Assembly: GCF_002354895.1 (NCBI RefSeq)
Contig: NZ_CP023439.1
Coordinates: 248,001 to 312,000 of the forward strand
From: Thauera sp. K11
GTDB lineage: Bacteria > Pseudomonadota > Gammaproteobacteria > Burkholderiales > Rhodocyclaceae
Direction: 5' to 3'
Length of the DNA stretch: 64,000 nucleotides
The position numbers and the translations under genes are program-made. Below the pieces are notes generated by a model that was not told the origin of the DNA, made no database searches, and saw only the letters and a list, made by a program, of their open reading frames with translations. Numbering within the stretch: the first letter of the stretch is position 1; every line of letters starts with the position of its first letter. Positions 1 to 64,000 of the stretch are shown here, piece after piece.

Positions 1-1
1 G

Positions 2-1129
2 CCGGAACTGTGCCGGCAGCCCCCGTTGGGGCGGCGCAGGCCCCGCGTCCGGGGCAGCGATCCGGCCATCATCGTCTGGACCAGCGGTACCACCGGCCAG
101 CCCAAGGGGGCGTGGTTCGACCATCGCAATCTCGAAGCGGCCATCTTCACGGCGGGGCCGATGGCCGCGCCCTTCGACCGGCGTCTGGTGTCCACGCCGT
201 TCGCCCACGCCGGTTACATGACCAAGCTGTGGGAGCAGCTCGCCTTCGTGATGACCAACGTGATTTCGCCCGCGTCCTGGAATGCGCGCGACATGCTGCG
301 GCTGATCGCCGAGGAGAAGATCACCTGGGTGGGCGCGGTGCCGACCCAGTGGGCGAAGCTGATGGCCTTGCCCGAGGTGAGGGAGGCGGATTTTTCCACT
401 CTGCGCATCGCCGCGTCGGCCACGGCGCCGATGCCGGCGGATCTTGCCGAGCGCGTTACCCGGACGCTCGGCTGCCCGCTCATCGTGCGCTATGCGTCGA
501 CCGAGTCGCCGTCCATGACCGGAACGGTGCCGGGCGACGACCCGGAGACGCTGTTCCATACGGTGGGGCTGCCTCAGCTCGGCGTCGAGCTGCGCATCGT
601 CGATGACCGGGGCGTGCCGGTGGCCGACGGGGATATCGGCGTCGTGCAGGTCCGCTCGCCGGTGGTCATGCGTGGCTACTGGCGCGACGAAGAGGCCACC
701 CGGGCGGTGTTGGCGCCCGACGGCTGGTTCAGCAGCGGGGATCTGGGGCGTTTCGATGACGACGGCAACCTCGTGCTCGTCGGACGCCGCGACGACATGT
801 ACATCCGTGGCGGCTACAACGTGTATCCGACCGAGGTCGAGCGCGTGCTCGCCGAGCATCCGGACGTCGGGCAGGTGGTCATCGTGGGCATGCCGGCGCC
901 CGTCATCGGCGAGATCGGTGTCGCTTTCGTGGTGCCGGCGGACCGCTCGCGCCCGCCCTCGCTGGATGCATTGCGCGCCTGGTGCAGGGAAAGGCTGGCC
1001 GACTACAAAACGCCGGATCGTCTGGAGATCGTGGAGGCGCTGCCGCTCACGGCGATGATGAAGATCGACAAGCGGGCGCTGCGTGCGGTCGTAGGGGTCG
1101 AATCGGGAAGCGGAGTGACGCTGCAGTGA
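2..1129 (+). CDS. Acyl-CoA synthetase (AMP-forming), 5' end outside window
   Basis: This is the C-terminal 375 residues of an ANL-family adenylate-forming ligase; the reading frame is open to the window edge, so the start lies upstream. It would activate a carboxylic acid with ATP and CoA to feed the operon behind it. Visible motifs are the phosphate-binding loop WTSGTTGQPKG near the start, the hinge region SSGDLGRFDDDG, the RDDMYIRGGYNVYP segment, and the C-terminal MKIDKR whose first Lys should be the adenylation lysine. The SDR gene starts about 50 bases downstream on the same strand. The substrate is not deducible. Confidence 0.9.
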   Translation, partial: PELCRQPPLGRRRPRVRGSDPAIIVWTSGTTGQPKGAWFDHRNLEAAIFTAGPMAAPFDRRLVSTPFAHAGYMTKLWEQLAFVMTNVISPASWNARDMLRLIAEEKITWVGAVPTQWAKLMALPEVREADFSTLRIAASATAPMPADLAERVTRTLGCPLIVRYASTESPSMTGTVPGDDPETLFHTVGLPQLGVELRIVDDRGVPVADGDIGVVQVRSPVVMRGYWRDEEATRAVLAPDGWFSSGDLGRFDDDGNLVLVGRRDDMYIRGGYNVYPTEVERVLAEHPDVGQVVIVGMPAPVIGEIGVAFVVPADRSRPPSLDALRAWCRERLADYKTPDRLEIVEALPLTAMMKIDKRALRAVVGVESGSGVTLQ

Positions 1130-1179
1130 CCGGCGTCGGGCCGCATCGAAGTTTGGGACTACTAATCGATAGGTGAGCA

Positions 1180-2094
1180 ATGTCTGGAATTCTGCAAGGT
1201 AAGGTTGCGCTGGTGACGGGGGCGGGCCACGGCATCGGCCGCGGTCATGCGCTGGAACTGGCCAAACAGGGCGCCAAGGTCGTGGTCAACGATCTCGGCG
1301 GTTCCGCCAAGGGCGAGGGCTCGGGCCGCGTCGCCGAAGAGGTGTGCGAGATCATCCGCGCCCGCGGCGGTGAGGCGGTGCCCGATTTCGGCGACGTCGG
1401 CGACGAGGCGCAGGTCGAGGCGATGGTGCAGCGTGCCATCGACAGCTTCGGCAGGCTCGACATCCTGGTGAACAACGCCGGCATCGTGCGCGACAAGGCC
1501 ATCTGGAACATGGGCGCGGACGATTTCGACCTGGTGATGCGCGTCCATCTGCGCGGCACCTGGCTTACCTGCCGCGCGGCGGCCCGCTACTGGCGCGAGC
1601 GCGCCAAGGCCGAGGGCGGCAAGGTCTACGGCCGGATCATCAACACCACGTCGGGCGCGGGCCTGCTCGGCAACTTCGGCCAGTCCAACTACGCGACCGC
1701 GAAGGCCGCGACCGTGGGGCTCACGCTCACGCTCAGCGTCGAACTGGCCTCGATCGGCGTGACCGTCAATGCGGTTGGCCCGGGTGGCCTGACACGCTTG
1801 TCGGCGGGCGACAAGGCGCTCAAGGAAGCGGACCAATACGCCGAGGACGAGTGGGAGCCGCTCGGCCCCAAGGTCAGCTCGCCGCTCGTCGCCTGGCTGG
1901 CCAGCGAGGAGGCGGGCTACGTGTCGGGGCAGGTGATCCGCGCGATCCGCGACAAGATCTACTGGATGCATGGCTGGACGGAGGCCAGGACGATCTCCAA
2001 CGGCAACAAGCCCTGGAAGGCCGAGGAACTCGGCAAGCGTTTCGGTACCGAGGTCTTCGGCGTGCGTGCCGCCGGCCTCAGCCTCGGAGGCTGA
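1180..2094 (+). CDS. SDR-family 3-hydroxyacyl-CoA dehydrogenase
   Basis: A 304-residue short-chain dehydrogenase. The cofactor motif TGAGHGIG is at about residues 13-20, NNAG follows near 100, and the catalytic YATAK pair is near 170. Its N-terminal region (GRGHALELAKQGAKVVVNDLGG) resembles the hydroxyacyl-CoA dehydrogenase domain of peroxisomal multifunctional enzyme 2 rather than FabG, as expected for a beta-oxidation step acting after the neighbouring MaoC hydratase. The MaoC gene starts 3 bases after the stop, so the two are almost certainly co-translated. Substrate chain or ring structure is unknown. Confidence 0.88.
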   Translation: MSGILQGKVALVTGAGHGIGRGHALELAKQGAKVVVNDLGGSAKGEGSGRVAEEVCEIIRARGGEAVPDFGDVGDEAQVEAMVQRAIDSFGRLDILVNNAGIVRDKAIWNMGADDFDLVMRVHLRGTWLTCRAAARYWRERAKAEGGKVYGRIINTTSGAGLLGNFGQSNYATAKAATVGLTLTLSVELASIGVTVNAVGPGGLTRLSAGDKALKEADQYAEDEWEPLGPKVSSPLVAWLASEEAGYVSGQVIRAIRDKIYWMHGWTEARTISNGNKPWKAEELGKRFGTEVFGVRAAGLSLGG

Positions 2095-2097
2095 GCC

Positions 2098-2553
2098 ATG
2101 GTCGTGCTCGAAGGCAAGGAAGGCATTCTGGCCCGCGTCGGCCAGGATCTGGGACACGGCCCCTGGGTGCGCATCACCCAGGAGCGCATCAACCAGTTCG
2201 CCGAGGCGACCGGCGATCACCAGTGGATCCACGTCGATGTCGAGCGGGCGAAGACCGGCCCTTATGGCAAGACCATCGCCCATGGCCTGCTGACGCTGTC
2301 GATGCTGGGGGTGCTGTCCCGGGACGTATTCACGTTCAAGGGCTTCAAGATGGGGATCAACTACGGCTACGAGAAGATCCGTTTCCCCGCGACCGTCCCG
2401 GTCGATTCCAACCTGCGTCTGGCCGCCAAAGTCCTGTCGTGCGAGGAAGTCGGCGGCGGGAACATCCAGACGGTCATGGAACTGACCGTCGAAGTCGAGG
2501 GCAGCGCCAAGCCTGCCTGCGTGGCCCAGATGATCTTCCGTCACGTTCCATGA
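2098..2553 (+). CDS. MaoC-like (R)-specific enoyl-CoA hydratase
   Basis: A 151-residue single hot-dog-fold hydratase. The hydratase-2 signature is present: TGDHQWIHVD with the Asp and His that activate water, followed by the A-HG-LTLSM helix around residue 60. It should hydrate a trans-2-enoyl-CoA to the 3-hydroxyacyl-CoA that the upstream SDR oxidises. Its stop codon overlaps the start of the next crotonase gene (ATGA), so translation is coupled. The length is normal for stand-alone MaoC proteins. Confidence 0.88.
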   Translation: MVVLEGKEGILARVGQDLGHGPWVRITQERINQFAEATGDHQWIHVDVERAKTGPYGKTIAHGLLTLSMLGVLSRDVFTFKGFKMGINYGYEKIRFPATVPVDSNLRLAAKVLSCEEVGGGNIQTVMELTVEVEGSAKPACVAQMIFRHVP

Positions 2554-3413
2554 GCAGCGAATACCAGCACATCCGGTACGAGGTCCGCGCGGGCGTGGCA
2601 CGCATCACGCTCAGCCGGCCCGACAGGCTCAATGCGTTGGGCATGGGGCCGGGGTCGAGCCGTGAGGAGATCGCGGCGGCATTGTGCCGGGCGGATCGCG
2701 ATGACGAGGTCGGCACCGTGCTGTTGCGCGCAGAGGGCCGCGCCTTCTGCGCGGGCGGCGATCTCACCGGCGTTCCACCGACCGAGACGCCGCTCGACGA
2801 GCATCTGTTCAACGAGGACATCCTGCGCTTCTACGCCGGCTTCCGCGCGCTGCACAAGCCGGTGGTCGCTGCGGTGAACGGGCTGTGCCTCGGTGCCGGC
2901 CTGGGCATGCTGGTGCAGTGCGATCTCGTGGTTGCCGCCGACGATGCGCGCTTCGGCCTGATCGAGGGGCGCATCGGCCAGCCGGGCGCCAGCGAGCTGG
3001 TGCCGGTCATCGGGGCGCAGTGGGCGAAGTTCCTGATCCTCACCGGTGAGCTGATCGATGCGGAGACCGCGAGGGAGATCGGCCTGGCGCTGGCCGTGGT
3101 GCCGGCGGACCGGCTCGACGCGCGTGCTGCTGACCTGGCCGAGCGCATCGCCCGGCTGCCGCGCGGCGGCGTGACGCTGAACAAGGCCTGCATCGATGCG
3201 ATGACCGACGTCATGGGCCGCACCGCCGGCCGTCTGGTCGGGCGCGCGATCGACACGACCACCAAGGGCATGGGCAGGTTTGCCCAGGCGCCGGATGGGC
3301 GGACCTTCGAGGACATTCTGCGCGCCGAGGGCATCGAGGGCATGAAGAAGGCGCGCGACCTGCAGTTCAAGGGGGCCTGGCTCGAACCCAGGGCCAGGCG
3401 CAGCGACGCATAA
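2550..3413 (+). CDS. Enoyl-CoA hydratase/isomerase (crotonase) family protein
   Basis: A 287-residue crotonase. The ATG at 2550 overlaps the MaoC stop and begins MSSEYQHIRYEV, the usual family N-terminus. The oxyanion-hole elements are seen as FCAGGDL near residue 70 and the glycine-rich GLCLGAGLGM near 115. A Glu in FGLIEGRIGQPGAS sits where one catalytic glutamate is expected. An insertion around residues 75-95 and a C-terminal end rich in basic residues make it slightly longer than a standard hydratase. It could be a hydratase, isomerase or C-C hydrolase for the operon's substrate. Confidence 0.85.
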   Translation: MSSEYQHIRYEVRAGVARITLSRPDRLNALGMGPGSSREEIAAALCRADRDDEVGTVLLRAEGRAFCAGGDLTGVPPTETPLDEHLFNEDILRFYAGFRALHKPVVAAVNGLCLGAGLGMLVQCDLVVAADDARFGLIEGRIGQPGASELVPVIGAQWAKFLILTGELIDAETAREIGLALAVVPADRLDARAADLAERIARLPRGGVTLNKACIDAMTDVMGRTAGRLVGRAIDTTTKGMGRFAQAPDGRTFEDILRAEGIEGMKKARDLQFKGAWLEPRARRSDA

Positions 3414-3436
3414 CAACGAAACTTGAGGAGACCGGC

Positions 3437-4648
3437 TTGGCTGCTCTACTGGACGGTGTACGCATCGTCGACATGACCTCGGTGCTGATGGGGCCTTACG
3501 CCACGCAGATCCTCGCCGACTATGGCGCGGACGTGATCAAGGTGGAGGCGCCCGCCGGCGACACCACGCGGCAGGTGCCGCCGATGCGCAGCCCGAACAT
3601 GGGCACCATCTACCTGCACCTGAACCGCAACAAGCGCAGCCTGGTGCTCGACCTCAAGCGGGAAGGTGCGCTCGATGCGCTGCTGAAGCTGCTGGAGACG
3701 GCGGACGTCTTCGTCTCCAACGTGCGGCCGAAGGCGCTGGCCCGCCTCGGACTGGACAGCGAGGTGCTGAGCCGGCGCAATCCACGACTCGTCGTCGCTT
3801 CGCTGGTCGGCTTCGGCCAGGATGGTCCCTATGCCGCCGATCCCGCCTACGAGGACCTCATCCAGGCGCTGACCACGGTGCCCTCGCTGCTCGTCGCGGC
3901 GGGTTCGGAACAGCCGCACTACGTGCCGGTGGCCTACAACGACCGCTCCGTGGGGCAGAGTGCGGCGATCGCGATCATGGCGGCGCTGTTCGAGCGCGAG
4001 CGCAGCGGACTTGGCCAGTGCATCGAGGTCCCGATGTTCGAGACCATGGTGCAGAACGTCATGGGCGACCACCTCGGCGGGCTGACCTTCGAGCCGCCGC
4101 TGGGGCCGCCCGGCTATCAGCGCACGCTCAACAGGGAGCGTCGTCCCTATCCGACGAAGGACGGCCATGTCTGCGTGATCATCTACACCGACAAGCACTG
4201 GGAGAGGTTCGGCGAGATGATCGGCCGGCCAGGGTTGCTCGAGGACCCACGGTTCAAGGATCTCACCGCGCGGACGGTGCACGCCCCGGCGGTCTATGCG
4301 CTGATCGCGGAGACCATGCCGCAGCGTACGACGGCTGAGTGGCTGGCGGCCTTCAGGGCGGCGGACATTCCGGTTGCGCCCATGCATACGCTCACTTCGA
4401 TCATGGACGACCCGCATCTGAAGGCAACGGGGTTTTTCCGCCGGATCGAGCACCCGAGCGAAGGGGCAATCTACGAAATGGCGATTCCCTCGAAGTGGTC
4501 GCGCTCGAAGCCGTCCATCCGCCGGCACGCGCCGCAGCTCGGCGAGCACAGCAGGGAAGTGCTGAGCGAAGCCGGCTTGAGCGATACCGAGATCGATGCG
4601 CTCGTCGAATCCGGGGGGGCCGCGCAATCGCCCCGGCCGGGCCGCTGA
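3437..4648 (+). CDS. CaiB/BaiF (class III) CoA-transferase
   Basis: A 403-residue class III CoA-transferase. The start codon is TTG, chosen because a GAGGAG ribosome site lies 7 bases upstream and the translation begins AALLDGVRIVDMTSVLMGPYA, typical of the family. It would move CoA between an acyl-CoA and an incoming acid. In the segment PAYEDLIQA the residue aligned by eye with the catalytic Asp of this family is Glu139, with Asp140 next to it, so the nucleophile assignment is uncertain. It sits between two crotonases in the same operon. Confidence 0.86.
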   Translation: MAALLDGVRIVDMTSVLMGPYATQILADYGADVIKVEAPAGDTTRQVPPMRSPNMGTIYLHLNRNKRSLVLDLKREGALDALLKLLETADVFVSNVRPKALARLGLDSEVLSRRNPRLVVASLVGFGQDGPYAADPAYEDLIQALTTVPSLLVAAGSEQPHYVPVAYNDRSVGQSAAIAIMAALFERERSGLGQCIEVPMFETMVQNVMGDHLGGLTFEPPLGPPGYQRTLNRERRPYPTKDGHVCVIIYTDKHWERFGEMIGRPGLLEDPRFKDLTARTVHAPAVYALIAETMPQRTTAEWLAAFRAADIPVAPMHTLTSIMDDPHLKATGFFRRIEHPSEGAIYEMAIPSKWSRSKPSIRRHAPQLGEHSREVLSEAGLSDTEIDALVESGGAAQSPRPGR

Positions 4649-4681
4649 ATCCATGTCAATGTCAAAACTACAGGTAACGCC

Positions 4682-5479
4682 ATGAACGAAGTGATCGGAA
4701 CCCTGGTCCTGCATTCGGTCGAGAACGGCATTTGCCGCATCGTGCTTAACCGCCCGGAGGTCGCCAACGCCATTGCCGCGGCACAGCGCGAGGCCATCAT
4801 CGGCCTCTTGGAACAGGCCGGACGTGACTCCGCGGTGCGTGTGGTGGTGCTGGCCTCGAACGGCAAGCATTTCTGCTCTGGTGCTGACATCGAGGCCATC
4901 GCCGAGGGTGGCCTGCGCGCGGGCGAGGCGATGCAGCGCATCATGAACGGCGCCCAGCGCCTGGTCGCGGCGGTGCTCGACTGCGGCAAGCCGGTGATCG
5001 CGGCGGTGCAGGGGACGGCCGCGGGGCTGGGTGCCCATCTGGCCTTTGCCTGCGACCTGGTGGTGGCCGCCGAGGAAGCGGGCTTCATCGAGATCTTCGT
5101 GCGCCGGGGCCTCACGGTCGATGCCGGGGGGGCCTACCTGCTGCCGCGTCTGGTCGGCGTGCAGAAGGCCAAGGAACTGGTGTTCTTCGGCGACAAGGTG
5201 TCGGCGCGCGATGCGCATGCGCTCGGCCTCGTCAACCGGGTGGTGGCCGATGCCGAGCTGGCCGCCACGGTCGATGCCCTGGCCGCCCGTCTCGCCACTG
5301 GCCCCACGACCGCCATCTCGCTGGCCAAGCGCCTCATCAACAAATCCCTAGACACCGACCGCGGCAACGCATTTCTCGAAGAAGCCATGGCACAGGAAGT
5401 CAACTCGAGAAGCGAAGACGCGACCGAGGGCGTGAAAGCGTTCATCGAGCGCCGCACGCCTCAGTTCAAGGGCTATTGA
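4682..5479 (+). CDS. Enoyl-CoA hydratase/isomerase family protein
   Basis: A 265-residue crotonase, the second in the operon. It shows FCSGADI near residue 61, the helix-start glycines in GTAAGLGAHLAF near 112, and FIEIFVRRGLTVDAGGAYLLPR, where Glu and Asp occupy the positions of the acid/base residues. An Asp at the second acid position is common in isomerase and thiol-acting branches, so a hydratase versus isomerase role cannot be fixed. The C-terminus ends FIERRTPQFKGY, the typical crotonase tail. It follows the CoA-transferase by about 33 bases and precedes etfB. Confidence 0.87.
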   Translation: MNEVIGTLVLHSVENGICRIVLNRPEVANAIAAAQREAIIGLLEQAGRDSAVRVVVLASNGKHFCSGADIEAIAEGGLRAGEAMQRIMNGAQRLVAAVLDCGKPVIAAVQGTAAGLGAHLAFACDLVVAAEEAGFIEIFVRRGLTVDAGGAYLLPRLVGVQKAKELVFFGDKVSARDAHALGLVNRVVADAELAATVDALAARLATGPTTAISLAKRLINKSLDTDRGNAFLEEAMAQEVNSRSEDATEGVKAFIERRTPQFKGY

Positions 5480-5542
5480 GGCACCGCGTGCTATCGCCGG
5501 TGCCGTTCATGCAATCGTTATTTTCTGCTGCAAGGTCATAGG

Positions 5543-6292
5543 ATGAAGATTCTCGTGCCCGTCAAGCGTGTGCTTGATTACAACGTGAAAGCGCGGGTGA
5601 AGGCCGACGGGACGGGGGTGGACCTGTCCAACGTCAAGATGGCGATGAATCCCTTCGACGAGATCGCCGTGGAAGAGGCGGTGCGTCTGAAGGAGGCTGG
5701 CGTGGCTGCCGAAGTGGTGGCGGTGAGCTGCGGCGTGGGGGCCTGCCAGGAGACGCTACGCGCGGCGCTGGCGATCGGCGCGGACCGTGCCATCCTGGTC
5801 GAGACCGACGTGGAGCTGCAGCCGCTGGCGGTCGCCAAGCTGCTGAAGGCGCTTTGCGACAGGGAAGAGCCAGCACTGGTGATCGGCGGCAAGCAGGCGA
5901 TCGACAACGACGCCAACCAGACCGGCCAGATGCTGGCAGCGCTCTTGGGCTGGCCGCAGGCGACCTTCGCTTCCAAGCTCGCGATCGGCGGTGGCAAGGC
6001 CACCGTCACGCGTGAGATCGATGGGGGACTGGAGACGCTGGCGATCAAGCTGCCGGCGGTGGTGACGACCGACCTGCGCCTGAACGAGCCGCGCTACGCA
6101 ACCCTGCCCAACATCATGAAGGCGAAGAAGAAGCCGCTCGACACGGTGAAGCCTGCCGACCTCGGCGTGGATGTGACGCCACGGCTCACGATACTGAAGG
6201 TGGCCGAGCCGCCCAGGCGCAGCACCGGCGTGCGGGTGGCCGACGTGGCCCAGCTCATCGACAAACTGAAGAACGAAGCGAAGGTGATCTGA
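5543..6292 (+). CDS. etfB: Electron transfer flavoprotein subunit beta
   Basis: A 249-residue ETF beta subunit, beginning [14 protein letters not shown] and carrying [24 protein letters not shown], the conserved AMP-binding/recognition-loop region of the family. With EtfA it accepts electrons from acyl-CoA dehydrogenases and passes them to the quinone pool through ETF:quinone oxidoreductase. Its stop codon shares a base with the etfA start (TGATG), so the two subunits are coupled. Placement right behind the crotonase indicates that the upstream pathway includes an acyl-CoA dehydrogenation. Confidence 0.95.
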
Positions 6293-7224
6293 TGGCGATT
6301 CTCGTCCTGGCCGAACACGACAACCTGACCCTGAAGGCGGCCACCCTCAACACCATCACCGCCGCAAGCAGGATCGGCGGCGACATCCATGTGCTCGTCG
6401 CCGGCGCCAATGTGAGTGCCGCGGCTGAAGCCGCCGCAAGGGTGGCCGGTGTGTCCAAGGTGCTGGTGGCCGATGCGCCGCACCTGGAGGCGCAGCTTGC
6501 CGAGAACGTCGCCGACCTGCTCCGGGCTCTGGCCGCCGGCTACAGCCATGTGCTGGCATCGGCCACCAGTGCGGGCAAGAACGTGCTGCCGCGCGTGGCG
6601 GCGCTGCTCGACGTGGCGCAGATCAGCGACATCGTCGCGGTGGAAAGCCCGGACATCTTCGTGCGGCCGATCTATGCCGGCAATGCGCTGGCGACGGTGA
6701 AGAGTGCGGATCCGGTCAAGGTGATCACGGTGCGCACCACCGCTTTCGAAGCGGCGGGCGAGGGCAGCGGTGCGGCCATCGAGGCCGTTGCCGCCGGTAC
6801 TGATACCGGCCTGTCCAGCCTGGTTGGCCGCGAGATCAGCAAGAGCGCACGGCCGGAACTGGGCGCGGCGAAGATCATCGTCTCCGGCGGCCGTGGGCTG
6901 GGTAGCGGCGAAACCTACACCCGATTGCTCGAACCGCTTGCCGACAAACTGGGGGCCGCGCTGGGCGCGAGCCGCGCGGCGGTCGATGCGGGCTATGTGC
7001 CCAACGACTACCAGGTGGGCCAGACGGGCAAGATCGTGGCGCCGCAACTCTACCTCGCGATCGGCATTTCGGGTGCGATCCAGCATCTGGCGGGCATGAA
7101 GGACTCCAAGGTGATCGTGGCAATCAACAAGGATGAAGAAGCGCCCATCTTCCAGGTCGCGGACTACGGTCTGGTGGCGGACCTGTTCACTGCGGTCCCC
7201 GAATTGACCGCAGCCCTGTCGTGA
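6292..7224 (+). CDS. etfA: Electron transfer flavoprotein subunit alpha
   Basis: A 310-residue ETF alpha subunit. The C-terminal FAD domain is intact: [12 protein letters not shown] near residue 200, the [23 protein letters not shown] stretch near 245, and the closing [15 protein letters not shown]. It is the FAD-carrying half of the electron carrier formed with the adjacent EtfB. The gap to the next gene is about 145 bases and contains a possible terminator, so the catabolic transcript may end here and the transhydrogenase genes start a new unit. Confidence 0.95.
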
Positions 7225-7269
7225 GTGTGCCGCACAGGACGTGAGGCAACCACGACCCGATTTTCCGGG

Positions 7270-7336
7270 AGCGTCGCATTCAGCTCTACGGGGCAGTCTC
7301 CTCTCCCTCCTCCCCTTGCGCGACGCTTCTTTTTTT
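7270..7336 (+). terminator. Possible factor-independent terminator after etfA
   Basis: AGCGTCGC at 7270-7277 is exactly complementary to GCGACGCT at 7320-7327, and the second arm is followed by a T-rich run up to 7340. The loop of 42 bases is long for an intrinsic terminator, so this is tentative. It would separate the etf transcript from pntAA. Confidence 0.35.
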
Positions 7337-7369
7337 ATTTTGAGCAGCCTGCAGACCGGGATTCAATCG

Positions 7370-8500
7370 ATGACGATCCTGATTGGTGTTGCACGTGAGA
7401 TCACCCCCGGCGAGCGCCGTTTGCCAGTGGTTCCTGACGTGGTGAAGAAGTATCTGGGCCTTGGCGCCCGGGTGATACTTGAGCGGGGGGCGGGCGACCC
7501 TGCGCATTATCGCGACGACGCCTTCACTGAGGTGACTCCGGGCGCTGCGGCCGAGGTTTTCGCCCAAGCCGACATCGTGCTGTGTGTGCAGCCGCCGGCG
7601 CCCGAGCGCCTGGCGGCGATGAAGCCGGGCAGCGTGCTGCTGGGCATGCTGCAGCCGTGGGCCGACGTGGAGCGGGTGAAGCTCCTGCAGGAGCGGCAGA
7701 TCACCGCGTTCGCGCTGGAGCTGCTGCCGCGCATCACGCGCTCGCAGAGCATGGACGCGCTGTCGAGCCAGGCCGCGGTGGCCGGCTACGAATGCGCGCT
7801 GATCGCCGCCGACCATTCGCCCAAGTTCTTCCCGATGCTCACCTACGCCGCCGGCACCATCCGCCCGGCCAAGGTGCTGGTGGTCGGCGCCGGCGTGGCC
7901 GGGTTGCAGGCGATCGCCACCGCGCGGCGCATCGGCGCGATGGTCGAAGCCTACGACGTGCGCCCGGAAACCAAGGAGCAGGTCGAATCGCTCGGCGCCA
8001 AGTTCGTCGATACCGGCGTCTCGGCCGCGGGCGCCGGCGGCTATGCGCGCGAACTCACCGACGAAGAGAAGGCGAAGCAGGCCGAGCGCTTGGCCAAGGC
8101 GGTCGGCCAGTGCGACGCGCTGATCACCACCGCCGCGATTCCGGGCAAGCGGGCGCCGCGCATCGTCACCGCCGACATGATCGCGCGCATGAAGCCGGGC
8201 GCGGTGGTGGTCGACATGGCCGCCGAAACCGGCGGCAACGTCGAGGGCACGGTGGCCGGCGAGAAGACCTGGATCAACGACGTGCTCGTCATCGGCCCCA
8301 CCCACATCGCCAGCCGCATGCCGGTGCATGCGTCCGAGATGTACGCCAAGAACCTGTTCAATTTCATCTCGCCCTTCATCAAGGACGGCGCGCTCGCGCT
8401 CGACTGGGAAGACGAGGTGATGGCCGGCTGCTGCCTGACCCACGCGGGCGAGCTGCGCCACGCCGGCGTGGCGCAGGCGCTCGGCCTGCAAGGAGCCTGA
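7370..8500 (+). CDS. pntAA: NAD(P) transhydrogenase subunit alpha, part 1 (NAD-binding domain I)
   Basis: A 376-residue domain I protein of proton-translocating transhydrogenase. The ATG at 7370 gives MTILIGVAREITPGERRLP, the standard start of alanine dehydrogenase/PNT proteins; an upstream extension is possible but lacks family similarity. The Rossmann motif VVGAGVAGLQAI is near residue 168, and the RDQ-loop equivalent lies near SMDALSSQAAVAGY. It binds NAD(H) on the cytoplasmic face and exchanges hydride with domain III in PntB. The membrane part of the alpha subunit is encoded separately by the next gene, the split arrangement known from Rhodospirillum. Confidence 0.94.
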   Translation: MTILIGVAREITPGERRLPVVPDVVKKYLGLGARVILERGAGDPAHYRDDAFTEVTPGAAAEVFAQADIVLCVQPPAPERLAAMKPGSVLLGMLQPWADVERVKLLQERQITAFALELLPRITRSQSMDALSSQAAVAGYECALIAADHSPKFFPMLTYAAGTIRPAKVLVVGAGVAGLQAIATARRIGAMVEAYDVRPETKEQVESLGAKFVDTGVSAAGAGGYARELTDEEKAKQAERLAKAVGQCDALITTAAIPGKRAPRIVTADMIARMKPGAVVVDMAAETGGNVEGTVAGEKTWINDVLVIGPTHIASRMPVHASEMYAKNLFNFISPFIKDGALALDWEDEVMAGCCLTHAGELRHAGVAQALGLQGA

Positions 8501-8502
8501 CC

Positions 8503-8802
8503 ATGGATGGAATCGCAGCGCTGTATATCTTCATGCTCGCCGCCTTCACCGGCTACGAGGTGATCTCGCGGGTGCCGGTGATCCTGCACACGCCGCTGAT
8601 GAGCGGCTCGAACTTCGTCCACGGCGTGGTGCTGGTGGGCGCGATGGTGGTGCTCGGCCATGCCGACCCGGAAGACCCGGTGCAATTGGCGATCGGCTTC
8701 GTCGCGGTGTTCCTGGGCGCGGCCAACGCGGCCGGCGGCTACGTGGTGACCGAACGCATGCTCGCCATGTTCAAGGGCGGCAAGAAGGAGGGCGCGCAAT
8801 GA
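8503..8802 (+). CDS. pntAB: NAD(P) transhydrogenase subunit alpha, part 2 (membrane)
   Basis: A 99-residue membrane protein with about three hydrophobic segments (IAALYIFMLAAFTGYEVI, FVHGVVLVGAMVVLG and LAIGFVAVFLGAANAAGGYVV). It corresponds to the first transmembrane helices that are fused to PntA in enterobacteria. It starts 2 bases after the pntAA stop and its stop overlaps pntB by four bases, so all three subunits are translationally coupled. It forms the proton channel together with the membrane domain of PntB. Confidence 0.93.
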   Translation: MDGIAALYIFMLAAFTGYEVISRVPVILHTPLMSGSNFVHGVVLVGAMVVLGHADPEDPVQLAIGFVAVFLGAANAAGGYVVTERMLAMFKGGKKEGAQ

Positions 8803-10181
8803 CCGCCAAGTGGTTCATCGACGCATCCTATTTCGGGGTCGCCATCGTCTTCATCCTCGCGCTCAAGGCGATGAGTTCGCCCGTCACCGCGCGGCGCGGC
8901 ATCGTCTGGGGCGGCATCGCCATGGTAGCGGCCACGCTGGTGACCTTCGCCACGCCCGGCCTGGCCAACTTCGGCCTGATGATCGTCGCCATCGTCACCG
9001 GTGGCGCCTTGGCCTGGTGGAGCGGCAAGGTGGTCAGGATGACCGACATGCCGCAGATGGTGGCGATCTACAACGGCATGGGCGGCGGTGCGGCCGCGGC
9101 GATTGCGGCGCTCGAATTCGCCCGAGGCGAAGTCCACGGCCTCGTGGTCACCACGCTCGCGGTGCTCGGCGCGTTGATCGGCGCGGTCGCCTTCTCGGGT
9201 TCGTGCATCGCCTTCGCCAAACTGCAGGGCATCATGCAGAAAGCGTGGCGGCTACCGGCGCAGAACGCGGTCAACGTGATCCTCGCGTTGGCCACGCTTG
9301 GGCTGGGTGCCGCGATCGTCATCGCGTCTGCCGTCGATCCGAATCTCGTGATTGCCTTCTTCGTACTGGCGCTCGCGCTTGGCGTGATCCTCACCAGCCC
9401 GATCGGCGGCGCCGACATGCCGGTGGTGATCTCGCTGCTGAACGCTTTCACGGGGTTGGCGGTGGGCTTCGAAGGCTATGTGCTGGGCAACCCGGCGCTG
9501 ATCGTGGCCGGTATCGTGGTCGGCGCCTCGGGCACGCTGCTCACACAGCTGATGGCCAAGGCGATGAACCGGCCGATCTCCAACGTGCTGTTCACCCCGA
9601 TCGGCGGCGCGGCTGCCGGCGGGGACGGGCAGGCGATCGAAGGGACGATGAAGGAGTTCTCGGCGCTCGATGCGGCCTCGGTGATGCGCTACGCGAGCAA
9701 GGTGATCATCGTGCCGGGCTACGGCATGGCGGTGGCCGGGGCCCAGCACAAGGTGTGGGAGATGGCGCAGTTGCTCGAAGAAGGCGGGGTCGAGGTGGTG
9801 TTCGCGATCCATCCGGTGGCCGGGCGCATGCCGGGGCACATGAACGTGCTGCTGGCGGAAGCCGGGGTGCCGTACGACAAGATCTTCGACCTGGAGGAGA
9901 TCAACGCCGACTTCCCGCAGGCGGACGTCGCGCTGGTGATCGGGGCCAACGACGTGGTCAATCCGGTGGCGCGTACCGACAAGTCCAGCCCGATCTACGG
10001 CATGCCGATCCTGAACGTGGACATGGCGCAGAACGTGATCGTGGTGAAGCGCGGCAAGGGCGCGGGCTACTCGGGGATCGAGAATGCGCTGTTCTACAAG
10101 GACAACTGCCGCATGCTGTACGGCAGCGCGCAGCAGGCGATTGCCGAGGCCATCACCCATGTGAAGGCGTTGGAGGCGTAG
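8799..10181 (+). CDS. pntB: NAD(P) transhydrogenase subunit beta
   Basis: A 460-residue beta subunit: about eight membrane helices over residues 1-260, then a soluble NADP-binding domain III. Domain III motifs are clear: GYGMAVAGAQH near 307, VFAIHPVAGRMPGHMNVLLAEA near 330, GANDVVNPVA near 388 and the closing KRGKGAGYSGIEN. The complex uses the proton motive force to make NADPH from NADH, which fits a strain living on reduced or aromatic substrates. Confidence 0.95.
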   Translation: MTAKWFIDASYFGVAIVFILALKAMSSPVTARRGIVWGGIAMVAATLVTFATPGLANFGLMIVAIVTGGALAWWSGKVVRMTDMPQMVAIYNGMGGGAAAAIAALEFARGEVHGLVVTTLAVLGALIGAVAFSGSCIAFAKLQGIMQKAWRLPAQNAVNVILALATLGLGAAIVIASAVDPNLVIAFFVLALALGVILTSPIGGADMPVVISLLNAFTGLAVGFEGYVLGNPALIVAGIVVGASGTLLTQLMAKAMNRPISNVLFTPIGGAAAGGDGQAIEGTMKEFSALDAASVMRYASKVIIVPGYGMAVAGAQHKVWEMAQLLEEGGVEVVFAIHPVAGRMPGHMNVLLAEAGVPYDKIFDLEEINADFPQADVALVIGANDVVNPVARTDKSSPIYGMPILNVDMAQNVIVVKRGKGAGYSGIENALFYKDNCRMLYGSAQQAIAEAITHVKALEA

Positions 10182-10185
10182 GCGG

Positions 10186-10842
10186 ATGGAAAACAGGACC
10201 GATTCTCCAGGAGAAAGAAGAAGTGGTGCCGAATTGCGCCGGGATCAGATTTTGTGTGCGGCCAAGGCGTGTTTCAGCGAGTACGGCTTCCACGGCACGA
10301 GTATCGCAGTCCTGGCGAAATCGTCCGGAATGAGCGTTGGGCATATCTACCATTATTTTCAGAACAAGGAAGCCATTGTCGAGGCAATCGCGGAAGAGGC
10401 CATGGAGGAAATTCTGGAAGTGCACTCCGCCATCCTTAATTGCACGGAAATCCTAGATGGGTTGATTTCACATGTCGCGGATGTGTCCATCGAGTTCTCG
10501 CGCCTCGAAAATGCAAGGCTCAGACTGGAGATAATGTCGGAGGCCACGCGTAATGCTCGTTTGGGCCGTATCGTTCAGGACTGCGATCAACGAACGAGAA
10601 AGAGCATGCTCGAGATATTGAAATGCATCAACGAATCGAGATCCGTGCCATTGAGCGACGCCGAAATCGAAATCCGGTTTGAGCTCCTCAGCTCTTTGGT
10701 ATCCGGATTTCTCATGCGTGCGGTGAAGGGGTGCCATGTTGACGAAAACGAACTTCGGCAATCTCTTTATCAGGTTCTGCGCTTTATTCTCGTATCGAAT
10801 GTTTCGGAGCAAGCTGCTGAAAATGAAGTTCTGACGGGATGA
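10186..10842 (+). CDS. TetR/AcrR family transcriptional regulator
   Basis: A 218-residue TetR-type repressor. The N-terminal helix-turn-helix covers roughly residues 20-65 (RRDQILCAAKACFSEYGF, then TSIAVLAKSSGMSVGHIYHYFQNKEAI). The C-terminal ligand domain is not family-diagnostic. It starts 4 bases after pntB on the same strand, but its base composition is visibly AT-richer than the operon before it, suggesting separate ancestry. It is the nearest candidate regulator of the upstream catabolic/transhydrogenase genes; TetR partners in fatty-acid operons often bind acyl-CoA, which is inference here. Confidence 0.85.
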   Translation: MENRTDSPGERRSGAELRRDQILCAAKACFSEYGFHGTSIAVLAKSSGMSVGHIYHYFQNKEAIVEAIAEEAMEEILEVHSAILNCTEILDGLISHVADVSIEFSRLENARLRLEIMSEATRNARLGRIVQDCDQRTRKSMLEILKCINESRSVPLSDAEIEIRFELLSSLVSGFLMRAVKGCHVDENELRQSLYQVLRFILVSNVSEQAAENEVLTG

Positions 10843-10934
10843 AAGTTCGGGTTTTCCACAAAGACAGTATCTGCAGACACCCGTCCTCAGTGACGATTTG
10901 ACCGCTATCCAGCGTCCCTGATTGCGAGGATCCC

Positions 10935-11972
10935 ATGTACAAGAAATTGCTTGTTCCTACCGACGGCTCGCAGTTGTCCAACCAGACGATAGGCAGTGCA
11001 ATTGCCTTCGCAAGGGAGATCGGTGCAGCCATCACCTTCTTCTATGCGGCACCGGACATCCTGGCGACCGGTGACGGCGCGGGCCTGCGCAGCATTGCGC
11101 CAACTCTTCTGTCGGAGACCATTGCGGGCGATGCCCATCCTGTCCTGCTGAAGGCCGAAGCTGCCGCCCGTGCAGCAGGTGTGCCCCATGCTTCCCTGTT
11201 CAAGGTCAGTGACCGTCCCCACGAAGCAATCGTCCAAGCGGCCGAGGAGCAGGGGTGCGATCTCATTTTCATGGCCTCGCGTGGACCGAAGAGCATTGGT
11301 GGCTTGCTGCTCGGCTCGGAGACGCTGAAGGTACTGATGCATGCCAAGGTACCGGTTCTGGTGTCGTCAGTCATGCGCAATTCGCTGACGCCGGATATGA
11401 ACAAGGCGTTGGCGATCATCCAGGACGAGCACCGCTCTCTTGCCGCTGTGCTGCACGCCATGCGGCATTTGCGGGACCGTGCCATTGAACAGTCCGCTCC
11501 GCTCGACTTTCAAGTGTTCGAGCAACTGCTGTACTACATCCGCGAGTTTCCACAGAAGTTGCATCACCCGAAGGAGAACGCATACCTCTTCACCCTGCTG
11601 CGCAAGCGTACCCACGCGATCGATGACACGTTGGCAGCGCTCGAAGCCGAGCATGCGGACGAGTCGCTGCTGGACCAGCTGTTCGCGGCACTACGGAAAT
11701 ACCAGGCAGAAGGCTCCACGCAGGAAGGCGCGTTCGCGGCGGCGCTGGATCGCTTCATCGGTGCGCAATGGCAACACATGAGCCTTGAGGAGCAGGTTGT
11801 CCTTCCGGCGGCGCAGGTGCATCTGCTTGCCCAGGACTGGCAGGAAATTGCACATGCGTTCGGCAAGAACGGTGATCCACGCTTCGGTGCAGAGCCGGAT
11901 GCCGAGTTCCGCAAGCTCTTTGCCAAGCTTGCACGGATGACCAGCCAACTGAAGCCGGATGCCTCTGCTTGA
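10935..11972 (+). CDS. UspA domain-hemerythrin domain fusion protein
   Basis: A 345-residue two-domain protein. Residues 1-145 are a universal stress protein domain (start MYKKLLVPTDGSQLSNQTI; nucleotide-binding signature near GPKSIGGLLLGSETLKVL with the final VPVLV strand). Residues 155-345 form a hemerythrin-like four-helix domain with the iron-ligand pattern: His in QDEHRSL, HHPKEN, and HMSLEEQ. The family binds a di-iron site that senses or carries oxygen, NO or iron, while UspA proteins bind ATP; a combined redox/stress role is inference. The gene stands alone, with about 90 bases before it and 260 after. Confidence 0.86.
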   Translation: MYKKLLVPTDGSQLSNQTIGSAIAFAREIGAAITFFYAAPDILATGDGAGLRSIAPTLLSETIAGDAHPVLLKAEAAARAAGVPHASLFKVSDRPHEAIVQAAEEQGCDLIFMASRGPKSIGGLLLGSETLKVLMHAKVPVLVSSVMRNSLTPDMNKALAIIQDEHRSLAAVLHAMRHLRDRAIEQSAPLDFQVFEQLLYYIREFPQKLHHPKENAYLFTLLRKRTHAIDDTLAALEAEHADESLLDQLFAALRKYQAEGSTQEGAFAAALDRFIGAQWQHMSLEEQVVLPAAQVHLLAQDWQEIAHAFGKNGDPRFGAEPDAEFRKLFAKLARMTSQLKPDASA

Positions 11973-12235
11973 CGCTTGCCAGCGCCTGGGCAGTCGAAAT
12001 CGGCAATAGGTATGTGAGAAACACGGGGAATTGCACAGTGCCGATGGCGCCTTGGTGCAAGAGACCGGCTGCAGTGGTTCGCTCCGAGTGCCGGACAGGA
12101 TCACCGGGATCGACGTCCAGCGTTCCGATACCATCCACAGTGGCGCCTGGCCCGCCAACCGGATAGAGGAATAGGCAATGCGAGTCCGGAACGTTCGCGT
12201 TGAGGGATGCTTCAGCACCTGATGGGCATGCGGGC

Positions 12236-13126
12236 ATGGAATTGCGACATCTACGATGCTTCGTTGCCGTAGCCGAGGAACTGCATTTCACACGCGCAGC
12301 CGAACGCCTGCACATTGAGCAATCGCCCCTTTCCCGCACCATCAAGGAGTTGGAGGATGATCTGGGCGCTTTGCTATTCGAGAGGAACCGTCGAGGAACC
12401 CGTCTCACCAGGGCGGGAGTCGTGTTCCTGGAGGATGTGCGGCGGCTGTTTACAACTTTGGAGCAGGCCCGCGAAAATGTGAAAGCTATCTCCGCAGGCT
12501 ACCGCGGCAGCTTGCGTATTGCTGTATCCGACGGCGCGGTAGATCCCCGGCTATCTTCCTTTCTTGCGCGCTGTCGCGAAGAAGAGCCTGAAGTAGAAAT
12601 TCGGCTGACCGAAGTTCCTCTCGCCGAACAACTGCGCGGATTGCGCACGGGAGGTTTCGATATCGGACTTGCGCGTGCGGCCGATGCCGGTGAGGGGGTC
12701 GTTAGCGAACCCGTCTGGCGGGATCCGATCGTCTTGGCCATACCGACGCACCATCCTCTGCTTGTTCTCAAGGAAGTTCCGCTTGAAGAGTTGGCTCGCT
12801 ATCCGTTAGTCATGTGCGATCCACACGTGTGCGAGGGCTACTGCAGGGAACTGGCACGGTTGCTCCGCACCTTGGAGCGAGAGCCGACCATCGTAGAACA
12901 CGTCTCCTCGGCAGACATGATGTTGACGCTTGTTGGAGCAGGCTACGGCATTGGATTCACCGGTGCAGCGAGGATGGCAATATGTCATCACCCCGGCGTT
13001 GTGGTCCGCCCTCTGGCCATCGCCGATGCCGTACTGACGACTTACCTGCTGCGACCGGACAACGGGAATCCTTCAATGTCCTTGGATCGCTTCATTGCCC
13101 GCCTGCATGCCCATCCTGCAGAGTAG
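12236..13126 (+). CDS. LysR family transcriptional regulator
   Basis: A 296-residue full-length LysR protein. The ATG at 12236 gives MELRHLRCFVAVAEELHFTRAAERLHIEQS, the canonical wing-helix start; an earlier ATG at 12200 would add 12 unrelated residues. HTH is at residues 15-40, the linker helix follows to about 90, and the effector-binding domain runs from about 93 to the end. The effector domain resembles that of the HTH-less protein encoded at 13541-14191 (both have the GAGYGIG/AAGYGIG motif and a matching VVRPL/VVMRPL segment), so the two may be paralogous. The target is unknown. Confidence 0.9.
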   Translation: MELRHLRCFVAVAEELHFTRAAERLHIEQSPLSRTIKELEDDLGALLFERNRRGTRLTRAGVVFLEDVRRLFTTLEQARENVKAISAGYRGSLRIAVSDGAVDPRLSSFLARCREEEPEVEIRLTEVPLAEQLRGLRTGGFDIGLARAADAGEGVVSEPVWRDPIVLAIPTHHPLLVLKEVPLEELARYPLVMCDPHVCEGYCRELARLLRTLEREPTIVEHVSSADMMLTLVGAGYGIGFTGAARMAICHHPGVVVRPLAIADAVLTTYLLRPDNGNPSMSLDRFIARLHAHPAE

Positions 13127-13151
13127 GCAGGACGGAAAAGCCGCTCGTCGG

Positions 13152-13445
13152 CTACTCCTTGAGGCCCGAACGCAGATTGGCTTCTGTCGCTGCCATCAGG
13201 TCGGCAGAGCTTAGGCTCAAGGCAACTGCGATCCTGAGAATCAATGCCAGCGTAGGCATGTGCTCTCCGCGCTCGACCTTCCCCATGTGGGAGCGTTCGA
13301 TTCCAGCCAGGGCAGCGAGTTCTTCCTGGGCGATACCTTGTTCCATCCGGGCCGCACGAACTGCCGAACCAAACGCTTTGGCCGGCTCAGCTTCGTAGGT
13401 GGTCGTGCCCGCAGGGCGGCCTCGTTGGACAGTGCGCTTTCGCAT
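13152..13445 (-). CDS. XRE-family helix-turn-helix regulator
   Basis: A 97-residue DNA-binding protein with a Cro/CI-type HTH at about residues 25-85 (FGSAVRAARMEQGIAQEELAALAGIERSHMGKVERGEHMP). A short basic tail RKRTVQRGRPAG precedes it. It is transcribed divergently from the HTH-less LysR-type sensor gene, and the 95-base gap between them holds a 14-bp inverted repeat that is a natural operator. Its size and arrangement match small autoregulated repressors of accessory or mobile modules. A short stem AGCCG/CGGCT at its 3' end could help terminate transcription. Confidence 0.88.
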   Translation of the reverse strand: MRKRTVQRGRPAGTTTYEAEPAKAFGSAVRAARMEQGIAQEELAALAGIERSHMGKVERGEHMPTLALILRIAVALSLSSADLMAATEANLRSGLKE

Positions 13446-13459
13446 CAGTGAAAGCGTCG

Positions 13460-13509
13460 AACATCACAGCAAGTAAAACCACGTTAAATTTAACTCTTGC
13501 TATGATGTT
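13460..13509. promoter_or_regulatory. Inverted-repeat operator between XRE and LysR-sensor genes
   Basis: AACATCACAGCAAG at 13460-13473 matches the reverse complement of CTTGCTATGATGTT at 13496-13509 in 13 of 14 positions. A second, perfect 12-bp palindrome GTTAAATTTAAC sits between the arms at 13483-13494. The element lies in the AT-richest part of the divergent promoter region, about 15 bases from the XRE start and 31 bases from the sensor start. It is the likely binding site of the XRE protein, controlling both genes; this is inference from symmetry and position. Confidence 0.6.
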
Positions 13510-13540
13510 CGGGATTCAAGACGCCTCCGGGAGGGTGCCC

Positions 13541-14191
13541 ATGAACACCTCCAGCCAGCCTTCCACAATCACGCTTGGCGTTTCCTGCGGCATGTTCCTG
13601 CCGCAACTGGCCGCCTTGCTTGCCCTTCAGCGCGTGGAAGAGCCTGAAACGGCCATACTGCTGAAGGAAGCGCCGCCAGCCGAGCTGTTTCATGGCTTGG
13701 AGGCGGGGCGCTACGACGCGGGGATCGCGTGGGCTACCCCGGTGTTGCCCGCACTGCGCGCTGAACCGCTTTGGCGCGACGAATTGGCCGCCGCCGTGCC
13801 GGTGCGGTCGCCATTGCTCGCCTGTCCGTCGATTCCGTTGGGAGAACTGCTCCACTACCCCATGATTCAGTGGTGTCCGCAGACCTGCAAGGAACTGAAC
13901 CTGCGGGTCGAGGCCCTCATCGGCCACCAGCATGCAGCGTTTACAGCCACCACCTTCGAGTTGATGACCGTGCTGGTGGCCGCGGGCTACGGAATAGGTC
14001 TTGCCCCCAGGGGGCGCGTTGCCCAAGCCAGACAATGGGGCGTCGTCATGCGCCCTCTGGCGGAGGGGCCGCACTGGATCGGGACGAACCTGTTTCGACT
14101 GGCATGCGGAGCCACACCTACCGTCGAGCGTTTCGCCAGACGAGCGGGGCGGATCGCTGCGCATGGTTCTGGGCGTGGACTTTTCACATAA
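13541..14191 (+). CDS. LysR substrate-binding domain protein lacking the DNA-binding domain
   Basis: A 216-residue protein that is essentially only the effector-binding half of a LysR regulator, with no HTH. The ATG at 13541 is preferred because GGGAGGG ends six bases upstream; an earlier ATG at 13448 would put the start in the operator. Recognisable features are the opening TITLGVSCGMFLPQL strand, GLEAGRYDAGIAWA near residue 55, and AAGYGIGLAPRG near 150. It pairs with the divergent XRE gene, suggesting that sensing and DNA binding may be on separate proteins. A degenerate LysR gene that lost its 5' end is the alternative, but the good ribosome site argues for a real gene. Confidence 0.75.
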   Translation: MNTSSQPSTITLGVSCGMFLPQLAALLALQRVEEPETAILLKEAPPAELFHGLEAGRYDAGIAWATPVLPALRAEPLWRDELAAAVPVRSPLLACPSIPLGELLHYPMIQWCPQTCKELNLRVEALIGHQHAAFTATTFELMTVLVAAGYGIGLAPRGRVAQARQWGVVMRPLAEGPHWIGTNLFRLACGATPTVERFARRAGRIAAHGSGRGLFT

Positions 14192-14387
14192 GACCGGCCT
14201 CAAGACCAGGCTCCTGCTCGTCGGTGCCAGTGACAGCCCCGGGCCGAACTCGTGGGCCTTCCACCGGTTTGATACGATCGCCTTGGCGACCGCGCGGGCT
14301 ATAGACGGATGAGCGCAAAGGCGTGTTATGATCAAAAAACGTAAAGCTGCTGGGGTATGCAGTCCCGCATGCGCCCTCCGGTTAACT

Positions 14388-14513
14388 GAACTCAGGTCTG
14401 CCATGACCCGTACCGCTTCGATCAACATTGCTCAGTGGTGGCGCTTCCTCGAATAGGAAGCGGCACGTCGTTGCGGCCTCGACCGCACCTTGCCGCCGTA
14501 TCGGCAGGCAAGG
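14388..14513 (+). promoter_or_regulatory. Putative trp-operon attenuator/leader region
   Basis: A short leader peptide with tandem Trp codons (14436-14441) is followed by two adjacent stems. TGCGG (14472-14476) pairs with CCGCA (14483-14487). CCTTGCC (14488-14494) pairs with GGCAAGG (14507-14513), with an inner GCCG/CGGC stem and a TAT loop. This is the layout of a tryptophan attenuator, although no clear U-run follows the large hairpin. A TATGAT -10-like box at 14327-14332 lies upstream. The next gene should be trpE, but the first trp gene found is trpG about 290 bases further on. Confidence 0.5.
14403..14456 (+). CDS. Putative Trp leader peptide (MTRTASINIAQWWRFLE)
   Basis: A 17-codon reading frame with two adjacent TGG codons, starting 7 bases after an AGG and ending just before the paired stems at 14472-14513. 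Tandem Trp codons in a short peptide ahead of trp genes are the hallmark of translation-coupled attenuation. The peptide itself would have no function beyond stalling the ribosome when charged tRNA-Trp is scarce. Chance occurrence of WW in a short frame cannot be excluded. Confidence 0.5.
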   Translation: MTRTASINIAQWWRFLE

Positions 14514-14801
14514 TTCAGCAGATGGCTCTCCGGCACGGCGGCTCCAAGAACTTAGGAGATTGCCCGATGCCCATAGAACTTTCCCTTAACGCTAGTGCTG
14601 CGCTACGCGCCCCGTCCGAGTGGTGCGTGGCAGCATGCGCGTCCAGTCGGCGCTCCAGGACGTCTTCCCCCGTGCTCGCGACCCACCGTCTGGGTGGCGT
14701 TTCGGCGCTTGTTCCGCTGGAATCTGGTGCAGATGTGTATAACAGTGTGAGTAATGAGCGGCAGATTTCAGAAATTTATTCATATAAAACAAGGTGTTAA
14801 G
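14514..14801. other. Non-coding gap between trp leader and trpG
   Basis: About 290 bases without a recognisable gene. A short frame starting at 14569 behind a GGAG has no familiar sequence. The last 65 bases before trpG are clearly AT-richer than the flanks and include TATAAA at 14783-14788, so trpG may have acquired a new promoter here. No trace of trpE coding sequence was found in any frame, consistent with a rearrangement that separated the leader from its structural genes. Confidence 0.5.
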
Positions 14802-15377
14802 ATGTCTAAATTGCTGATAATCGACAACTACGACAGCTTCACCTACAACCTGGTGCAGTACTTCGGCGAACTGGGCGCCGACGTCAAGGTACATCGCAAC
14901 GACGAGATCACCCTCGAACAGATCGCCGCGATGAAGCCCGGCCAACTGGTGATCTCGCCCGGGCCGTGCTCGCCGGCCGAAGCCGGGATCTCGGTGCCGG
15001 CGATCAGGGAATTCACCGGCAGGCTGCCCATCCTCGGCGTCTGCCTCGGCCACCAGAGCATAGGCGCGGCCTTCGGCGGGCACATCGTGCATGCGCAGAA
15101 GCTGATGCACGGCAAGACCTCGCCGGTGCATCACAAGGGCGTCGGCGTGTTCCGCGGCCTGCCCGATCCGCTCACCTGCACCCGCTATCATTCGCTGGCG
15201 ATCGAACGCGAGACCCTACCCGACTGCCTCGAGATCACCGCCTGGACCGACGACGGCGAGATCATGGGCGTGCGCCACAAGGAACTGGACGTGGAAGGCG
15301 TGCAGTTCCACCCCGAATCCATCCTCACCGAGCGTGGCCACGACCTGCTGCGCAACTTTCTCGACCGCGCGCGCTGA
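14802..15377 (+). CDS. trpG: Anthranilate synthase component II (glutamine amidotransferase)
   Basis: A 191-residue class I glutamine amidotransferase. The ATG at 14802 gives [20 protein letters not shown], the standard TrpG/PabA start. The nucleophile loop GVCLGHQ is near residue 80 and the catalytic His-Glu pair is in FHPESI near 170. It supplies ammonia to TrpE for anthranilate synthesis and may also serve PabB in folate synthesis. TrpD follows 33 bases later. Unusually for this order, trpE is not directly upstream. Confidence 0.95.
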
Positions 15378-15410
15378 GCGGCGCGCCGGCCGGCTGAAGG
15401 AACCACACGC

Positions 15411-16451
15411 ATGACGATCACTGCCCAACAGGCGCTGCAGCGCACCATCGAACACCGCGAGATCTTCTACGACGAGATGCTGTCGCTGATGCGCCAGATC
15501 ATGGCCGGCGAGATTTCGCCGGTGATGACCGCGGCCATCCTCACCGGACTGCGTGTTAAGAAAGAGACCATCGACGAGATCACCGCCGCCGCCGCGGTGA
15601 TGCGCGAGATGTCGACCAAGGTCGTGGTGGACGCGCCCGGCCCGCACTTCCTCGACGTCGTCGGCACCGGCGGCGATGCCTCGCACACCTTCAACATCTC
15701 GACGACGACGATCTTCGTCGCCGCGGCGGCCGGCGCGCGCGTCGCCAAGCACGGCGGGCGCAGCGTGTCGTCCAAGTCCGGCGCCGCCGACGTGATCGAG
15801 GCGCTGGGCGCCCACCTGATGCTGACCCCCGAGCAGGTCGCCGAGTGCATCGAGGCCACCGGCATCGGCTTCATGTTCGCGCCCAACTTCCACGCCGCGA
15901 TGAAGAATGTCGCACCGGTGCGCCGCGAGATGGGCGTGCGCACCATCTTCAACATCCTCGGGCCGCTGACGAATCCGGCCGGCGCGCCGAACACGCTGCT
16001 CGGCGTGTTCCACCCCGACCTCGTCGGCATCCTGGCGCGGGTGATGCATCGCCTTGGCGCCGGCCATGTGCTGGTGGTGCACGGCATGGACGGCATGGAC
16101 GAGGCCAGCCTCGGTGCCGCCACCCTGGTCGGCGAACTGAAGGACGGCGAGGTGCGCGAATACGAGATCCATCCGGAGGATTTCGGCCTGGCGATGGCCG
16201 CCACCCGCAACCTGCGCGTCGCCGACGTCCACGAATCGCGCCGCGTGCTGCTCGGCGTGCTCGACAACGAACCCGGCCCGGCGCTCGACGTCGTGCTGCT
16301 CAACGCCGGACTGGCGCTGTATGCCGCCAACCTGGTCGATTCGATCGGCGCAGGCATCGCGCGTGCGCGCGAGGTCATCGAATCCGGCGCGGCGCGGGCC
16401 AAGCTCGACCAGTTCGTGCAGTACACCCAGCGCTTCGGGGCGGCGCAATGA
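15411..16451 (+). CDS. trpD: Anthranilate phosphoribosyltransferase
   Basis: A 346-residue enzyme joining anthranilate to PRPP, the second committed step to tryptophan. The PRPP-binding glycine-rich loop [17 protein letters not shown] is near residue 80, and [21 protein letters not shown] near 110 is the conserved anthranilate/PRPP channel segment. [13 protein letters not shown] near 182 is also typical. Length is normal. It lies between trpG and trpC; about 80 bases separate it from trpC. Confidence 0.96.
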
Positions 16452-16530
16452 GCGCCACCGCTTGGCAGCCCGGAAGGGGCGCTCTGCCTCTCTTGGGGAC
16501 GGTGTCGCGCAGCGGCGGGAGGGGCGTCCG

Positions 16531-17328
16531 ATGAGCGACATCCTGGACAGGATCAACACGGTGAAGGCTGGCGAGGTCGCCGCTGCCGCCGCTGCGAAGC
16601 CGCTCGCCGCGCTGCGCGCCGAGGCCGAAGCCACGCTGCAGCATGCACCGCCGCGCGATTTCGTCGGCGCGATCCGCGCGCGGCACGCCGCCGGCCGGCC
16701 GGCGGTGATCGCCGAGATCAAGAAGGCCAGCCCGTCCAAGGGCGTGATCCGCGAGGACTTCCGCCCCGCCGACATCGCGCGCTCCTACGAGGCGGCAGGG
16801 GCGGCCTGCCTGTCGGTGCTGACGGATCGCCAGTTCTTCCAGGGCTCGCCCGACTACCTGCGGGCCGCGCGCGCGGCCTGTGCGCTGCCGGTGCTGCGCA
16901 AGGACTTCCTCGTCGACACCTACCAGGTGTACGAGGCGCGCGCGATGGGCGCGGACGCCATCCTGCTGATCGCCGCCAGCCTCGACCTTGGCCGCATGCG
17001 CGACATGGAGGCGATCGCGCGCGATCTGGGCATGGCGGCGCTGGTCGAGGTGCATGACGCGGACGAACTGGAACAGGCGCTGCAACTGCAGACGCCACTG
17101 GTCGGCATCAACAACCGCAACCTGCGCACCTTCGACGTATCGCTGCAGACGACGCTGGACCTGTTGCCGCGCATCCCGGCGGGCCGCATCGTCGTCACCG
17201 AATCCGGCATCCTGCGGCCGGAAGACGTCGCGCTGATGCGCGGCAACGCGGTGCAGACCTTCCTGGTGGGCGAGGCTTTCATGCGCGTGGCCGAACCCGG
17301 CGAGGGACTGCGCGCACTGTTCGGCTGA
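16531..17328 (+). CDS. trpC: Indole-3-glycerol phosphate synthase
   Basis: A 265-residue TIM-barrel enzyme converting CdRP to indole-3-glycerol phosphate. The ATG at 16531 is preceded by GGGAGGGG and starts [16 protein letters not shown]. Catalytic residues are recognisable: the Lys in [10 protein letters not shown], the second Lys in LRKDFLVD, and the Glu in [16 protein letters not shown] is also conserved. TrpF is not fused or adjacent. The stop is followed only 3 bases later by tamB, an unusual neighbour. Confidence 0.96.
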
Positions 17329-17331
17329 CGG

Positions 17332-20300
17332 ATGGTGGCCGGCCCGGACGAGAGCGTTTCGCCCGCACCGGGCCCGCACGCGTCCGGCGACGGTGCCGCG
17401 CCGCCGCCGCGCCGTGCCCGGCGCGTCCGCCGGCTGGCGGGAGGGCTGCTGCTGTTGCTGCTGGCAGTGGCGGCGCTTGGCGCCTGGTTCGCCGCCACCG
17501 AAGCCGGCCTGCGCGGGCTCGTCGGCCTTGCGCAGCGCGCGCTTGCCGGGCGCCTCGTGGTCGAGGCGCCCGAAGGCCGGCTGTCGGGGCCCCTGCGCGC
17601 CGGCCTCGTCCGCTTTTCCGGCGCCGACCTGTACATTGAGATCCGCGATCTGGCCCTCGACTGGCAGCCCTCGCAACTGCTGTCCGGCCGCCTCGCCGTC
17701 GACCGGCTCGCGGCGCGCAGCCTGCAGGTGGCGCGGCGCCCCTCCGTGCAGGACGAACCGCCGGCGCCGCCGCAGCGCCTGACGCTGCCCTTGGCGGTGG
17801 AACTGCGGCGCCTGGAACTCGGCGCCTTCGCGCTGAGCGAACTCGCGGCGCCCGCCGCGCCGGACGCGCCTGCGGCGGACGGGGCCGACGCCCCCGTCTT
17901 TTCCTTCACCGACCTCGCGGCCGCGCTCTCCAGCGACGGGCGCAGGCATCGCCTTGCCGCGCTGGCGCTGACCTTGCCGCAAGGCCGTGCGGAACTGGCC
18001 GGCGAACTCGACGGCATCGCCCCCTTCGCATTGTCCGCGAGCGGAAGCTTTTCGGGCCGGCAGGACGGCCGGGCCTATGCGCTGGCGTTCACCGCCGGCG
18101 AAACCCTGCTGCACCCTCGCATCGACCTCGAGGCCGAGGGCGAGGGCCTGCAGGGGCGCGCGGAGGTGTACGCCGCGCCTTTCGACCCGCTGCCGCTGCG
18201 CGCGCTCAGCCTCACCCTCGGCGACGTCGACCCCGCGGCCTTCGCCGCCGGCGCCCCGCGCGCGGCGCTGCGGCTGGAGGCCGAACTGGCGATGCCCGCC
18301 GGCGGCGATGCCTTGCTGAGCGGCCCGCTGCGCATCACCAATCGCAGCCCGGCGCCGATCGACGCCGGCGGCCTGCCGCTCACCGCGGCCACCGGCCGGC
18401 TCGCCTGGCGCAAGGGTGCGGTGGACATCGAGCAGCTCGAACTGCTTTTGCCCGGCGCGCGCGCCCATGCGCCGGCAGGACGCATCGGCGGCCGCCTGTC
18501 CTGGTCGCCGCCGGCCGCGGCGGGCGGGGAAGACGAGGGCAGGGAGGGCGCGGGCAGCCCGGCCGCGTCAGCCGGGCTGCCCGCGGACCTGCCTGGGGCC
18601 TTCGGCCATGTCGCCGCCGTGCTCGAACTGGCCGGCATCGATACTCGGGCGATCGACGGCCGGCTGCCGTCGCAGACCGTGGCCGGCCGCATCGAACTCG
18701 ATGCCGATGCGACGCGCCAGCACGCCCTCGTGGCGCTGGACGTCGGCGTGGCGCGCATCGACGCGCGCGCCGAACTGCAGGCCGGGCCGCCCGACGAGGC
18801 CGGCGTGACGCCGCGCAGCTTCAGCCTCGATGGCAGGCTGCGCAAGGTGGACCCGCGCGCGCTGCTGCCGTCGGCACCGTCGGCCGTGCTCAACCTCGAC
18901 GTGGAAGCGCATGGGACGCTGGCGCCGCGGACGGAGCTGCAGGCGAAGTTCGGCCTGCCCGGCAGCCGCTTCGAGGGCCGCCCGCTGGGTGGCACCGGCG
19001 CATTCCGCTACACCGCGACGGACGGCGCGTTCCGCGTTGCCGACGTCGCGCTGGCGCTGGAACTGGCGGGGAACCGGCTGCAGGCGAGCGGCGACTGGGG
19101 CGGGCAGGGCGACCGGCTCGCGCTCCGGCTCGATGCGCCCGCGCTGTCGGCGATCGGCTACGGCCTCGGCGGCCGCGCGGGCGCGGAAGGGATGCTGGCG
19201 GGCAGCCTGGCGAAACCCGCCGGAAACCTGATTTTCTTCGGCTCCGCGCTGCGCTTGCCGGGGACGCTGAGCCTGGCGGGCGTCAATGGCGAGGCCCGCC
19301 TGGATGCCGGCGTGGATGGCCCGTTCCGGCTGTCGGTCGGGCTGTCGGGGCTCGCCTCGACGGCCCCGCAGGATGACGGCAAGGCTGGCGAAAGGCAGGT
19401 ACTGGTGGATTCGGCCTACCTCACGGCGGAAGGCACGCGGGCCGCGCATACGCTGCTCCTGCGCGCGACCGGCCTCGAGAGCGACCGCCTGGACCTGCGC
19501 CTGCAGGGCGGATTGACGACGGTGAAACGCGCTGCGGCGACGTCCGCCGGCGGTGGCGAGACCCTGGGCTGGGCGGGCGAGCTTGCCGCGCTGGAGACCG
19601 GCGGCCGCGTCTCCGCCCGGCTGGCCGCGCCTGCCAGCCTCGAGCTTTCCGCCGGGCGCATCGGCCTCGGCGCCGCGGAGCTGGCCGTCGGCGAGCAGGG
19701 GCGCATCCGGCTGCAGGAAACGCGCTGGACGCCCTCCGCCAGCGTCGCGCGCGGTTCGCTCACCGGCCTGGTGGTCGACCTGCGGCCGCGGGATGCGGCG
19801 CGCACCACGGCTGCACGCGCCGGCCGCGGCGAACGGCCGCGGCGCGGCGCCGGCCTGCTGACGCTGGGCGCCGAATGGAACCTGCGCGCCGGCGACACGC
19901 TGGAGGGCGAGGCGCGCGTGTTCCGCGAGTCGGGGGACATCAGCGTCGAAGGCGAGATCCGCACCCGCCTCGGGCTCGAGTCCCTCGAGGCGCGGCTGGC
20001 GGCGCGCGACGATCGTCTGGCGCTGAGCTGGGAAGCGAGCGGCAGCGAGTTCGGGCGCGTCGTCGGCTCCGCCTCGCTGCGCGCCGAACGCAGCGGCAAG
20101 GGCGCCTGGCGCATCGCGCCGCAGGCGCCGCTGACGGGCGCCGCGCGGCTGGACATGCCGTCCATCACCTGGCTCGGCCGGCTGATGCGCGAGAACGTGG
20201 AGACGGCTGGCAGCCTGAAGGGCGAATTCACCCTGGCCGGCACGGTGGCCGAACCGCTCGCGAGCGGGCGCATCGACGGGCGCGGCCTGCAACTGGCGCT

Positions 20301-21492
20301 GGTGGACCAGGGCCTGGTGCTGTCCGGCGGCGAACTCGACATGAGTTTCGACCGCGACCGCCTGCGGCTCGACCGCCTCGCCTTCGTGTCGCCCAACCGC
20401 GTGCGCCCGCGCGACGACCGCGTGCCGTTCGAGCGGCTCACCGCGACGCCGGGCACGCTGACCGCCTCGGGCGAGATCCTGCTCGGCACCGGCGCCGGGG
20501 AATTCAGCTTCCGCGCCGACCGCCTGCCGCTGCTGCAGCGCGCGGACCGCTGGCTCATCGTGTCGGGCAGCGGCAGCGGGCGCTCGACATGGACCTCGCT
20601 CGACCTGCAGGCCGACTTCCGCGCCGACGCCGGCTACCTGGAATTCGCCGAGGCGCCGCCGCCCAGCCTGGGCGACGACGTGGTCGTGCTCGGCCGCGAG
20701 GAAAAGGCGGGCAGCTTCGGCGTGCGCGCCGATCTCCGGGTGGCGCTCGGCGATGCGCTGTACCTGTCGGCGATGGGGCTCGACACCCGCCTGTCCGGCG
20801 AACTGCGGCTGCGCCAGCAGCCCGGCCTTCCGCTGTCGGCGGTCGGCACGGTGGCCACGGTGGGCGGCAGCTACCGGGGCTACGGCCAGCGGCTGAGCAT
20901 CGAGCGCGGACTGGTGAATTTCCAGGGCGCGCTCGACGACCCCGGGCTCAACGTCGTCGCGCTGCGCAAGGGGCTGGAAGTGGAGGCGGGCGTCGAGATC
21001 CTCGGCAGCGCACGCCGGCCGAAGGTGCGCCTGGTGTCCGAGCCGTCGGTGCCCGATCCGGAGAAACTGTCGTGGATCGTGCTCGGCCGCGCGCCGGACG
21101 CCGCGTCGGGGGCCGACCTCGGCCTGCTGCTGCCGGCGGCGCAGGCGCTGCTCGGCGGGCCGGGCGGCGGCATGACGGACGAACTGTCGCGCAGCCTGGG
21201 CTTCGACAGCTTCTCCATCGGCCAGGGCGAACTCAACAGCGCCTCCCGCACCGCTACCAGCCGCGTGGTGGGCGGCGGCGCGCGCATCGCCAGCGGCCCC
21301 ACCGTCGCCGGCCAGGTGCTGAGCGTGGGCAAGCGCCTGGGCAGCGACCTCTTCCTGTCGTTCGAGCAGAGCCTGGGCGGCGCAGAAACCCTGGTCAAGC
21401 TCACCTACCAGTTGTCGCGCCGGCTGGCGCTGATCGCACGCGGCGGCACCGACAATTCACTCGACCTGCACTACAGCTTCAGCTTCCGCTGA
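17332..21492 (+). CDS. tamB: Translocation and assembly module inner-membrane protein TamB
   Basis: A 1386-residue AsmA-like/TamB protein. A short cytoplasmic tail rich in Arg is followed by one membrane helix at about residues 34-56. A very long repetitive beta-strand region spans the periplasm, and the C-terminal DUF490 domain occupies roughly the last 350 residues, ending in YSFSFR, an outer-membrane-protein-like terminus. TamB forms a hydrophobic groove linking the inner membrane to the outer-membrane barrel TamA and takes part in lipid transfer and autotransporter assembly. TamA is not adjacent here; upstream is trpC, 3 bases away. Confidence 0.92.
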   Translation: MVAGPDESVSPAPGPHASGDGAAPPPRRARRVRRLAGGLLLLLLAVAALGAWFAATEAGLRGLVGLAQRALAGRLVVEAPEGRLSGPLRAGLVRFSGADLYIEIRDLALDWQPSQLLSGRLAVDRLAARSLQVARRPSVQDEPPAPPQRLTLPLAVELRRLELGAFALSELAAPAAPDAPAADGADAPVFSFTDLAAALSSDGRRHRLAALALTLPQGRAELAGELDGIAPFALSASGSFSGRQDGRAYALAFTAGETLLHPRIDLEAEGEGLQGRAEVYAAPFDPLPLRALSLTLGDVDPAAFAAGAPRAALRLEAELAMPAGGDALLSGPLRITNRSPAPIDAGGLPLTAATGRLAWRKGAVDIEQLELLLPGARAHAPAGRIGGRLSWSPPAAAGGEDEGREGAGSPAASAGLPADLPGAFGHVAAVLELAGIDTRAIDGRLPSQTVAGRIELDADATRQHALVALDVGVARIDARAELQAGPPDEAGVTPRSFSLDGRLRKVDPRALLPSAPSAVLNLDVEAHGTLAPRTELQAKFGLPGSRFEGRPLGGTGAFRYTATDGAFRVADVALALELAGNRLQASGDWGGQGDRLALRLDAPALSAIGYGLGGRAGAEGMLAGSLAKPAGNLIFFGSALRLPGTLSLAGVNGEARLDAGVDGPFRLSVGLSGLASTAPQDDGKAGERQVLVDSAYLTAEGTRAAHTLLLRATGLESDRLDLRLQGGLTTVKRAAATSAGGGETLGWAGELAALETGGRVSARLAAPASLELSAGRIGLGAAELAVGEQGRIRLQETRWTPSASVARGSLTGLVVDLRPRDAARTTAARAGRGERPRRGAGLLTLGAEWNLRAGDTLEGEARVFRESGDISVEGEIRTRLGLESLEARLAARDDRLALSWEASGSEFGRVVGSASLRAERSGKGAWRIAPQAPLTGAARLDMPSITWLGRLMRENVETAGSLKGEFTLAGTVAEPLASGRIDGRGLQLALVDQGLVLSGGELDMSFDRDRLRLDRLAFVSPNRVRPRDDRVPFERLTATPGTLTASGEILLGTGAGEFSFRADRLPLLQRADRWLIVSGSGSGRSTWTSLDLQADFRADAGYLEFAEAPPPSLGDDVVVLGREEKAGSFGVRADLRVALGDALYLSAMGLDTRLSGELRLRQQPGLPLSAVGTVATVGGSYRGYGQRLSIERGLVNFQGALDDPGLNVVALRKGLEVEAGVEILGSARRPKVRLVSEPSVPDPEKLSWIVLGRAPDAASGADLGLLLPAAQALLGGPGGGMTDELSRSLGFDSFSIGQGELNSASRTATSRVVGGGARIASGPTVAGQVLSVGKRLGSDLFLSFEQSLGGAETLVKLTYQLSRRLALIARGGTDNSLDLHYSFSFR

Positions 21493-21498
21493 ACGCGC
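21484..21498 (+). repeat. 15-bp direct repeat, copy 1 (3' end of tamB)
   Basis: TTCCGCTGAACGCGC, which includes the tamB stop codon, recurs exactly at 22074-22088. The two copies bracket a 575-base segment whose right half is strongly AT-rich. A gene-end duplication flanking foreign-looking DNA is what integration at a gene 3' end leaves behind. Confidence 0.7.
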
Positions 21499-21671
21499 AG
21501 CGTCGCCGTCTCTCAATCCCGACCCCGCGGGCAGAACGGGCGTGACGACCGCGCTTGCCGGGCATGACGCCGCGCTTCCAAGGCTGAAATGCCGGCCTAT
21601 GAAGCGCCCGGCCTCCTTGCCTGTACCGAACCAAGCCTTTCAGGGCTTTGTTCCAGCCCGCAATACCGATT

Positions 21672-21956
21672 TCAGGCGCTGGCAGCACCAGCGCAATGAG
21701 GGCGGTGACTTCTTTGTGTTCTCTGACGTGCTTTGGGAGTCGTATTGAAAAAATAGTTATGTGTTTTTTGATGAAAATCAGTGGGGGTTTTTTCTTTAAT
21801 TCCATCTGAAAATCTGGAGCCGTTGTATTGAAGGGAGGAGGAAGCCTGTTTGATACCCAGTTTCAGCTTGCAAAGTTTTTCTTTTGAATATTGTTGGTAT
21901 GCGAATTCATATTCGATTTTCTCGGCGGAGCTTTCTTCTTTAGGGCTGATCGTCAT
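21672..21956 (-). CDS. Hypothetical protein, possibly a truncated gene in an AT-rich island
   Basis: A 94-residue frame whose first ~70 residues (MTISPKEESSAEKIEYEFAY onward) have Lys, Ser, Tyr and Glu usage unlike any neighbour and look like real protein. The last ~24 residues are Arg/His/Ala-rich, as produced by reading through ordinary GC-rich DNA. The simplest reading is the 5' end of an imported gene cut off near 21735. GAGGA directly abuts the ATG, so initiation would be poor. No family is recognised. Confidence 0.3.
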   Translation of the reverse strand: MTISPKEESSAEKIEYEFAYQQYSKEKLCKLKLGIKQASSSLQYNGSRFSDGIKEKTPTDFHQKTHNYFFNTTPKARQRTQRSHRPHCAGAASA

Positions 21957-22073
21957 TCCTCGCTATTAAGCCGGGAAAAAGAAAGTTCTGATTTTTAATT
22001 TTTTGACGTTGGATAATTGACGGAACTCTTTGACTTCGTCCCTGCTCTTAAAATCGATCAGTCTTCATGCGGT

Positions 22074-22088
22074 TTCCGCTGAACGCGC
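22074..22088 (+). repeat. 15-bp direct repeat, copy 2
   Basis: Exact copy of the tamB-end sequence at 21484-21498, lying at the right border of the AT-rich island and about 80 bases before msrA. Base composition returns to GC-rich immediately after it. Confidence 0.7.
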
Positions 22089-22168
22089 CGCGGTCACAGC
22101 ATGCACACGGGGTGTGCCGGACGGTTTCCGGCCGCGCCGTCCATCCCGATCCAACGGAGAGAACGACC

Positions 22169-22759
22169 ATGACGAACACGACGACCGCGCCCGCCGGCGA
22201 ACTGCCACCCCTGCCGGCTGCCGGGCACGAAACCGCGATCCTCGGCGGCGGATGCTTCTGGTGCCTGGAGGCGGTGTTCCAGCGCGTGGATGGGGTGCTG
22301 TCGGTGGAGTCCGGCTACAGCGGCGGCCTCGCCGAAGCGCCGACCTACCGCCAGGTGTGCACCGGCACCACCGGCCACGCCGAAGTGGTGAAGGTGGACT
22401 TCGATCCGGCGCGCATCGGCTACCGCGAGATCCTCGAGATCTTCTTCACCATCCACGATCCGACCACGCCGGACCGCCAGGGCAACGACGTCGGCCCGCA
22501 GTACCGCTCGGTGATCTTCGTCACCGGCAACGCCCAGCTCGAAACCGCGCTGGCGCTGATCGAGGAACTCGACCACGCCGGGCTGTGGCCGGAGCCCATC
22601 GTCACCGAGATCAAGCATGCCGACCTGTTCTGGCCGGCGGAGGAAGAGCACCGTAACTATTTCGCCGACAATCCCGAGCAGTCCTACTGCCGCTACGTGG
22701 TCGCGCCCAAGGTGGCCAAGTTCCGCCAGAAGTTCGCCGCGCGCTGGCGGGCGGATTGA
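22169..22759 (+). CDS. msrA: Peptide-methionine (S)-S-oxide reductase
   Basis: A 196-residue MsrA. The ATG at 22169 follows GGAGAG by seven bases. The catalytic motif GGGCFWCLEAVF is at about residues 26-37, with the nucleophilic Cys inside it. GYSGG, GHAEVVKVDFDP and the closing YCRYVVAPKVAKFRQKF are all family hallmarks. It reduces methionine-S-sulfoxide in oxidised proteins using thioredoxin. The next gene, an FKBP isomerase, starts 52 bases later and may share its transcript. Confidence 0.95.
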   Translation: MTNTTTAPAGELPPLPAAGHETAILGGGCFWCLEAVFQRVDGVLSVESGYSGGLAEAPTYRQVCTGTTGHAEVVKVDFDPARIGYREILEIFFTIHDPTTPDRQGNDVGPQYRSVIFVTGNAQLETALALIEELDHAGLWPEPIVTEIKHADLFWPAEEEHRNYFADNPEQSYCRYVVAPKVAKFRQKFAARWRAD

Positions 22760-22811
22760 GCGCGGCGGCGGGTAGAATGCCTGTCCTTTCATCCCCGAGC
22801 AGGAGACGCGC

Positions 22812-23156
22812 ATGACCCAGACCACCACCGCCAGCGGCCTCGTCATCGACGACATCGAAACCGGCAGCGGCGACCTTGCCGAGAAGGGCAAGATGGTGTC
22901 GGTGCATTACACCGGCTGGCTGACCGACGGTACCAAGTTCGACTCCAGCAAGGACCGCAACGATCCGTTCAATTTCCCGCTCGGCGCCGGTCACGTGATC
23001 CGCGGCTGGGACGAGGGCGTGCAGGGCATGAAGGTGGGCGGCAGGCGCAAGCTGACGATCCCGCCGCAACTGGGCTACGGCTCTCGCGGCGCCGGCGGCG
23101 TGATCCCACCCAATGCCACGCTGGTGTTCGAGGTCGAACTGCTGAAGGTGCTCTGA
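22812..23156 (+). CDS. FKBP-type peptidyl-prolyl cis-trans isomerase
   Basis: A 114-residue single-domain FKBP with no signal peptide, therefore cytoplasmic. Active-site positions are conserved: [65 protein letters not shown]. It catalyses proline isomerisation during protein folding. The start follows AGGAGA by six bases. It lies between msrA and an Lrp-type regulator, all on the plus strand. Confidence 0.93.
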
Positions 23157-23218
23157 GCGCAGGCGCCCGGCCGCTGCCGCGACAGCGGCGGCCGCGGGAA
23201 AACGACAGGGTGGGAGAC

Positions 23219-23676
23219 ATGAAACTCGATCCGGTGCAGCGGCGCATCCTCGCCCAGTTGCAGAAGGACTCGTCGATCAGCACGCAGGCGCTGGCCGACA
23301 AGGTGGGCCTGTCGGCATCGCCGTGCTGGCGGCGGGTGCGCGAGCTGGAGGAAGCGGGACTGATCCGCGGCTACGTGGCGCTGCTTGACCGCAGGAAGAT
23401 CGGCCTGGACACCTGCGTGTGGGTGCGGGTCAAGCTCAGGAAGCACAGCGCCGACGTGCTCGAACGCTTCGAGCAGGCGGTGAAGAACTGCGACGAAGTG
23501 GTGGAGTGCTACGAACTGCTCGGCGAGACCGACTGCCTGCTCAAGCTCTACCTGCCCAACCTCGAGGCGCTGTCGACCTTCATGCACAACTTCCTGCTGA
23601 AGATCCCGAGGTGGACGTCACCCATTCCAGCGTGGCGCTGCGCGAGATCAAGAACGAGACGGCGCTGCCGCTGTAG
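23219..23676 (+). pseudogene. Lrp/AsnC family regulator with a single-base frameshift
   Basis: A 152-residue-equivalent Lrp protein. The HTH is at residues 5-60 (LDPVQRRILAQLQKD, SISTQALADKVGLSASPCWRRVRELEEAGLI) and the RAM effector domain follows. Near 23606-23611 the frame shifts by one missing base: upstream reads LLKIPRW, while the family ending VDVTHSSVALREIKNETALPL continues in the next frame to a stop at 23676. Unshifted, translation runs to 23734 with an Arg-rich tail. Only the last ~22 residues are affected. It faces the liv operon and could regulate amino-acid uptake. A sequencing error is as likely as a true mutation. Confidence 0.82.
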
Positions 23677-23767
23677 GCGCGGCGGTGCCGTCCCGCGGCG
23701 CGGCCCACCGGACCAGCCGTCCGCTGCCGCGTGATGCGGCACCGGACCTCCCGGCCAGGCGGGGCGC

Positions 23768-24511
23768 TCAGGCGGCGAGCAGTTCCTCGCCCAGATAGGC
23801 GCTGCGCACCTTCGGGTCGCTCAGCAACTGGCGGCCGGTGCCGGTCAGCGTGATGCGCCCGCCGTCCATCACGTAGGCGCGTTCGCTGACTTCCAGCGCC
23901 AGGTTGGCGTTCTGCTCGACCAGCAGTACCGCCATGCCGTCACGGGTGATCGCATGGATCACCTCGAAGATCTTTTCCACCACCAGCGGCGCGAGGCCCA
24001 TCGACGGCTCGTCGAGCAGCAGCACCTGCGGCCGCGACAGCAGCGCGCGGCCGATCGCGACCATCTGCTGCTCGCCGCCGGACAGCGTGCCGGCGGTCTG
24101 GTGCAGGCGTTCCTTGACGCGCGGCAGCAGCGCGAACACCTTCTCGATGTCGGCCGCGACGCCCTCCGGATCGCGGCGGGTGTAGGCGCCGGTGAGCAGG
24201 TTTTCCTCCACCGTCAGCCGGGTGAAGATGCCGCGTCCTTCGGGTACCAGCGCGAGGCCGCGGCGCAGCCGCAGGTGGGAGGGCAGGCGGCCGATCTCTT
24301 CGCCGCGGTGCAGGATCTCGCCGCCGCCGTGCGGTACCACGCCGGCCAGCGTGTTGAGCGTGGTCGTCTTGCCGGCGCCGTTGGCGCCGATCAGCGACAC
24401 CAGTTCGCCTTCGCACAGGTGAAGGTCGATGCCCTTCACCGCCTGGATGCCGCCGTAGGCGACCTGCAGGTTGCGGACTTCGAGGATGGGGCGGGCGTTG
24501 TCAGTGGGCAC
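23768..24511 (-). CDS. livF: Branched-chain amino acid ABC transporter, ATP-binding protein LivF
   Basis: A 247-residue ABC ATPase of the LivF type. Walker A is GANGAGKTTTLN near residue 38, the signature is LSGGEQQMVAIGRAL near 140, and Walker B LLLDEPSMGL near 160, followed by the switch region. It powers uptake together with LivG on the inner face of the LivHM permease. It is the last gene of a five-gene minus-strand operon and overlaps livG by 11 bases. Confidence 0.93.
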   Translation of the reverse strand: MPTDNARPILEVRNLQVAYGGIQAVKGIDLHLCEGELVSLIGANGAGKTTTLNTLAGVVPHGGGEILHRGEEIGRLPSHLRLRRGLALVPEGRGIFTRLTVEENLLTGAYTRRDPEGVAADIEKVFALLPRVKERLHQTAGTLSGGEQQMVAIGRALLSRPQVLLLDEPSMGLAPLVVEKIFEVIHAITRDGMAVLLVEQNANLALEVSERAYVMDGGRITLTGTGRQLLSDPKVRSAYLGEELLAA

Positions 24512-25271
24512 GGTGGTCTCCCAGGTAGGCGCGGATCACGCCGGGGTCGCGCTGGACCTCGGCCGGAGTGCCTTCGGCGATCTTCTTGCCGAAGTCGAGG
24601 ACGGCGACGCGGTCGCACAGCCCCATGATGAGCTTTACGTCGTGCTCGATCAGCAGCACGGTGATGCCGTCGGCGCGCAGCGTTTCGATCAGCGCGCGCA
24701 GGCCGGCGGTCTCGGTGGCGTTCATGCCGGCGGCGGGCTCGTCCAGCGCCAGCAGTTGCGGCTCGGTGGCGAGCGCGCGGGCGATCTCCAGCCGGCGCTG
24801 GTCGCCGTAGGACAGGTTGCGCGCCACCGTGTCGGCGTGGCGGCCGATGCCGACGTAGTCGAGGATCTCGAGCGCGCGCTCGGTCACCAGCTTTTCCTCC
24901 TCGCGCGCGGTGCGGCTCTGCGTCAGGATGCCCCACACTCCGGCACGGGTGCGGATGTGGTGGCCGGCCATGACGTTCTCGAGCGCGGTCAGGTCGCGGA
25001 ACAGGCGGATGTTCTGGAAGGTGCGGGCAACGCCGTGGGCGACGATGCGGTGCGGCTTGCCGGCCGGCAGTTCGGTGCCGTTCATGACGAACTCGCCGCC
25101 GTCGATCGGGTAGGCGCCGGTGAGCACGTTGAAGAAGGTCGTCTTGCCGGCGCCGTTGGGGCCGATGAGGCCGTACACCTCGCCGCGGTGGATCTTCAGC
25201 GACACGTCGGTGAGCGCCTGCAGGCCGCCGAAGCGCTTGTTGACGGCGCGCGATTCGAGCAGGGTGATCAT
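24501..25271 (-). CDS. livG: Branched-chain amino acid ABC transporter, ATP-binding protein LivG
   Basis: A 256-residue ABC ATPase. The start at 25271 overlaps the livM stop by four bases and gives MITLLESRAVNKRFGGLQAL. Walker A GPNGAGKTTFFN is near residue 38, followed by the family-typical ARTFQNIRLF. The signature LSYGDQRRLEIARAL is near 155, and Walker B LLALDEPAAGMN marks it as LivG. It works as a heterodimer with LivF. Confidence 0.93.
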   Translation of the reverse strand: MITLLESRAVNKRFGGLQALTDVSLKIHRGEVYGLIGPNGAGKTTFFNVLTGAYPIDGGEFVMNGTELPAGKPHRIVAHGVARTFQNIRLFRDLTALENVMAGHHIRTRAGVWGILTQSRTAREEEKLVTERALEILDYVGIGRHADTVARNLSYGDQRRLEIARALATEPQLLALDEPAAGMNATETAGLRALIETLRADGITVLLIEHDVKLIMGLCDRVAVLDFGKKIAEGTPAEVQRDPGVIRAYLGDHRAH

Positions 25272-26356
25272 GCCTTCCTCCCTTCGCGGTGGGCATAGCG
25301 GGTGCGTGCGGGCAGCAGGCCGGCCGGGCGCCACAGCATCATCAGGATCATGGCCAGCGACAGCAGCAGCATGCGCAGGATCTCGGGGTCGAGCAGGGTC
25401 TTGCCGAAGAGCGCGGTCTGCAGCGGGATGGCGAAGTGGCGCAGCAGCTCGGGCAGCGCGGTGAGCACGACGGCGCCGAACACCACGCCGGCGAGGTTGC
25501 CCATGCCGCCGAGCACGACCATCGTCAGCACCACGATCGATTCCATCAGGCTGAAGCTCTCCGGGCTGACGAAGCCCTGGAAGGCGGCGAACAGCCCGCC
25601 CGACACGCCGCCGAAGGTGGCGCCCAGCGCGAAGGCGAGCAGCTTCATCATGCGCGTGTCGATGCCGATCGCCTTGGCCGCCAGTTCGTCCTCGCGGATC
25701 GCCGCCCACGCCCGGCCGATGCGCGAGATCTGCAGCCGCCGCACCAGCACCAGCGCGATCGCCACCGCGCCGAGGAAGGCGTAGTAGTACAGCACCAGCG
25801 ACGGCACCTGCATGCCGAACAGGTCCAGGTTGCGCGACAGGTCGATGCCGGCGACGCTCAGCGGGTCGATCATGTCGATGCCCTGCGGGCCGTTGGTGAT
25901 GTTGATCGGCTGGTTCAGGTTGTTCATGAAGATGCGGATGATCTCGCCGAAGCCCAGCGTCACGATCGCCAGGTAGTCGCCGCGCAGGCGCAGCGTCGGA
26001 AAGCCGAGCGCGATGCCGGCCAGCGCCGCGAAGGCCGCGCCCAGCGGCAGCACGATCCAGAACGGCAGGTGGATGCCGAAGTGCGGCGAGGCGAGAAAGG
26101 CCCAGGTGTAGGCGCCGACCGCGTAGAAGGCGATGTAGCCCAGGTCCAGCAGGCCGGCGAAGCCCACCACCAGGTTGAGGCCGATCGCCAGCAGCACGTA
26201 GAGCAGCGCGAAGTCGAGTATGCGCACCCAGCTTGCGCCAAAGGCCAGGGCGGCGAGCGGTGCGGCCAGCGCCAGCACGATCAGGAGCGGCTGCTGCAGG
26301 CGCAGGTCGAGCGGAAAGCCGGCCGCGCGCGGCAGGGTCGTGGAAGTCGAGGTCAT
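25268..26356 (-). CDS. livM: Branched-chain amino acid ABC transporter permease LivM
   Basis: A 362-residue inner-membrane permease with about nine hydrophobic helices. The start at 26356 is chosen over 26395 because AGGA lies nine bases upstream and the extra residues are not family-like. LivM landmarks are GLNLVVGFAGLLDLGYIAFYAVGAY and the cytoplasmic loop GRAWAAIREDELAAKAIGID, which docks on the ATPases. It partners LivH. The stop overlaps livG. Confidence 0.92.
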   Translation of the reverse strand: MTSTSTTLPRAAGFPLDLRLQQPLLIVLALAAPLAALAFGASWVRILDFALLYVLLAIGLNLVVGFAGLLDLGYIAFYAVGAYTWAFLASPHFGIHLPFWIVLPLGAAFAALAGIALGFPTLRLRGDYLAIVTLGFGEIIRIFMNNLNQPINITNGPQGIDMIDPLSVAGIDLSRNLDLFGMQVPSLVLYYYAFLGAVAIALVLVRRLQISRIGRAWAAIREDELAAKAIGIDTRMMKLLAFALGATFGGVSGGLFAAFQGFVSPESFSLMESIVVLTMVVLGGMGNLAGVVFGAVVLTALPELLRHFAIPLQTALFGKTLLDPEILRMLLLSLAMILMMLWRPAGLLPARTRYAHREGRKA

Positions 26357-26375
26357 GGATGCGTTTCCTGTCGGG

Positions 26376-27308
26376 TCAGGCGCGGTCGGCGACACGTTCG
26401 CCGAGCAGGCCCGAGGGGCGGAAGACGAGCACGGCGCCGAGGATCATGAAGGCGAAGATGTCCTGGTAGCTCGAGTTGAGGAAGCCGAACGAGAGGTGCT
26501 CGATGTAGCCGGCGCCGAAGCTCTCGACCAGTCCGAGCACCAGGCCGCCGACCATCGCGCCGGGCAGGTTGCCGATGCCGCCGAGCACCGCCGCGGTGAA
26601 GGCTTTGAGCCCCGGGGTGAAGCCCATGCTGTAGTGCGCGATGGCGTAGTTGGAGGCGAACAGCACGCCGGCCAGCGCCGCCAGCCCCGAGCCGATGATG
26701 AAGGTGGCGGCGATCACGCCGTTGGCGTTGATGCCCATCAGCCCGGCGACGCGGTGGTTCTCGGCGGTGGCCCGCATCGCGCGGCCCAGCCGGCTCTTGT
26801 TCACCAGCAGCATCAGGCCGCCCATCAGCGCGAAGGCGACGACGATGGTGAACACCTGCATCGGCGACACGATGACGCCTTCGACCGGCTGCATCGGCGC
26901 GGTGTCGATCAGTTGCGGGAAGACGTGGAACTCGCGCCCCCAGATGATCATCGCCAGCGTCTGCAGCAGGAAGGACACGCCGATCGCGGTGATCAGCGGC
27001 GCCAGCCGCGGCGCGCTGCGCAGCCGCCGGTAGCCGATGCGCTCGATCAGGTAGCCCAGCGCCATGCAGGCCGGCACCGCGACCGCGACGCCGGCGAGCA
27101 GCAGCACCAGCGGCGGCAGCCCGGGCACCGCCGAGGACAGGAAGAGGATGGTCTGCAGCGCCACCAGCGCGCCGACCATGACGATTTCGCCGTGGGCGAA
27201 GTTGATCAGTCCGAGGATGCCATAGACCATCGTGTAGCCGAGGGCGACGAGCGCGTAGATGCTGCCCGCCACCAGGCCGTTGAGCATTTGCTGCAGGAAG
27301 GTTTCCAT
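26376..27308 (-). CDS. livH: Branched-chain amino acid ABC transporter permease LivH
   Basis: A 310-residue permease starting METFLQQMLNGLVAGSIYAL, the usual LivH opening. Eight or so membrane helices follow. INFAHGEIVMVGA near residue 38 and the coupling loop SRLGRAMRATAENHRVAGLMGIN near 200 are characteristic. It forms the translocation channel with LivM, 19 bases downstream. The gap of about 140 bases to the binding-protein gene is common in such operons and allows higher binding-protein expression. Confidence 0.93.
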   Translation of the reverse strand: METFLQQMLNGLVAGSIYALVALGYTMVYGILGLINFAHGEIVMVGALVALQTILFLSSAVPGLPPLVLLLAGVAVAVPACMALGYLIERIGYRRLRSAPRLAPLITAIGVSFLLQTLAMIIWGREFHVFPQLIDTAPMQPVEGVIVSPMQVFTIVVAFALMGGLMLLVNKSRLGRAMRATAENHRVAGLMGINANGVIAATFIIGSGLAALAGVLFASNYAIAHYSMGFTPGLKAFTAAVLGGIGNLPGAMVGGLVLGLVESFGAGYIEHLSFGFLNSSYQDIFAFMILGAVLVFRPSGLLGERVADRA

Positions 27309-27445
27309 CGTTTCACCCTGATGGACGGCGGGCGCCGTCGTGGATATGGATGAGTGCGCCCGCAGCGCCCGCCGCGGGGCGGGTGCCGGAGTCGCAATGC
27401 AGGGAGCCGGCCGGCGCGGGAGGAGGGCGCCGGCCCGTCGGAGAC

Positions 27446-28582
27446 TTACTGCAGGGTCTGCAGCGGGGCCCAGCGGCCGGCGCTGAAGTTGGAGACGGTG
27501 ATGGCGCCGCCCTTGATGTCGCCGCTCTGGTCGAAGGCCAGCGGGCCGGTCACGCCCTGCAGGGCGAGGGTCTTCAGGACGGGCTGGTACTTCGCCGGCT
27601 CGACCGAACCAGCCGCCTTCATCGCTTCGATCAGCGCCATCGTGGCGTCGTACGAATACGGCGCATAAACGTGGATGTCGTTGCCGTAGCGCTGCTTGAA
27701 CTGGGTGCGGAAGGCGCTGCCGCCCGGCATCTTGTCGAGCGGGATGCCGGCCTGCGTGCAGTAGGTCGCGGCCGACAGCGCGTCGCCCGCCATCTTGATC
27801 ATCTCGCCGGTGCAGCCGCCGTCGCCGGTGAGGAACTTGGCGGTGAGGCCGAGCTGCTTCATCTGCCGCGTCAGCGGCGCGGACTGCGAGTCCATGCCGC
27901 CGTAGAACACCACGTCCGGATTGGTCGCCCGCACCTTGGTGAGGATGGCCATGAAGTCGGTCGCCTTGTCGTTGGTGAATTCGCGCCCGACGATCTGGCC
28001 GCCGGCGGCCTTCACCGCGTTGGCGAAGGCATCGGCCAGGCCCTGGCCGTAGGCGGTGCGGTCGTCGATCACCGCGATCTTCGCCGCCTTCAACTGCTCC
28101 ACCGCGTAGCGGCCCAGCGCGTTGCCCTGCTGCAGATCGTTGGCGATGACGCGGAAGGTCATCTTGTAGCCCTGCTGGGTGAGCTTCGGGCTGGTCGAGG
28201 ACGGCGTGATCATCGGGATGCCGGCGTTTTCGTAGATGCGCGCGGCCGGCACCGAGGCGCCGGAGGTCACATGGCCGACGACGCCCTTCACGCCGGCGTC
28301 GGTCAGGCGCTGGGCGACCGTCGTGGCGGTGCGCGGATCGGCCTGGTCGTCCTCGCTGACGAGTTCGAACTTCACCGTGTCGCCGCCGATCTGCAGCTTC
28401 TTCGCGTTGGCGTCCTCGATCGCGAGGCGGGCTCCGTTCTCGCCATCCTTGCCGAACGCGGCGGCCGGGCCGCTGAGCGGGCCGGCGTGGCCGATGCGCA
28501 CGATGACTTCCTTGGCGTGGGCGGCGCCGGCAGTGGCGAAGCTGGCGGCGGCCAGCGCGATGAACAGCTTGTTCGATTGCAT
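27446..28582 (-). CDS. livK: Branched-chain amino acid ABC transporter substrate-binding protein
   Basis: A 378-residue periplasmic binding protein, first gene of the liv operon. A signal peptide (MQSNKLFIALAAASFATAGA, cleavage near AHA) precedes the type I fold, beginning VRIGHAGPLSGPAAAFGKDGENG. GHVTSGASVPAARIYENAGIPMITPSSTSPKLT is the conserved first-lobe binding segment. It captures leucine/isoleucine/valine-like or aromatic amino acids; specificity cannot be read directly. The indolepyruvate oxidoreductase and amino-acid dehydrogenase nearby suggest the imported amino acids are oxidised. The gene symbol is by family. Confidence 0.9.
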   Translation of the reverse strand: MQSNKLFIALAAASFATAGAAHAKEVIVRIGHAGPLSGPAAAFGKDGENGARLAIEDANAKKLQIGGDTVKFELVSEDDQADPRTATTVAQRLTDAGVKGVVGHVTSGASVPAARIYENAGIPMITPSSTSPKLTQQGYKMTFRVIANDLQQGNALGRYAVEQLKAAKIAVIDDRTAYGQGLADAFANAVKAAGGQIVGREFTNDKATDFMAILTKVRATNPDVVFYGGMDSQSAPLTRQMKQLGLTAKFLTGDGGCTGEMIKMAGDALSAATYCTQAGIPLDKMPGGSAFRTQFKQRYGNDIHVYAPYSYDATMALIEAMKAAGSVEPAKYQPVLKTLALQGVTGPLAFDQSGDIKGGAITVSNFSAGRWAPLQTLQ

Positions 28583-28974
28583 TGTGTGTCTCCTCCTCGT
28601 GGGCGGCGGTGCGCGCTAGGGCCTGACAGGCATGCGGAGACGGATGGACTGCGGCCGCACGCGCGGCAGCCGCCGGATCCACGATGGTTTGTCTCCTGCC
28701 TGTATTTTTTCCCGCAGCCACTCGTGGGGTGTCTGCGAGGTGAGGCATGGTAAGGAGGAGCGCGCGGAATTGTTTTTCGTTGAAAGGCTGTGTTTATCGC
28801 GCCAGAAGAAAAATTTTGCCTGCTCGCGGTGGAATCCCGCCAGATCGTTCCGGATGCCGCTGGCGCGCCGCAACATTGCGCCTGCGGCGACGCGATTCGC
28901 CGTGCCGTTGCGGGCAGATTTGCGGGTGGGGCCGAGGTGGCCGGCTGGACGAAAAAGGCCGACCGTAGACGTGA

Positions 28975-29290
28975 CGACGGGGACCGAAGTCCCCGCCGGC
29001 TTTTCTTTGGTAACAAGGCTCAAGCGGCCTCGGCATCGGCCTTAGGCGGCCAGTGCGAAACGCTCATCGTTGGCGTTTGTGGTTTTGCGCGGATTACGTC
29101 CGTCGCCTCTCGGGTTGCCTGCTCACCCTTGCCCGCCCTGTCGAGACCAGGTCAGCCCCCTCAGAAGAAAACGCAGCGTTGTCGCCGTGCCTTCTTCTGG
29201 TGGAGCTGGGGGGAATCGAACCCCCGTCCAGAACGTCTCCGGTTTGCCGGAATTACAACCATGCCTGCATTGTGGGGGCGTACCCGCCGG
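28975..29290 (-). ncRNA. ssrA: Transfer-messenger RNA, circularly permuted two-piece form
   Basis: On the minus strand the acceptor piece comes first and ends GGGTTCGATTCCCCCCAGCTCCACCA, with its final A at 29198. An intervening segment folds by CAGAAGAA/TTCTTCTG. The coding piece begins GGGGCTGACCTGG at 29159 and pairs with AGCTCC to rebuild the acceptor stem. The tag frame at 29074-29042 encodes ANDERFALAA and a stop. A GGGGAC-TTCG-GTCCCC hairpin (28979-28994) follows. The RNA rescues stalled ribosomes and tags proteins for proteolysis. Permuted tmRNAs are established in some Betaproteobacteria. The outer limits given here are approximate. Confidence 0.9.
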
Positions 29291-29640
29291 CTTTCAAGCC
29301 CTCGCGTCCTCATCCGGCTTCTTGCCGCCCCGGAATCCGTAACCCGATGCGACGACGGCGCGGCGGAAAGCGCGGGTTCCGGGGGCGGATGTTGCACTGC
29401 ATCGTCGGCGTAGCTTCATCGTGTTTCGCGGCGGCGGGCCTGCGCGAAAAAATTTTTCCGCCGGAAACGGATTTGCGCCGCATCGAGGAAATTTTCCGCC
29501 GCCGCTTCTCCGTACGATGCCACCTCGCCGTTCGATGCCGAGGACGAGCGCCAAGACCAACCACACAGGAGACAACGTCGGCAGGCCCGATGCCCGTGCC
29601 AACAGCGCGGCGCGCCGGTTCCGCGACGGTTCACGCCACC

Positions 29641-32600
29641 ATGTCGAACACACTGCCCCCCGTCACCCTCGACGACAAGTACACCCTGCAATCCGGCCGC
29701 GCCTGGATGACCGGCATCCAGGCCCTGGTGCGCCTGCCGATGATGCAGAAGATGCGCGACCAGGCCGCCGGGCTGAACACCGCCGGCTTCGTCACCGGCT
29801 ACCGCGGCTCGCCGCTGGGCAACGTCGACCAGGAATTCTGGAAGGCGAAGAAGTTCCTCGAACCGATGGACATCCGCTTCCAGCCCGGCCTCAACGAAGA
29901 CCTGGCCGCCACCGCGGTGTGGGGCACGCAGCAGGTCGACCTCGACCCCAACGCCACGTACGACGGCGTGTTCTCGATCTGGTACGGCAAGGGCCCGGGC
30001 GTGGACCGCACCGGCGACGTGTTCCGCCACGCCAACGCGGCGGGCACCTCGAAGCACGGCGGCGTGCTGGTCATCGCCGGCGACGACCATGCGGCCAAGT
30101 CTTCCACCCTGCCGCACCAGACCGAGCACGTGTTCAAGGCGCTGATGATGCCGGTGCTGGCGCCGGCCGGCATCCAGGAATACCTGGAATACGGCCTGCA
30201 CGGCTTCGCGCTGTCGCGCTACTCGGGCTGCTGGGTGGCATTCAAGGCGCTCACCGATACGGTGGAAACGTCCTCGTCGGTGGATGTCGACCCCTTCAAG
30301 GTGCAGACGGTGATCCCCTCGGCGGAGGAATTCCCGCTGCCCGCCGACGGCCTCAACCTGCGCTGGCCCGATCCGCCGCTGGTGCAGGAAAAGCGCCTGC
30401 TGCACCACAAGCTGTACGCCGCGCTCGCCTACTGCCGCGCCAACCGGCTCAACCGCACCATCATCGACAGCCCGAACGCCAGGCTGGGCATCATCACCAG
30501 CGGCAAGAGCTACCTCGACGTGCGCCAGGCGCTGGAAGACCTCGGCATCGACGAAGCGGTGGCCGCCGAGATCGGCCTGCGGGTGTACAAGGTCGGCATG
30601 GTGTGGCCGCTGGAAGCCGAGGGCGTGCGCCGGTTCGCCGACGGCCTAGACGAAATCCTCGTCATCGAGGAGAAGCGCCAGTTCCTCGAATACCAGTTGA
30701 AGGAAGAGCTGTACAACTGGAAGGAAAACGTGCGCCCGCGCGTGATCGGCAAGTTCGACGAGAAGGGCGAATGGGCCCTGCCGCACTCTGACTGGCTGCT
30801 GCCGGCCGCCGGCGAACTGACCCCGGCGATGGTCGCGCGTGCGATCGCCGCCCGCATCGCGCGCTTCTACACCTCGGACCGCATCAAGGCGCGGCTGGTG
30901 TTCCTGGAAGCCAAGGAAGCCGCGCTCGCCAGGCCGCGGTTGTCGATCTCGCGCGTGCCGCACTACTGCTCCGGCTGCCCGCACAACACCTCGACCAGGG
31001 TGCCGGAGGGTTCGCGCGCCATCGCCGGCATCGGCTGCCACTACATGGCGACCTGGCTGTCGCCGGAAAGCACGCAGACCTTCTGCCAGATGGGCGGCGA
31101 GGGCGTGCCCTGGGTCGGCCAGGCGCCGTTCACCCGCACGCCACACGTGTTCGCCAACCTCGGCGACGGCACCTACATGCACTCGGGCATCCTCGCCATC
31201 CGCGCGGCGGTGGCGGCGAAGGTGAACATCACCTACAAGGTCCTGTACAACGACGCGGTGGCGATGACCGGCGGCCAGCCGCACGACGGCACGCTGTCGG
31301 TGCCCATCATCGCGCGCCAGTTGCTGGCCGAGGGCGTTGGCACGGTGGTCGTCGTCAATGACGGCACGCCGCGCGCCTACGGCCCGGCCGACCTGCCGCA
31401 CGGCATCCCCGTCCGCCACCGCGACGAGCTGGATGCCGTACAGCGCGAACTGCGCGAAGTGCCGGGCGTCACCGCCATCATCTACGACCAGACCTGCGCC
31501 GCCGAGAAGCGCCGCCGGCGCAAGCGCGGCAAGTTCCCCGACCCGGCGCAGCGCGTGGTGATCAACGACCTCGTGTGCGAGGGCTGCGGCGACTGCAGCG
31601 AAAAGTCGAACTGCATGTCGGTGGGCTCGGTGGAGACCGAGTTCGGCCGCAAGCGCGCGATCGACCAATCGTCCTGCAACAAGGATTTCTCCTGCGTGAA
31701 GGGCTTTTGCCCGAGCTTCGTCACCATCGAGGGCGGCAAGCTCAGGAAGGGCAAGGCAGTGGGCGCCGCCGCCGCGGCCTTCGCCGAACTGCCGCTGCCG
31801 CAACTGCCTTCGACCGCGGCGCCGTGGGGCATCCTCATCACCGGCGTCGGCGGCACCGGCGTGGTGACCATCGGCGCGCTGCTGGGCATGGCCGCGCACC
31901 TGGAAGGCAAGGGCATCTCGGTGCTCGACATGGCGGGGCTGGCGCAGAAGGGCGGCGCGGTGTGGTCGCACGTGCGCATCGCCGACCGGCCCGGGCAGCT
32001 CCATGCCGCCCGCGTCGCCGCCGGCGAGGCCAATGCGGTGATCGGCTGCGACCTGGTGGTGGCCGCCGGCGACGAATCGCTCGCCAAGATGCGCGCCGGC
32101 CATACCCGGGTGGTGATCAACGCCGACCAGACCATGACCAGCGAATTCGTGCGCGGCTTTGCCGCCCAGGCCCGCACCGGCGACGTCTCGGCGCACCCCG
32201 ATCCGCAGTTCCCCGCCGGATCGATGGAGGCGCAGATCGTCGATGCCGTGGGCGCGGACAATGCCGAATTCATCGACGCCACGCGGCTCGCCACCGCGCT
32301 GCTGGGCGACTCCATCGCCACCAACCTGTTCATGCTCGGCTACGCCTGGCAGAAGGGGCTGGTGCCGCTGGCGGGCGAATCCATCCTGCGCGCCATCGAG
32401 ATCAACGGCGCCGCGGTGGAAGCCAACAAGGCCGCCTTCCTGTGGGGCCGCCGCGCGGCGGTGGACCTGCGGGCGGTGAGCGCGGCCGCGCGGCCGCAGC
32501 ACGGCACGCCGGCGCACCACGAACTGTCGCAGAGCCTCGACGAACTGATCGCGCGGCGCATGGCGCATCTGGCCGACTACCAGGACGCCGCCTACGCCGA

Positions 32601-33228
32601 GCGCTACGCGCGGCTGGTCGAGCGCGTGCGTGCCGCCGAGGCGCGCGTGGCGCCGGGCATCACGCTGCTCACCGAGGCAGTGGCGCGCGGCTACCATAAG
32701 CTGCTCGCCTACAAGGACGAGTACGAAGTGGCCCGCCTCTACACCGACAGCGATTTCCTGAAGCGCGTCGACGAACAGTTCGAGGGCGACTACAAGCTCG
32801 TCTTCCACCTCGCACCGCCGACGCTGGCGGCGAAGGACCCGCAGAGCGGCGAACTGCAGAAGAAGGCGTACGGCCCGTGGATGCTGAAGGCGATGCGCGT
32901 GCTGGCGAAGTTCCGCCGCCTGCGCGGCAGCATGCTCGACCCCTTCGCCCGCAGCCACGACCGCAAGCTCGATCGCGAACTGATCGCCGGCTACGAGCGG
33001 GTGGTCGACGAAATCCTCGCCGGCCTGGAACTCGCCAGCCACGAGACGGCGGTGGAACTCGCCTCCATCCCCGAGCAGATCCGCGGCTTCGGCCACGTGC
33101 GCGAGCGCTACCTGGCGCACGCCCGCAGGCGCGAGGCGGCGCTGCTCGACGCCTTCCGCCGCAAGGCGCACGCCGCCGGCGAGGCCCCGGCGCGGCCGCG
33201 CAAGATCATCCCGGTGTTCGCCGGCTGA
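29641..33228 (+). CDS. Indolepyruvate ferredoxin oxidoreductase family protein (fused subunits)
   Basis: A 1195-residue fusion of the alpha and beta subunits of a 2-oxoacid oxidoreductase. The start at 29641 gives MSNTLPPVTLDDKYTLQSGRAWMTGIQALVRL; an upstream ATG at 29590 with a ribosome site is an alternative. Residues 1-400 are the TPP-enzyme pyrimidine part, the TPP-binding half follows (GIGCHYMATW, NLGDGTYMHSG), with cysteine clusters CSGCPHN and CEGCGDCSEKSNC. The gamma-type domain is near 730 (GVGGTGVVTIGALLG). It oxidatively decarboxylates aryl- or branched-chain 2-oxoacids to acyl-CoA. The amino-acid dehydrogenase behind it would supply the 2-oxoacid. Confidence 0.92.
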   Translation: MSNTLPPVTLDDKYTLQSGRAWMTGIQALVRLPMMQKMRDQAAGLNTAGFVTGYRGSPLGNVDQEFWKAKKFLEPMDIRFQPGLNEDLAATAVWGTQQVDLDPNATYDGVFSIWYGKGPGVDRTGDVFRHANAAGTSKHGGVLVIAGDDHAAKSSTLPHQTEHVFKALMMPVLAPAGIQEYLEYGLHGFALSRYSGCWVAFKALTDTVETSSSVDVDPFKVQTVIPSAEEFPLPADGLNLRWPDPPLVQEKRLLHHKLYAALAYCRANRLNRTIIDSPNARLGIITSGKSYLDVRQALEDLGIDEAVAAEIGLRVYKVGMVWPLEAEGVRRFADGLDEILVIEEKRQFLEYQLKEELYNWKENVRPRVIGKFDEKGEWALPHSDWLLPAAGELTPAMVARAIAARIARFYTSDRIKARLVFLEAKEAALARPRLSISRVPHYCSGCPHNTSTRVPEGSRAIAGIGCHYMATWLSPESTQTFCQMGGEGVPWVGQAPFTRTPHVFANLGDGTYMHSGILAIRAAVAAKVNITYKVLYNDAVAMTGGQPHDGTLSVPIIARQLLAEGVGTVVVVNDGTPRAYGPADLPHGIPVRHRDELDAVQRELREVPGVTAIIYDQTCAAEKRRRRKRGKFPDPAQRVVINDLVCEGCGDCSEKSNCMSVGSVETEFGRKRAIDQSSCNKDFSCVKGFCPSFVTIEGGKLRKGKAVGAAAAAFAELPLPQLPSTAAPWGILITGVGGTGVVTIGALLGMAAHLEGKGISVLDMAGLAQKGGAVWSHVRIADRPGQLHAARVAAGEANAVIGCDLVVAAGDESLAKMRAGHTRVVINADQTMTSEFVRGFAAQARTGDVSAHPDPQFPAGSMEAQIVDAVGADNAEFIDATRLATALLGDSIATNLFMLGYAWQKGLVPLAGESILRAIEINGAAVEANKAAFLWGRRAAVDLRAVSAAARPQHGTPAHHELSQSLDELIARRMAHLADYQDAAYAERYARLVERVRAAEARVAPGITLLTEAVARGYHKLLAYKDEYEVARLYTDSDFLKRVDEQFEGDYKLVFHLAPPTLAAKDPQSGELQKKAYGPWMLKAMRVLAKFRRLRGSMLDPFARSHDRKLDRELIAGYERVVDEILAGLELASHETAVELASIPEQIRGFGHVRERYLAHARRREAALLDAFRRKAHAAGEAPARPRKIIPVFAG

Positions 33229-33372
33229 CCGGGCCGGAGCGCACCGGCCCGAACTCCCCGGAGCGCGCCGCCACGAGCGGGCCGTGCCCGGGGAGCCCCC
33301 GCAGGCGAAGGGCATCCCCTTCCGCACCTTCGCCGCATCCACCACGCCATCCCACAAGGAAAGGAGACAAGC

Positions 33373-34422
<1,050 letters not shown>

Positions 34423-34447
34423 TCGCCTGCGGTATTCGCGGTTGCGG

Positions 34448-34475
34448 ACGGGAGCCGGTGTGGCTCCCGTTTTTT
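34448..34475 (+). terminator. Rho-independent terminator after the amino-acid dehydrogenase gene
   Basis: ACGGGAGCC (34448-34456) and GGCTCCCGT (34462-34470) form a perfect 9-bp stem with a five-base loop, followed directly by five to six T residues. It lies 25 bases after the stop codon. Confidence 0.93.
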
Positions 34476-34839
34476 ATGTGTACGTCGTTCTGCGGTACTG
34501 CCTGAGTTTCTCATCTGCGCTCACGGGCATGACGCTCCGCGCCTACCTTGCCGGTGCCGTCATCGCCGCGGGAGGATCAATGGCCACGCCAATAAGAACG
34601 CCCGATGGACGTGCCTTCGGGGCTCGGAAAGGTTCCGGGCACTGTTTTGCGTGGTCTCTTCACTTGACGAGCAGCCATTGTGGATGGTGTCGGCCTTGAG
34701 GCTGGCGTCGTCGGGAAGTGAGATGGCGGTTAGTTGGCTGATTTTGCCTGCGGAAACTTGAGTGGCGGTTCCTCGGCCGGAGCGGTCGTTCAACGCTCGA
34801 CTCCCGAATTACCGATATCGGCCAAAGCTGTCACCTGTC
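34476..34839. other. Non-coding interval left of the insertion sequence
   Basis: About 365 bases between the terminator and the IS target duplication. The short frames on either strand lack family features or ribosome sites. Its composition is lower in GC than the genes to the left. It may be a relic left by earlier insertions; nothing specific can be named. Confidence 0.4.
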
Positions 34840-34843
34840 GCAC

Positions 34844-34873
34844 TGACCTGCCCCCGACTTTTCGGACCAGTTG
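34844..34873 (+). repeat. Left terminal inverted repeat of the IS
   Basis: Begins TGACCTGCCC and stays similar to the right end through TTCGGACCA, with about five mismatches over the first 27 bases. The orfA start is about 40 bases further in. Confidence 0.85.
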
Positions 34874-34911
34874 AAACCTGAGAGGATGGCTTCGATGAAG
34901 AAGGGGAAGTC

Positions 34912-35175
34912 ATGCGCAAGAGTCGTTTTTCAGAAGAGCAGATGGTGAAGATTCTGCGGGAGGCAGATCGCTTGCCGGTGGCGGAGGTGTCGAAGAAGCA
35001 CGGCGTGAGCGAGCAGACGATCTACACGTGGCGCAAGCGCTTTGGTGCGATGAACGCGGACGAGGTCAAACGGCTGCGGCAGTTGGAAGCGGAGAACGCG
35101 CGACTCAAGAAGATGGTGGCCGATCGGGACCTGGAGATCGACGTCATGAAGGAGATCGCGGCAAAAAAATGGTGA
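34912..35175 (+). CDS. IS3-family transposase OrfA
   Basis: An 87-residue DNA-binding subunit. It begins MRKSRFSEEQMVKILREAD and contains a helix-turn-helix (VAEVSKKHGVSEQTIYTWRKRFG) followed by a leucine-zipper-like coiled coil (LRQLEAENARLKKMVADRDLE) used for multimerisation. The frame ends just after the heptamer A AAA AAA at 35163-35169, where a -1 shift enters the orfB frame and yields the OrfAB transposase. OrfA alone acts as a regulator in this family. Confidence 0.95.
   Translation: MRKSRFSEEQMVKILREADRLPVAEVSKKHGVSEQTIYTWRKRFGAMNADEVKRLRQLEAENARLKKMVADRDLEIDVMKEIAAKKW
35163..35169 (+). promoter_or_regulatory. Programmed -1 frameshift heptamer of the IS
   Basis: Seven A residues read A AAA AAA in the orfA frame, the classic slippery sequence; after a -1 slip translation continues K-K-M-V-S-T-W in orfB. 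The shift occurs two codons before the orfA stop. Confidence 0.85.
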
Positions 35176-36020
35176 GCACCTGGGCACGCCGAGCGCAGGT
35201 GCATTATGCGGTCAGGCGAGGTATCTCGCAGCGCCGGGCGTGCGCGCTGATGTCGGTGTCGCGCTCGACGCTGGGCTACGCGTCGTGCCTGGACGAACGC
35301 GATCGTCCGCTGATCGGCCAGTTGCGACGCTTGGCGGCCCAGTACCCACGCTACGGCTATCGGCGCATTCGCATCTTTCTGCGCCGGGCCGGATACCACT
35401 TGAGCACCGGCCGCACCTGGCGGCTGTGGCGCAAGGCCGGCCTGCAGGTGCCGCGCAAGCGTCCCCGGCGTCGGGTTGCCAGTCAGCGCGATCAGGTACA
35501 GCGAGCTTCACGGATGAACGGGATCTGGGCCTACGACTTCGTCTTCGACACCTGCGCCAACGGACAGCCCATCAAGTGCCTGACGGTGATCGATGAGCAC
35601 ACGCGCGAGGCACTGGCGATCGATGTGGCCGGCAGCATCCGCTCCGAGCGCGTCATCGAAGTGTTGAGCCGCTTGATCAGCGAGCGCGGTGCGCCCAAGG
35701 CACTGCGTTCGGACAACGGTCCGGAGTTTGTCTCGGCCCGGCTACTTCAGTGGGCGAGCGATCAGGGATTGCAGATGGCGTTGTCGCAGCCGGGCAAACC
35801 CTGGCAGAACGGCACCGACGAGAGTTTCAACGGCAAGCTACGGGATGAATGCCTGTCCATGGAGTATTTTCGTAACCGCCTTGAAGCACGCGTGCTGATC
35901 GAGCAGTGGCGCCGCCATTACAATGAAGTTCGACCGCATTCGGCGCTGGGCTACCTGACCCCGGCGCAGTTCGTTCAGAATCAGTCAGGCAACCACCACC
36001 AAGCCATCCCTCTCACGTAA
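35169..36020 (+). CDS. IS3-family transposase OrfB (DDE integrase core)
   Basis: The 283-residue catalytic half of the transposase. An N-terminal HTH_21 segment (YPRYGYRRIRIFLRRAGY) precedes the rve integrase core. The DDE residues are recognisable: Asp in IWAYDFVFD, Asp in ALRSDNGPEF, and Glu in DESFNGKLRDECL. The end HYNEVRPHSALGYLTPAQF is typical. It can be started at the ATG at 35169 that overlaps the heptamer, but is mainly made as an OrfAB fusion by frameshifting. Confidence 0.95.
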   Translation: MVSTWARRAQVHYAVRRGISQRRACALMSVSRSTLGYASCLDERDRPLIGQLRRLAAQYPRYGYRRIRIFLRRAGYHLSTGRTWRLWRKAGLQVPRKRPRRRVASQRDQVQRASRMNGIWAYDFVFDTCANGQPIKCLTVIDEHTREALAIDVAGSIRSERVIEVLSRLISERGAPKALRSDNGPEFVSARLLQWASDQGLQMALSQPGKPWQNGTDESFNGKLRDECLSMEYFRNRLEARVLIEQWRRHYNEVRPHSALGYLTPAQFVQNQSGNHHQAIPLT

Positions 36021-36049
36021 TTCGTGGTCCGAAGAATCAGGGCAGGTCA
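36020..36049 (-). repeat. Right terminal inverted repeat of the IS
   Basis: Read on the minus strand it begins TGACCTGCCC and matches the left end with a few mismatches, ending near TTCGGACCA. The orfB stop is at its inner edge. Confidence 0.85.
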
Positions 36050-36136
36050 GCACGCTATCAGGGCACAGTGCATTGCAGGGGTTGGCGCAGAGAAAATGGT
36101 GCCGTGGAGTAATTTATGGCATGAAATCTTGATTCA

Positions 36137-36892
36137 TCAAACTTCTCGCAAATTCTCCAACCACTTAGCTGCCAATCGGCGAACAAAGCTCTCCGCCTCA
36201 GCTTTCGACATTGGCTTGGCACTTTTCGGGGTATCGTCATATGCGTGGCGCGCCCAGTCACCTGAGACAGCCGAATTGTGAACTGCGTCCCCGAATCTTT
36301 GAAACTCGTCGGCTGAGATGCCGAACTGTGTGTGAAAGGCTTTCCTGTTCTTAGGGTGCCCCTCAGCGAGTTCATATATTTTATACAACGTAGAACCAGT
36401 CTGGTTTTTCTTTGAGAGAAGATCAAGTACCTTCGCAGCGTTTTCGTTACGAAAAGCAGGTTCAAGCCTCGCTCTCTGACGCTCAAGTGCCGTCTGATAC
36501 TCTTTCTCCGCCTGCTGCTCCCACCAAACTGCGAGTGCGTGCTCACTTAGTTCACATGGAGGCCCAATCGTCATAGTAGAAGTTCCTCCCTGTATTCGTA
36601 TCACTCCCGATTGAGCCTCGAGAAAAGCGTGGCGCCTCGGTGGATAGCATGAAAACTCCAAGACGGCGCCCAACTGAAACGTCGAATCGATATCCGCGGG
36701 TCCTTGCATAGCGGTTCTAATTTCCTTCGCGAGTTCGAACGCGTCAGCGGCAGTCGAGCACATTTCCATTTTCTCTGAGGTGATTGCCGGATAATCGGTC
36801 GTCTCGATGACGTCGAATCCAAGGCCGCCCAGTAAGTCCTTCAGATTTCTCAACTCAAGGCTTGTTCTTTGAATTTCCACCGCCCATCTCAT
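36137..36892 (-). CDS. Hypothetical protein, AT-richer accessory gene
   Basis: A 251-residue soluble protein with no family I recognise. The start has AGGA four bases upstream. No signal peptide or membrane helix is seen. Residues 125-150 are a charged helix (WWEQQAEKEYQTALERQRAR) and the C-terminal third is also helical. The beginning (MRWAVEIQRTSLELRNLKDLLGGLGF) suggests an alpha/beta start. Base composition is clearly lower in GC than the flanking genes, and the IS sits only 90 bases beyond its 3' end, so horizontal origin is likely. Confidence 0.65.
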   Translation of the reverse strand: MRWAVEIQRTSLELRNLKDLLGGLGFDVIETTDYPAITSEKMEMCSTAADAFELAKEIRTAMQGPADIDSTFQLGAVLEFSCYPPRRHAFLEAQSGVIRIQGGTSTMTIGPPCELSEHALAVWWEQQAEKEYQTALERQRARLEPAFRNENAAKVLDLLSKKNQTGSTLYKIYELAEGHPKNRKAFHTQFGISADEFQRFGDAVHNSAVSGDWARHAYDDTPKSAKPMSKAEAESFVRRLAAKWLENLREV

Positions 36893-37091
36893 AAATCCTA
36901 CAGCTCCATTGTTTGTAATTGCGTGAACGCGAGAAATGTAAGGGCAAACGACCGACTATGGAGGACAGTAGGCCCCCTGCCTGACCGTCCGCTTCGGCCG
37001 AACCCCAGACATTGAGAACACAGCCAACAGCCATAAGAAAAGGATGCGGCATAACCCCGGCCACAGCCGGCTCCCAACGCCAGGCAGAAGC

Positions 37092-37574
37092 CTACTGCCG
37101 AACGTCCAGCCACTCCGCGCCAGTCAACTGCCTGAGTTGCGCCGGTGTCAGCGGGAACACCGAGAACGGTGTGCCGGCGGCGGCCCAGAGGGTGTCGAAG
37201 CGCTGCAGGTCTTCGTCCAGCAGCAGCTTCACCGGCTGCGCGTGGCCGAGCGGGGCGACGCCGCCGATGGCGTAGCCGGTTGCGCTGCGCACGAAATCGG
37301 CGTCGGCGCGGGCCAGGGGTTCGGCTACCAGTGCCGCCACCTTGGCCTCGCTGACGCGGTTGTCGCCGCTGGCGACGACGACGATCGCCTGGCCGCTGCG
37401 TTCGCCGCGGAAGATGATGGACTTGGCGATTTCGGCCACCGAGCAGCCGATTGCCGCGGCGGCGTCGGCGCTGGTGCGGGTGGGTTGTTCGAACTCGACG
37501 ACGCGGGTGTCGATGCCGGCGTCGGCGAGAAGCTGTGCGGTGCGCAGGGCGGTGGGATGCTGGGCGGGTTTCAT
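37092..37574 (-). CDS. YbaK/EbsC-type aminoacyl-tRNA deacylase
   Basis: A 160-residue protein of the YbaK/ProX editing family, which hydrolyses mischarged aminoacyl-tRNAs such as Cys-tRNA(Pro). The conserved lysine is in CSVAEIAKSIIFRG near residue 50 and the substrate-pocket glycines are in SATGYAIGGVAPLGH near 103. Length is right for the stand-alone family. The start at 37574 gives MKPAQHPTALRTAQLL. It is transcribed away from the outer-membrane-like gene to its right. Confidence 0.88.
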   Translation of the reverse strand: MKPAQHPTALRTAQLLADAGIDTRVVEFEQPTRTSADAAAAIGCSVAEIAKSIIFRGERSGQAIVVVASGDNRVSEAKVAALVAEPLARADADFVRSATGYAIGGVAPLGHAQPVKLLLDEDLQRFDTLWAAAGTPFSVFPLTPAQLRQLTGAEWLDVRQ

Positions 37575-37727
37575 CGGTGCGCTCGGGGTCGAAACCCGCA
37601 ATGGTAGCGTCCCCGCAAGCGGGGAGGCCACGGCGGCGGCCGGGCAGGGCGGGTGCGACTTCGCGCCGCATGTGCGCGGCATGGCCTGCTTGCTAAATTG
37701 GCGCTCCCCAAGTGGAACCGAGGAGCC

Positions 37728-38714
37728 ATGGTGCCCGACGACTCGAACCCGAAGCGCCTCGCGCGCCTGTCCCTGCTGTGCGTCGCGGGCGCGGTTTCGC
37801 CCGCCGCGGTCGCGTCCTGCGGGCAGGCGTTTTGCTCCATCAACACCAACTGGCATGCGCAGGGGGTATGGACGGAGCCGGGCATGCGGCTGGACCTGCA
37901 GTACCAGTTCATCGACCAGGACCAGCCGCGCGCCGGCACGCGCGACGTGTCCGCCGGGGAGGTGAGCCGCCACCACGACGAGATCCGCACGATCAACCGC
38001 AACTGGCTGGGCACCCTGGACTACGCCATCGACCCGCGCTGGGGTGTGTCGTTCACGCTGCCGCTCACAAACCGCAGCCACTCGCACGTCCACAATCATC
38101 ACGAGCACGGCGGCGGCGTGTCGCACGAGACGCAGGCGTGGAACTTCACCCGCATCGGCGACCTGCGCGTGGTCGGCCGCTACCAGTTCATGGGCGACGG
38201 CACGTCGCCGAGTGCGGGCATCAACTTCGGCCTGAAGCTGCCCACCGGCAGCCGCAAGGTCGAGAACGGCGACGGCGAGCGCGCGGAGCGGAGCCTGCAG
38301 CCCGGCACCGGTACGACGGATGCCATCGTCGGCGCGTGGTATCGGCTGCCCCTCGACGAAGGCGATTCGGCCCTGTTCGCGCAGGCGCTGGCGCAGGTGG
38401 CCATGGGAGAGAGCGACGGCTTTTGCCCCGGCAACCAGTACAGCCTGGATGTCGGCTGGCAGCGGCAGTTGGCGCCCCGCTGGGCGGCCTTCGTGCAGGC
38501 GAACTTCCAGTGGCGCGGCCGCGACCGCGGCAGCGAGGCCGAGCCGGAGGACAGCGGCTCGCGCAAGCTGTTCCTCGGCCCTGGCCTCGGTTACGCGATC
38601 GCGCGCGATTTCCAGGTCTATGCCTTCGTCCAGTTGCCGGTCCATCAGCATGTGAACGGCGTGCAGCTCACGGCGGACTGGGCGGCGCTGCTGGGCCTCA
38701 GCAAGTCCTTCTAG
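37728..38714 (+). CDS. Predicted outer-membrane beta-barrel protein with a His-rich loop
   Basis: A 328-residue exported protein. A signal peptide covers about residues 8-30 (ARLSLLCVAGAVSPAAVA, cleavage near ASC). The mature part begins with a Cys pair CGQAFC and then alternates amphipathic strands (LDLQYQFID, WGVSFTLPLTNR, RVVGRYQFMG, YSLDVGWQRQL, AAFVQANFQW), ending in KSF with a terminal Phe as barrel proteins do. Residues around 113-125 contain SHSHVHNHHEHGGG, a likely metal-binding loop. The function is unknown; a metal or cytochrome-related porin is possible. AGGAG lies just before the ATG. Confidence 0.7.
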   Translation: MVPDDSNPKRLARLSLLCVAGAVSPAAVASCGQAFCSINTNWHAQGVWTEPGMRLDLQYQFIDQDQPRAGTRDVSAGEVSRHHDEIRTINRNWLGTLDYAIDPRWGVSFTLPLTNRSHSHVHNHHEHGGGVSHETQAWNFTRIGDLRVVGRYQFMGDGTSPSAGINFGLKLPTGSRKVENGDGERAERSLQPGTGTTDAIVGAWYRLPLDEGDSALFAQALAQVAMGESDGFCPGNQYSLDVGWQRQLAPRWAAFVQANFQWRGRDRGSEAEPEDSGSRKLFLGPGLGYAIARDFQVYAFVQLPVHQHVNGVQLTADWAALLGLSKSF

Positions 38715-38918
38715 CTCCGCGCGGCCGTCGCGGCGCCGTCCGTGGCGGGTTCCCCGCCCGGGGAGCCGCGGAGCCGGTCCGGCCGTTGGCTTCCGCCGCC
38801 GGCCCCGGCGGGGCGTCCGCGGCCTGCGCCGCCGGCGTTTCTCCGGCGGGCAATTCCGTGCAGCGGCACATAGAATGCAGTGTATGCGGGCACCATGCGC
38901 GCGGGCGGGGCCGGATCG

Positions 38919-40697
38919 ATGACGCGGATCTTCATCAGCTATCGCCGTGACGATGCCGGCGGCAGCACCTGGCGGTTGTTCGACTGGTGCGAGCGGCAGT
39001 TCGGGGCCGGACGGGTCTTCTTCGACCGCGAGTCCATCCCGCCCGGCGCGCCTTTCCCGCGGCTGCTGGAGGAGGGGCTTGCGGCCTGCGACGTGCTCGT
39101 GGTGGTGATCGGCCCGCGCTGGGCGAGCATCGCCGATGCGGCGGGGCGGCCGCGGCTATGGACGCCGGGCGACTTCGTTGCGCACGAGGTGGCGACCGGG
39201 TTGGCGCTGGGCAAGCGGGTGATTCCGGTGCTGGTCGAGGGCGCCGCCATGCCCGCGCCCGGCGCCTTGCCGCCCGCGCTGCGCGCGCTGGCCGACTGCG
39301 AGGCGCTGGCGCTGGACGCCGCTCATTTCCGCGAGGATTTCGAACGCCTGGTCGATGCCGTGCTCGGCCGCCCCCGCGGCTTCGCACGGCGACGGGTGGA
39401 CGACGTGCAGCGGCTGCTGCGCTTCGCGATGCGCGGCGCCGTCGTGGTGCCGCTGGTCGTGCTGCTCGCCTTTTTCGCCGCCTGGGTGGGGCTGTTCGGC
39501 CTGCTCGGGCTGGACACCCGCATCGCCAGCTACAGCATGGTGCTCGCGGGCGAACGGATCGCGGGCGGGGGCGGCGACCGGGTGCTCGTCGTTGCGCTCG
39601 ACGATGACAGCGAGCGGCGCCTGGGGCGCGCCTATGACGGTTCGCCGGCGTGGCGCGAGCTGCATGCGCGGCTCATCGACCGCCTGTCGCAGGCGGGGGC
39701 GGCGGTCATCGTGCTGGATTTCTTCCTCGAGCGCGAGAGCCCCGCCGACGGCATGCTCGCCGCTGCGCTGGTCCGTGCACGCGAACGCGGCAGCCGCGTC
39801 GTGCTCGCCGTCCGGCAGATCGACGACGGCAGGCCGCGGCTCGCGCCGGCGCTGCTGGCCGTCGGGGCGGAGTGGGGTGTGGCCTGCCTGGGCGAGCAGG
39901 AAGGCTACCTGTTCTCCATGCCTCTTGCCCGCGCAGCGGACAGGCAGCGCGCGGCCGATCCTTTCCGCATGCTGGACGCCGAACCGGCCGCGGCGCCGGC
40001 CCTGGCGCTCGTCGCGGCGTTCGGCGGCGAACCCGACCTCATCCGGCGCGGGCCGCGCGAGATCACGCTGCGCGGCGCCGGCCCCGGGGTGGCGCCGGTC
40101 GGCTTTTCCATGCTCAAGCGGCAGGCCCGCTCGCGCTGCCCGGCGCTGGCGGACGACGACGTCGTCGCCTCGCGCCTGCTGCCGCTGTCGCCGCTGGCGG
40201 ACTGGCGTGCGCCGGCCCGGCGCCATGCCTACGCGCAGTGGCTGGAGGCCGGGCCGCCTGCCGCGGATCTGCGCGGCAGGCTGGTTATCGTCGGCCTCGC
40301 GACCTCGTCCGCGCCCGACGAGCACACGGTGCGCCGCGGCCTGCGTACCGAAGACCGCTTCGGCGTCGAACTGCAGGCCGACGCGATGCGCAACCTGCTG
40401 GGCGGGACCGTGCTGCGGCCGCCGGGCTGGCCGGCCCAGCTTGCCGCCATGTTCGCGCTGGCCGCGGCGGGCGGGTTGGCGGCCTTCTTCCTCGCCGCCC
40501 GCCCGCGTGTGGTCGGACTGGTCGCGCTGGCGGCCGCGGCGCTCGCCTACCTCGGCGTGAGCGCGGCGCTGCTCGCGTTCGCCGGCGTGCTGCTCAATCC
40601 GCTCTACGATCTCGGCGCATTCCTGGCCGCCTGCTGGCTGCTCGGCCGGCTCGAGCGCAAGGCGGCCGGCATTCCCGTTCCCGGAGGTGGCCAATGA
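38919..40697 (+). CDS. TIR domain-CHASE2 domain membrane protein
   Basis: A 592-residue protein. Residues 1-150 are a TIR domain (TRIFISYRRDD start, FFDRESIPPG box, and Glu90 in GDFVAHEVATG where the NADase glutamate lies). A membrane helix at about 175-205 follows. Residues 205-480 are a CHASE2 periplasmic sensor (VLVVALDDDSERRLG, AGAAVIVLDFFLE, LVIVGLATSSAPDEH). Three C-terminal helices complete the usual CHASE2 layout. CHASE2 normally feeds cyclases or kinases; a TIR at the cytoplasmic end is unusual. The stop overlaps the FecR lipoprotein gene. An ATG at 38895 is an alternative start. Confidence 0.85.
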   Translation: MTRIFISYRRDDAGGSTWRLFDWCERQFGAGRVFFDRESIPPGAPFPRLLEEGLAACDVLVVVIGPRWASIADAAGRPRLWTPGDFVAHEVATGLALGKRVIPVLVEGAAMPAPGALPPALRALADCEALALDAAHFREDFERLVDAVLGRPRGFARRRVDDVQRLLRFAMRGAVVVPLVVLLAFFAAWVGLFGLLGLDTRIASYSMVLAGERIAGGGGDRVLVVALDDDSERRLGRAYDGSPAWRELHARLIDRLSQAGAAVIVLDFFLERESPADGMLAAALVRARERGSRVVLAVRQIDDGRPRLAPALLAVGAEWGVACLGEQEGYLFSMPLARAADRQRAADPFRMLDAEPAAAPALALVAAFGGEPDLIRRGPREITLRGAGPGVAPVGFSMLKRQARSRCPALADDDVVASRLLPLSPLADWRAPARRHAYAQWLEAGPPAADLRGRLVIVGLATSSAPDEHTVRRGLRTEDRFGVELQADAMRNLLGGTVLRPPGWPAQLAAMFALAAAGGLAAFFLAARPRVVGLVALAAAALAYLGVSAALLAFAGVLLNPLYDLGAFLAACWLLGRLERKAAGIPVPGGGQ

Positions 40698-41665
40698 AAG
40701 TACATCGCCCATCGTCCATCGGCGCCGCCGCACGCGCCTTCGCCGTGCTGCTCGCCTGCCTGGTGCTGGCGGGGTGCGCCCCGCTGCTGGTCGACGTGAT
40801 GCGCGAGGACCCGCAGCGGCCGGGCCGCTACCTGCCGTACGGCGGGGCGGAGTGGGCCGGCGCGGTTCAGGTGTCGCGCGGCGGTCGGCCGCTGGCGGCG
40901 CGCCTGCCGGCTGCGCTGCAGCCGGGCGACGTGGTGCAGACCGGGGCGGACGCCTTCGCGGTGATCCGCTATCCGGACGGCGGCGAGATCATGCTCGACC
41001 GCAACACCCGCGTGCGCACCGGCTCCCTGTTCGTCGAATTCGGCCGCATCCTCGCGCGCGTGCGCGGGCTGTTCGAAGTCGAGACCGAGAACGTGGTGAC
41101 CGGCGTCGAGGGCACCGAGTACGTGCTGCAGGTGGCGCGCGGCGGTGCGTTGAAGATCGTCGTGCTGGACGGCGTTGTCGTGTGCCGTTCGCGGACCGGG
41201 CGCTGGAGCCCGGTCCGGCTGCAGCGCGGCGAGATGCTGGTGTCGGACTATCCCGACCGCACCGCGCCCCGCGTGCAGCGCGCTCCGCTCAAGGACTGGG
41301 AGGAAGCGAGCCGCTGGAGCAGCGGGCTCGGCGTTCGCCAGCCGGAGCCGGTGCGTACCGGCTACTGCTGCGAGAGCGGCCGGCTGCGCCGCGGCAGGCA
41401 GGAGGATTGCCGCGGATTCTTTTCCACGTCCGAGCGCGAGGCTGCCGCACGCTGCGAGCGTGCGCGGCCGGACGAGGCGCAGACGGGCTATTGCTGCAGC
41501 GGCGGCCGGGTGGACACGACCACCCGGGCGCGCTGCGAGGCGGGCAAGGGGAGCTTCCACGCCGATGCGGCGGAGGCCCGGCGTGCCTGCCGCGTCGCGT
41601 CTCCGGTGGATACGCCGCGCCTCATCGAGCGGGTGCGGCCGCTGCAACTGCCGCCGCCGGAATAA
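40694..41665 (+). CDS. FecR-domain lipoprotein with Cys-rich repeats
   Basis: A 323-residue lipoprotein: basic start, hydrophobic stretch and lipobox LAGC at residue ~28. A FecR domain spans about 45-180 (GAVQVSRGGRPLAARLPAALQPGD, VIRYPDGGEIMLDRNT, FEVETENVVTGVEGTEYVL). Two tandem modules follow, each starting TGYCC and ending in a Cys-containing helix (GRLRRGRQEDCRG and GRVDTTTRARCEAG). ATGA overlap couples it to the TIR-CHASE2 gene, and FecR proteins often accompany CHASE2 partners. It probably sits in the periplasm as ligand or partner of the CHASE2 sensor; that is inference. Confidence 0.85.
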   Translation: MKVHRPSSIGAAARAFAVLLACLVLAGCAPLLVDVMREDPQRPGRYLPYGGAEWAGAVQVSRGGRPLAARLPAALQPGDVVQTGADAFAVIRYPDGGEIMLDRNTRVRTGSLFVEFGRILARVRGLFEVETENVVTGVEGTEYVLQVARGGALKIVVLDGVVVCRSRTGRWSPVRLQRGEMLVSDYPDRTAPRVQRAPLKDWEEASRWSSGLGVRQPEPVRTGYCCESGRLRRGRQEDCRGFFSTSEREAAARCERARPDEAQTGYCCSGGRVDTTTRARCEAGKGSFHADAAEARRACRVASPVDTPRLIERVRPLQLPPPE

Positions 41666-41839
41666 GGGGTTCATCGGGCCGCCCGGCGGCGGGCAGGGCA
41701 GCGCCCGATGCGCCTTCCTGTCATATCGCGGAGCAGGGCGATTGCCGCGACCGTGGGCAAGTTAAGCCCTCGACCTGTGCCGCATGCGAAGCGGTGCTTC
41801 TTCCCGGACGTGTCGAACATCGTGAGCAGGGTGCCATTT

Positions 41840-41855
41840 ATTTGATTTATCAAAT
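41840..41855. promoter_or_regulatory. AT-rich inverted repeat before the AraC-type gene
   Basis: ATTTGAT (41840-41846) and ATCAAAT (41849-41855) are exact inverted arms two bases apart, embedded in the only strongly AT-rich stretch of the 300-base interval between the FecR and AraC genes (TTATTTGATTTATCAAATG and further A/T to 41875). It may be an operator overlapping a promoter of the AraC-type gene. Confidence 0.4.
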
Positions 41856-41963
41856 GATAAAAATGATAATTCATGGCGCTGCATCAGGGCTTTGCTTGTG
41901 GGCGGGCGGCTCATGGGAAGGCGCGTCATTGCAGCCCGTATCTCGCTACAGTGGGTGCCAATC

Positions 41964-42920
41964 ATGATCGAAGAGAGCCTCGAGCGCTGGAACTCGGCGG
42001 TGCGCAGCATCTGCGGCCGTTTCGCCACGGCGCCGGCGCGGGAACTGCCCGTCTTTGTCGGCCGTATCGCCAAGACCACGTGCGGCGGGCTGGACATCGC
42101 GCACATCAGCACCAACGCCGCGAGCATCCATCACACGCGCTCGATCAGCACCGATGCGGAATTCTGTTTTCTGGTCCTGCAGCAAAGCGGCGTGATGGAC
42201 GTGGAGGACGCGGACAGTCCCAACGGCGGATTCCGCCTGTTGCCCGGGGACGTCGCTTTACTCGATTCGGCGCGTGATTTCCGGATGAGGCCGAACGGCC
42301 TGATCGGTCAGCTCTCGGTGCATCTGTCGCGAAGCGTAATCGATCGCGCTTTGCCGGGCAGGCTCGGCCATATGTCCAAGGTGTCGCAACACTGTGCCAG
42401 TGGGTGGCTGTTGCGCGGGCTCCTGCAGCAGGTCGGCGTGGGAGACACCATGCAGTGGGCCGACGATGCGGATGGCGATGCACTGGAAATGGCGTTGATC
42501 CATCTGATGCGGCCGGCACTGGGTGAACGGTCCGCCTCCGAGAATGGGGTGCCGATGCGTGTGCTCGCCAACCGGCTGATCGACCGCTCACTCTGTGATC
42601 CCAACCTTGCGCCAGGGGGGCTGGCGCGGCAATTGGGCATCTCCGAGCGTCAGCTCTACCGGATTTTCAGTGTCGATGGCGATACCGTCTTCCGCTACAT
42701 CATGCGCAAACGCCTCGAGCGCAGCGCGGCGGATCTGCTGGGGCGGGGCGCGGACGGCTGGACGATCACCGATGTCGCATTCAAGTGGGGGTTTGTCGAT
42801 TCGGCCCACTTCTCGCGTGCATTCAGGCGCCAATACGGCATGTCGCCAAGCGAGTACCGCAATGGTGGCGGGGCTGCGGCGGCACCCGTCCCGCCGCCCG
42901 GCGAACGTGTTCTGCAGTGA
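41964..42920 (+). CDS. AraC family transcriptional regulator
   Basis: A 318-residue AraC/XylS protein. Residues 1-200 form a FeaR/NahR-like N-terminal binding domain (GRIAKTTCGGLDIAHIST, GGFRLLPGDVALLDS). The C-terminal double HTH is clear: LARQLGISERQLYRIFSVDG, then WTITDVAFKWGFVDSAHFSRAFRRQYGMSPSEYR. No strong ribosome site identifies the start; ATG at 41964 (MIEESLERWNSAV) is the best match to the family, with 41892 and 41913 as alternatives. It opens the catabolic cluster that follows on the same strand and is the obvious activator. Confidence 0.87.
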   Translation: MIEESLERWNSAVRSICGRFATAPARELPVFVGRIAKTTCGGLDIAHISTNAASIHHTRSISTDAEFCFLVLQQSGVMDVEDADSPNGGFRLLPGDVALLDSARDFRMRPNGLIGQLSVHLSRSVIDRALPGRLGHMSKVSQHCASGWLLRGLLQQVGVGDTMQWADDADGDALEMALIHLMRPALGERSASENGVPMRVLANRLIDRSLCDPNLAPGGLARQLGISERQLYRIFSVDGDTVFRYIMRKRLERSAADLLGRGADGWTITDVAFKWGFVDSAHFSRAFRRQYGMSPSEYRNGGGAAAAPVPPPGERVLQ

Positions 42921-43273
42921 CGCGCCGGGCCCGGCGAAGCTGATGCCCGCGGGCGACGACGAACCCTTGCAGCACGTCTGCTTCGCCTGGAACGCGCGGA
43001 TCCGGTCGACCGGCTGACCGCCGAGGAATCGCGTTCCATCTTCGATTCCATGAATCCCGTGATGGTCCGGCGGCCGGCATCCACCTGTCGCCGCAGGTCT
43101 CGTGCGGCCGTTCATCCGTCGCCGCCAGAGCCCATGGCGGTGTGGCAGCGACATCCAAGTCTTGTGCAGCCAGCGACAAGGCCGGAACGCGGCGGACTGC
43201 TCAAATGGCACGAAATGAATGGATTCCGGCCGCGGGCATCGCGGCTGGATCCCACTACCAAGGAGACCAAGAG
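42921..43273. other. Non-coding interval, possibly holding a gene remnant
   Basis: About 350 bases between the AraC and binding-protein genes. One plus-strand frame reads RLERADPVDRLTAEESRSIF with normal coding character but has no start or family, so it may be decayed coding DNA. The promoter and AraC operator of the downstream operon should lie here; no obvious direct repeat was spotted. AAGGAGA ahead of 43274 is the ribosome site of the next gene. Confidence 0.4.
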
Positions 43274-44419
43274 ATGAAGAAGCTCGTCCGCACGTCCGCG
43301 TTGCTGGCAGGGGTGCTGTTCGCAGGGGTGGCCGGTGCCGAGATCAACATCGGCGTCGTCGGTTCTTCCACCGGGCCGATCGCCAACGTCGGCATTCCGC
43401 AGAAGAATACGGTTCCGCTGCTGCCGACCAGGATTGGCGGGCAGGACGTCAAGTACACGTACCTCGACGATGGCAGCGATCCGACGGCGGCCGTGGTGGC
43501 GGTGAAGAAGCTGATCGAGGAGAGCAAGGTAGACGCGATCATCGGTGCCACTGGCGGGCCGAATACGCTGGGCGTGATTCCCTTCGTTGCCGAAGCCAGG
43601 GTGCCCCTGCTGGCGCCTACCGGGAGCGCAGCGGTCGTGCTGCCGATGAACGAACAAAAGAAGTGGGTCTTCAAGACCACGCAGAACGATGACCTGATCG
43701 CCAGCGCGCTGATCGAGCACATGGCGGCTACCGGCATCAAGAGCGTGGGCTTCATCGGCACGGCAGATGCCTATGGCGAAAACTGGGAAAAGGTATTCCG
43801 CGTGGGTGCGGAAGCGAACGGCATCCGCATCGTCGCCACCGAGAAATTCCAGCGTCAGGATGCGTCGGTAGCGGGGCAGGCGATCAAGCTGCTGTCGGCG
43901 CGGCCGGACGCGATCCTGGTCGCCGCGCCGGGGACGCTGGCCGCGCTGCCGCAGATCACGTTGAAGGACCGGGGCTACAAGGGGCTGTTCTACCAGACGC
44001 ATGGCGCGGCCCTGAATGAGTTCCTCAAGCTTGGTGGCGGCAAGGTCGAGGGCACGATCATCGCGGCGAGCCTGATGCTGGTGGTCGACGAAGTGTCCGA
44101 TGGCCATCCGTCGAAGACGATTGCAAAGAACTACATCGCTGCCTACCAGAAGCTCCACGGCGCAACCCCGGCGACCTTCGGCGGCAATGTGTTCGACGCC
44201 GGCCTGCTGCTGGAGCGGGCGATTCCGAAAGCCCTGGAGAAGGGGCAGCCGGGTACGGTGGCGTTCCGCACCGCGTTGCGCGACGCGCTGGAGCAGACCA
44301 GGGAGCTGCCGGCGTCGCAGGGGGTCTATAACATGACGCCGACGGATCACAGCGGTTTCGACGAACGCGGCCGTGTGCTGATCACCGTCAAGAACGGCGA
44401 ATGGACGCTGTTGAAATGA
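43274..44419 (+). CDS. ABC transporter substrate-binding protein (Liv/amide type)
   Basis: A 381-residue periplasmic binding protein. A signal peptide (MKKLVRTSALLAGVLFAGVA, cleavage after AGA) leads into INIGVVGSSTGPIANVGIPQKN, the type I fold start. The cleft segment is IIGATGGPNTLGVIPFVAEARVPLLAPTGS and the second lobe has GFIGTADAYGENW. Its transporter permease and ATPase genes are not in the cluster, so it may use a shared transporter. It shares an ATGA overlap with the hydrolase gene, so uptake and catabolism are coupled. Confidence 0.9.
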   Translation: MKKLVRTSALLAGVLFAGVAGAEINIGVVGSSTGPIANVGIPQKNTVPLLPTRIGGQDVKYTYLDDGSDPTAAVVAVKKLIEESKVDAIIGATGGPNTLGVIPFVAEARVPLLAPTGSAAVVLPMNEQKKWVFKTTQNDDLIASALIEHMAATGIKSVGFIGTADAYGENWEKVFRVGAEANGIRIVATEKFQRQDASVAGQAIKLLSARPDAILVAAPGTLAALPQITLKDRGYKGLFYQTHGAALNEFLKLGGGKVEGTIIAASLMLVVDEVSDGHPSKTIAKNYIAAYQKLHGATPATFGGNVFDAGLLLERAIPKALEKGQPGTVAFRTALRDALEQTRELPASQGVYNMTPTDHSGFDERGRVLITVKNGEWTLLK

Positions 44420-45390
44420 AGCGCACCGGCGATCAGGTCGATTCGGCACGCGACCGGCCGGAGACGGAAACGGAACAGCCGCAGTTGCACATGGTCGATG
44501 CCGGCGGCCTGCCGCTTGCGGTTTTCGAGTGGCGTGTTTCGTGCCGCGGCCAGGGTCCCAGCATCGTGCTGGTGCACGCCACGGGTTTCCATGCCCGCTG
44601 CTGGGACCGGATCGTACGGTTGTTGCCTGGCAGGCATGTGCTGGCCATCGAATTGCGCGGCCACGGGCGCAGCGGGTCGCGTGCCTTGGCGCATTGGCGC
44701 GAACTCGGGGCCGATCTGGCGGCCGCCGGGCAGCGTCTCGGCGTGCGTGATGCGCTGTGGGCCGGCCATTCGGCGGGCGGGCATGCCGTTACCGTGGCCG
44801 CGGCGCTGGAGCCGTCGCTGTGCGCCCGGTTGGTACTGATCGACCCGGTGATCTTTGCGCCGGAGGCGTACGCACGAGGCTGGAATCCGATGGCGCCTCC
44901 GCCGGGACAGCGGCATCCGGTCGCTCGGCGGCGCAACGACTTCGCCTCGGTCGAGGAAATGGTCGAGGCCCTTCGCACCCGGCCGCCCTATGTGCAGTTC
45001 GATGCCGTCACCCTGCACGACTATTGCGCCCACGGCCTGAAGCCTGCCGCTGGCGGTGCCGGCTTCGAGCTGTGCTGTGCGCCGGCATTCGAGGCCGGCG
45101 TCTATGAGACGGGCGCCAGCAACCGCGAAATCCACGACGCGGTGCGCTCCATCCGGGTCCCGGTCACGGTATTGCGCGCCAAGGAACCGACCGCCGCCGA
45201 GCATTACCGTGATTTCGCGTACTCGCCGACGTGGCCGGCTCTCGCCGCTGCGTTCGAGGCGGGCCGGGACGTGCCGCTGCCAAGCCTGGGCCACATGATT
45301 CCCATGCTGGCGCCAGAGCGCACGGCGGCGCTGATCGCTGCAGAGGCCGACGCGCTGGCGACGGTACGGCCTCGAAGGGAGAATCCATGA
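44416..45390 (+). CDS. Alpha/beta hydrolase
   Basis: A 324-residue alpha/beta-hydrolase. The oxyanion turn is LVHATGFHARCWD near residue 55, the nucleophile elbow GHSAGGHA near 118, and the catalytic His in PLPSLGHMIPML near 290. It could cleave an ester, amide or C-C bond of the imported substrate; the family cannot tell. Both ends overlap neighbouring genes by four bases (ATGA), so it is tightly coupled with the binding protein and the ligase. Confidence 0.87.
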   Translation: MKRTGDQVDSARDRPETETEQPQLHMVDAGGLPLAVFEWRVSCRGQGPSIVLVHATGFHARCWDRIVRLLPGRHVLAIELRGHGRSGSRALAHWRELGADLAAAGQRLGVRDALWAGHSAGGHAVTVAAALEPSLCARLVLIDPVIFAPEAYARGWNPMAPPPGQRHPVARRRNDFASVEEMVEALRTRPPYVQFDAVTLHDYCAHGLKPAAGGAGFELCCAPAFEAGVYETGASNREIHDAVRSIRVPVTVLRAKEPTAAEHYRDFAYSPTWPALAAAFEAGRDVPLPSLGHMIPMLAPERTAALIAAEADALATVRPRRENP

Positions 45391-47000
45391 CGAACGATTC
45401 AGGCTGCGACACCATCAACGCCATGCTGGCGCGAGCCGCTGAGTCTCATGCGGAGCGTACGGCACTGATCGACGCCGGCGGACGTTGCACTTACAGGGAG
45501 CTGTTCCGGCAGGTGTGCCGTTTTGCGCGGCTTCTGCATGAGGCCGGCATCCGTCCGGGCGACCGGGTGGCGCTGTTGATGCCGACCTCGATCATGCACA
45601 CGGTCGCAGTGCTGGGCTGCATGTGCGCGCGTGCCGTGCCAAGCTCGCTGCACATCCGCGAGTCGGCGCGTACGCTGTCGGAGATCGGGAACCGGCTGGC
45701 GCCGCGCGCGATCGTCTTCGACCTCGGGCTGCGCACGCAGGCTGACGGCATGCTGGCCGCGGTGCCATCGCTCGAGGTGTCCATCGGCGCGATCACGCCC
45801 GCGACGCCGGGGGATGCCGCAACCGCAGGAGCCGGGCTGCCATGGCTGGTTCCGCGTGATCTGGCGGCGGACGGGATGGACGGCTTGCCCGACATGGGGG
45901 CTCCCAGCTCCGGCGACGCGGCTGCGATCGTGATGTCGTCCGGCACCACGAGCGTGCCCAAGGGCGTGGTGCATACGCATCGCACCCTGCTCGCTTCGGC
46001 GGCCAACGGCGCGCATTACCTGTTGGCCGAGCCGGGGCGCTGCGGCATCAACGTGTTCAGCACCGGTTTCATCGGCTGGTACAACTGCACGCTGCCTTAC
46101 CTGATGGTGGGGGCGACCCTGGTGCTGATGACGGAATGGGATCCGGTGCAGTACCTGCGCTGGGTCCATACCGAACGCGTGGCCTCGTGCATCCTGGTGC
46201 CGACGATGTGGCGCATGGTGCTGCGTTCGGCGCCGGAAGACTATGACTTGCGCTCGCTGCTGCGGGTCGGCTTCGCCGGCGAGAAGATGGACCCGGACAC
46301 CTTCCAGGCCATTCGCCAGCGCATCTGCGCACAGGTCATGAACTCCTACGGCGCTACCGAGACCGGCACCTGGGCCGGATGCACGATGATGCTGCCGGAG
46401 GACTACGGCCCGGCGGCACGCCTGGACAGCATCGGCAGGCCGGCACGCGGCGTGGAACTGCGCATCGTGCGCCAGGGGGGAGGTATCGACGAGGTGCTCG
46501 GTGCCGGCGAGGAAGGCGAGGTGGTGCTGCGCGGGCCGTCGGTGGCGAGCGAGATCTGGCGCCAGCCGGAACTGACGCGTCAGAAGTTCGAGCAGGGCTG
46601 GTGGCGTTCGGGCGACCTGGGGACGGTGGATGCCGATGGCTACGTCTATCTGAAAGGGCGCACCGACGACATGATCGTCACCGGTGGCATCAACGTGCTG
46701 CCCAACGCCGTGGAAGAGGTGATCTGCCGCCATCCCGCGGTGCGCGAATGCGTGGTCGTGGGCTTGCCGGACCCGGCCTGGGGCCAGTTGGTGGTTGCCT
46801 TCGTGGTCGTTGACCGGCCGATCGGCGGCGACGAGCTGGAAGCCTACGTGCGCGACTCCGATCTGCCGAACTTCCAGCGCCCGCGCCGCTACCGGATCGT
46901 CGCCGAACTCCCCAAGGGCAATACCGGCAAGGTGAATCGCAAGGCCCTCCGCGACCAGTACGGCGGCATCGTGCAGCCGGCGGCGGCACGTCCGCTCTGA
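45387..47000 (+). CDS. AMP-dependent acyl-CoA synthetase
   Basis: A complete 537-residue ANL ligase. The phosphate loop SSGTTSVPKGVVHTH is near residue 190, NSYGATETGTW near 318, the hinge WWRSGDLGTVDADGYVYLKGRTDD near 410, and the catalytic Lys is in PKGNTGKVNRKAL near 518. It would convert the hydrolysis product to a CoA ester for the acyl-CoA dehydrogenase behind it. It resembles aryl- or medium-chain acyl ligases, but the acid is unknown. It overlaps the hydrolase gene and precedes the dehydrogenase by about 35 bases. Confidence 0.9.
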   Translation: MTNDSGCDTINAMLARAAESHAERTALIDAGGRCTYRELFRQVCRFARLLHEAGIRPGDRVALLMPTSIMHTVAVLGCMCARAVPSSLHIRESARTLSEIGNRLAPRAIVFDLGLRTQADGMLAAVPSLEVSIGAITPATPGDAATAGAGLPWLVPRDLAADGMDGLPDMGAPSSGDAAAIVMSSGTTSVPKGVVHTHRTLLASAANGAHYLLAEPGRCGINVFSTGFIGWYNCTLPYLMVGATLVLMTEWDPVQYLRWVHTERVASCILVPTMWRMVLRSAPEDYDLRSLLRVGFAGEKMDPDTFQAIRQRICAQVMNSYGATETGTWAGCTMMLPEDYGPAARLDSIGRPARGVELRIVRQGGGIDEVLGAGEEGEVVLRGPSVASEIWRQPELTRQKFEQGWWRSGDLGTVDADGYVYLKGRTDDMIVTGGINVLPNAVEEVICRHPAVRECVVVGLPDPAWGQLVVAFVVVDRPIGGDELEAYVRDSDLPNFQRPRRYRIVAELPKGNTGKVNRKALRDQYGGIVQPAAARPL

Positions 47001-47034
47001 TCCGCCAGAGATCACCAACGAGGAGACGACACGT

Positions 47035-48791
47035 ATGGCAGAAACCTACGATCCGCCGGTGGACGAGCTGCGCTTTGTCCTGGACGCATCCGCGCCGTGG
47101 CACCGCGTGCTCGCGCTGCCGGCCTTTGCCCATGTCGATGAGGCGCTTGTGAGCGCCATCCTGGAGGAGGGGGCCAGGTTCTGCGCCGGTGTGCTGGCGC
47201 CGATCAACCATCCAGGTGATGAACAGGGCTGCGTGCTGGACGACGGGCAGGTGCGGGTGCCGGCAGTCTTTCGCGAGGCGTACGCGGCTTTCGTGAAAGG
47301 GGGATGGGCGGGGGTTGACCTGCCGGAGGAGGTCGGAGGGCAGGCGTTGCCGACGACGCTGGCGGTTGCCTTTTCCGAGATGGTCAACGGCGCCTGCGTC
47401 GCGTTCGGCATGATGGCTTGCATGGTGCGTGCCGGTGCCCACCTGATCCTGGAGCATGGCGAACCGGCCATGGCCCGGCGTATCGCGCATGAACTGCTCA
47501 ACGGCGAGGCTGGCGCGACCATCGTGATCACCGAGCCGCAGGCCGGTTCCGACGTCTCCGCGATCCGCACACGCGCGGTACCCGAGAGCGACGGCGAGGG
47601 GCGGACTATCGCCTTACCGGATCCAAGGTTTTCATTACCTGCGCCGACCAGGACTACACGGGGCAGATCTACCACTTCGTGCTGGCGCGGACTGCAGGCC
47701 GGCAAACCGGTGCCGGGCTCTCGCTGTTCGTCGTGCCCAAGCGCCCGGCGGATGTCGCAGCGCTGCCGGCTTCGGCGACCAACGGCGTGTCGGTGCTGGG
47801 GCTCGAGAAGAAAATGGGGTTGAAGGCGTCGCCTACCTGCGCCGTGGCCTTCGACGATGCCCGCGGCGTGCGTATCGGTGCCGAAGGGCGCGGCCTTGCC
47901 TGCATGTTCACGATGATGAACCTGATGCGCCTGGAGGTTGCGGTGCAGAGCGTGGGCATCGCCAGCGCCGCTACCCAGTGCGCATTGCGCTACGCGCATG
48001 AGCGCCGGCAGGGCGGCAATCCGTCCCTGTCCATCGTCCAGCATGGTGACGTGCGCCGCATGCTGGTGCAGATGCAGGCAATGACCGGGGCGATGCGAGC
48101 ACTCGTGCTGGACGTGGCCAGCGCGCTCGACCTCGCGCGGCATGCCCCATCCGAAACAGAGCGCACGGCAGCGGCCGATTATGCGGATTTCATGCTTCCG
48201 ATCTGCAAGGCGTGGATGTCGGACAGCGCGTTCCAGGTTGCGAACCTGGGCGTACAGGTGATGGGCGGCTATGGCTACGTGGCCGATGGCGGCATGGAGC
48301 AGTACGTGCGCGACAGCCGGGTGATGGCCATCTATGAGGGGACCAACGGCATCCAGGCGCAGGACCTGCTGCGACGCAAGCTGATTCGGGCGGGGGCGCG
48401 CGGCTACGCGGTGTGGTTGGCGCGCATGCGCGAAACGCTCGAGATGCCGCTTGCCGATGCGACGCCGGTACCGCTGCGCGCGGCTCTGGCGTCGGCGCTC
48501 GAACGTTTCGAAGCGATCACTGCGGAGTTGATACGGGCCGAATCGGAGCGCCTGGATCTGTGCGCCGCCTGGTACCTGCAATGGGCCGGGCTGCTGGCCG
48601 GGGCCTGGAGCACCTTCCGGTTGGCCACCGCCGTGGAGCCGGGGACGGTGCGCACCGACGTGCGTCTGGCGACGGCGCGCTTCTATTTCGACGCCATCCT
48701 GCCGGAGGCCGAGACCCTCGAACGCAGAATCCGCGCGGGCGACGCCGGCCTGGCCGGCGCGCTGGCCGATGCACTGGCGGTCCCGGTCTGA
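47035..48791 (+). pseudogene. Acyl-CoA dehydrogenase interrupted by a single-base frameshift
   Basis: About 585 residues when joined. The 5' part covers the N-terminal helical domain and the start of the FAD-binding domain (TIVITEPQAGSDVSAIRTRA). At 47597-47602, in a run of four G, one base is missing: the family continuation DYRLTGSKVFITCADQDYTG proceeds in the next frame, through GLEKKMGLKASPTC, GGYGYVADGGMEQYVRDSR and the catalytic-region YEGTNGIQAQDLL, to a stop at 48791. Length and the C-terminal extension fit the ~590-residue branch. A lost G in a homopolymer may be an assembly error; if real, the step is inactivated. Confidence 0.85.
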
Positions 48792-48854
48792 GGCAAGCCG
48801 CCGGCCGCGCAGCCGCACACTTCAAACGCAAAGACGGAGACAGAGGAGCAAGCA

Positions 48855-50147
48855 ATGAAAGTCATCATCGCGGGCGCCGGCATCGGCGGCCTGACTGCGG
48901 CGCTGAGCCTGCAAAGGGCTGGCATCGACTGCGTGGTCTACGAATCGGTGGCCCAGATAAAGCCGCTGGGGGTGGGACTGAACATCCTGCCGCACGCAGC
49001 GCGCGAATTCATCGAACTGGGTCTCGAGGAGGAGATCGACAAGTTTGCGATCCGTACGACGGCGATGAACTACTACACCGGCGAAGGCCGTCTCGTCATC
49101 AGCCAGCCGTGCGGGTTGCATGCGGGCTATCGCTGGCCGCAATGGTCGGTGTTGCGCGGCGACATGCAGATGCTGCTGCTCGACACCTTCAGGGAGCGAG
49201 CGGGCGCGGAAAAGGTGATCAGTGATGCACGCTTGGTGGGTTTCACCGAGACGGTGAACGGACGCGTGCGGGTGGAATTCGAGCGCCATGGCGGCTCGAG
49301 GCTGTTCGACGAAGGCGATGTGCTGGTCGGCGCCGACGGCCTGCATTCGGCTACCCGGCGCAGCCTCTATCCCAATGAGGGGGCTCCGGTGTATTCGGGC
49401 ATGGTGCTGTACCGCTGTGCGGTCGAGACGGACCAGTACCTCGACGGCAAGACCATGGTCATCATCGGTGACAAGGCGCTGAAGATCGTGGCCTACCCGA
49501 TCTCGAAGCGGCTGCAGGATGCCGGCGAGGGCAAGAGCCTGGTCAACTGGATCGCGGCGCTTACGATGGACGAGAACAAGGCACCCACCGAGGATTGGGA
49601 CAAGGTCTCGGAGCAGCAGCGGCTGTTGCCCTTGTACAAGGACTGGCAGTTCGACTGGATAGATGTGCCGAAGATGATGCGCGAGAGCGAGCGCATCCTC
49701 GAGTTTCCGCTGTACGACCGCGATCCGCTGGATCGCTGGAGCTTCGGCCGCGTGACGCTGCTCGGCGATGCGGCCCATCCCCTGATCCCGGTCAGTTCCA
49801 ACGGAGCGGTGCAGGCCATCATCGACGGACGTGCCCTGGCCTATGCGCTGGCCAGCGAGGGTTCGCCGGAAGCCGGGCTGAGGGCCTACGAAGCGGATCG
49901 CCTCGAGCGTGCCAACGCGGTGGTGCGCTCGAGCCGCCAGAATGGTCCGGACGAGGTGCTCGAGATCGTCAAGCGCCGTTGCCCGCCGGGCGCGGCCAAT
50001 ATCCACGACTGCGTACCGCTGGCCGAACTGCAGCAGGTGATCGATGACTTCAAGGAGCGTGCCGGGTTCGGGCTGCACACGTTGAACAACCGCCGTTCCT
50101 ACAACGTCGGCCAGGACTCGGGCCCCGCGTCCGACCCCGCCGCATGA
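48855..50147 (+). CDS. FAD-dependent aromatic-ring monooxygenase
   Basis: A 430-residue group A flavoprotein hydroxylase. The dinucleotide motif IIAGAGIGGLTAALSLQRAG opens the protein. DVLVGADGLHSATRR near residue 160 is the DG fingerprint, and GRVTLLGDAAHPLIPVSSNGAVQAI near 300 is the GD motif. It resembles salicylate- and hydroxynicotinate-type hydroxylases. It would hydroxylate the substrate with NAD(P)H and O2, so at least this branch is aerobic. It starts 64 bases after the dehydrogenase and just overlaps an alternative start of the SRPBCC gene. Confidence 0.88.
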   Translation: MKVIIAGAGIGGLTAALSLQRAGIDCVVYESVAQIKPLGVGLNILPHAAREFIELGLEEEIDKFAIRTTAMNYYTGEGRLVISQPCGLHAGYRWPQWSVLRGDMQMLLLDTFRERAGAEKVISDARLVGFTETVNGRVRVEFERHGGSRLFDEGDVLVGADGLHSATRRSLYPNEGAPVYSGMVLYRCAVETDQYLDGKTMVIIGDKALKIVAYPISKRLQDAGEGKSLVNWIAALTMDENKAPTEDWDKVSEQQRLLPLYKDWQFDWIDVPKMMRESERILEFPLYDRDPLDRWSFGRVTLLGDAAHPLIPVSSNGAVQAIIDGRALAYALASEGSPEAGLRAYEADRLERANAVVRSSRQNGPDEVLEIVKRRCPPGAANIHDCVPLAELQQVIDDFKERAGFGLHTLNNRRSYNVGQDSGPASDPAA

Positions 50148-50173
50148 TCCATGGCCATCGAGGAGATTGCTGC

Positions 50174-50572
50174 ATGTTGACTGTCGAGGAGACGATCGTC
50201 GTGAATGCGCCGGTCGAGAACGTCTGGGAGACCATAGGCGACTTCGGCCGCTTCTGGATCCCGCAGATCACCATCGCGATGATCAAGGCGGATGAGCGCG
50301 AAATGGCGACGCCTGATGGCGGCAGCGTCGTCGAACGGCTGTTGCAGCGATCGCCGGCGCGCCACGAATTGAGCTATGCAATGGTGCGCGGCGACCTCCC
50401 CGTCGATGACTACCTGAGCACACTGAGGGCCGAAGCCTGCACCGATGGCACGCGGGTTACGTGGCAGGCGCGCTTTCGTGCGAATGGCGTCAGCGACGTT
50501 CAGGCGGTCGAGACCATACGAGACCTTTACCGGCGTGCGCTGGCGGTGCTCAAGGCCGTACTCCAAGGCTGA
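50174..50572 (+). CDS. SRPBCC (START-like) family protein
   Basis: A 132-residue helix-grip protein: MLTVEETIVVNAPVENVWETIGDFGRFWI is the typical START/Bet v1 beginning, and the C-terminal long helix is VETIRDLYRRALAVLKAVL. GAGGAGA lies 11 bases ahead of ATG 50174; the earlier ATG at 50144 overlaps the monooxygenase stop but would add a Cys-rich, atypical leader. Such proteins bind hydrophobic or aromatic ligands, sometimes acting as cyclases or aromatases; here a ligand carrier or product-processing role in the pathway is inference. Confidence 0.82.
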   Translation: MLTVEETIVVNAPVENVWETIGDFGRFWIPQITIAMIKADEREMATPDGGSVVERLLQRSPARHELSYAMVRGDLPVDDYLSTLRAEACTDGTRVTWQARFRANGVSDVQAVETIRDLYRRALAVLKAVLQG

Positions 50573-50622
50573 GCGCGCACCTCGACGTCCACTCTTCATT
50601 CCATTCGTATTCCGGAGTTTTC

Positions 50623-52110
50623 ATGGCTGACATCAACATCCTGCCCGCGGTTCACGCATTCCTGAACAAGCAGCACGGTCATTTCATCGATGGCGCGGCG
50701 CGTCCCGGTGATGGCACGCGCGCCATCGACGTGGTAGACCCCGCCACCGAACGGATCATCGCCGGCGTGTCCGTGGCCGGCAGCGCGGACGTCGATGCCG
50801 CGGTGGCATCTGCCCGCGGTGCATTCCGCGGTACCTGGGCACAGACGCTGCCGTACCAGCGCGGCGTATTGCTGAATCGCCTGGCTGACCTCGTTGACGC
50901 CAATGCCGAGGAGTTGGCGCAACTGGAGACGCTGTGTTCCGGCAAGTCCATCCATCTGTCGCGCATGATCGACGTGGGCCAGACGGCGATCTTCCTGCGC
51001 TATTTCGCCGGTTGGGCAACGAAGATCACCGGAGAAACCATCACGCCGTCGATGCCGTCGATGCAGGGCGAGCAATACACGGCTTTCACCCGGCGCGAGC
51101 CCATTGGCGTCATTGGCGCGATCGTGCCGTGGAACTTCTCGATGATGATCGGCACATGGAAGATCGCCGCCGCGCTCGCGACCGGGTGCACCGTGGTAGT
51201 CAAACCGAGCGAATTCACCCCGCTGACGCTGCTGCGGCTGGCCGAGCTGGCTATCGAAGCCGGCATTCCGCCGGGCGTCTTCAACGTGGTCAATGGTTTT
51301 GGCGACGCCGGCCAGGCGTTGATCGAACACCCGGACATCGCCAAGGTGTCGTTCACCGGATCGTCGGCAACCGGCTCCAGGGTGGGTCAGGCGGCGATGG
51401 CGGCAAACCTCACGCGCTGCACGCTGGAACTCGGCGGCAAGAACGCAGCGGTGCTGCTGGCCGATGTGAACGTGGATGGCGCAGTTGCCGGGTTGATGCA
51501 GACCGGCTTCGTGCACCAGGGACAGGTGTGTGCGGCGCCGGAGCGGGTGTTCGTGCATCGTTCGCGTATCGACGAGGTGCTGGACAAGATGAGCGGCGGC
51601 CTGCCGCAATTGAAGATCGGCTCGCCGCTCGACGAGTCGGTGCAGTTCGGTCCGATCGCCAACAAGCCGCAATTCGACAAGGTGCTGGGCTATCTGGACG
51701 AAGCGCGCAGGCTGGGGCAGATCTGCCATGGCGGGCGGCGCCTGGAGCGGCCGGGGTACTTCGTCGAGCCCGCGCTCGTGCGGGCCCGCAGCGCCGACGA
51801 CGTGCTGATGCGCGAGGAGACTTTCGGCCCGATCATCAGCTTCCTGCCGTTCGACGACGAGGACGAACTGGTGGGCTGGATCAACGCGTCGCCCTACGGC
51901 CTGTCCGCAAGTGTGTGGTCGAACGACCTGTCGCGCGTGTTCCGGCTGATCCCGCGTATTCAGGTGGGTACGGTGTGGATCAACATGCACACTTTTCTGG
52001 ACCCGTCGGTGCCCTTCGGCGGCAGCAAGGGCTCGGGCATCGGGCGCGAGTTCGGCAGTGCATTCATCGACGACTATACCGAACTGAAGTCGGTGATCAT
52101 GCGCTACTAG
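50623..52110 (+). CDS. NAD(P)-dependent aldehyde dehydrogenase, phenylacetaldehyde-type
   Basis: A 495-residue ALDH. The start at 50623 gives MADINILPAVHAFLNKQ. Active-site features are FTGSSATGSRVGQAAM (cofactor loop), LELGGKNAAVLLADV with the general-base Glu, and QGQVCAAPERVFVH with the nucleophilic Cys near residue 302; EETFGPIISFLPFDDEDE follows. The sequence resembles FeaB-like enzymes, which fits the FeaR-like AraC regulator at the head of the cluster. It oxidises an aldehyde formed during degradation of the substrate. It is the last gene of the cluster. Confidence 0.92.
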   Translation: MADINILPAVHAFLNKQHGHFIDGAARPGDGTRAIDVVDPATERIIAGVSVAGSADVDAAVASARGAFRGTWAQTLPYQRGVLLNRLADLVDANAEELAQLETLCSGKSIHLSRMIDVGQTAIFLRYFAGWATKITGETITPSMPSMQGEQYTAFTRREPIGVIGAIVPWNFSMMIGTWKIAAALATGCTVVVKPSEFTPLTLLRLAELAIEAGIPPGVFNVVNGFGDAGQALIEHPDIAKVSFTGSSATGSRVGQAAMAANLTRCTLELGGKNAAVLLADVNVDGAVAGLMQTGFVHQGQVCAAPERVFVHRSRIDEVLDKMSGGLPQLKIGSPLDESVQFGPIANKPQFDKVLGYLDEARRLGQICHGGRRLERPGYFVEPALVRARSADDVLMREETFGPIISFLPFDDEDELVGWINASPYGLSASVWSNDLSRVFRLIPRIQVGTVWINMHTFLDPSVPFGGSKGSGIGREFGSAFIDDYTELKSVIMRY

Positions 52111-52140
52111 GAAGCCCCGCCATCCGCTCGCCGGCGCGGC

Positions 52141-53970
<1,830 letters not shown>

Positions 53971-54044
53971 TGGCGGCAATTCTAGCGGGTTCGGTGCCGT
54001 TATCGGGCGGCATTGTCACGATGGCCGTTGCCGATATCGTCTTG

Positions 54045-55175
54045 TCAATGCCGGACGGCGTGTAGCAAGGCAACCAGTTCGGGTTGCCGGGTCGTTCGGG
54101 TCTTCTGGAATACTACTTGGAGCTGGGTCTTCACCGTGTTCACCGAAACGCCGATGCGCAAGGCGACCTCCGCCAGCGTGCCACCGCCGAGCAAGGCGCG
54201 GGCGAGCCGTGCCTCGGCGGCAGTGAAACTGAAGCCTTGCTGCAAGACCTCCTCGCTTGGCGGCCTGAGCGGGTCGGACACTTTGATTAGCACACCCACC
54301 TGTTCGAACCAGGGCTGCGCACCCATCTGCATCAGGGGGGTCACTGTGACCAGCAGCGGCGGCGCGCCGGCGCGATCGACGGTTACTACTGGCGAGTTGC
54401 GGCTGTCGTGGCGGGTATTGCCCTTGGCGAGTTCGAGCGCATCGGCGATCGAACGTCCGAGCCGGGCCTGCGCATCGTCGGATTTGCAGCGCAATTTGTG
54501 GCCATGGTCAGCGACGAAGATGTCTCCGTTCGCCAGTAGCCGCTCGAAAGCGGGATTCGCCTCGCTGATGCAGCCGTTGCTGGTGAGTGCGGCCACCGGC
54601 TCGTCGCTTTCGTCTATGCCGCGGCTGCCGAACGCCAGTGCACGGGCGAAGCCGGCGAGCCGCCGCGAGATGCGGACCGCCCGATCCACGTGCGGTAGCA
54701 GCAGTTCCAGCGTCGCACGCTGCTCCGCGCTGAAGCGGTCGCTCACGCCGATCTTCAGCAGCACGACGTGACCGTGGCGTGCCCCTTCGACCGCAGCTTT
54801 CGCCATCAGGCATTCCTTGAGACCCGAGGGCACGAGATAGTCACGGTAAACCGGATTATCGGTGCGTGTGGCCTCGGAGAGTGCTTCCACGTCCGACAAC
54901 CAGCGTAATTCGGGCGCCTTCATCATCACCGGCAGCCGCGGGTCGATCTGCGCATAGCGCTTCAGATACACGTGGTGCGCTTCCTCGTCCACGTTGTACA
55001 GCACATGGCGCCAAAGTACCGATAGCGCGTAGTCCATATCGATGAAGACCGCCGCCTGTGCCTCGCCCAGGTGCGCCATCCCCTGGAGGGCGGCATACCA
55101 GCGCTTCGGGTGGAGCGTGGCTTCGTAGAGTGCTGAGATCACGGGGTCGAGCCTGCAGAAATCGGGGGTGTTCAT
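54045..55175 (-). CDS. LuxR-type helix-turn-helix transcriptional regulator
   Basis: A 376-residue protein with a LuxR HTH at the C-terminus (FSFTAAEARLARALLGGGTLAEVALRIGVSVNTVKTQLQVVFQKT). The N-terminal 300 residues show a PAS/GAF-like sensor region (AALTSNGCISEANPAFERLLANGDIF) and no autoinducer-binding signature or phosphoacceptor pattern. GGAGAC precedes the start by eight bases. It is divergent from the membrane/patatin operon, with a 16-bp palindrome in the 160-base gap, so it is the probable regulator of that operon and of itself. Confidence 0.86.
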   Translation of the reverse strand: MNTPDFCRLDPVISALYEATLHPKRWYAALQGMAHLGEAQAAVFIDMDYALSVLWRHVLYNVDEEAHHVYLKRYAQIDPRLPVMMKAPELRWLSDVEALSEATRTDNPVYRDYLVPSGLKECLMAKAAVEGARHGHVVLLKIGVSDRFSAEQRATLELLLPHVDRAVRISRRLAGFARALAFGSRGIDESDEPVAALTSNGCISEANPAFERLLANGDIFVADHGHKLRCKSDDAQARLGRSIADALELAKGNTRHDSRNSPVVTVDRAGAPPLLVTVTPLMQMGAQPWFEQVGVLIKVSDPLRPPSEEVLQQGFSFTAAEARLARALLGGGTLAEVALRIGVSVNTVKTQLQVVFQKTRTTRQPELVALLHAVRH

Positions 55176-55261
55176 TGTTCATGTCTCCACTATGGGTCCG
55201 CGCCTCGGTGCTCATCCGACATACGCAATATAGGTGGTGCGGAGGGTAGGGAGCGGATGTT

Positions 55262-55277
55262 TCACCCGATCGGGTGA
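55262..55277. promoter_or_regulatory. 16-bp perfect palindrome, candidate operator
   Basis: TCACCCGATCGGGTGA is a perfect 16-bp palindrome about 60 bases before the membrane-protein start and 87 bases from the LuxR-type start. LuxR-family dimers bind inverted repeats of this length, so it is a candidate site controlling both divergent genes. Confidence 0.55.
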
Positions 55278-55334
55278 TGGAGCGGATCCGGTCGACTGCT
55301 AGGCTGCATGCACCTTTACTCTGGGGAGCATGCG

Positions 55335-56798
55335 GTGAGCGTCCTGCTGGAACTATTGATTGGTCTTGCATTGCTGTACCTGCTGACGTCGGTTGTCGCA
55401 TCCTTCGTCGTCGAGGCCGTCGCAAGCTACCTGAAGCTGCGCGCAAGGTGCCTGGAAGGCTGCATCGCGCAATTGGTGGCCGGCGGGGTGAATCGTGTGG
55501 AAGCCGCCGGTGGCGAGAGTGCCAGATGGGCCTCCAACTTCTACGAGCATCCACTGATCCGCGCGCTGAGCACGGCGCGCGTGGGGGCGGCGGATGCAGC
55601 TTCGCGTCCGAGCTACATCCCGCGCGAGCAATACGCCGGTGTCCTGCTCGACATGGTGCGCAAGATAGCGAACCTGCCGCCCGGTGAGCCGCTGAGCATT
55701 GCCCGGTTGCGCGAGATCGTCCGCGAAAAGGGCGACATGCTGCCCGGGGGTGTCCGCTCGAGGATCGAGACCGCCCTCAGCAACGGCGCGGACTCGCTGG
55801 ACCAGGTCAGGACGTCGATGGAAGCGGGCTTCGATGCCGCCATGGAGCGGGCCTCCGGCTGGTACAAGCGGCGCACGCAAATCTGGCTGACGCTGTTCGC
55901 GTTTTGCCTTGCTCTCGCGTTCAATCTCGACAGCTTCTATATCGGCAGCCGCTTGCTGAAAGATGAAACCTTGCGCGCGACTACCTTGCAGATGAGCGTG
56001 GATGCGGTGTCGGGCGAGGAAGCGAAGTCGCCGGAGCGGTTTGCAGCGACAGTGGGCGCTTGGGTCGGCGGCCTGCGCGGCGGCACCTCGAAAGCATCGG
56101 GGAACTACCTGGAGGCTGCGGCTGCGGGGAATCACGATGCAGCAATGCTCGCGCTGCGGATGATGCACGACACCAACCACTGGAACCCGGTCCTGGCTCG
56201 CGCTGGATGGCAGTTCCTGACGGCAAGAACACCCGATGCGCAAAGCGCTGCACTTGCCGTCGCGCTTCCCGAACTGGCCAGCCCACCTGCGACGCCCTGT
56301 GGGAACGAGCAGCCGCAGGCGCCCGGCGATGGCGCGACGTTCGCCGACTGGATGCAATACCTGCGCTGCATGGCGACGGACACGGAACGTCGCAAGCAGG
56401 CTATTGCCGGCTTCCGCCAGTCGGCATTCCTCTGGGAGCAGACGGATCGCGTGATCAATCCGACCCTGGGCTGGCTGCTGGCACGGGCGGTCCTCGCCGA
56501 CCCGAAGAGCACGCGCGAATTCGATGAGCTGAAGATCTATCTCGCGGCCCTTGATGACGCAACAAAGAAGTTCGCAATCGGGGTTGACGCGAGCCTCGCC
56601 CGATTGCCGGAAGTGGGTTGGATAAGCGATGTCAGTACGGGATGGGACGGTGGGCGTTGGCTGCGCGCATTTCTCGGCTGGTTGGCGACAGCAATCATGG
56701 CGGGGCTTGGGGCGCCGTTCTGGTTCGACCTCCTCGGGAAGTTCGTCAACCTGCGCGGCGTGGGGCGCAAGCCGGTCGAAAGAACGGCTACTGCCTGA
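55335..56798 (+). CDS. Hypothetical membrane protein, partner of the patatin gene
   Basis: A 487-residue protein of no known family. The GTG at 55335 has GGGGAG six bases upstream; an ATG at 55308 lacks one. A strong N-terminal helix (LLELLIGLALLYLLTSVVASFVVEAV) is followed by an amphipathic cytoplasmic-looking domain to about residue 180. A second helix (IWLTLFAFCLALAFNL) and a third pair near 450 (FLGWLATAIMAGLGAPFWFDLLG) complete it. The middle part, with KQAIAGFRQSAFLW, is predicted soluble. It precedes the membrane patatin gene by 93 bases, so the two likely form one system. Confidence 0.75.
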   Translation: MSVLLELLIGLALLYLLTSVVASFVVEAVASYLKLRARCLEGCIAQLVAGGVNRVEAAGGESARWASNFYEHPLIRALSTARVGAADAASRPSYIPREQYAGVLLDMVRKIANLPPGEPLSIARLREIVREKGDMLPGGVRSRIETALSNGADSLDQVRTSMEAGFDAAMERASGWYKRRTQIWLTLFAFCLALAFNLDSFYIGSRLLKDETLRATTLQMSVDAVSGEEAKSPERFAATVGAWVGGLRGGTSKASGNYLEAAAAGNHDAAMLALRMMHDTNHWNPVLARAGWQFLTARTPDAQSAALAVALPELASPPATPCGNEQPQAPGDGATFADWMQYLRCMATDTERRKQAIAGFRQSAFLWEQTDRVINPTLGWLLARAVLADPKSTREFDELKIYLAALDDATKKFAIGVDASLARLPEVGWISDVSTGWDGGRWLRAFLGWLATAIMAGLGAPFWFDLLGKFVNLRGVGRKPVERTATA

Positions 56799-56891
56799 TC
56801 CCGCGTGCCTGGGGCATTGCAGGATGGATGTACGCGTACTGCCGCTATGTGCCGCGAATTTCAGTGCAAGAAACACCAGAAGGTGATGAAC

Positions 56892-59800
56892 ATGAGCATC
56901 GACAAAAACAATGGCGCCACACGCGGAAACGGCCTCTGCAATGCAATCCTGCGGTGTGTTGAACGGTTGACTGCCGGCAGACTTGTTGCGCTTGCGATCG
57001 CGGTCGGGCTGACGTTGACCGTGCTGGGTGTGATGGGCCTGGCCCTCGAGGTGGGTTCTGATCAGGGGATGGAGCGTTTTCTCGAGGCGGGCGCGGATCA
57101 GCGATTCATCGCCCGCAAATGGGCTGAGCATGGGGTGTGGTGGCTGGCGGTGGCGTTTCTCGCCATCGACGCGGTGCTCTTCGTGCCGATGTATGGCGCG
57201 TTGTTGATCGCGCTCGCACCAAGGGCGGGAACATTGAATCCGCACTGGTCGGGTCCCGTGCTCATACGCGCGATCGTATTTCTCGCGCTAGCGGCGATGC
57301 TGGCTGATGAGGCGGAGAATCTGTTTGGCCTGGGGGGATTGCTGCTGAGTGGCGCGGGTGTGCCCGCATGGGTTCCGGTGTTGGCGACGAAACTGAAGTG
57401 GTTCTGTTTGATGATTGCGGCCGGGCTGCTGTTGCTGGCGTTTCTGTCGTGGTTCTTCGCTCTTGGAAACAACAGTCGGCGACAGGAAGACGCAATCGAA
57501 GTGTTGCAGCGCGCACGACTTCGTTTCGCCGTGGTGGATATCGTCTGGCGCAGCCGCTACGTGCTCGCTTCGCTGGCCTTTTTCGCCGGCCTCGTCCTGG
57601 TAATGAACCAGAGCCGCGACGTGCTGGCCGGCGTTGCACATGGCTGGCAGTCCAGGCAATACGGTGGCGCGGCATTTGCGATGCTGACAAGTGCGATCTC
57701 GGTGTGGGCGCTGGCCTACATGTGCTGGATGTGGACGCGGATCCTCTGCCGGTTGCGGCGTCCAGCTTCGATCAGGGAGAAGGCGAAGACTGGCGCGCAG
57801 CACGGGGCAACGGGGGACGCGATTCCGCCGCAAGTCAATATGGAGCAGTCCGCCGCCGTGGATGGCTGGCCTCTCGAAGCACATCAGTTCGCCAAGTGGT
57901 GGGCGCGTTTGCTTGGTGCGGCGCCGGTGTTGATGGTCGTCTGGCTGTGCGGCCTTGCAGCACGGGATGCCGTGCGGGCCGAGGCACTGTCCAGCGCCTG
58001 CATCCTGTTGGGCTTCGGTGCGATGACCTTGCTCGGCGCGATCATTTTCATGTGGGGGCGCGGCGTGGATGCCGCGAACCGGAGCATCCAGGCAGATGAA
58101 TATTACGAGTACAGGGGCGATGCCTCCGGCGCACGCGGCGAACTGCATGCGAGTCGTTACCACTTTCTCTGGATGCCCGTCGCGCCATTGAGTCTGCCGG
58201 TTGCTGCCCTGCTTTTCTTCCTTACCTTGCGCCTCTTCAATCTGCTGCTATCGGATCAGCCACCGGTCACACTGGGCGTCATTTGCTGTGCGATGACGTT
58301 GTGGACTGGTGTGGTCGGCCTGCTGGCGCAGTTCTCTCTACGGCGTGGCCTTCCGGTGCTTGGTGGATTGTTAGCGCTCGTTGCGCTGCTCGGATGGTGG
58401 GGTGCTACCGACAATCACATGGTATGGAATGAATCGTTGTCGGCCATTTCGCCACCGGACACGTTCAGCATGTGGACGGCGCAGGCGCTCGTTGCCTTCG
58501 CCCTGTTGGCCGCGGTTGTGCTGATCTGCAGTATCCATGCGGGGTGGAGACTTTACGTGGCGGGGGCCGCGGCGCTTCTGATCGTCGCTGCACCCACGGC
58601 TTGGGACTTCGCCCGGAAAAGTCCTCCGGGCAACCAGAGCCAGGTGCGGAAGGATGCCGAGGCCCCCCGGCCTGAACTCGAAAAGGCGCTCGTCGCATGG
58701 CTGGAGCGTTTGTGCGGGGATGACGACAAACATTCGCAGCGCTGCCAGGGCGAGGGGCCGCTGACGGTGTACTTCGTCTCGGCCGAAGGCGGCGGCATCC
58801 GAGCTGCGTATTGGCCGGCACTCGTGCTCGCCGAGTTGAGTGCCCGAATCCCCGACTTCGACCGGCGCACATTCTCGATGTCAGGGGTGTCCGGTGGCGC
58901 GGTCGGAGTCAGCGTCTATCGTGTGTGTCGTGCGCGCCATCCGGGCAGCGGCGACATGGACGCACTGCGCTCCTGCATCCGCCGCCTCGGTGCGCGCGAT
59001 CTGCTGACACCGCTGTTGGGAAGTTGGATGTTCGAGGACGTGTTGGCGCGTTTCATCCCGACACGTTGGTGCAATCAGCCCGGCTGTGGCTTCCTGAGCC
59101 GTGGGGCATGGTTCGAGCGTGGGCTGGAGGAGGGGTTGGCGCAGGCTGGGGTGGACCTGCGGATGCCGCTTGCGTCGTTGGCGGGGTCTAGCGCGGCGCA
59201 TCTTCCCCACCTGTTCCTGAACAGTACCTGGGTAGAAACGGGGGAGCGTGCGATCGCGAGCGACGTCCGTGTCTGCGCCAAGGATTTTCCTACTGCGCGC
59301 GACCAGATCGACTATCTCGGCGTGGGCCTGCCTCTCAGTACAGCAGCACACAACGCTGCACGCTTTCCGTTCGTTAACGCGATAGGCAGCGTCAGAATTG
59401 CGGCGGCGTCCTGCCCGTCGCTGCGAGAGCAGGGCGGCGAGGTGATCTGCGGCCATCTGGCCGATGGAGGCTATTTCGACAACAGCGGCGGCCATACCAC
59501 TGGCGACATCTTGCGGGTGTTGCAGGGCGTGCTGCAAATGCACACGATCGGCGTATTGGATGGAACGCAGCCGGAATGGCTGCGGGCGCACCTCGTCGCC
59601 CAGGTCATCATGGTGCGCAATGGTGTGGACGCGCCCGCCGCGCGGGACGGGGACAGGGCGGATGAGCCCTGTGACGCGCGTGACAACTCGCGGCCCCGCT
59701 GTGCTGGGCAATGGAAGCTGTTCGCAGATTTTCTCGGGCCGATCGTGACCGCGTCCCAGGTACTTGGAACCGGGGCGAACGGGCGTCTGGCCGAGAGCCT

Positions 59801-60095
59801 GCAGGCCAAAGCCGTGAGCGCGTTGCGTCCAAGTACCGCTGGCAGCCACGGCCGCCGGGAGCTACTCGGGAGCGATAGTGTTGAGCCGGTCGTAAACATC
59901 AATCTCGAGAACGGAAAGGTGATGTACCCCTTGGGTTGGTACCTGTCCTTGCGTGCTCGCTGCGGCATGGAAAATGTTGCCGCCGACGATGGCCACTACG
60001 CCGAGATTTGCAGAAGCACCGCATGTCGCGCCGACGATAGGGTTCGACCGCGCCCCGATCGGCAGTGCGGGGACGCTCTGGCGACCGGGAACTGA
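56892..60095 (+). CDS. Multi-pass membrane protein with a C-terminal patatin-like phospholipase domain
   Basis: A 1067-residue protein. The first ~590 residues carry roughly ten or more hydrophobic helices in clusters, separated by basic loops. The C-terminal ~400 residues are patatin-like: oxyanion loop SAEGGGIRAAYWPAL near 640, nucleophile elbow MSGVSGGAVGVSV (GxSxG) near 665, and catalytic Asp in LADGGYFDNSGG near 855. It should hydrolyse lipid acyl esters at the inner membrane face. The start has two candidates (56886 and 56892) behind AAGGTG; 56892 gives better spacing. The last 30 residues are Arg/Cys-rich and may be atypical. Confidence 0.82.
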   Translation: MSIDKNNGATRGNGLCNAILRCVERLTAGRLVALAIAVGLTLTVLGVMGLALEVGSDQGMERFLEAGADQRFIARKWAEHGVWWLAVAFLAIDAVLFVPMYGALLIALAPRAGTLNPHWSGPVLIRAIVFLALAAMLADEAENLFGLGGLLLSGAGVPAWVPVLATKLKWFCLMIAAGLLLLAFLSWFFALGNNSRRQEDAIEVLQRARLRFAVVDIVWRSRYVLASLAFFAGLVLVMNQSRDVLAGVAHGWQSRQYGGAAFAMLTSAISVWALAYMCWMWTRILCRLRRPASIREKAKTGAQHGATGDAIPPQVNMEQSAAVDGWPLEAHQFAKWWARLLGAAPVLMVVWLCGLAARDAVRAEALSSACILLGFGAMTLLGAIIFMWGRGVDAANRSIQADEYYEYRGDASGARGELHASRYHFLWMPVAPLSLPVAALLFFLTLRLFNLLLSDQPPVTLGVICCAMTLWTGVVGLLAQFSLRRGLPVLGGLLALVALLGWWGATDNHMVWNESLSAISPPDTFSMWTAQALVAFALLAAVVLICSIHAGWRLYVAGAAALLIVAAPTAWDFARKSPPGNQSQVRKDAEAPRPELEKALVAWLERLCGDDDKHSQRCQGEGPLTVYFVSAEGGGIRAAYWPALVLAELSARIPDFDRRTFSMSGVSGGAVGVSVYRVCRARHPGSGDMDALRSCIRRLGARDLLTPLLGSWMFEDVLARFIPTRWCNQPGCGFLSRGAWFERGLEEGLAQAGVDLRMPLASLAGSSAAHLPHLFLNSTWVETGERAIASDVRVCAKDFPTARDQIDYLGVGLPLSTAAHNAARFPFVNAIGSVRIAAASCPSLREQGGEVICGHLADGGYFDNSGGHTTGDILRVLQGVLQMHTIGVLDGTQPEWLRAHLVAQVIMVRNGVDAPAARDGDRADEPCDARDNSRPRCAGQWKLFADFLGPIVTASQVLGTGANGRLAESLQAKAVSALRPSTAGSHGRRELLGSDSVEPVVNINLENGKVMYPLGWYLSLRARCGMENVAADDGHYAEICRSTACRADDRVRPRPDRQCGDALATGN

Positions 60096-60115
60096 GCAGG
60101 TGCTGGCGGGTGGCC

Positions 60116-60604
60116 TTACGAACTGCGTATCCGCCGGATGAGCGCGGTCGTCGACCGTTCCACCGCGAACGGGATCGAATGCACCTCGCCGCCCCAGCCG
60201 CGCACTTCCGGTGCGCCGACGATGTTCTCCGGCGCCCAGTCGCCGCCCTTCGCGAGGATGTCGGGGCGCGCTTCGAGGATGCGGGCGATGGGCGTGTCCT
60301 CGTCGAACCAGGTCACGAGGTCCACGCTCTGCAGCGCCGCCATCACCGCCAGCCTGTCTTCCAGCGCGTTCATCGGCCTGTCCCCGCCCTTGCCCTGGCG
60401 CCTCACCGACGCGTCGGTGTTGAGCGCCACCACCAGCGCCGCGCCCATCGCGCGCGCCTGCGCGAGGTAGGTCACATGGCCGCGGTGCAGGATGTCGAAG
60501 CAGCCGTTGGTGAACACCAGCGGGCGCGGCAGCGCGGCGGCGCGGGCGGCGAGTTCGTCCGGCGGGCAGATCTTGGCCTCGAAGGCGGGGCGGGGATAGG
60601 GCAT
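60116..60604 (-). CDS. rfaE2: D-glycero-beta-D-manno-heptose 1-phosphate adenylyltransferase
   Basis: A 162-residue nucleotidyltransferase, the stand-alone form of the HldE C-terminal domain. The HIGH-type motif is TNGCFDILHRGHVTYLAQARAMG near residue 32. ALNTDASVRRQGKGGDRPMN and the late EVHSIPFAVERSTTALI complete the fold. It transfers AMP to heptose-1-phosphate for ADP-heptose, the LPS inner-core precursor. It is convergent with the patatin gene, ending 20 bases from its stop, and divergent from coxB. Confidence 0.93.
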   Translation of the reverse strand: MPYPRPAFEAKICPPDELAARAAALPRPLVFTNGCFDILHRGHVTYLAQARAMGAALVVALNTDASVRRQGKGGDRPMNALEDRLAVMAALQSVDLVTWFDEDTPIARILEARPDILAKGGDWAPENIVGAPEVRGWGGEVHSIPFAVERSTTALIRRIRSS

Positions 60605-60790
60605 GGCGGCTGTTGCGGATGGCGTCGCGCCCGATTGTAGGCCATGGCCGGCAGGCGCCGGAGCGGCGCGGCGGCCGGCAGGCATGCGCAATTTTGCGCA
60701 ATGCACCAAAAAAGGCTGCGGGAAAACCCCGAAAGACCGCTCGAAGGGCGTGCCTGGCTTGCCCGCTAGCAGATTGTGCGACGCAGTATA

Positions 60791-60804
60791 TTGATTTTCG
60801 TCAA
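60791..60804. promoter_or_regulatory. FNR/ANR-like box upstream of coxB
   Basis: TTGAT-TTTC-GTCAA matches the FNR/ANR consensus TTGAT-N4-ATCAA at nine of ten fixed positions. It is 80 bases before the coxB ATG in an AT-rich promoter-like stretch. Oxygen-dependent control of an aa3 oxidase by this family is well known, so repression under anoxia is plausible. Confidence 0.6.
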
Positions 60805-60883
60805 AAACCCATGTTGCGACTGCCAAATTTGCTATGGCAACATCGTTTGCGCCTGCTAATACTGCATCCGCTTGGGGGTAGTC

Positions 60884-61750
60884 ATGGGTCGTGCCGGTCG
60901 CATCGCAGGGTTGGTCCTCGCATCGTCTGTTTCGCTCGCGCAGGCAGAGCAGCCGCACGCCCGCTATAACCTGCAGCAGCCGGTGACCGGGATCGCGGAG
61001 CAGATCAACGACATGCACACGCTGATGCTGGTGATCTGCCTGCTCATCTTCGTCGGCGTTTTCGGCGTGATGTTCTGGGCGGTGTTCAACCACCGCAAGT
61101 CCAAGGGGGCGGTCGCCGCCCACTTCCACGAGAACACCGCGGTCGAGATCGCGTGGACGGTCATCCCGGTGTTGATCCTGCTCGGCATGGCCTGGCCGGC
61201 GACCAAGACCGTCATCGCCATGAAGGACACCTCCAACCCCGACATCACGGTGAAGGCCACCGGCTACCAGTGGAAATGGGGCTACGACTACCTGCAGGGC
61301 GAGGGCGAAGGCATCCGCTTCCTGTCCGCGCTGGCCACGCCGCGCGACCAGATCGAAGGCGGCGCGCCCAAGGGGGATGCGTATCTGCTGGAAGTGGACA
61401 ACCCGCTGGTGGTGCCGGTGGGCAAGAAGATCCGCGTGCTGCTCACCGCCAACGACGTCATCCACTCGTGGTGGGTGCCGGCCTTCGGCGTGAAGCAGGA
61501 CGCCATCCCGGGCTTCATCCGCGACTCCTGGTTCCGCGCCGACCGGGAAGGCACCTTCCGCGGCAACTGTGCCGAGCTGTGCGGCCGCGACCATGGCTTC
61601 ATGCCGGTCGTCGTGCAAGTGGTGTCGGCAGAAAAGTACGCCGCCTGGGTCGCGGAACAGAAAGCCAGGGCGGCCGCCGGCACGCCCGCGGCCGCTCCGG
61701 CGGCCGAAGCCGAACCCGCCCGCATCGCCGCCGCGCCGGGCGAGGGCTGA
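60884..61750 (+). CDS. coxB: Cytochrome c oxidase subunit II
   Basis: A 288-residue subunit II with a signal peptide (MGRAGRIAGLVLASSVSLAQ), two membrane helices (TLMLVICLLIFVGVFGVMFW and AVEIAWTVIPVLILLGMAW), and the periplasmic CuA domain. The CuA ligands are His in VIHSWWVPAFG and the CAELCGRDHGFM cluster. An Ala/Pro/Glu-rich tail of about 30 residues ends the protein. It takes electrons from cytochrome c. The ATG at 60884 follows a G-rich site; TTG at 60872 is an alternative. Confidence 0.95.
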   Translation: MGRAGRIAGLVLASSVSLAQAEQPHARYNLQQPVTGIAEQINDMHTLMLVICLLIFVGVFGVMFWAVFNHRKSKGAVAAHFHENTAVEIAWTVIPVLILLGMAWPATKTVIAMKDTSNPDITVKATGYQWKWGYDYLQGEGEGIRFLSALATPRDQIEGGAPKGDAYLLEVDNPLVVPVGKKIRVLLTANDVIHSWWVPAFGVKQDAIPGFIRDSWFRADREGTFRGNCAELCGRDHGFMPVVVQVVSAEKYAAWVAEQKARAAAGTPAAAPAAEAEPARIAAAPGEG

Positions 61751-61803
61751 GGCCCGCGTCGCACCGCGCCCGCATCCGTCGCCATCCGCCAGGAGAAGCC
61801 CGC

Positions 61804-63378
61804 ATGGCCGCCGTCATCCCGGATCACTTGCATGGACATCACGCCCCCGGCGGCGTGATGCGCTGGCTCACCACGACCAACCACAAGGACATCGGCACGA
61901 TGTACATGGTCTTCAGCTTCATCATGTTCCTGTCCGGGGGCGTGATGGCGCTGACGATCCGTGCCGAGCTGTTCCAGCCCGGCCTGCAGGTGGTCCAGCC
62001 CGAGTTCTTCAACCAGCTCACCACCATGCACGGCCTGGTGATGGTGTTCGGCGCGATCATGCCGGCCTTCGTCGGCTTCGCGAACTGGATGATCCCGCTG
62101 ATGATCGGGGCCTCCGACATGGCCTTCGCGCGCATGAACAACTGGAGCTTCTGGCTGCTGCCGCCGGCGGCGATCCTGCTGATCGGCTCCTTCTTCGTCC
62201 CCGGCGGCGCCACCGCCGCGGGCTGGACGCTGTACGCGCCGCTGTCGGTGCAGATGGGCATGGGCATGGACCTCGCCATCTTCGCCATCCACATCATGGG
62301 CGTCAGCTCCATCATGGGGGCGATCAACATCATCGTCACCGTGCTCAACATGCGCGCGCCCGGCATGACGATGATGAAGATGCCGCTGTTCTGCTGGACC
62401 TGGCTCATCACCGCCTACCTGCTGATCGCAGTGATGCCGGTGCTGGCCGGTGCGGTGACGATGGTCCTGGCCGACCGCCATTTCGGCACCAGCTTCTTCA
62501 ACGCCGCGGGCGGCGGCGACCCGGTGATGTACCAGCACATCTTCTGGTTCTTCGGCCACCCGGAGGTCTACATCATGATCCTCCCGGCCTTCGGCATCGT
62601 CAGCCAGATCATCCCGGCCTTCTCGCGCAAGCCGCTGTTCGGCTACGCGTCGATGGTCTATGCGACGGCGTCGATCGCCATCCTGTCCTTCGCCGTGTGG
62701 GCGCACCACATGTTCGCCACCGGCATGCCGGCCGCCGGCCAGCTCTTCTTCATGTACGCCACCATGCTGATCGCCGTGCCCACCGGGGTGAAGGTGTTCA
62801 ACTGGGTCGCCACCATGTGGCGCGGCGCGCTGAGCTTCGAACCGCCGATGCTGTGGGCCACCGGCTTCATCTTCGTGTTCACGATGGGCGGCTTCACCGG
62901 CCTGATCTGCGCCATCGCTCCGATCGACATCCAGGTGCAGGACACCTACTACGTCGTCGCCCACTTCCACTACGTGCTCGTCGCCGGTTCGCTGTTCTCC
63001 CTCTTCGCCGGCGCCTACTACTGGCTGCCGAAATGGACCGGGCACATGCCCAGCGAAGCCCTCGGCAAGCTGCACTTCTGGTGCTCCATGGTCTTCTTCA
63101 ACATCACCTTCTTCCCGATGCACTTCCTGGGGCTCGCCGGCATGCCGCGGCGCATCCCCGACTACGCGCTGCAGTTCGCCGATTTCAACGCCATGGCCTC
63201 GGTGGGCGCCTTCGGCTTCGGGCTGTCGCAACTGATCTTCATCGTCGTCGTCGTGAAATGCATCCGTGGCGGCGAACGTGCCGCGGCGCGCTCGTGGGAC
63301 GGGGCCGAGGGGCTGGAATGGACGGTGCCGTCGCCCGCGCCCTACCACACTTTCGAGGAGGCACCGGTCGTCCGGTGA
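61804..63378 (+). CDS. coxA: Cytochrome c oxidase subunit I
   Basis: A 524-residue heme-copper oxidase catalytic subunit with twelve membrane helices. Its family motifs include TTNHKDIGTMYMVF, TTMHGLVMVFGAIMP with a heme a ligand, WFFGHPEVYIMILPAFG with the CuB His, the proton-channel Glu and the cross-linked Tyr, AHHMF with CuB histidines, and VVAHFHYVLVAG with the heme ligands. The presence of the Glu marks it as an A-type oxidase. It reduces oxygen to water. Behind it lies a large inverted repeat before the next cox genes. Confidence 0.97.
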   Translation: MAAVIPDHLHGHHAPGGVMRWLTTTNHKDIGTMYMVFSFIMFLSGGVMALTIRAELFQPGLQVVQPEFFNQLTTMHGLVMVFGAIMPAFVGFANWMIPLMIGASDMAFARMNNWSFWLLPPAAILLIGSFFVPGGATAAGWTLYAPLSVQMGMGMDLAIFAIHIMGVSSIMGAINIIVTVLNMRAPGMTMMKMPLFCWTWLITAYLLIAVMPVLAGAVTMVLADRHFGTSFFNAAGGGDPVMYQHIFWFFGHPEVYIMILPAFGIVSQIIPAFSRKPLFGYASMVYATASIAILSFAVWAHHMFATGMPAAGQLFFMYATMLIAVPTGVKVFNWVATMWRGALSFEPPMLWATGFIFVFTMGGFTGLICAIAPIDIQVQDTYYVVAHFHYVLVAGSLFSLFAGAYYWLPKWTGHMPSEALGKLHFWCSMVFFNITFFPMHFLGLAGMPRRIPDYALQFADFNAMASVGAFGFGLSQLIFIVVVVKCIRGGERAAARSWDGAEGLEWTVPSPAPYHTFEEAPVVR

Positions 63379-63427
63379 CCGGGGCAGGAGTCCGGAAAAC
63401 GATGGCCTACCAGCATTCGACGACGCA

Positions 63428-63538
63428 GCGCCGGCCGGGGCGGGGCATTCACGCCGCCGGCTGCGGAACTCGCCCTCGCTGCGCTCGGTGCTCGGACAGT
63501 CCTCGCCGGCTCTGCGAATGCCCCGCCCCGGCCGGCGC
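63428..63538. repeat. Perfect 23-bp inverted repeat between coxA and the assembly genes
   Basis: The 23-base arm at 63428-63450 (GCGCCGGCCGGGGCGG, ending GCATTC) is exactly complementary to the arm at 63516-63538 (GAATGCCCCG onward). The 65-base interior contains CTCGCTGCGCTCGG, itself palindromic. The arms would form a very stable mRNA hairpin. It could attenuate expression after coxA or be a dispersed repeat of the genome; there is no U-run, so a classic terminator is unlikely. Confidence 0.85.
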
Positions 63539-63553
63539 GAACCGGAGCCGCGC

Positions 63554-63685
63554 ATGAGCACCCGCGCCGAGATGACGAAACCCGACCGCCGCGCCGCCAA
63601 CCTTCGTACCGGCCTGCTGCTGGCCGCGGTGGCGCTGGGCTTCTTCCTGTTCGTCATCATCAAGTACAAGGTCTTCGGCCGATGA
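63554..63685 (+). CDS. Small membrane protein, cytochrome oxidase assembly type
   Basis: A 43-residue protein with one membrane helix (GLLLAAVALGFFLFVIIKYKVFG) and a basic N-terminus. Tiny single-helix proteins between coxA and ctaG are a recurrent feature of betaproteobacterial cox operons and are thought to help oxidase assembly. It overlaps the ctaG start (ATGA), so translation is coupled. Function is inferred by position and shape only. Confidence 0.7.
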   Translation: MSTRAEMTKPDRRAANLRTGLLLAAVALGFFLFVIIKYKVFGR

Positions 63686-64000
63686 ACCCGCGCGCCGCCG
63701 GCAGCCTCGACACCGAAAACCGCCGCCTGCTGCTGCGGCTGGCGCTGTCCGCGCTCGCCATGTTCGGCTTCGGCTTCCTGCTCGTCCCCTTCTACGAAAA
63801 GATCTGCGAGGCCACCGGCATCAACAACTTCCTGCGCCCCGAGGCCGAAGCCGGCGCCCGCGCCGCCGCCAACACCCAGGTCGATGCCAGCCGCACCATC
63901 CTCGTCCAGTTCGACGCCAACCTGCACGACCTGCCCTGGCGCTTCCAGCCGGTGCAGCGCTCGGTCAGCGTGCATCCGGGCGAACTCGTCCACATCGAAT
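63682..64000 (+). CDS. ctaG: Cytochrome c oxidase assembly protein CtaG/Cox11, 3' end outside window
   Basis: The first 106 residues of a CtaG/Cox11 copper chaperone. After a short cytoplasmic tail there is one helix (LALSALAMFGFGFLLVPFY), then the family segment YEKICEATGINNF and, near the window end, QFDANLHDLPWRFQPVQRSVSVHPGE. The copper-binding Cys pair lies further downstream and is not visible. It delivers CuB to subunit I in the periplasm. It is coupled to the small upstream gene by an ATGA overlap. Confidence 0.93.
   Translation, partial: MNPRAAGSLDTENRRLLLRLALSALAMFGFGFLLVPFYEKICEATGINNFLRPEAEAGARAAANTQVDASRTILVQFDANLHDLPWRFQPVQRSVSVHPGELVHIE

Follow-up and report, generated by a model that had tools for sequence, protein, structure and literature searches.

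What would a bacterial envelope sensor do if its output were a TIR domain, and does such a protein belong to a defence system? This question is raised by two adjoining genes in a 64,000-nucleotide stretch of Thauera sp. K11 DNA (the window). The first (38919..40697, forward strand, ATG start) encodes a 592-aa TIR-CHASE2 protein, as called from its Pfam domains and full-length relatives, and the second (40694..41665, forward strand, ATG start) encodes a 323-aa FecR-domain lipoprotein, as called from Pfam. Both ORFs had been proposed in a sequence-only reading and are confirmed here, with all Pfam matches above cut-off in the profile search that it had suggested (TIR_2 41.9, CHASE2 78.9, and FecR 42.3 bits). 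Its proposal of translational coupling is also borne out: the two ORFs overlap in an ATGA stop/start at 40694..40697 (forward strand), and the overlap is kept in Thauera sp. 2A1 (L076:4547-4550), whose TIR-CHASE2 protein is the nearest named relative among the matches listed (81% identity). A TAGAATGCA box at 38871-38879, ~40 bases 5′ of the TIR start, also precedes the gene in Thauera sp. 2A1 and is possibly a −10 element; a consensus scan did not pick it up.

Predicted architecture of the two proteins

The TIR_2 domain occupies residues 4-144 (38928..39350, forward strand; 41.9 bits, cut-off 28) and is predicted to be cytoplasmic. Glu90 (39186..39188, forward strand), earlier named as the putative NADase glutamate, aligns with SARM1 Glu642 (numbering counted along the printed alignment) and is invariant, together with the adjoining signature residues, in 14/14 aligned TIR proteins. 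Position 86, where SARM1 has Trp638, is Phe in 11 of these proteins, Tyr in 2, and Pro in 1. In structure comparison the best fold matches of the TIR-CHASE2 protein are NAD+ hydrolases. A TIR fold with a catalytic-type Glu, a mark of TIR NADases, is thus present as judged by Pfam, alignment, and fold matches of the model, and the cytoplasmic part of the protein resembles the NAD-degrading enzyme found in cell-death proteins of animals, with a putative activity of the same kind. These invariant residues and fold matches argue against a non-catalytic TIR that serves, by analogy with animal Toll receptors, as a signal-driven scaffold recruiting another TIR or effector. Potential partners for a scaffold are at hand in the nine TIR_2 matches of the genome (this one included), and self-association is common among TIRs (PMC7075850, excerpt), yet on balance we consider a scaffold role distinctly improbable. 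In another TIR protein of the same genome (L041), SLOG is matched weakly, below threshold, at the N terminus.

The CHASE2 domain spans residues 185-519 (39471..40475, forward strand; PF05226, 78.9 bits, cut-off 26.3) and is predicted to be periplasmic. It is preceded by TM1 (residues 176-196; 39444..39506, forward strand), a helix of the model with a mean Kyte-Doolittle value of 2.6 and a positive flank on the TIR side, and followed by TM2-TM4 (helices 504-525, 530-555, and 561-583; 40428..40667, forward strand), assigned from model helices and hydropathy. The last of these is weakly hydrophobic (0.8 in the window protein; means 0.4 to 1.5). One TM before and three after the domain, as in CHASE2 proteins, are therefore predicted here, TM4 being weak, and the model supports a layout with the TIR inside and CHASE2 outside. 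In CHASE2 proteins the output domain is commonly, though not by definition, C-terminal; here the TIR output is N-terminal, and the protein ends 9 residues past TM4. The structure match lists were filled by the TIR for this protein and by the FecR domain for its partner, with CHASE2 and the Cys-rich repeats described below barely probed.

The second protein begins with a signal-peptide-like stretch and a lipobox, LVLAGC, ending in Cys28 (40760..40777, forward strand), both recognized by eye; the Cys28 column is invariant in 16/16 proteins. Export and lipidation are predicted. Lipoprotein sorting depends on whether the +2 residue is Asp or another residue, and the protein is probably located at the outer membrane because it has Ala29, not Asp, at this position. 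Its FecR domain (residues 79-162; 40928..41179, forward strand) scores 42.3 bits against a cut-off of 24 and is the only Pfam match above cut-off, with no LysM or PASTA match in the window protein. The peptidoglycan-binding module known on some CHASE2-partner FecRs, which is perhaps not a defining feature, is accordingly missing. Among 10 FecR partners of relatives scanned with Pfam, 8 lie above the FecR cut-off and 2 below (L034 and L087), and PASTA occurs in one. Two tandem Cys-rich repeats (GYCC..G...C.G.F...A...C) were read in the sequence at 41360..41593 (forward strand); such repeats (YCC/WCC...C...C) lie 3′ of the FecR domain, number up to four in relatives, and have only a sub-threshold Galaxin_repeat match in Pfam.

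Constancy and spread of the pair

We compared 20 distinct TIR-CHASE2 loci (the window, L034, L035, L073, L074, L075, L076-L088, and L214), counting duplicates once (L033 = L081 and L036 = L085). FecR adjoins TIR-CHASE2 on the same strand in 18/20, window included: downstream in 10 (window, L034, L035, L073, L075, L076, L079, L085, L087, and L088) and upstream in 8 (L077, L078, L080-L084, and L086). Of the two others, the sequence of L074 ends 42 bases past the gene, with no FecR match in the 2.1 kb on the other side, and in L214 a FecR-domain protein with five PASTA repeats (L214:6278-8134, reverse strand) lies 37 bases off, on the opposite strand and convergent with TIR-CHASE2, and so the two are not one operon there. 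As a control, 67 loci recruited by TIR similarity alone gave a FecR-profile match in 3 (L113, L120, and L147), with a narrower FecR profile than for other CHASE2 loci and with loci of unequal length. The neighbor counts (18/20 TIR-CHASE2 loci versus 3/67 in the control) speak for a non-random pairing; a survey of such co-occurrence had been suggested by the sequence-only reading. At L113:2206-2993, CHASE2-profile and FecR-profile pieces lie in short overlapping ORFs near the TIR match and may represent a disrupted copy of the pair.

Full-length TIR-CHASE2 proteins are sparsely distributed. They occur in 3/29 genomes of the genus, where all candidates were scored, and in at least 5/199 genomes of a family draw, at least 4/399 of an order draw, and at least 1/398 of a phylum draw (own genome included in each case); the last three figures are low estimates because the candidates scored per genome were capped, at 6 for the family draw and at 3 for the other two. 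A contig scan for relatives returned at least 80 matches, and at least 13 named contigs carry TIR-CHASE2: 7 of Accumulibacter, 2 Burkholderiales MAGs, and, among the matches listed, one each of Thauera, Azonexus, Aromatoleum diolicum, and a gammaproteobacterial MAG. In a CHASE2 tree whose outside rows were less than half filled, 19 TIR proteins cluster together (100/100), separate from 38 further CHASE2 rows of the family; a second tree, which carried a long-branch warning, likewise groups 16 TIR proteins (100/100) against 35 other rows. Both trees are midpoint-rooted, with outside rows from the same family only.

Gene order bears on the gain or loss of the pair. Thauera sp. 2A1 has gluDH, a barrel gene, TIR-CHASE2, FecR, a hydrolase gene, and recQ in succession, L213 has the same order without TIR-CHASE2 and FecR, and L212 and L211 pass directly from the barrel gene to recQ, with neither cassette nor hydrolase; in the window recQ is more distant (52144-54531). 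The two genes are missing together from all three loci and therefore came or went together: they form an accessory cassette, gained or lost as a unit. We rejected the barrel gene at 37665-38711, common to the window and Thauera sp. 2A1, as a partner, as three genomes have the barrel without the cassette, and a conserved third gene in general, as neighbors vary between lineages. A near search of plasmids gave no match to the pair, with TIR-only matches in 5 records; no record of a phage collection matched, and viral contigs gave 2 partial TIR matches.

Genomic context and the defence question

Several TIR NADases are defence proteins, among them SpbK and Thoeris according to published abstracts, and the pair could accordingly serve anti-phage abortive infection, with FecR-CHASE2 detecting envelope damage or phage injection and the TIR depleting NAD+. 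Its accessory nature (3/29 same-genus genomes, absence from the conserved locus in three) speaks for this reading, whereas the neighborhood and the lack of matching phage records speak against it. PADLOC matched 0/9 window neighbors, so the check for defence-island enrichment called for by the sequence-only reading turned out negative at this site. Six nearby window genes scanned with Pfam code for a transposase, a tRNA-editing protein, a barrel protein, an AraC regulator, a binding protein, and one product of unknown kind. The transposase ORF, with rve integrase domains, lies at 35028-36020, and the ORF 3′ of it (36137-36892) has no Pfam or PADLOC match.

Around 13 relatives, 90 neighbors were chosen by a GC3 rule, with manual exclusion of ORFs truncated at locus ends and of some that were short or antisense; the rule dropped the FecR ORF in five loci (L080-L083 and L087). 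Among these neighbors 114 families matched PADLOC at E 1e-5, and the 25 listed comprise 24 GajB (UvrD-type helicase) and one RTasHel family, with 4 members each. The one UvrD gene examined among relatives' neighbors has an ordinary UvrD/PcrA make-up, and of 20 relatives' neighbors examined, most have roles in metabolism, transport, repair, or regulation. A staphylococcal-nuclease-like gene adjoins the pair in L079. Given PADLOC 0/9, with the relatives' scan readable for 25 of the 114 families, we rejected a defence island at the window.

Models of known defence proteins point the same way. The curated Thoeris III model NF058526 scores 39.7 bits, far below its cut-off of 220, and another defence model matches the first 70 residues only (23.4 bits). 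Thoeris (ThsA/ThsB) resembles the window pair in having a TIR enzyme as a possible signal maker, but it has ThsA beside the TIR, and PADLOC found no ThsA-like gene among the nine window neighbors. Taken together, abortive infection seems to us unlikely. Elsewhere in the same genome, at C1:4479578 (L215, ~4.48 Mb), a STALD (ThsA-like) protein lies beside a short ORF that is ThsB-like by eye; these are probably a separate Thoeris system, and we rejected the STALD protein as receptor for a TIR-CHASE2 signal because its own ThsB-like ORF adjoins it.

A candidate envelope receptor and its known counterparts

Alongside the features computed above (domains, export signal, predicted topology, Glu conservation, conserved pairing, and gain or loss as a unit), we propose a two-part trans-envelope receptor in which FecR senses, CHASE2 relays, and the TIR cleaves NAD+, and we give this model even chances. 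We infer the FecR-CHASE2 contact, the sensed signal, catalysis, product, and outcome as follows. The FecR lipoprotein would monitor the condition of the outer membrane or peptidoglycan and contact the periplasmic CHASE2 of its partner, which would relay the change through the four TM helices to the N-terminal cytoplasmic TIR; TIR self-association would activate an NAD+-cleaving site like that of SARM1, which relies on Glu90, and the outcome would be either depletion of NAD+, with growth arrest or death, or a signal of the ADP-ribose type. The near-constant FecR partner fits an envelope-sensing switch. Of the switch put forward in the sequence-only reading, the envelope part agrees with this constancy and with the predicted TM layout, while the phage-defence part is disfavored by the PADLOC result, the phage collection, and the mostly ordinary neighbors. 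Counted against the receptor model are the residue at position 86, which is not Trp, the weak TM4, the lack of LysM or PASTA in the window FecR, and the convergent L214.

More tentatively, and with less than even confidence, we suggest a bacterial layout in the style of Toll-like receptors, in which FecR and CHASE2, as an extracytoplasmic sensor, watch the outer membrane or peptidoglycan and fire a cytoplasmic TIR NADase, with the genes gained or lost as a unit. If true, envelope damage, whether caused by a phage, a competitor, or an antibiotic, would lead to NAD+ loss or an ADP-ribose-type signal. To our knowledge, the bacterial TIR enzymes with known triggers are intracellular; a TIR receptor with an extracytoplasmic sensor and a dedicated lipoprotein would reveal a route from an envelope event to NAD+ metabolism and would also suggest that CHASE2-FecR serves generally as the input module of systems whose output is a kinase, a cyclase, c-di-GMP, or a TIR.

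SARM1 and TIR-1 are cytosolic NAD+ hydrolases under the control of ARM and SAM domains and, unlike the window protein, have no CHASE2. FecI/FecR/FecA anti-sigma systems have the FecR domain in common with it (42.3 versus 24 bits) but include an adjoining ECF sigma factor and TonB-dependent receptor, neither of which was found by Pfam among the six nearby window genes. In the open-licence PMC literature, as far as its titles, abstracts, and excerpts extend, we found no description of a TIR-CHASE2 and FecR pair, and papers matching both CHASE2 and TIR mention CHASE2 in caspase contexts.

The earlier statement that CHASE2 is usually tied to a cyclase or kinase is correct; that CHASE2 with FecR is a pairing already known was absent from it. 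We also looked at 40 further CHASE2 loci from the family, taken non-randomly from the upper range of a ranking by E-value: a FecR-profile match falls within the fetched stretch in 25 and is absent from it in 15. By script, 14 of these 25 (own genome's pair excluded) have FecR in the same orientation and <200 bases away, and L193 and L194 appear to be arranged likewise; FecR lies on the other strand in 7 and 600-700 bases off in 2. The same genome has a second such pair (L037:5087-9672), in which CHASE2-PAS-GGDEF-EAL stands beside LysM-FecR. The CHASE2-FecR sensor pair is thus more widespread than its TIR version.

Described pairs, as excerpted, differ mainly in output. In the BiofilmReg operon of Burkholderia and others, a CHASE2 histidine kinase occurs with LysM-FecR (PMC5192318); a CHASE2 membrane sensor adjoins an exported FecR protein in both systems, but BiofilmReg has a kinase output with a response regulator and LysM on FecR, where the window FecR has a lipobox and Cys-rich repeats. 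In Campylobacterota a CHASE2 adenylate cyclase clusters with a FecR-domain outer-membrane protein (PMC9239204), a grouping like that of the window, with a cyclase output and phosphodiesterase and TPR genes as differences. In Sinorhizobium, the signal to which CHASE2 cyclases respond is sensed via the outer-membrane barrel NsrA (PMC13001267). These cyclase and kinase outputs (PMC5192318, PMC9239204) and the mostly ordinary neighbors of relatives favor an envelope-stress regulator that makes a mild NAD-derived second messenger without cell death; its patchy presence in the genus and family draws, and the fact that the neighbors scanned (Pfam, PADLOC) included no recognizable receptor for the messenger, make this unlikely in our judgment. 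For the receptor model with an NAD+-cleaving TIR, a likeness in domain order is offered by the Trichodesmium metacaspase-CHASE2 protein, a single sequence with no FecR partner described in the excerpt, which has a metacaspase in place of the TIR and shares the succession of N-terminal effector enzyme, one TM, CHASE2, and three TMs (PMC3501461).
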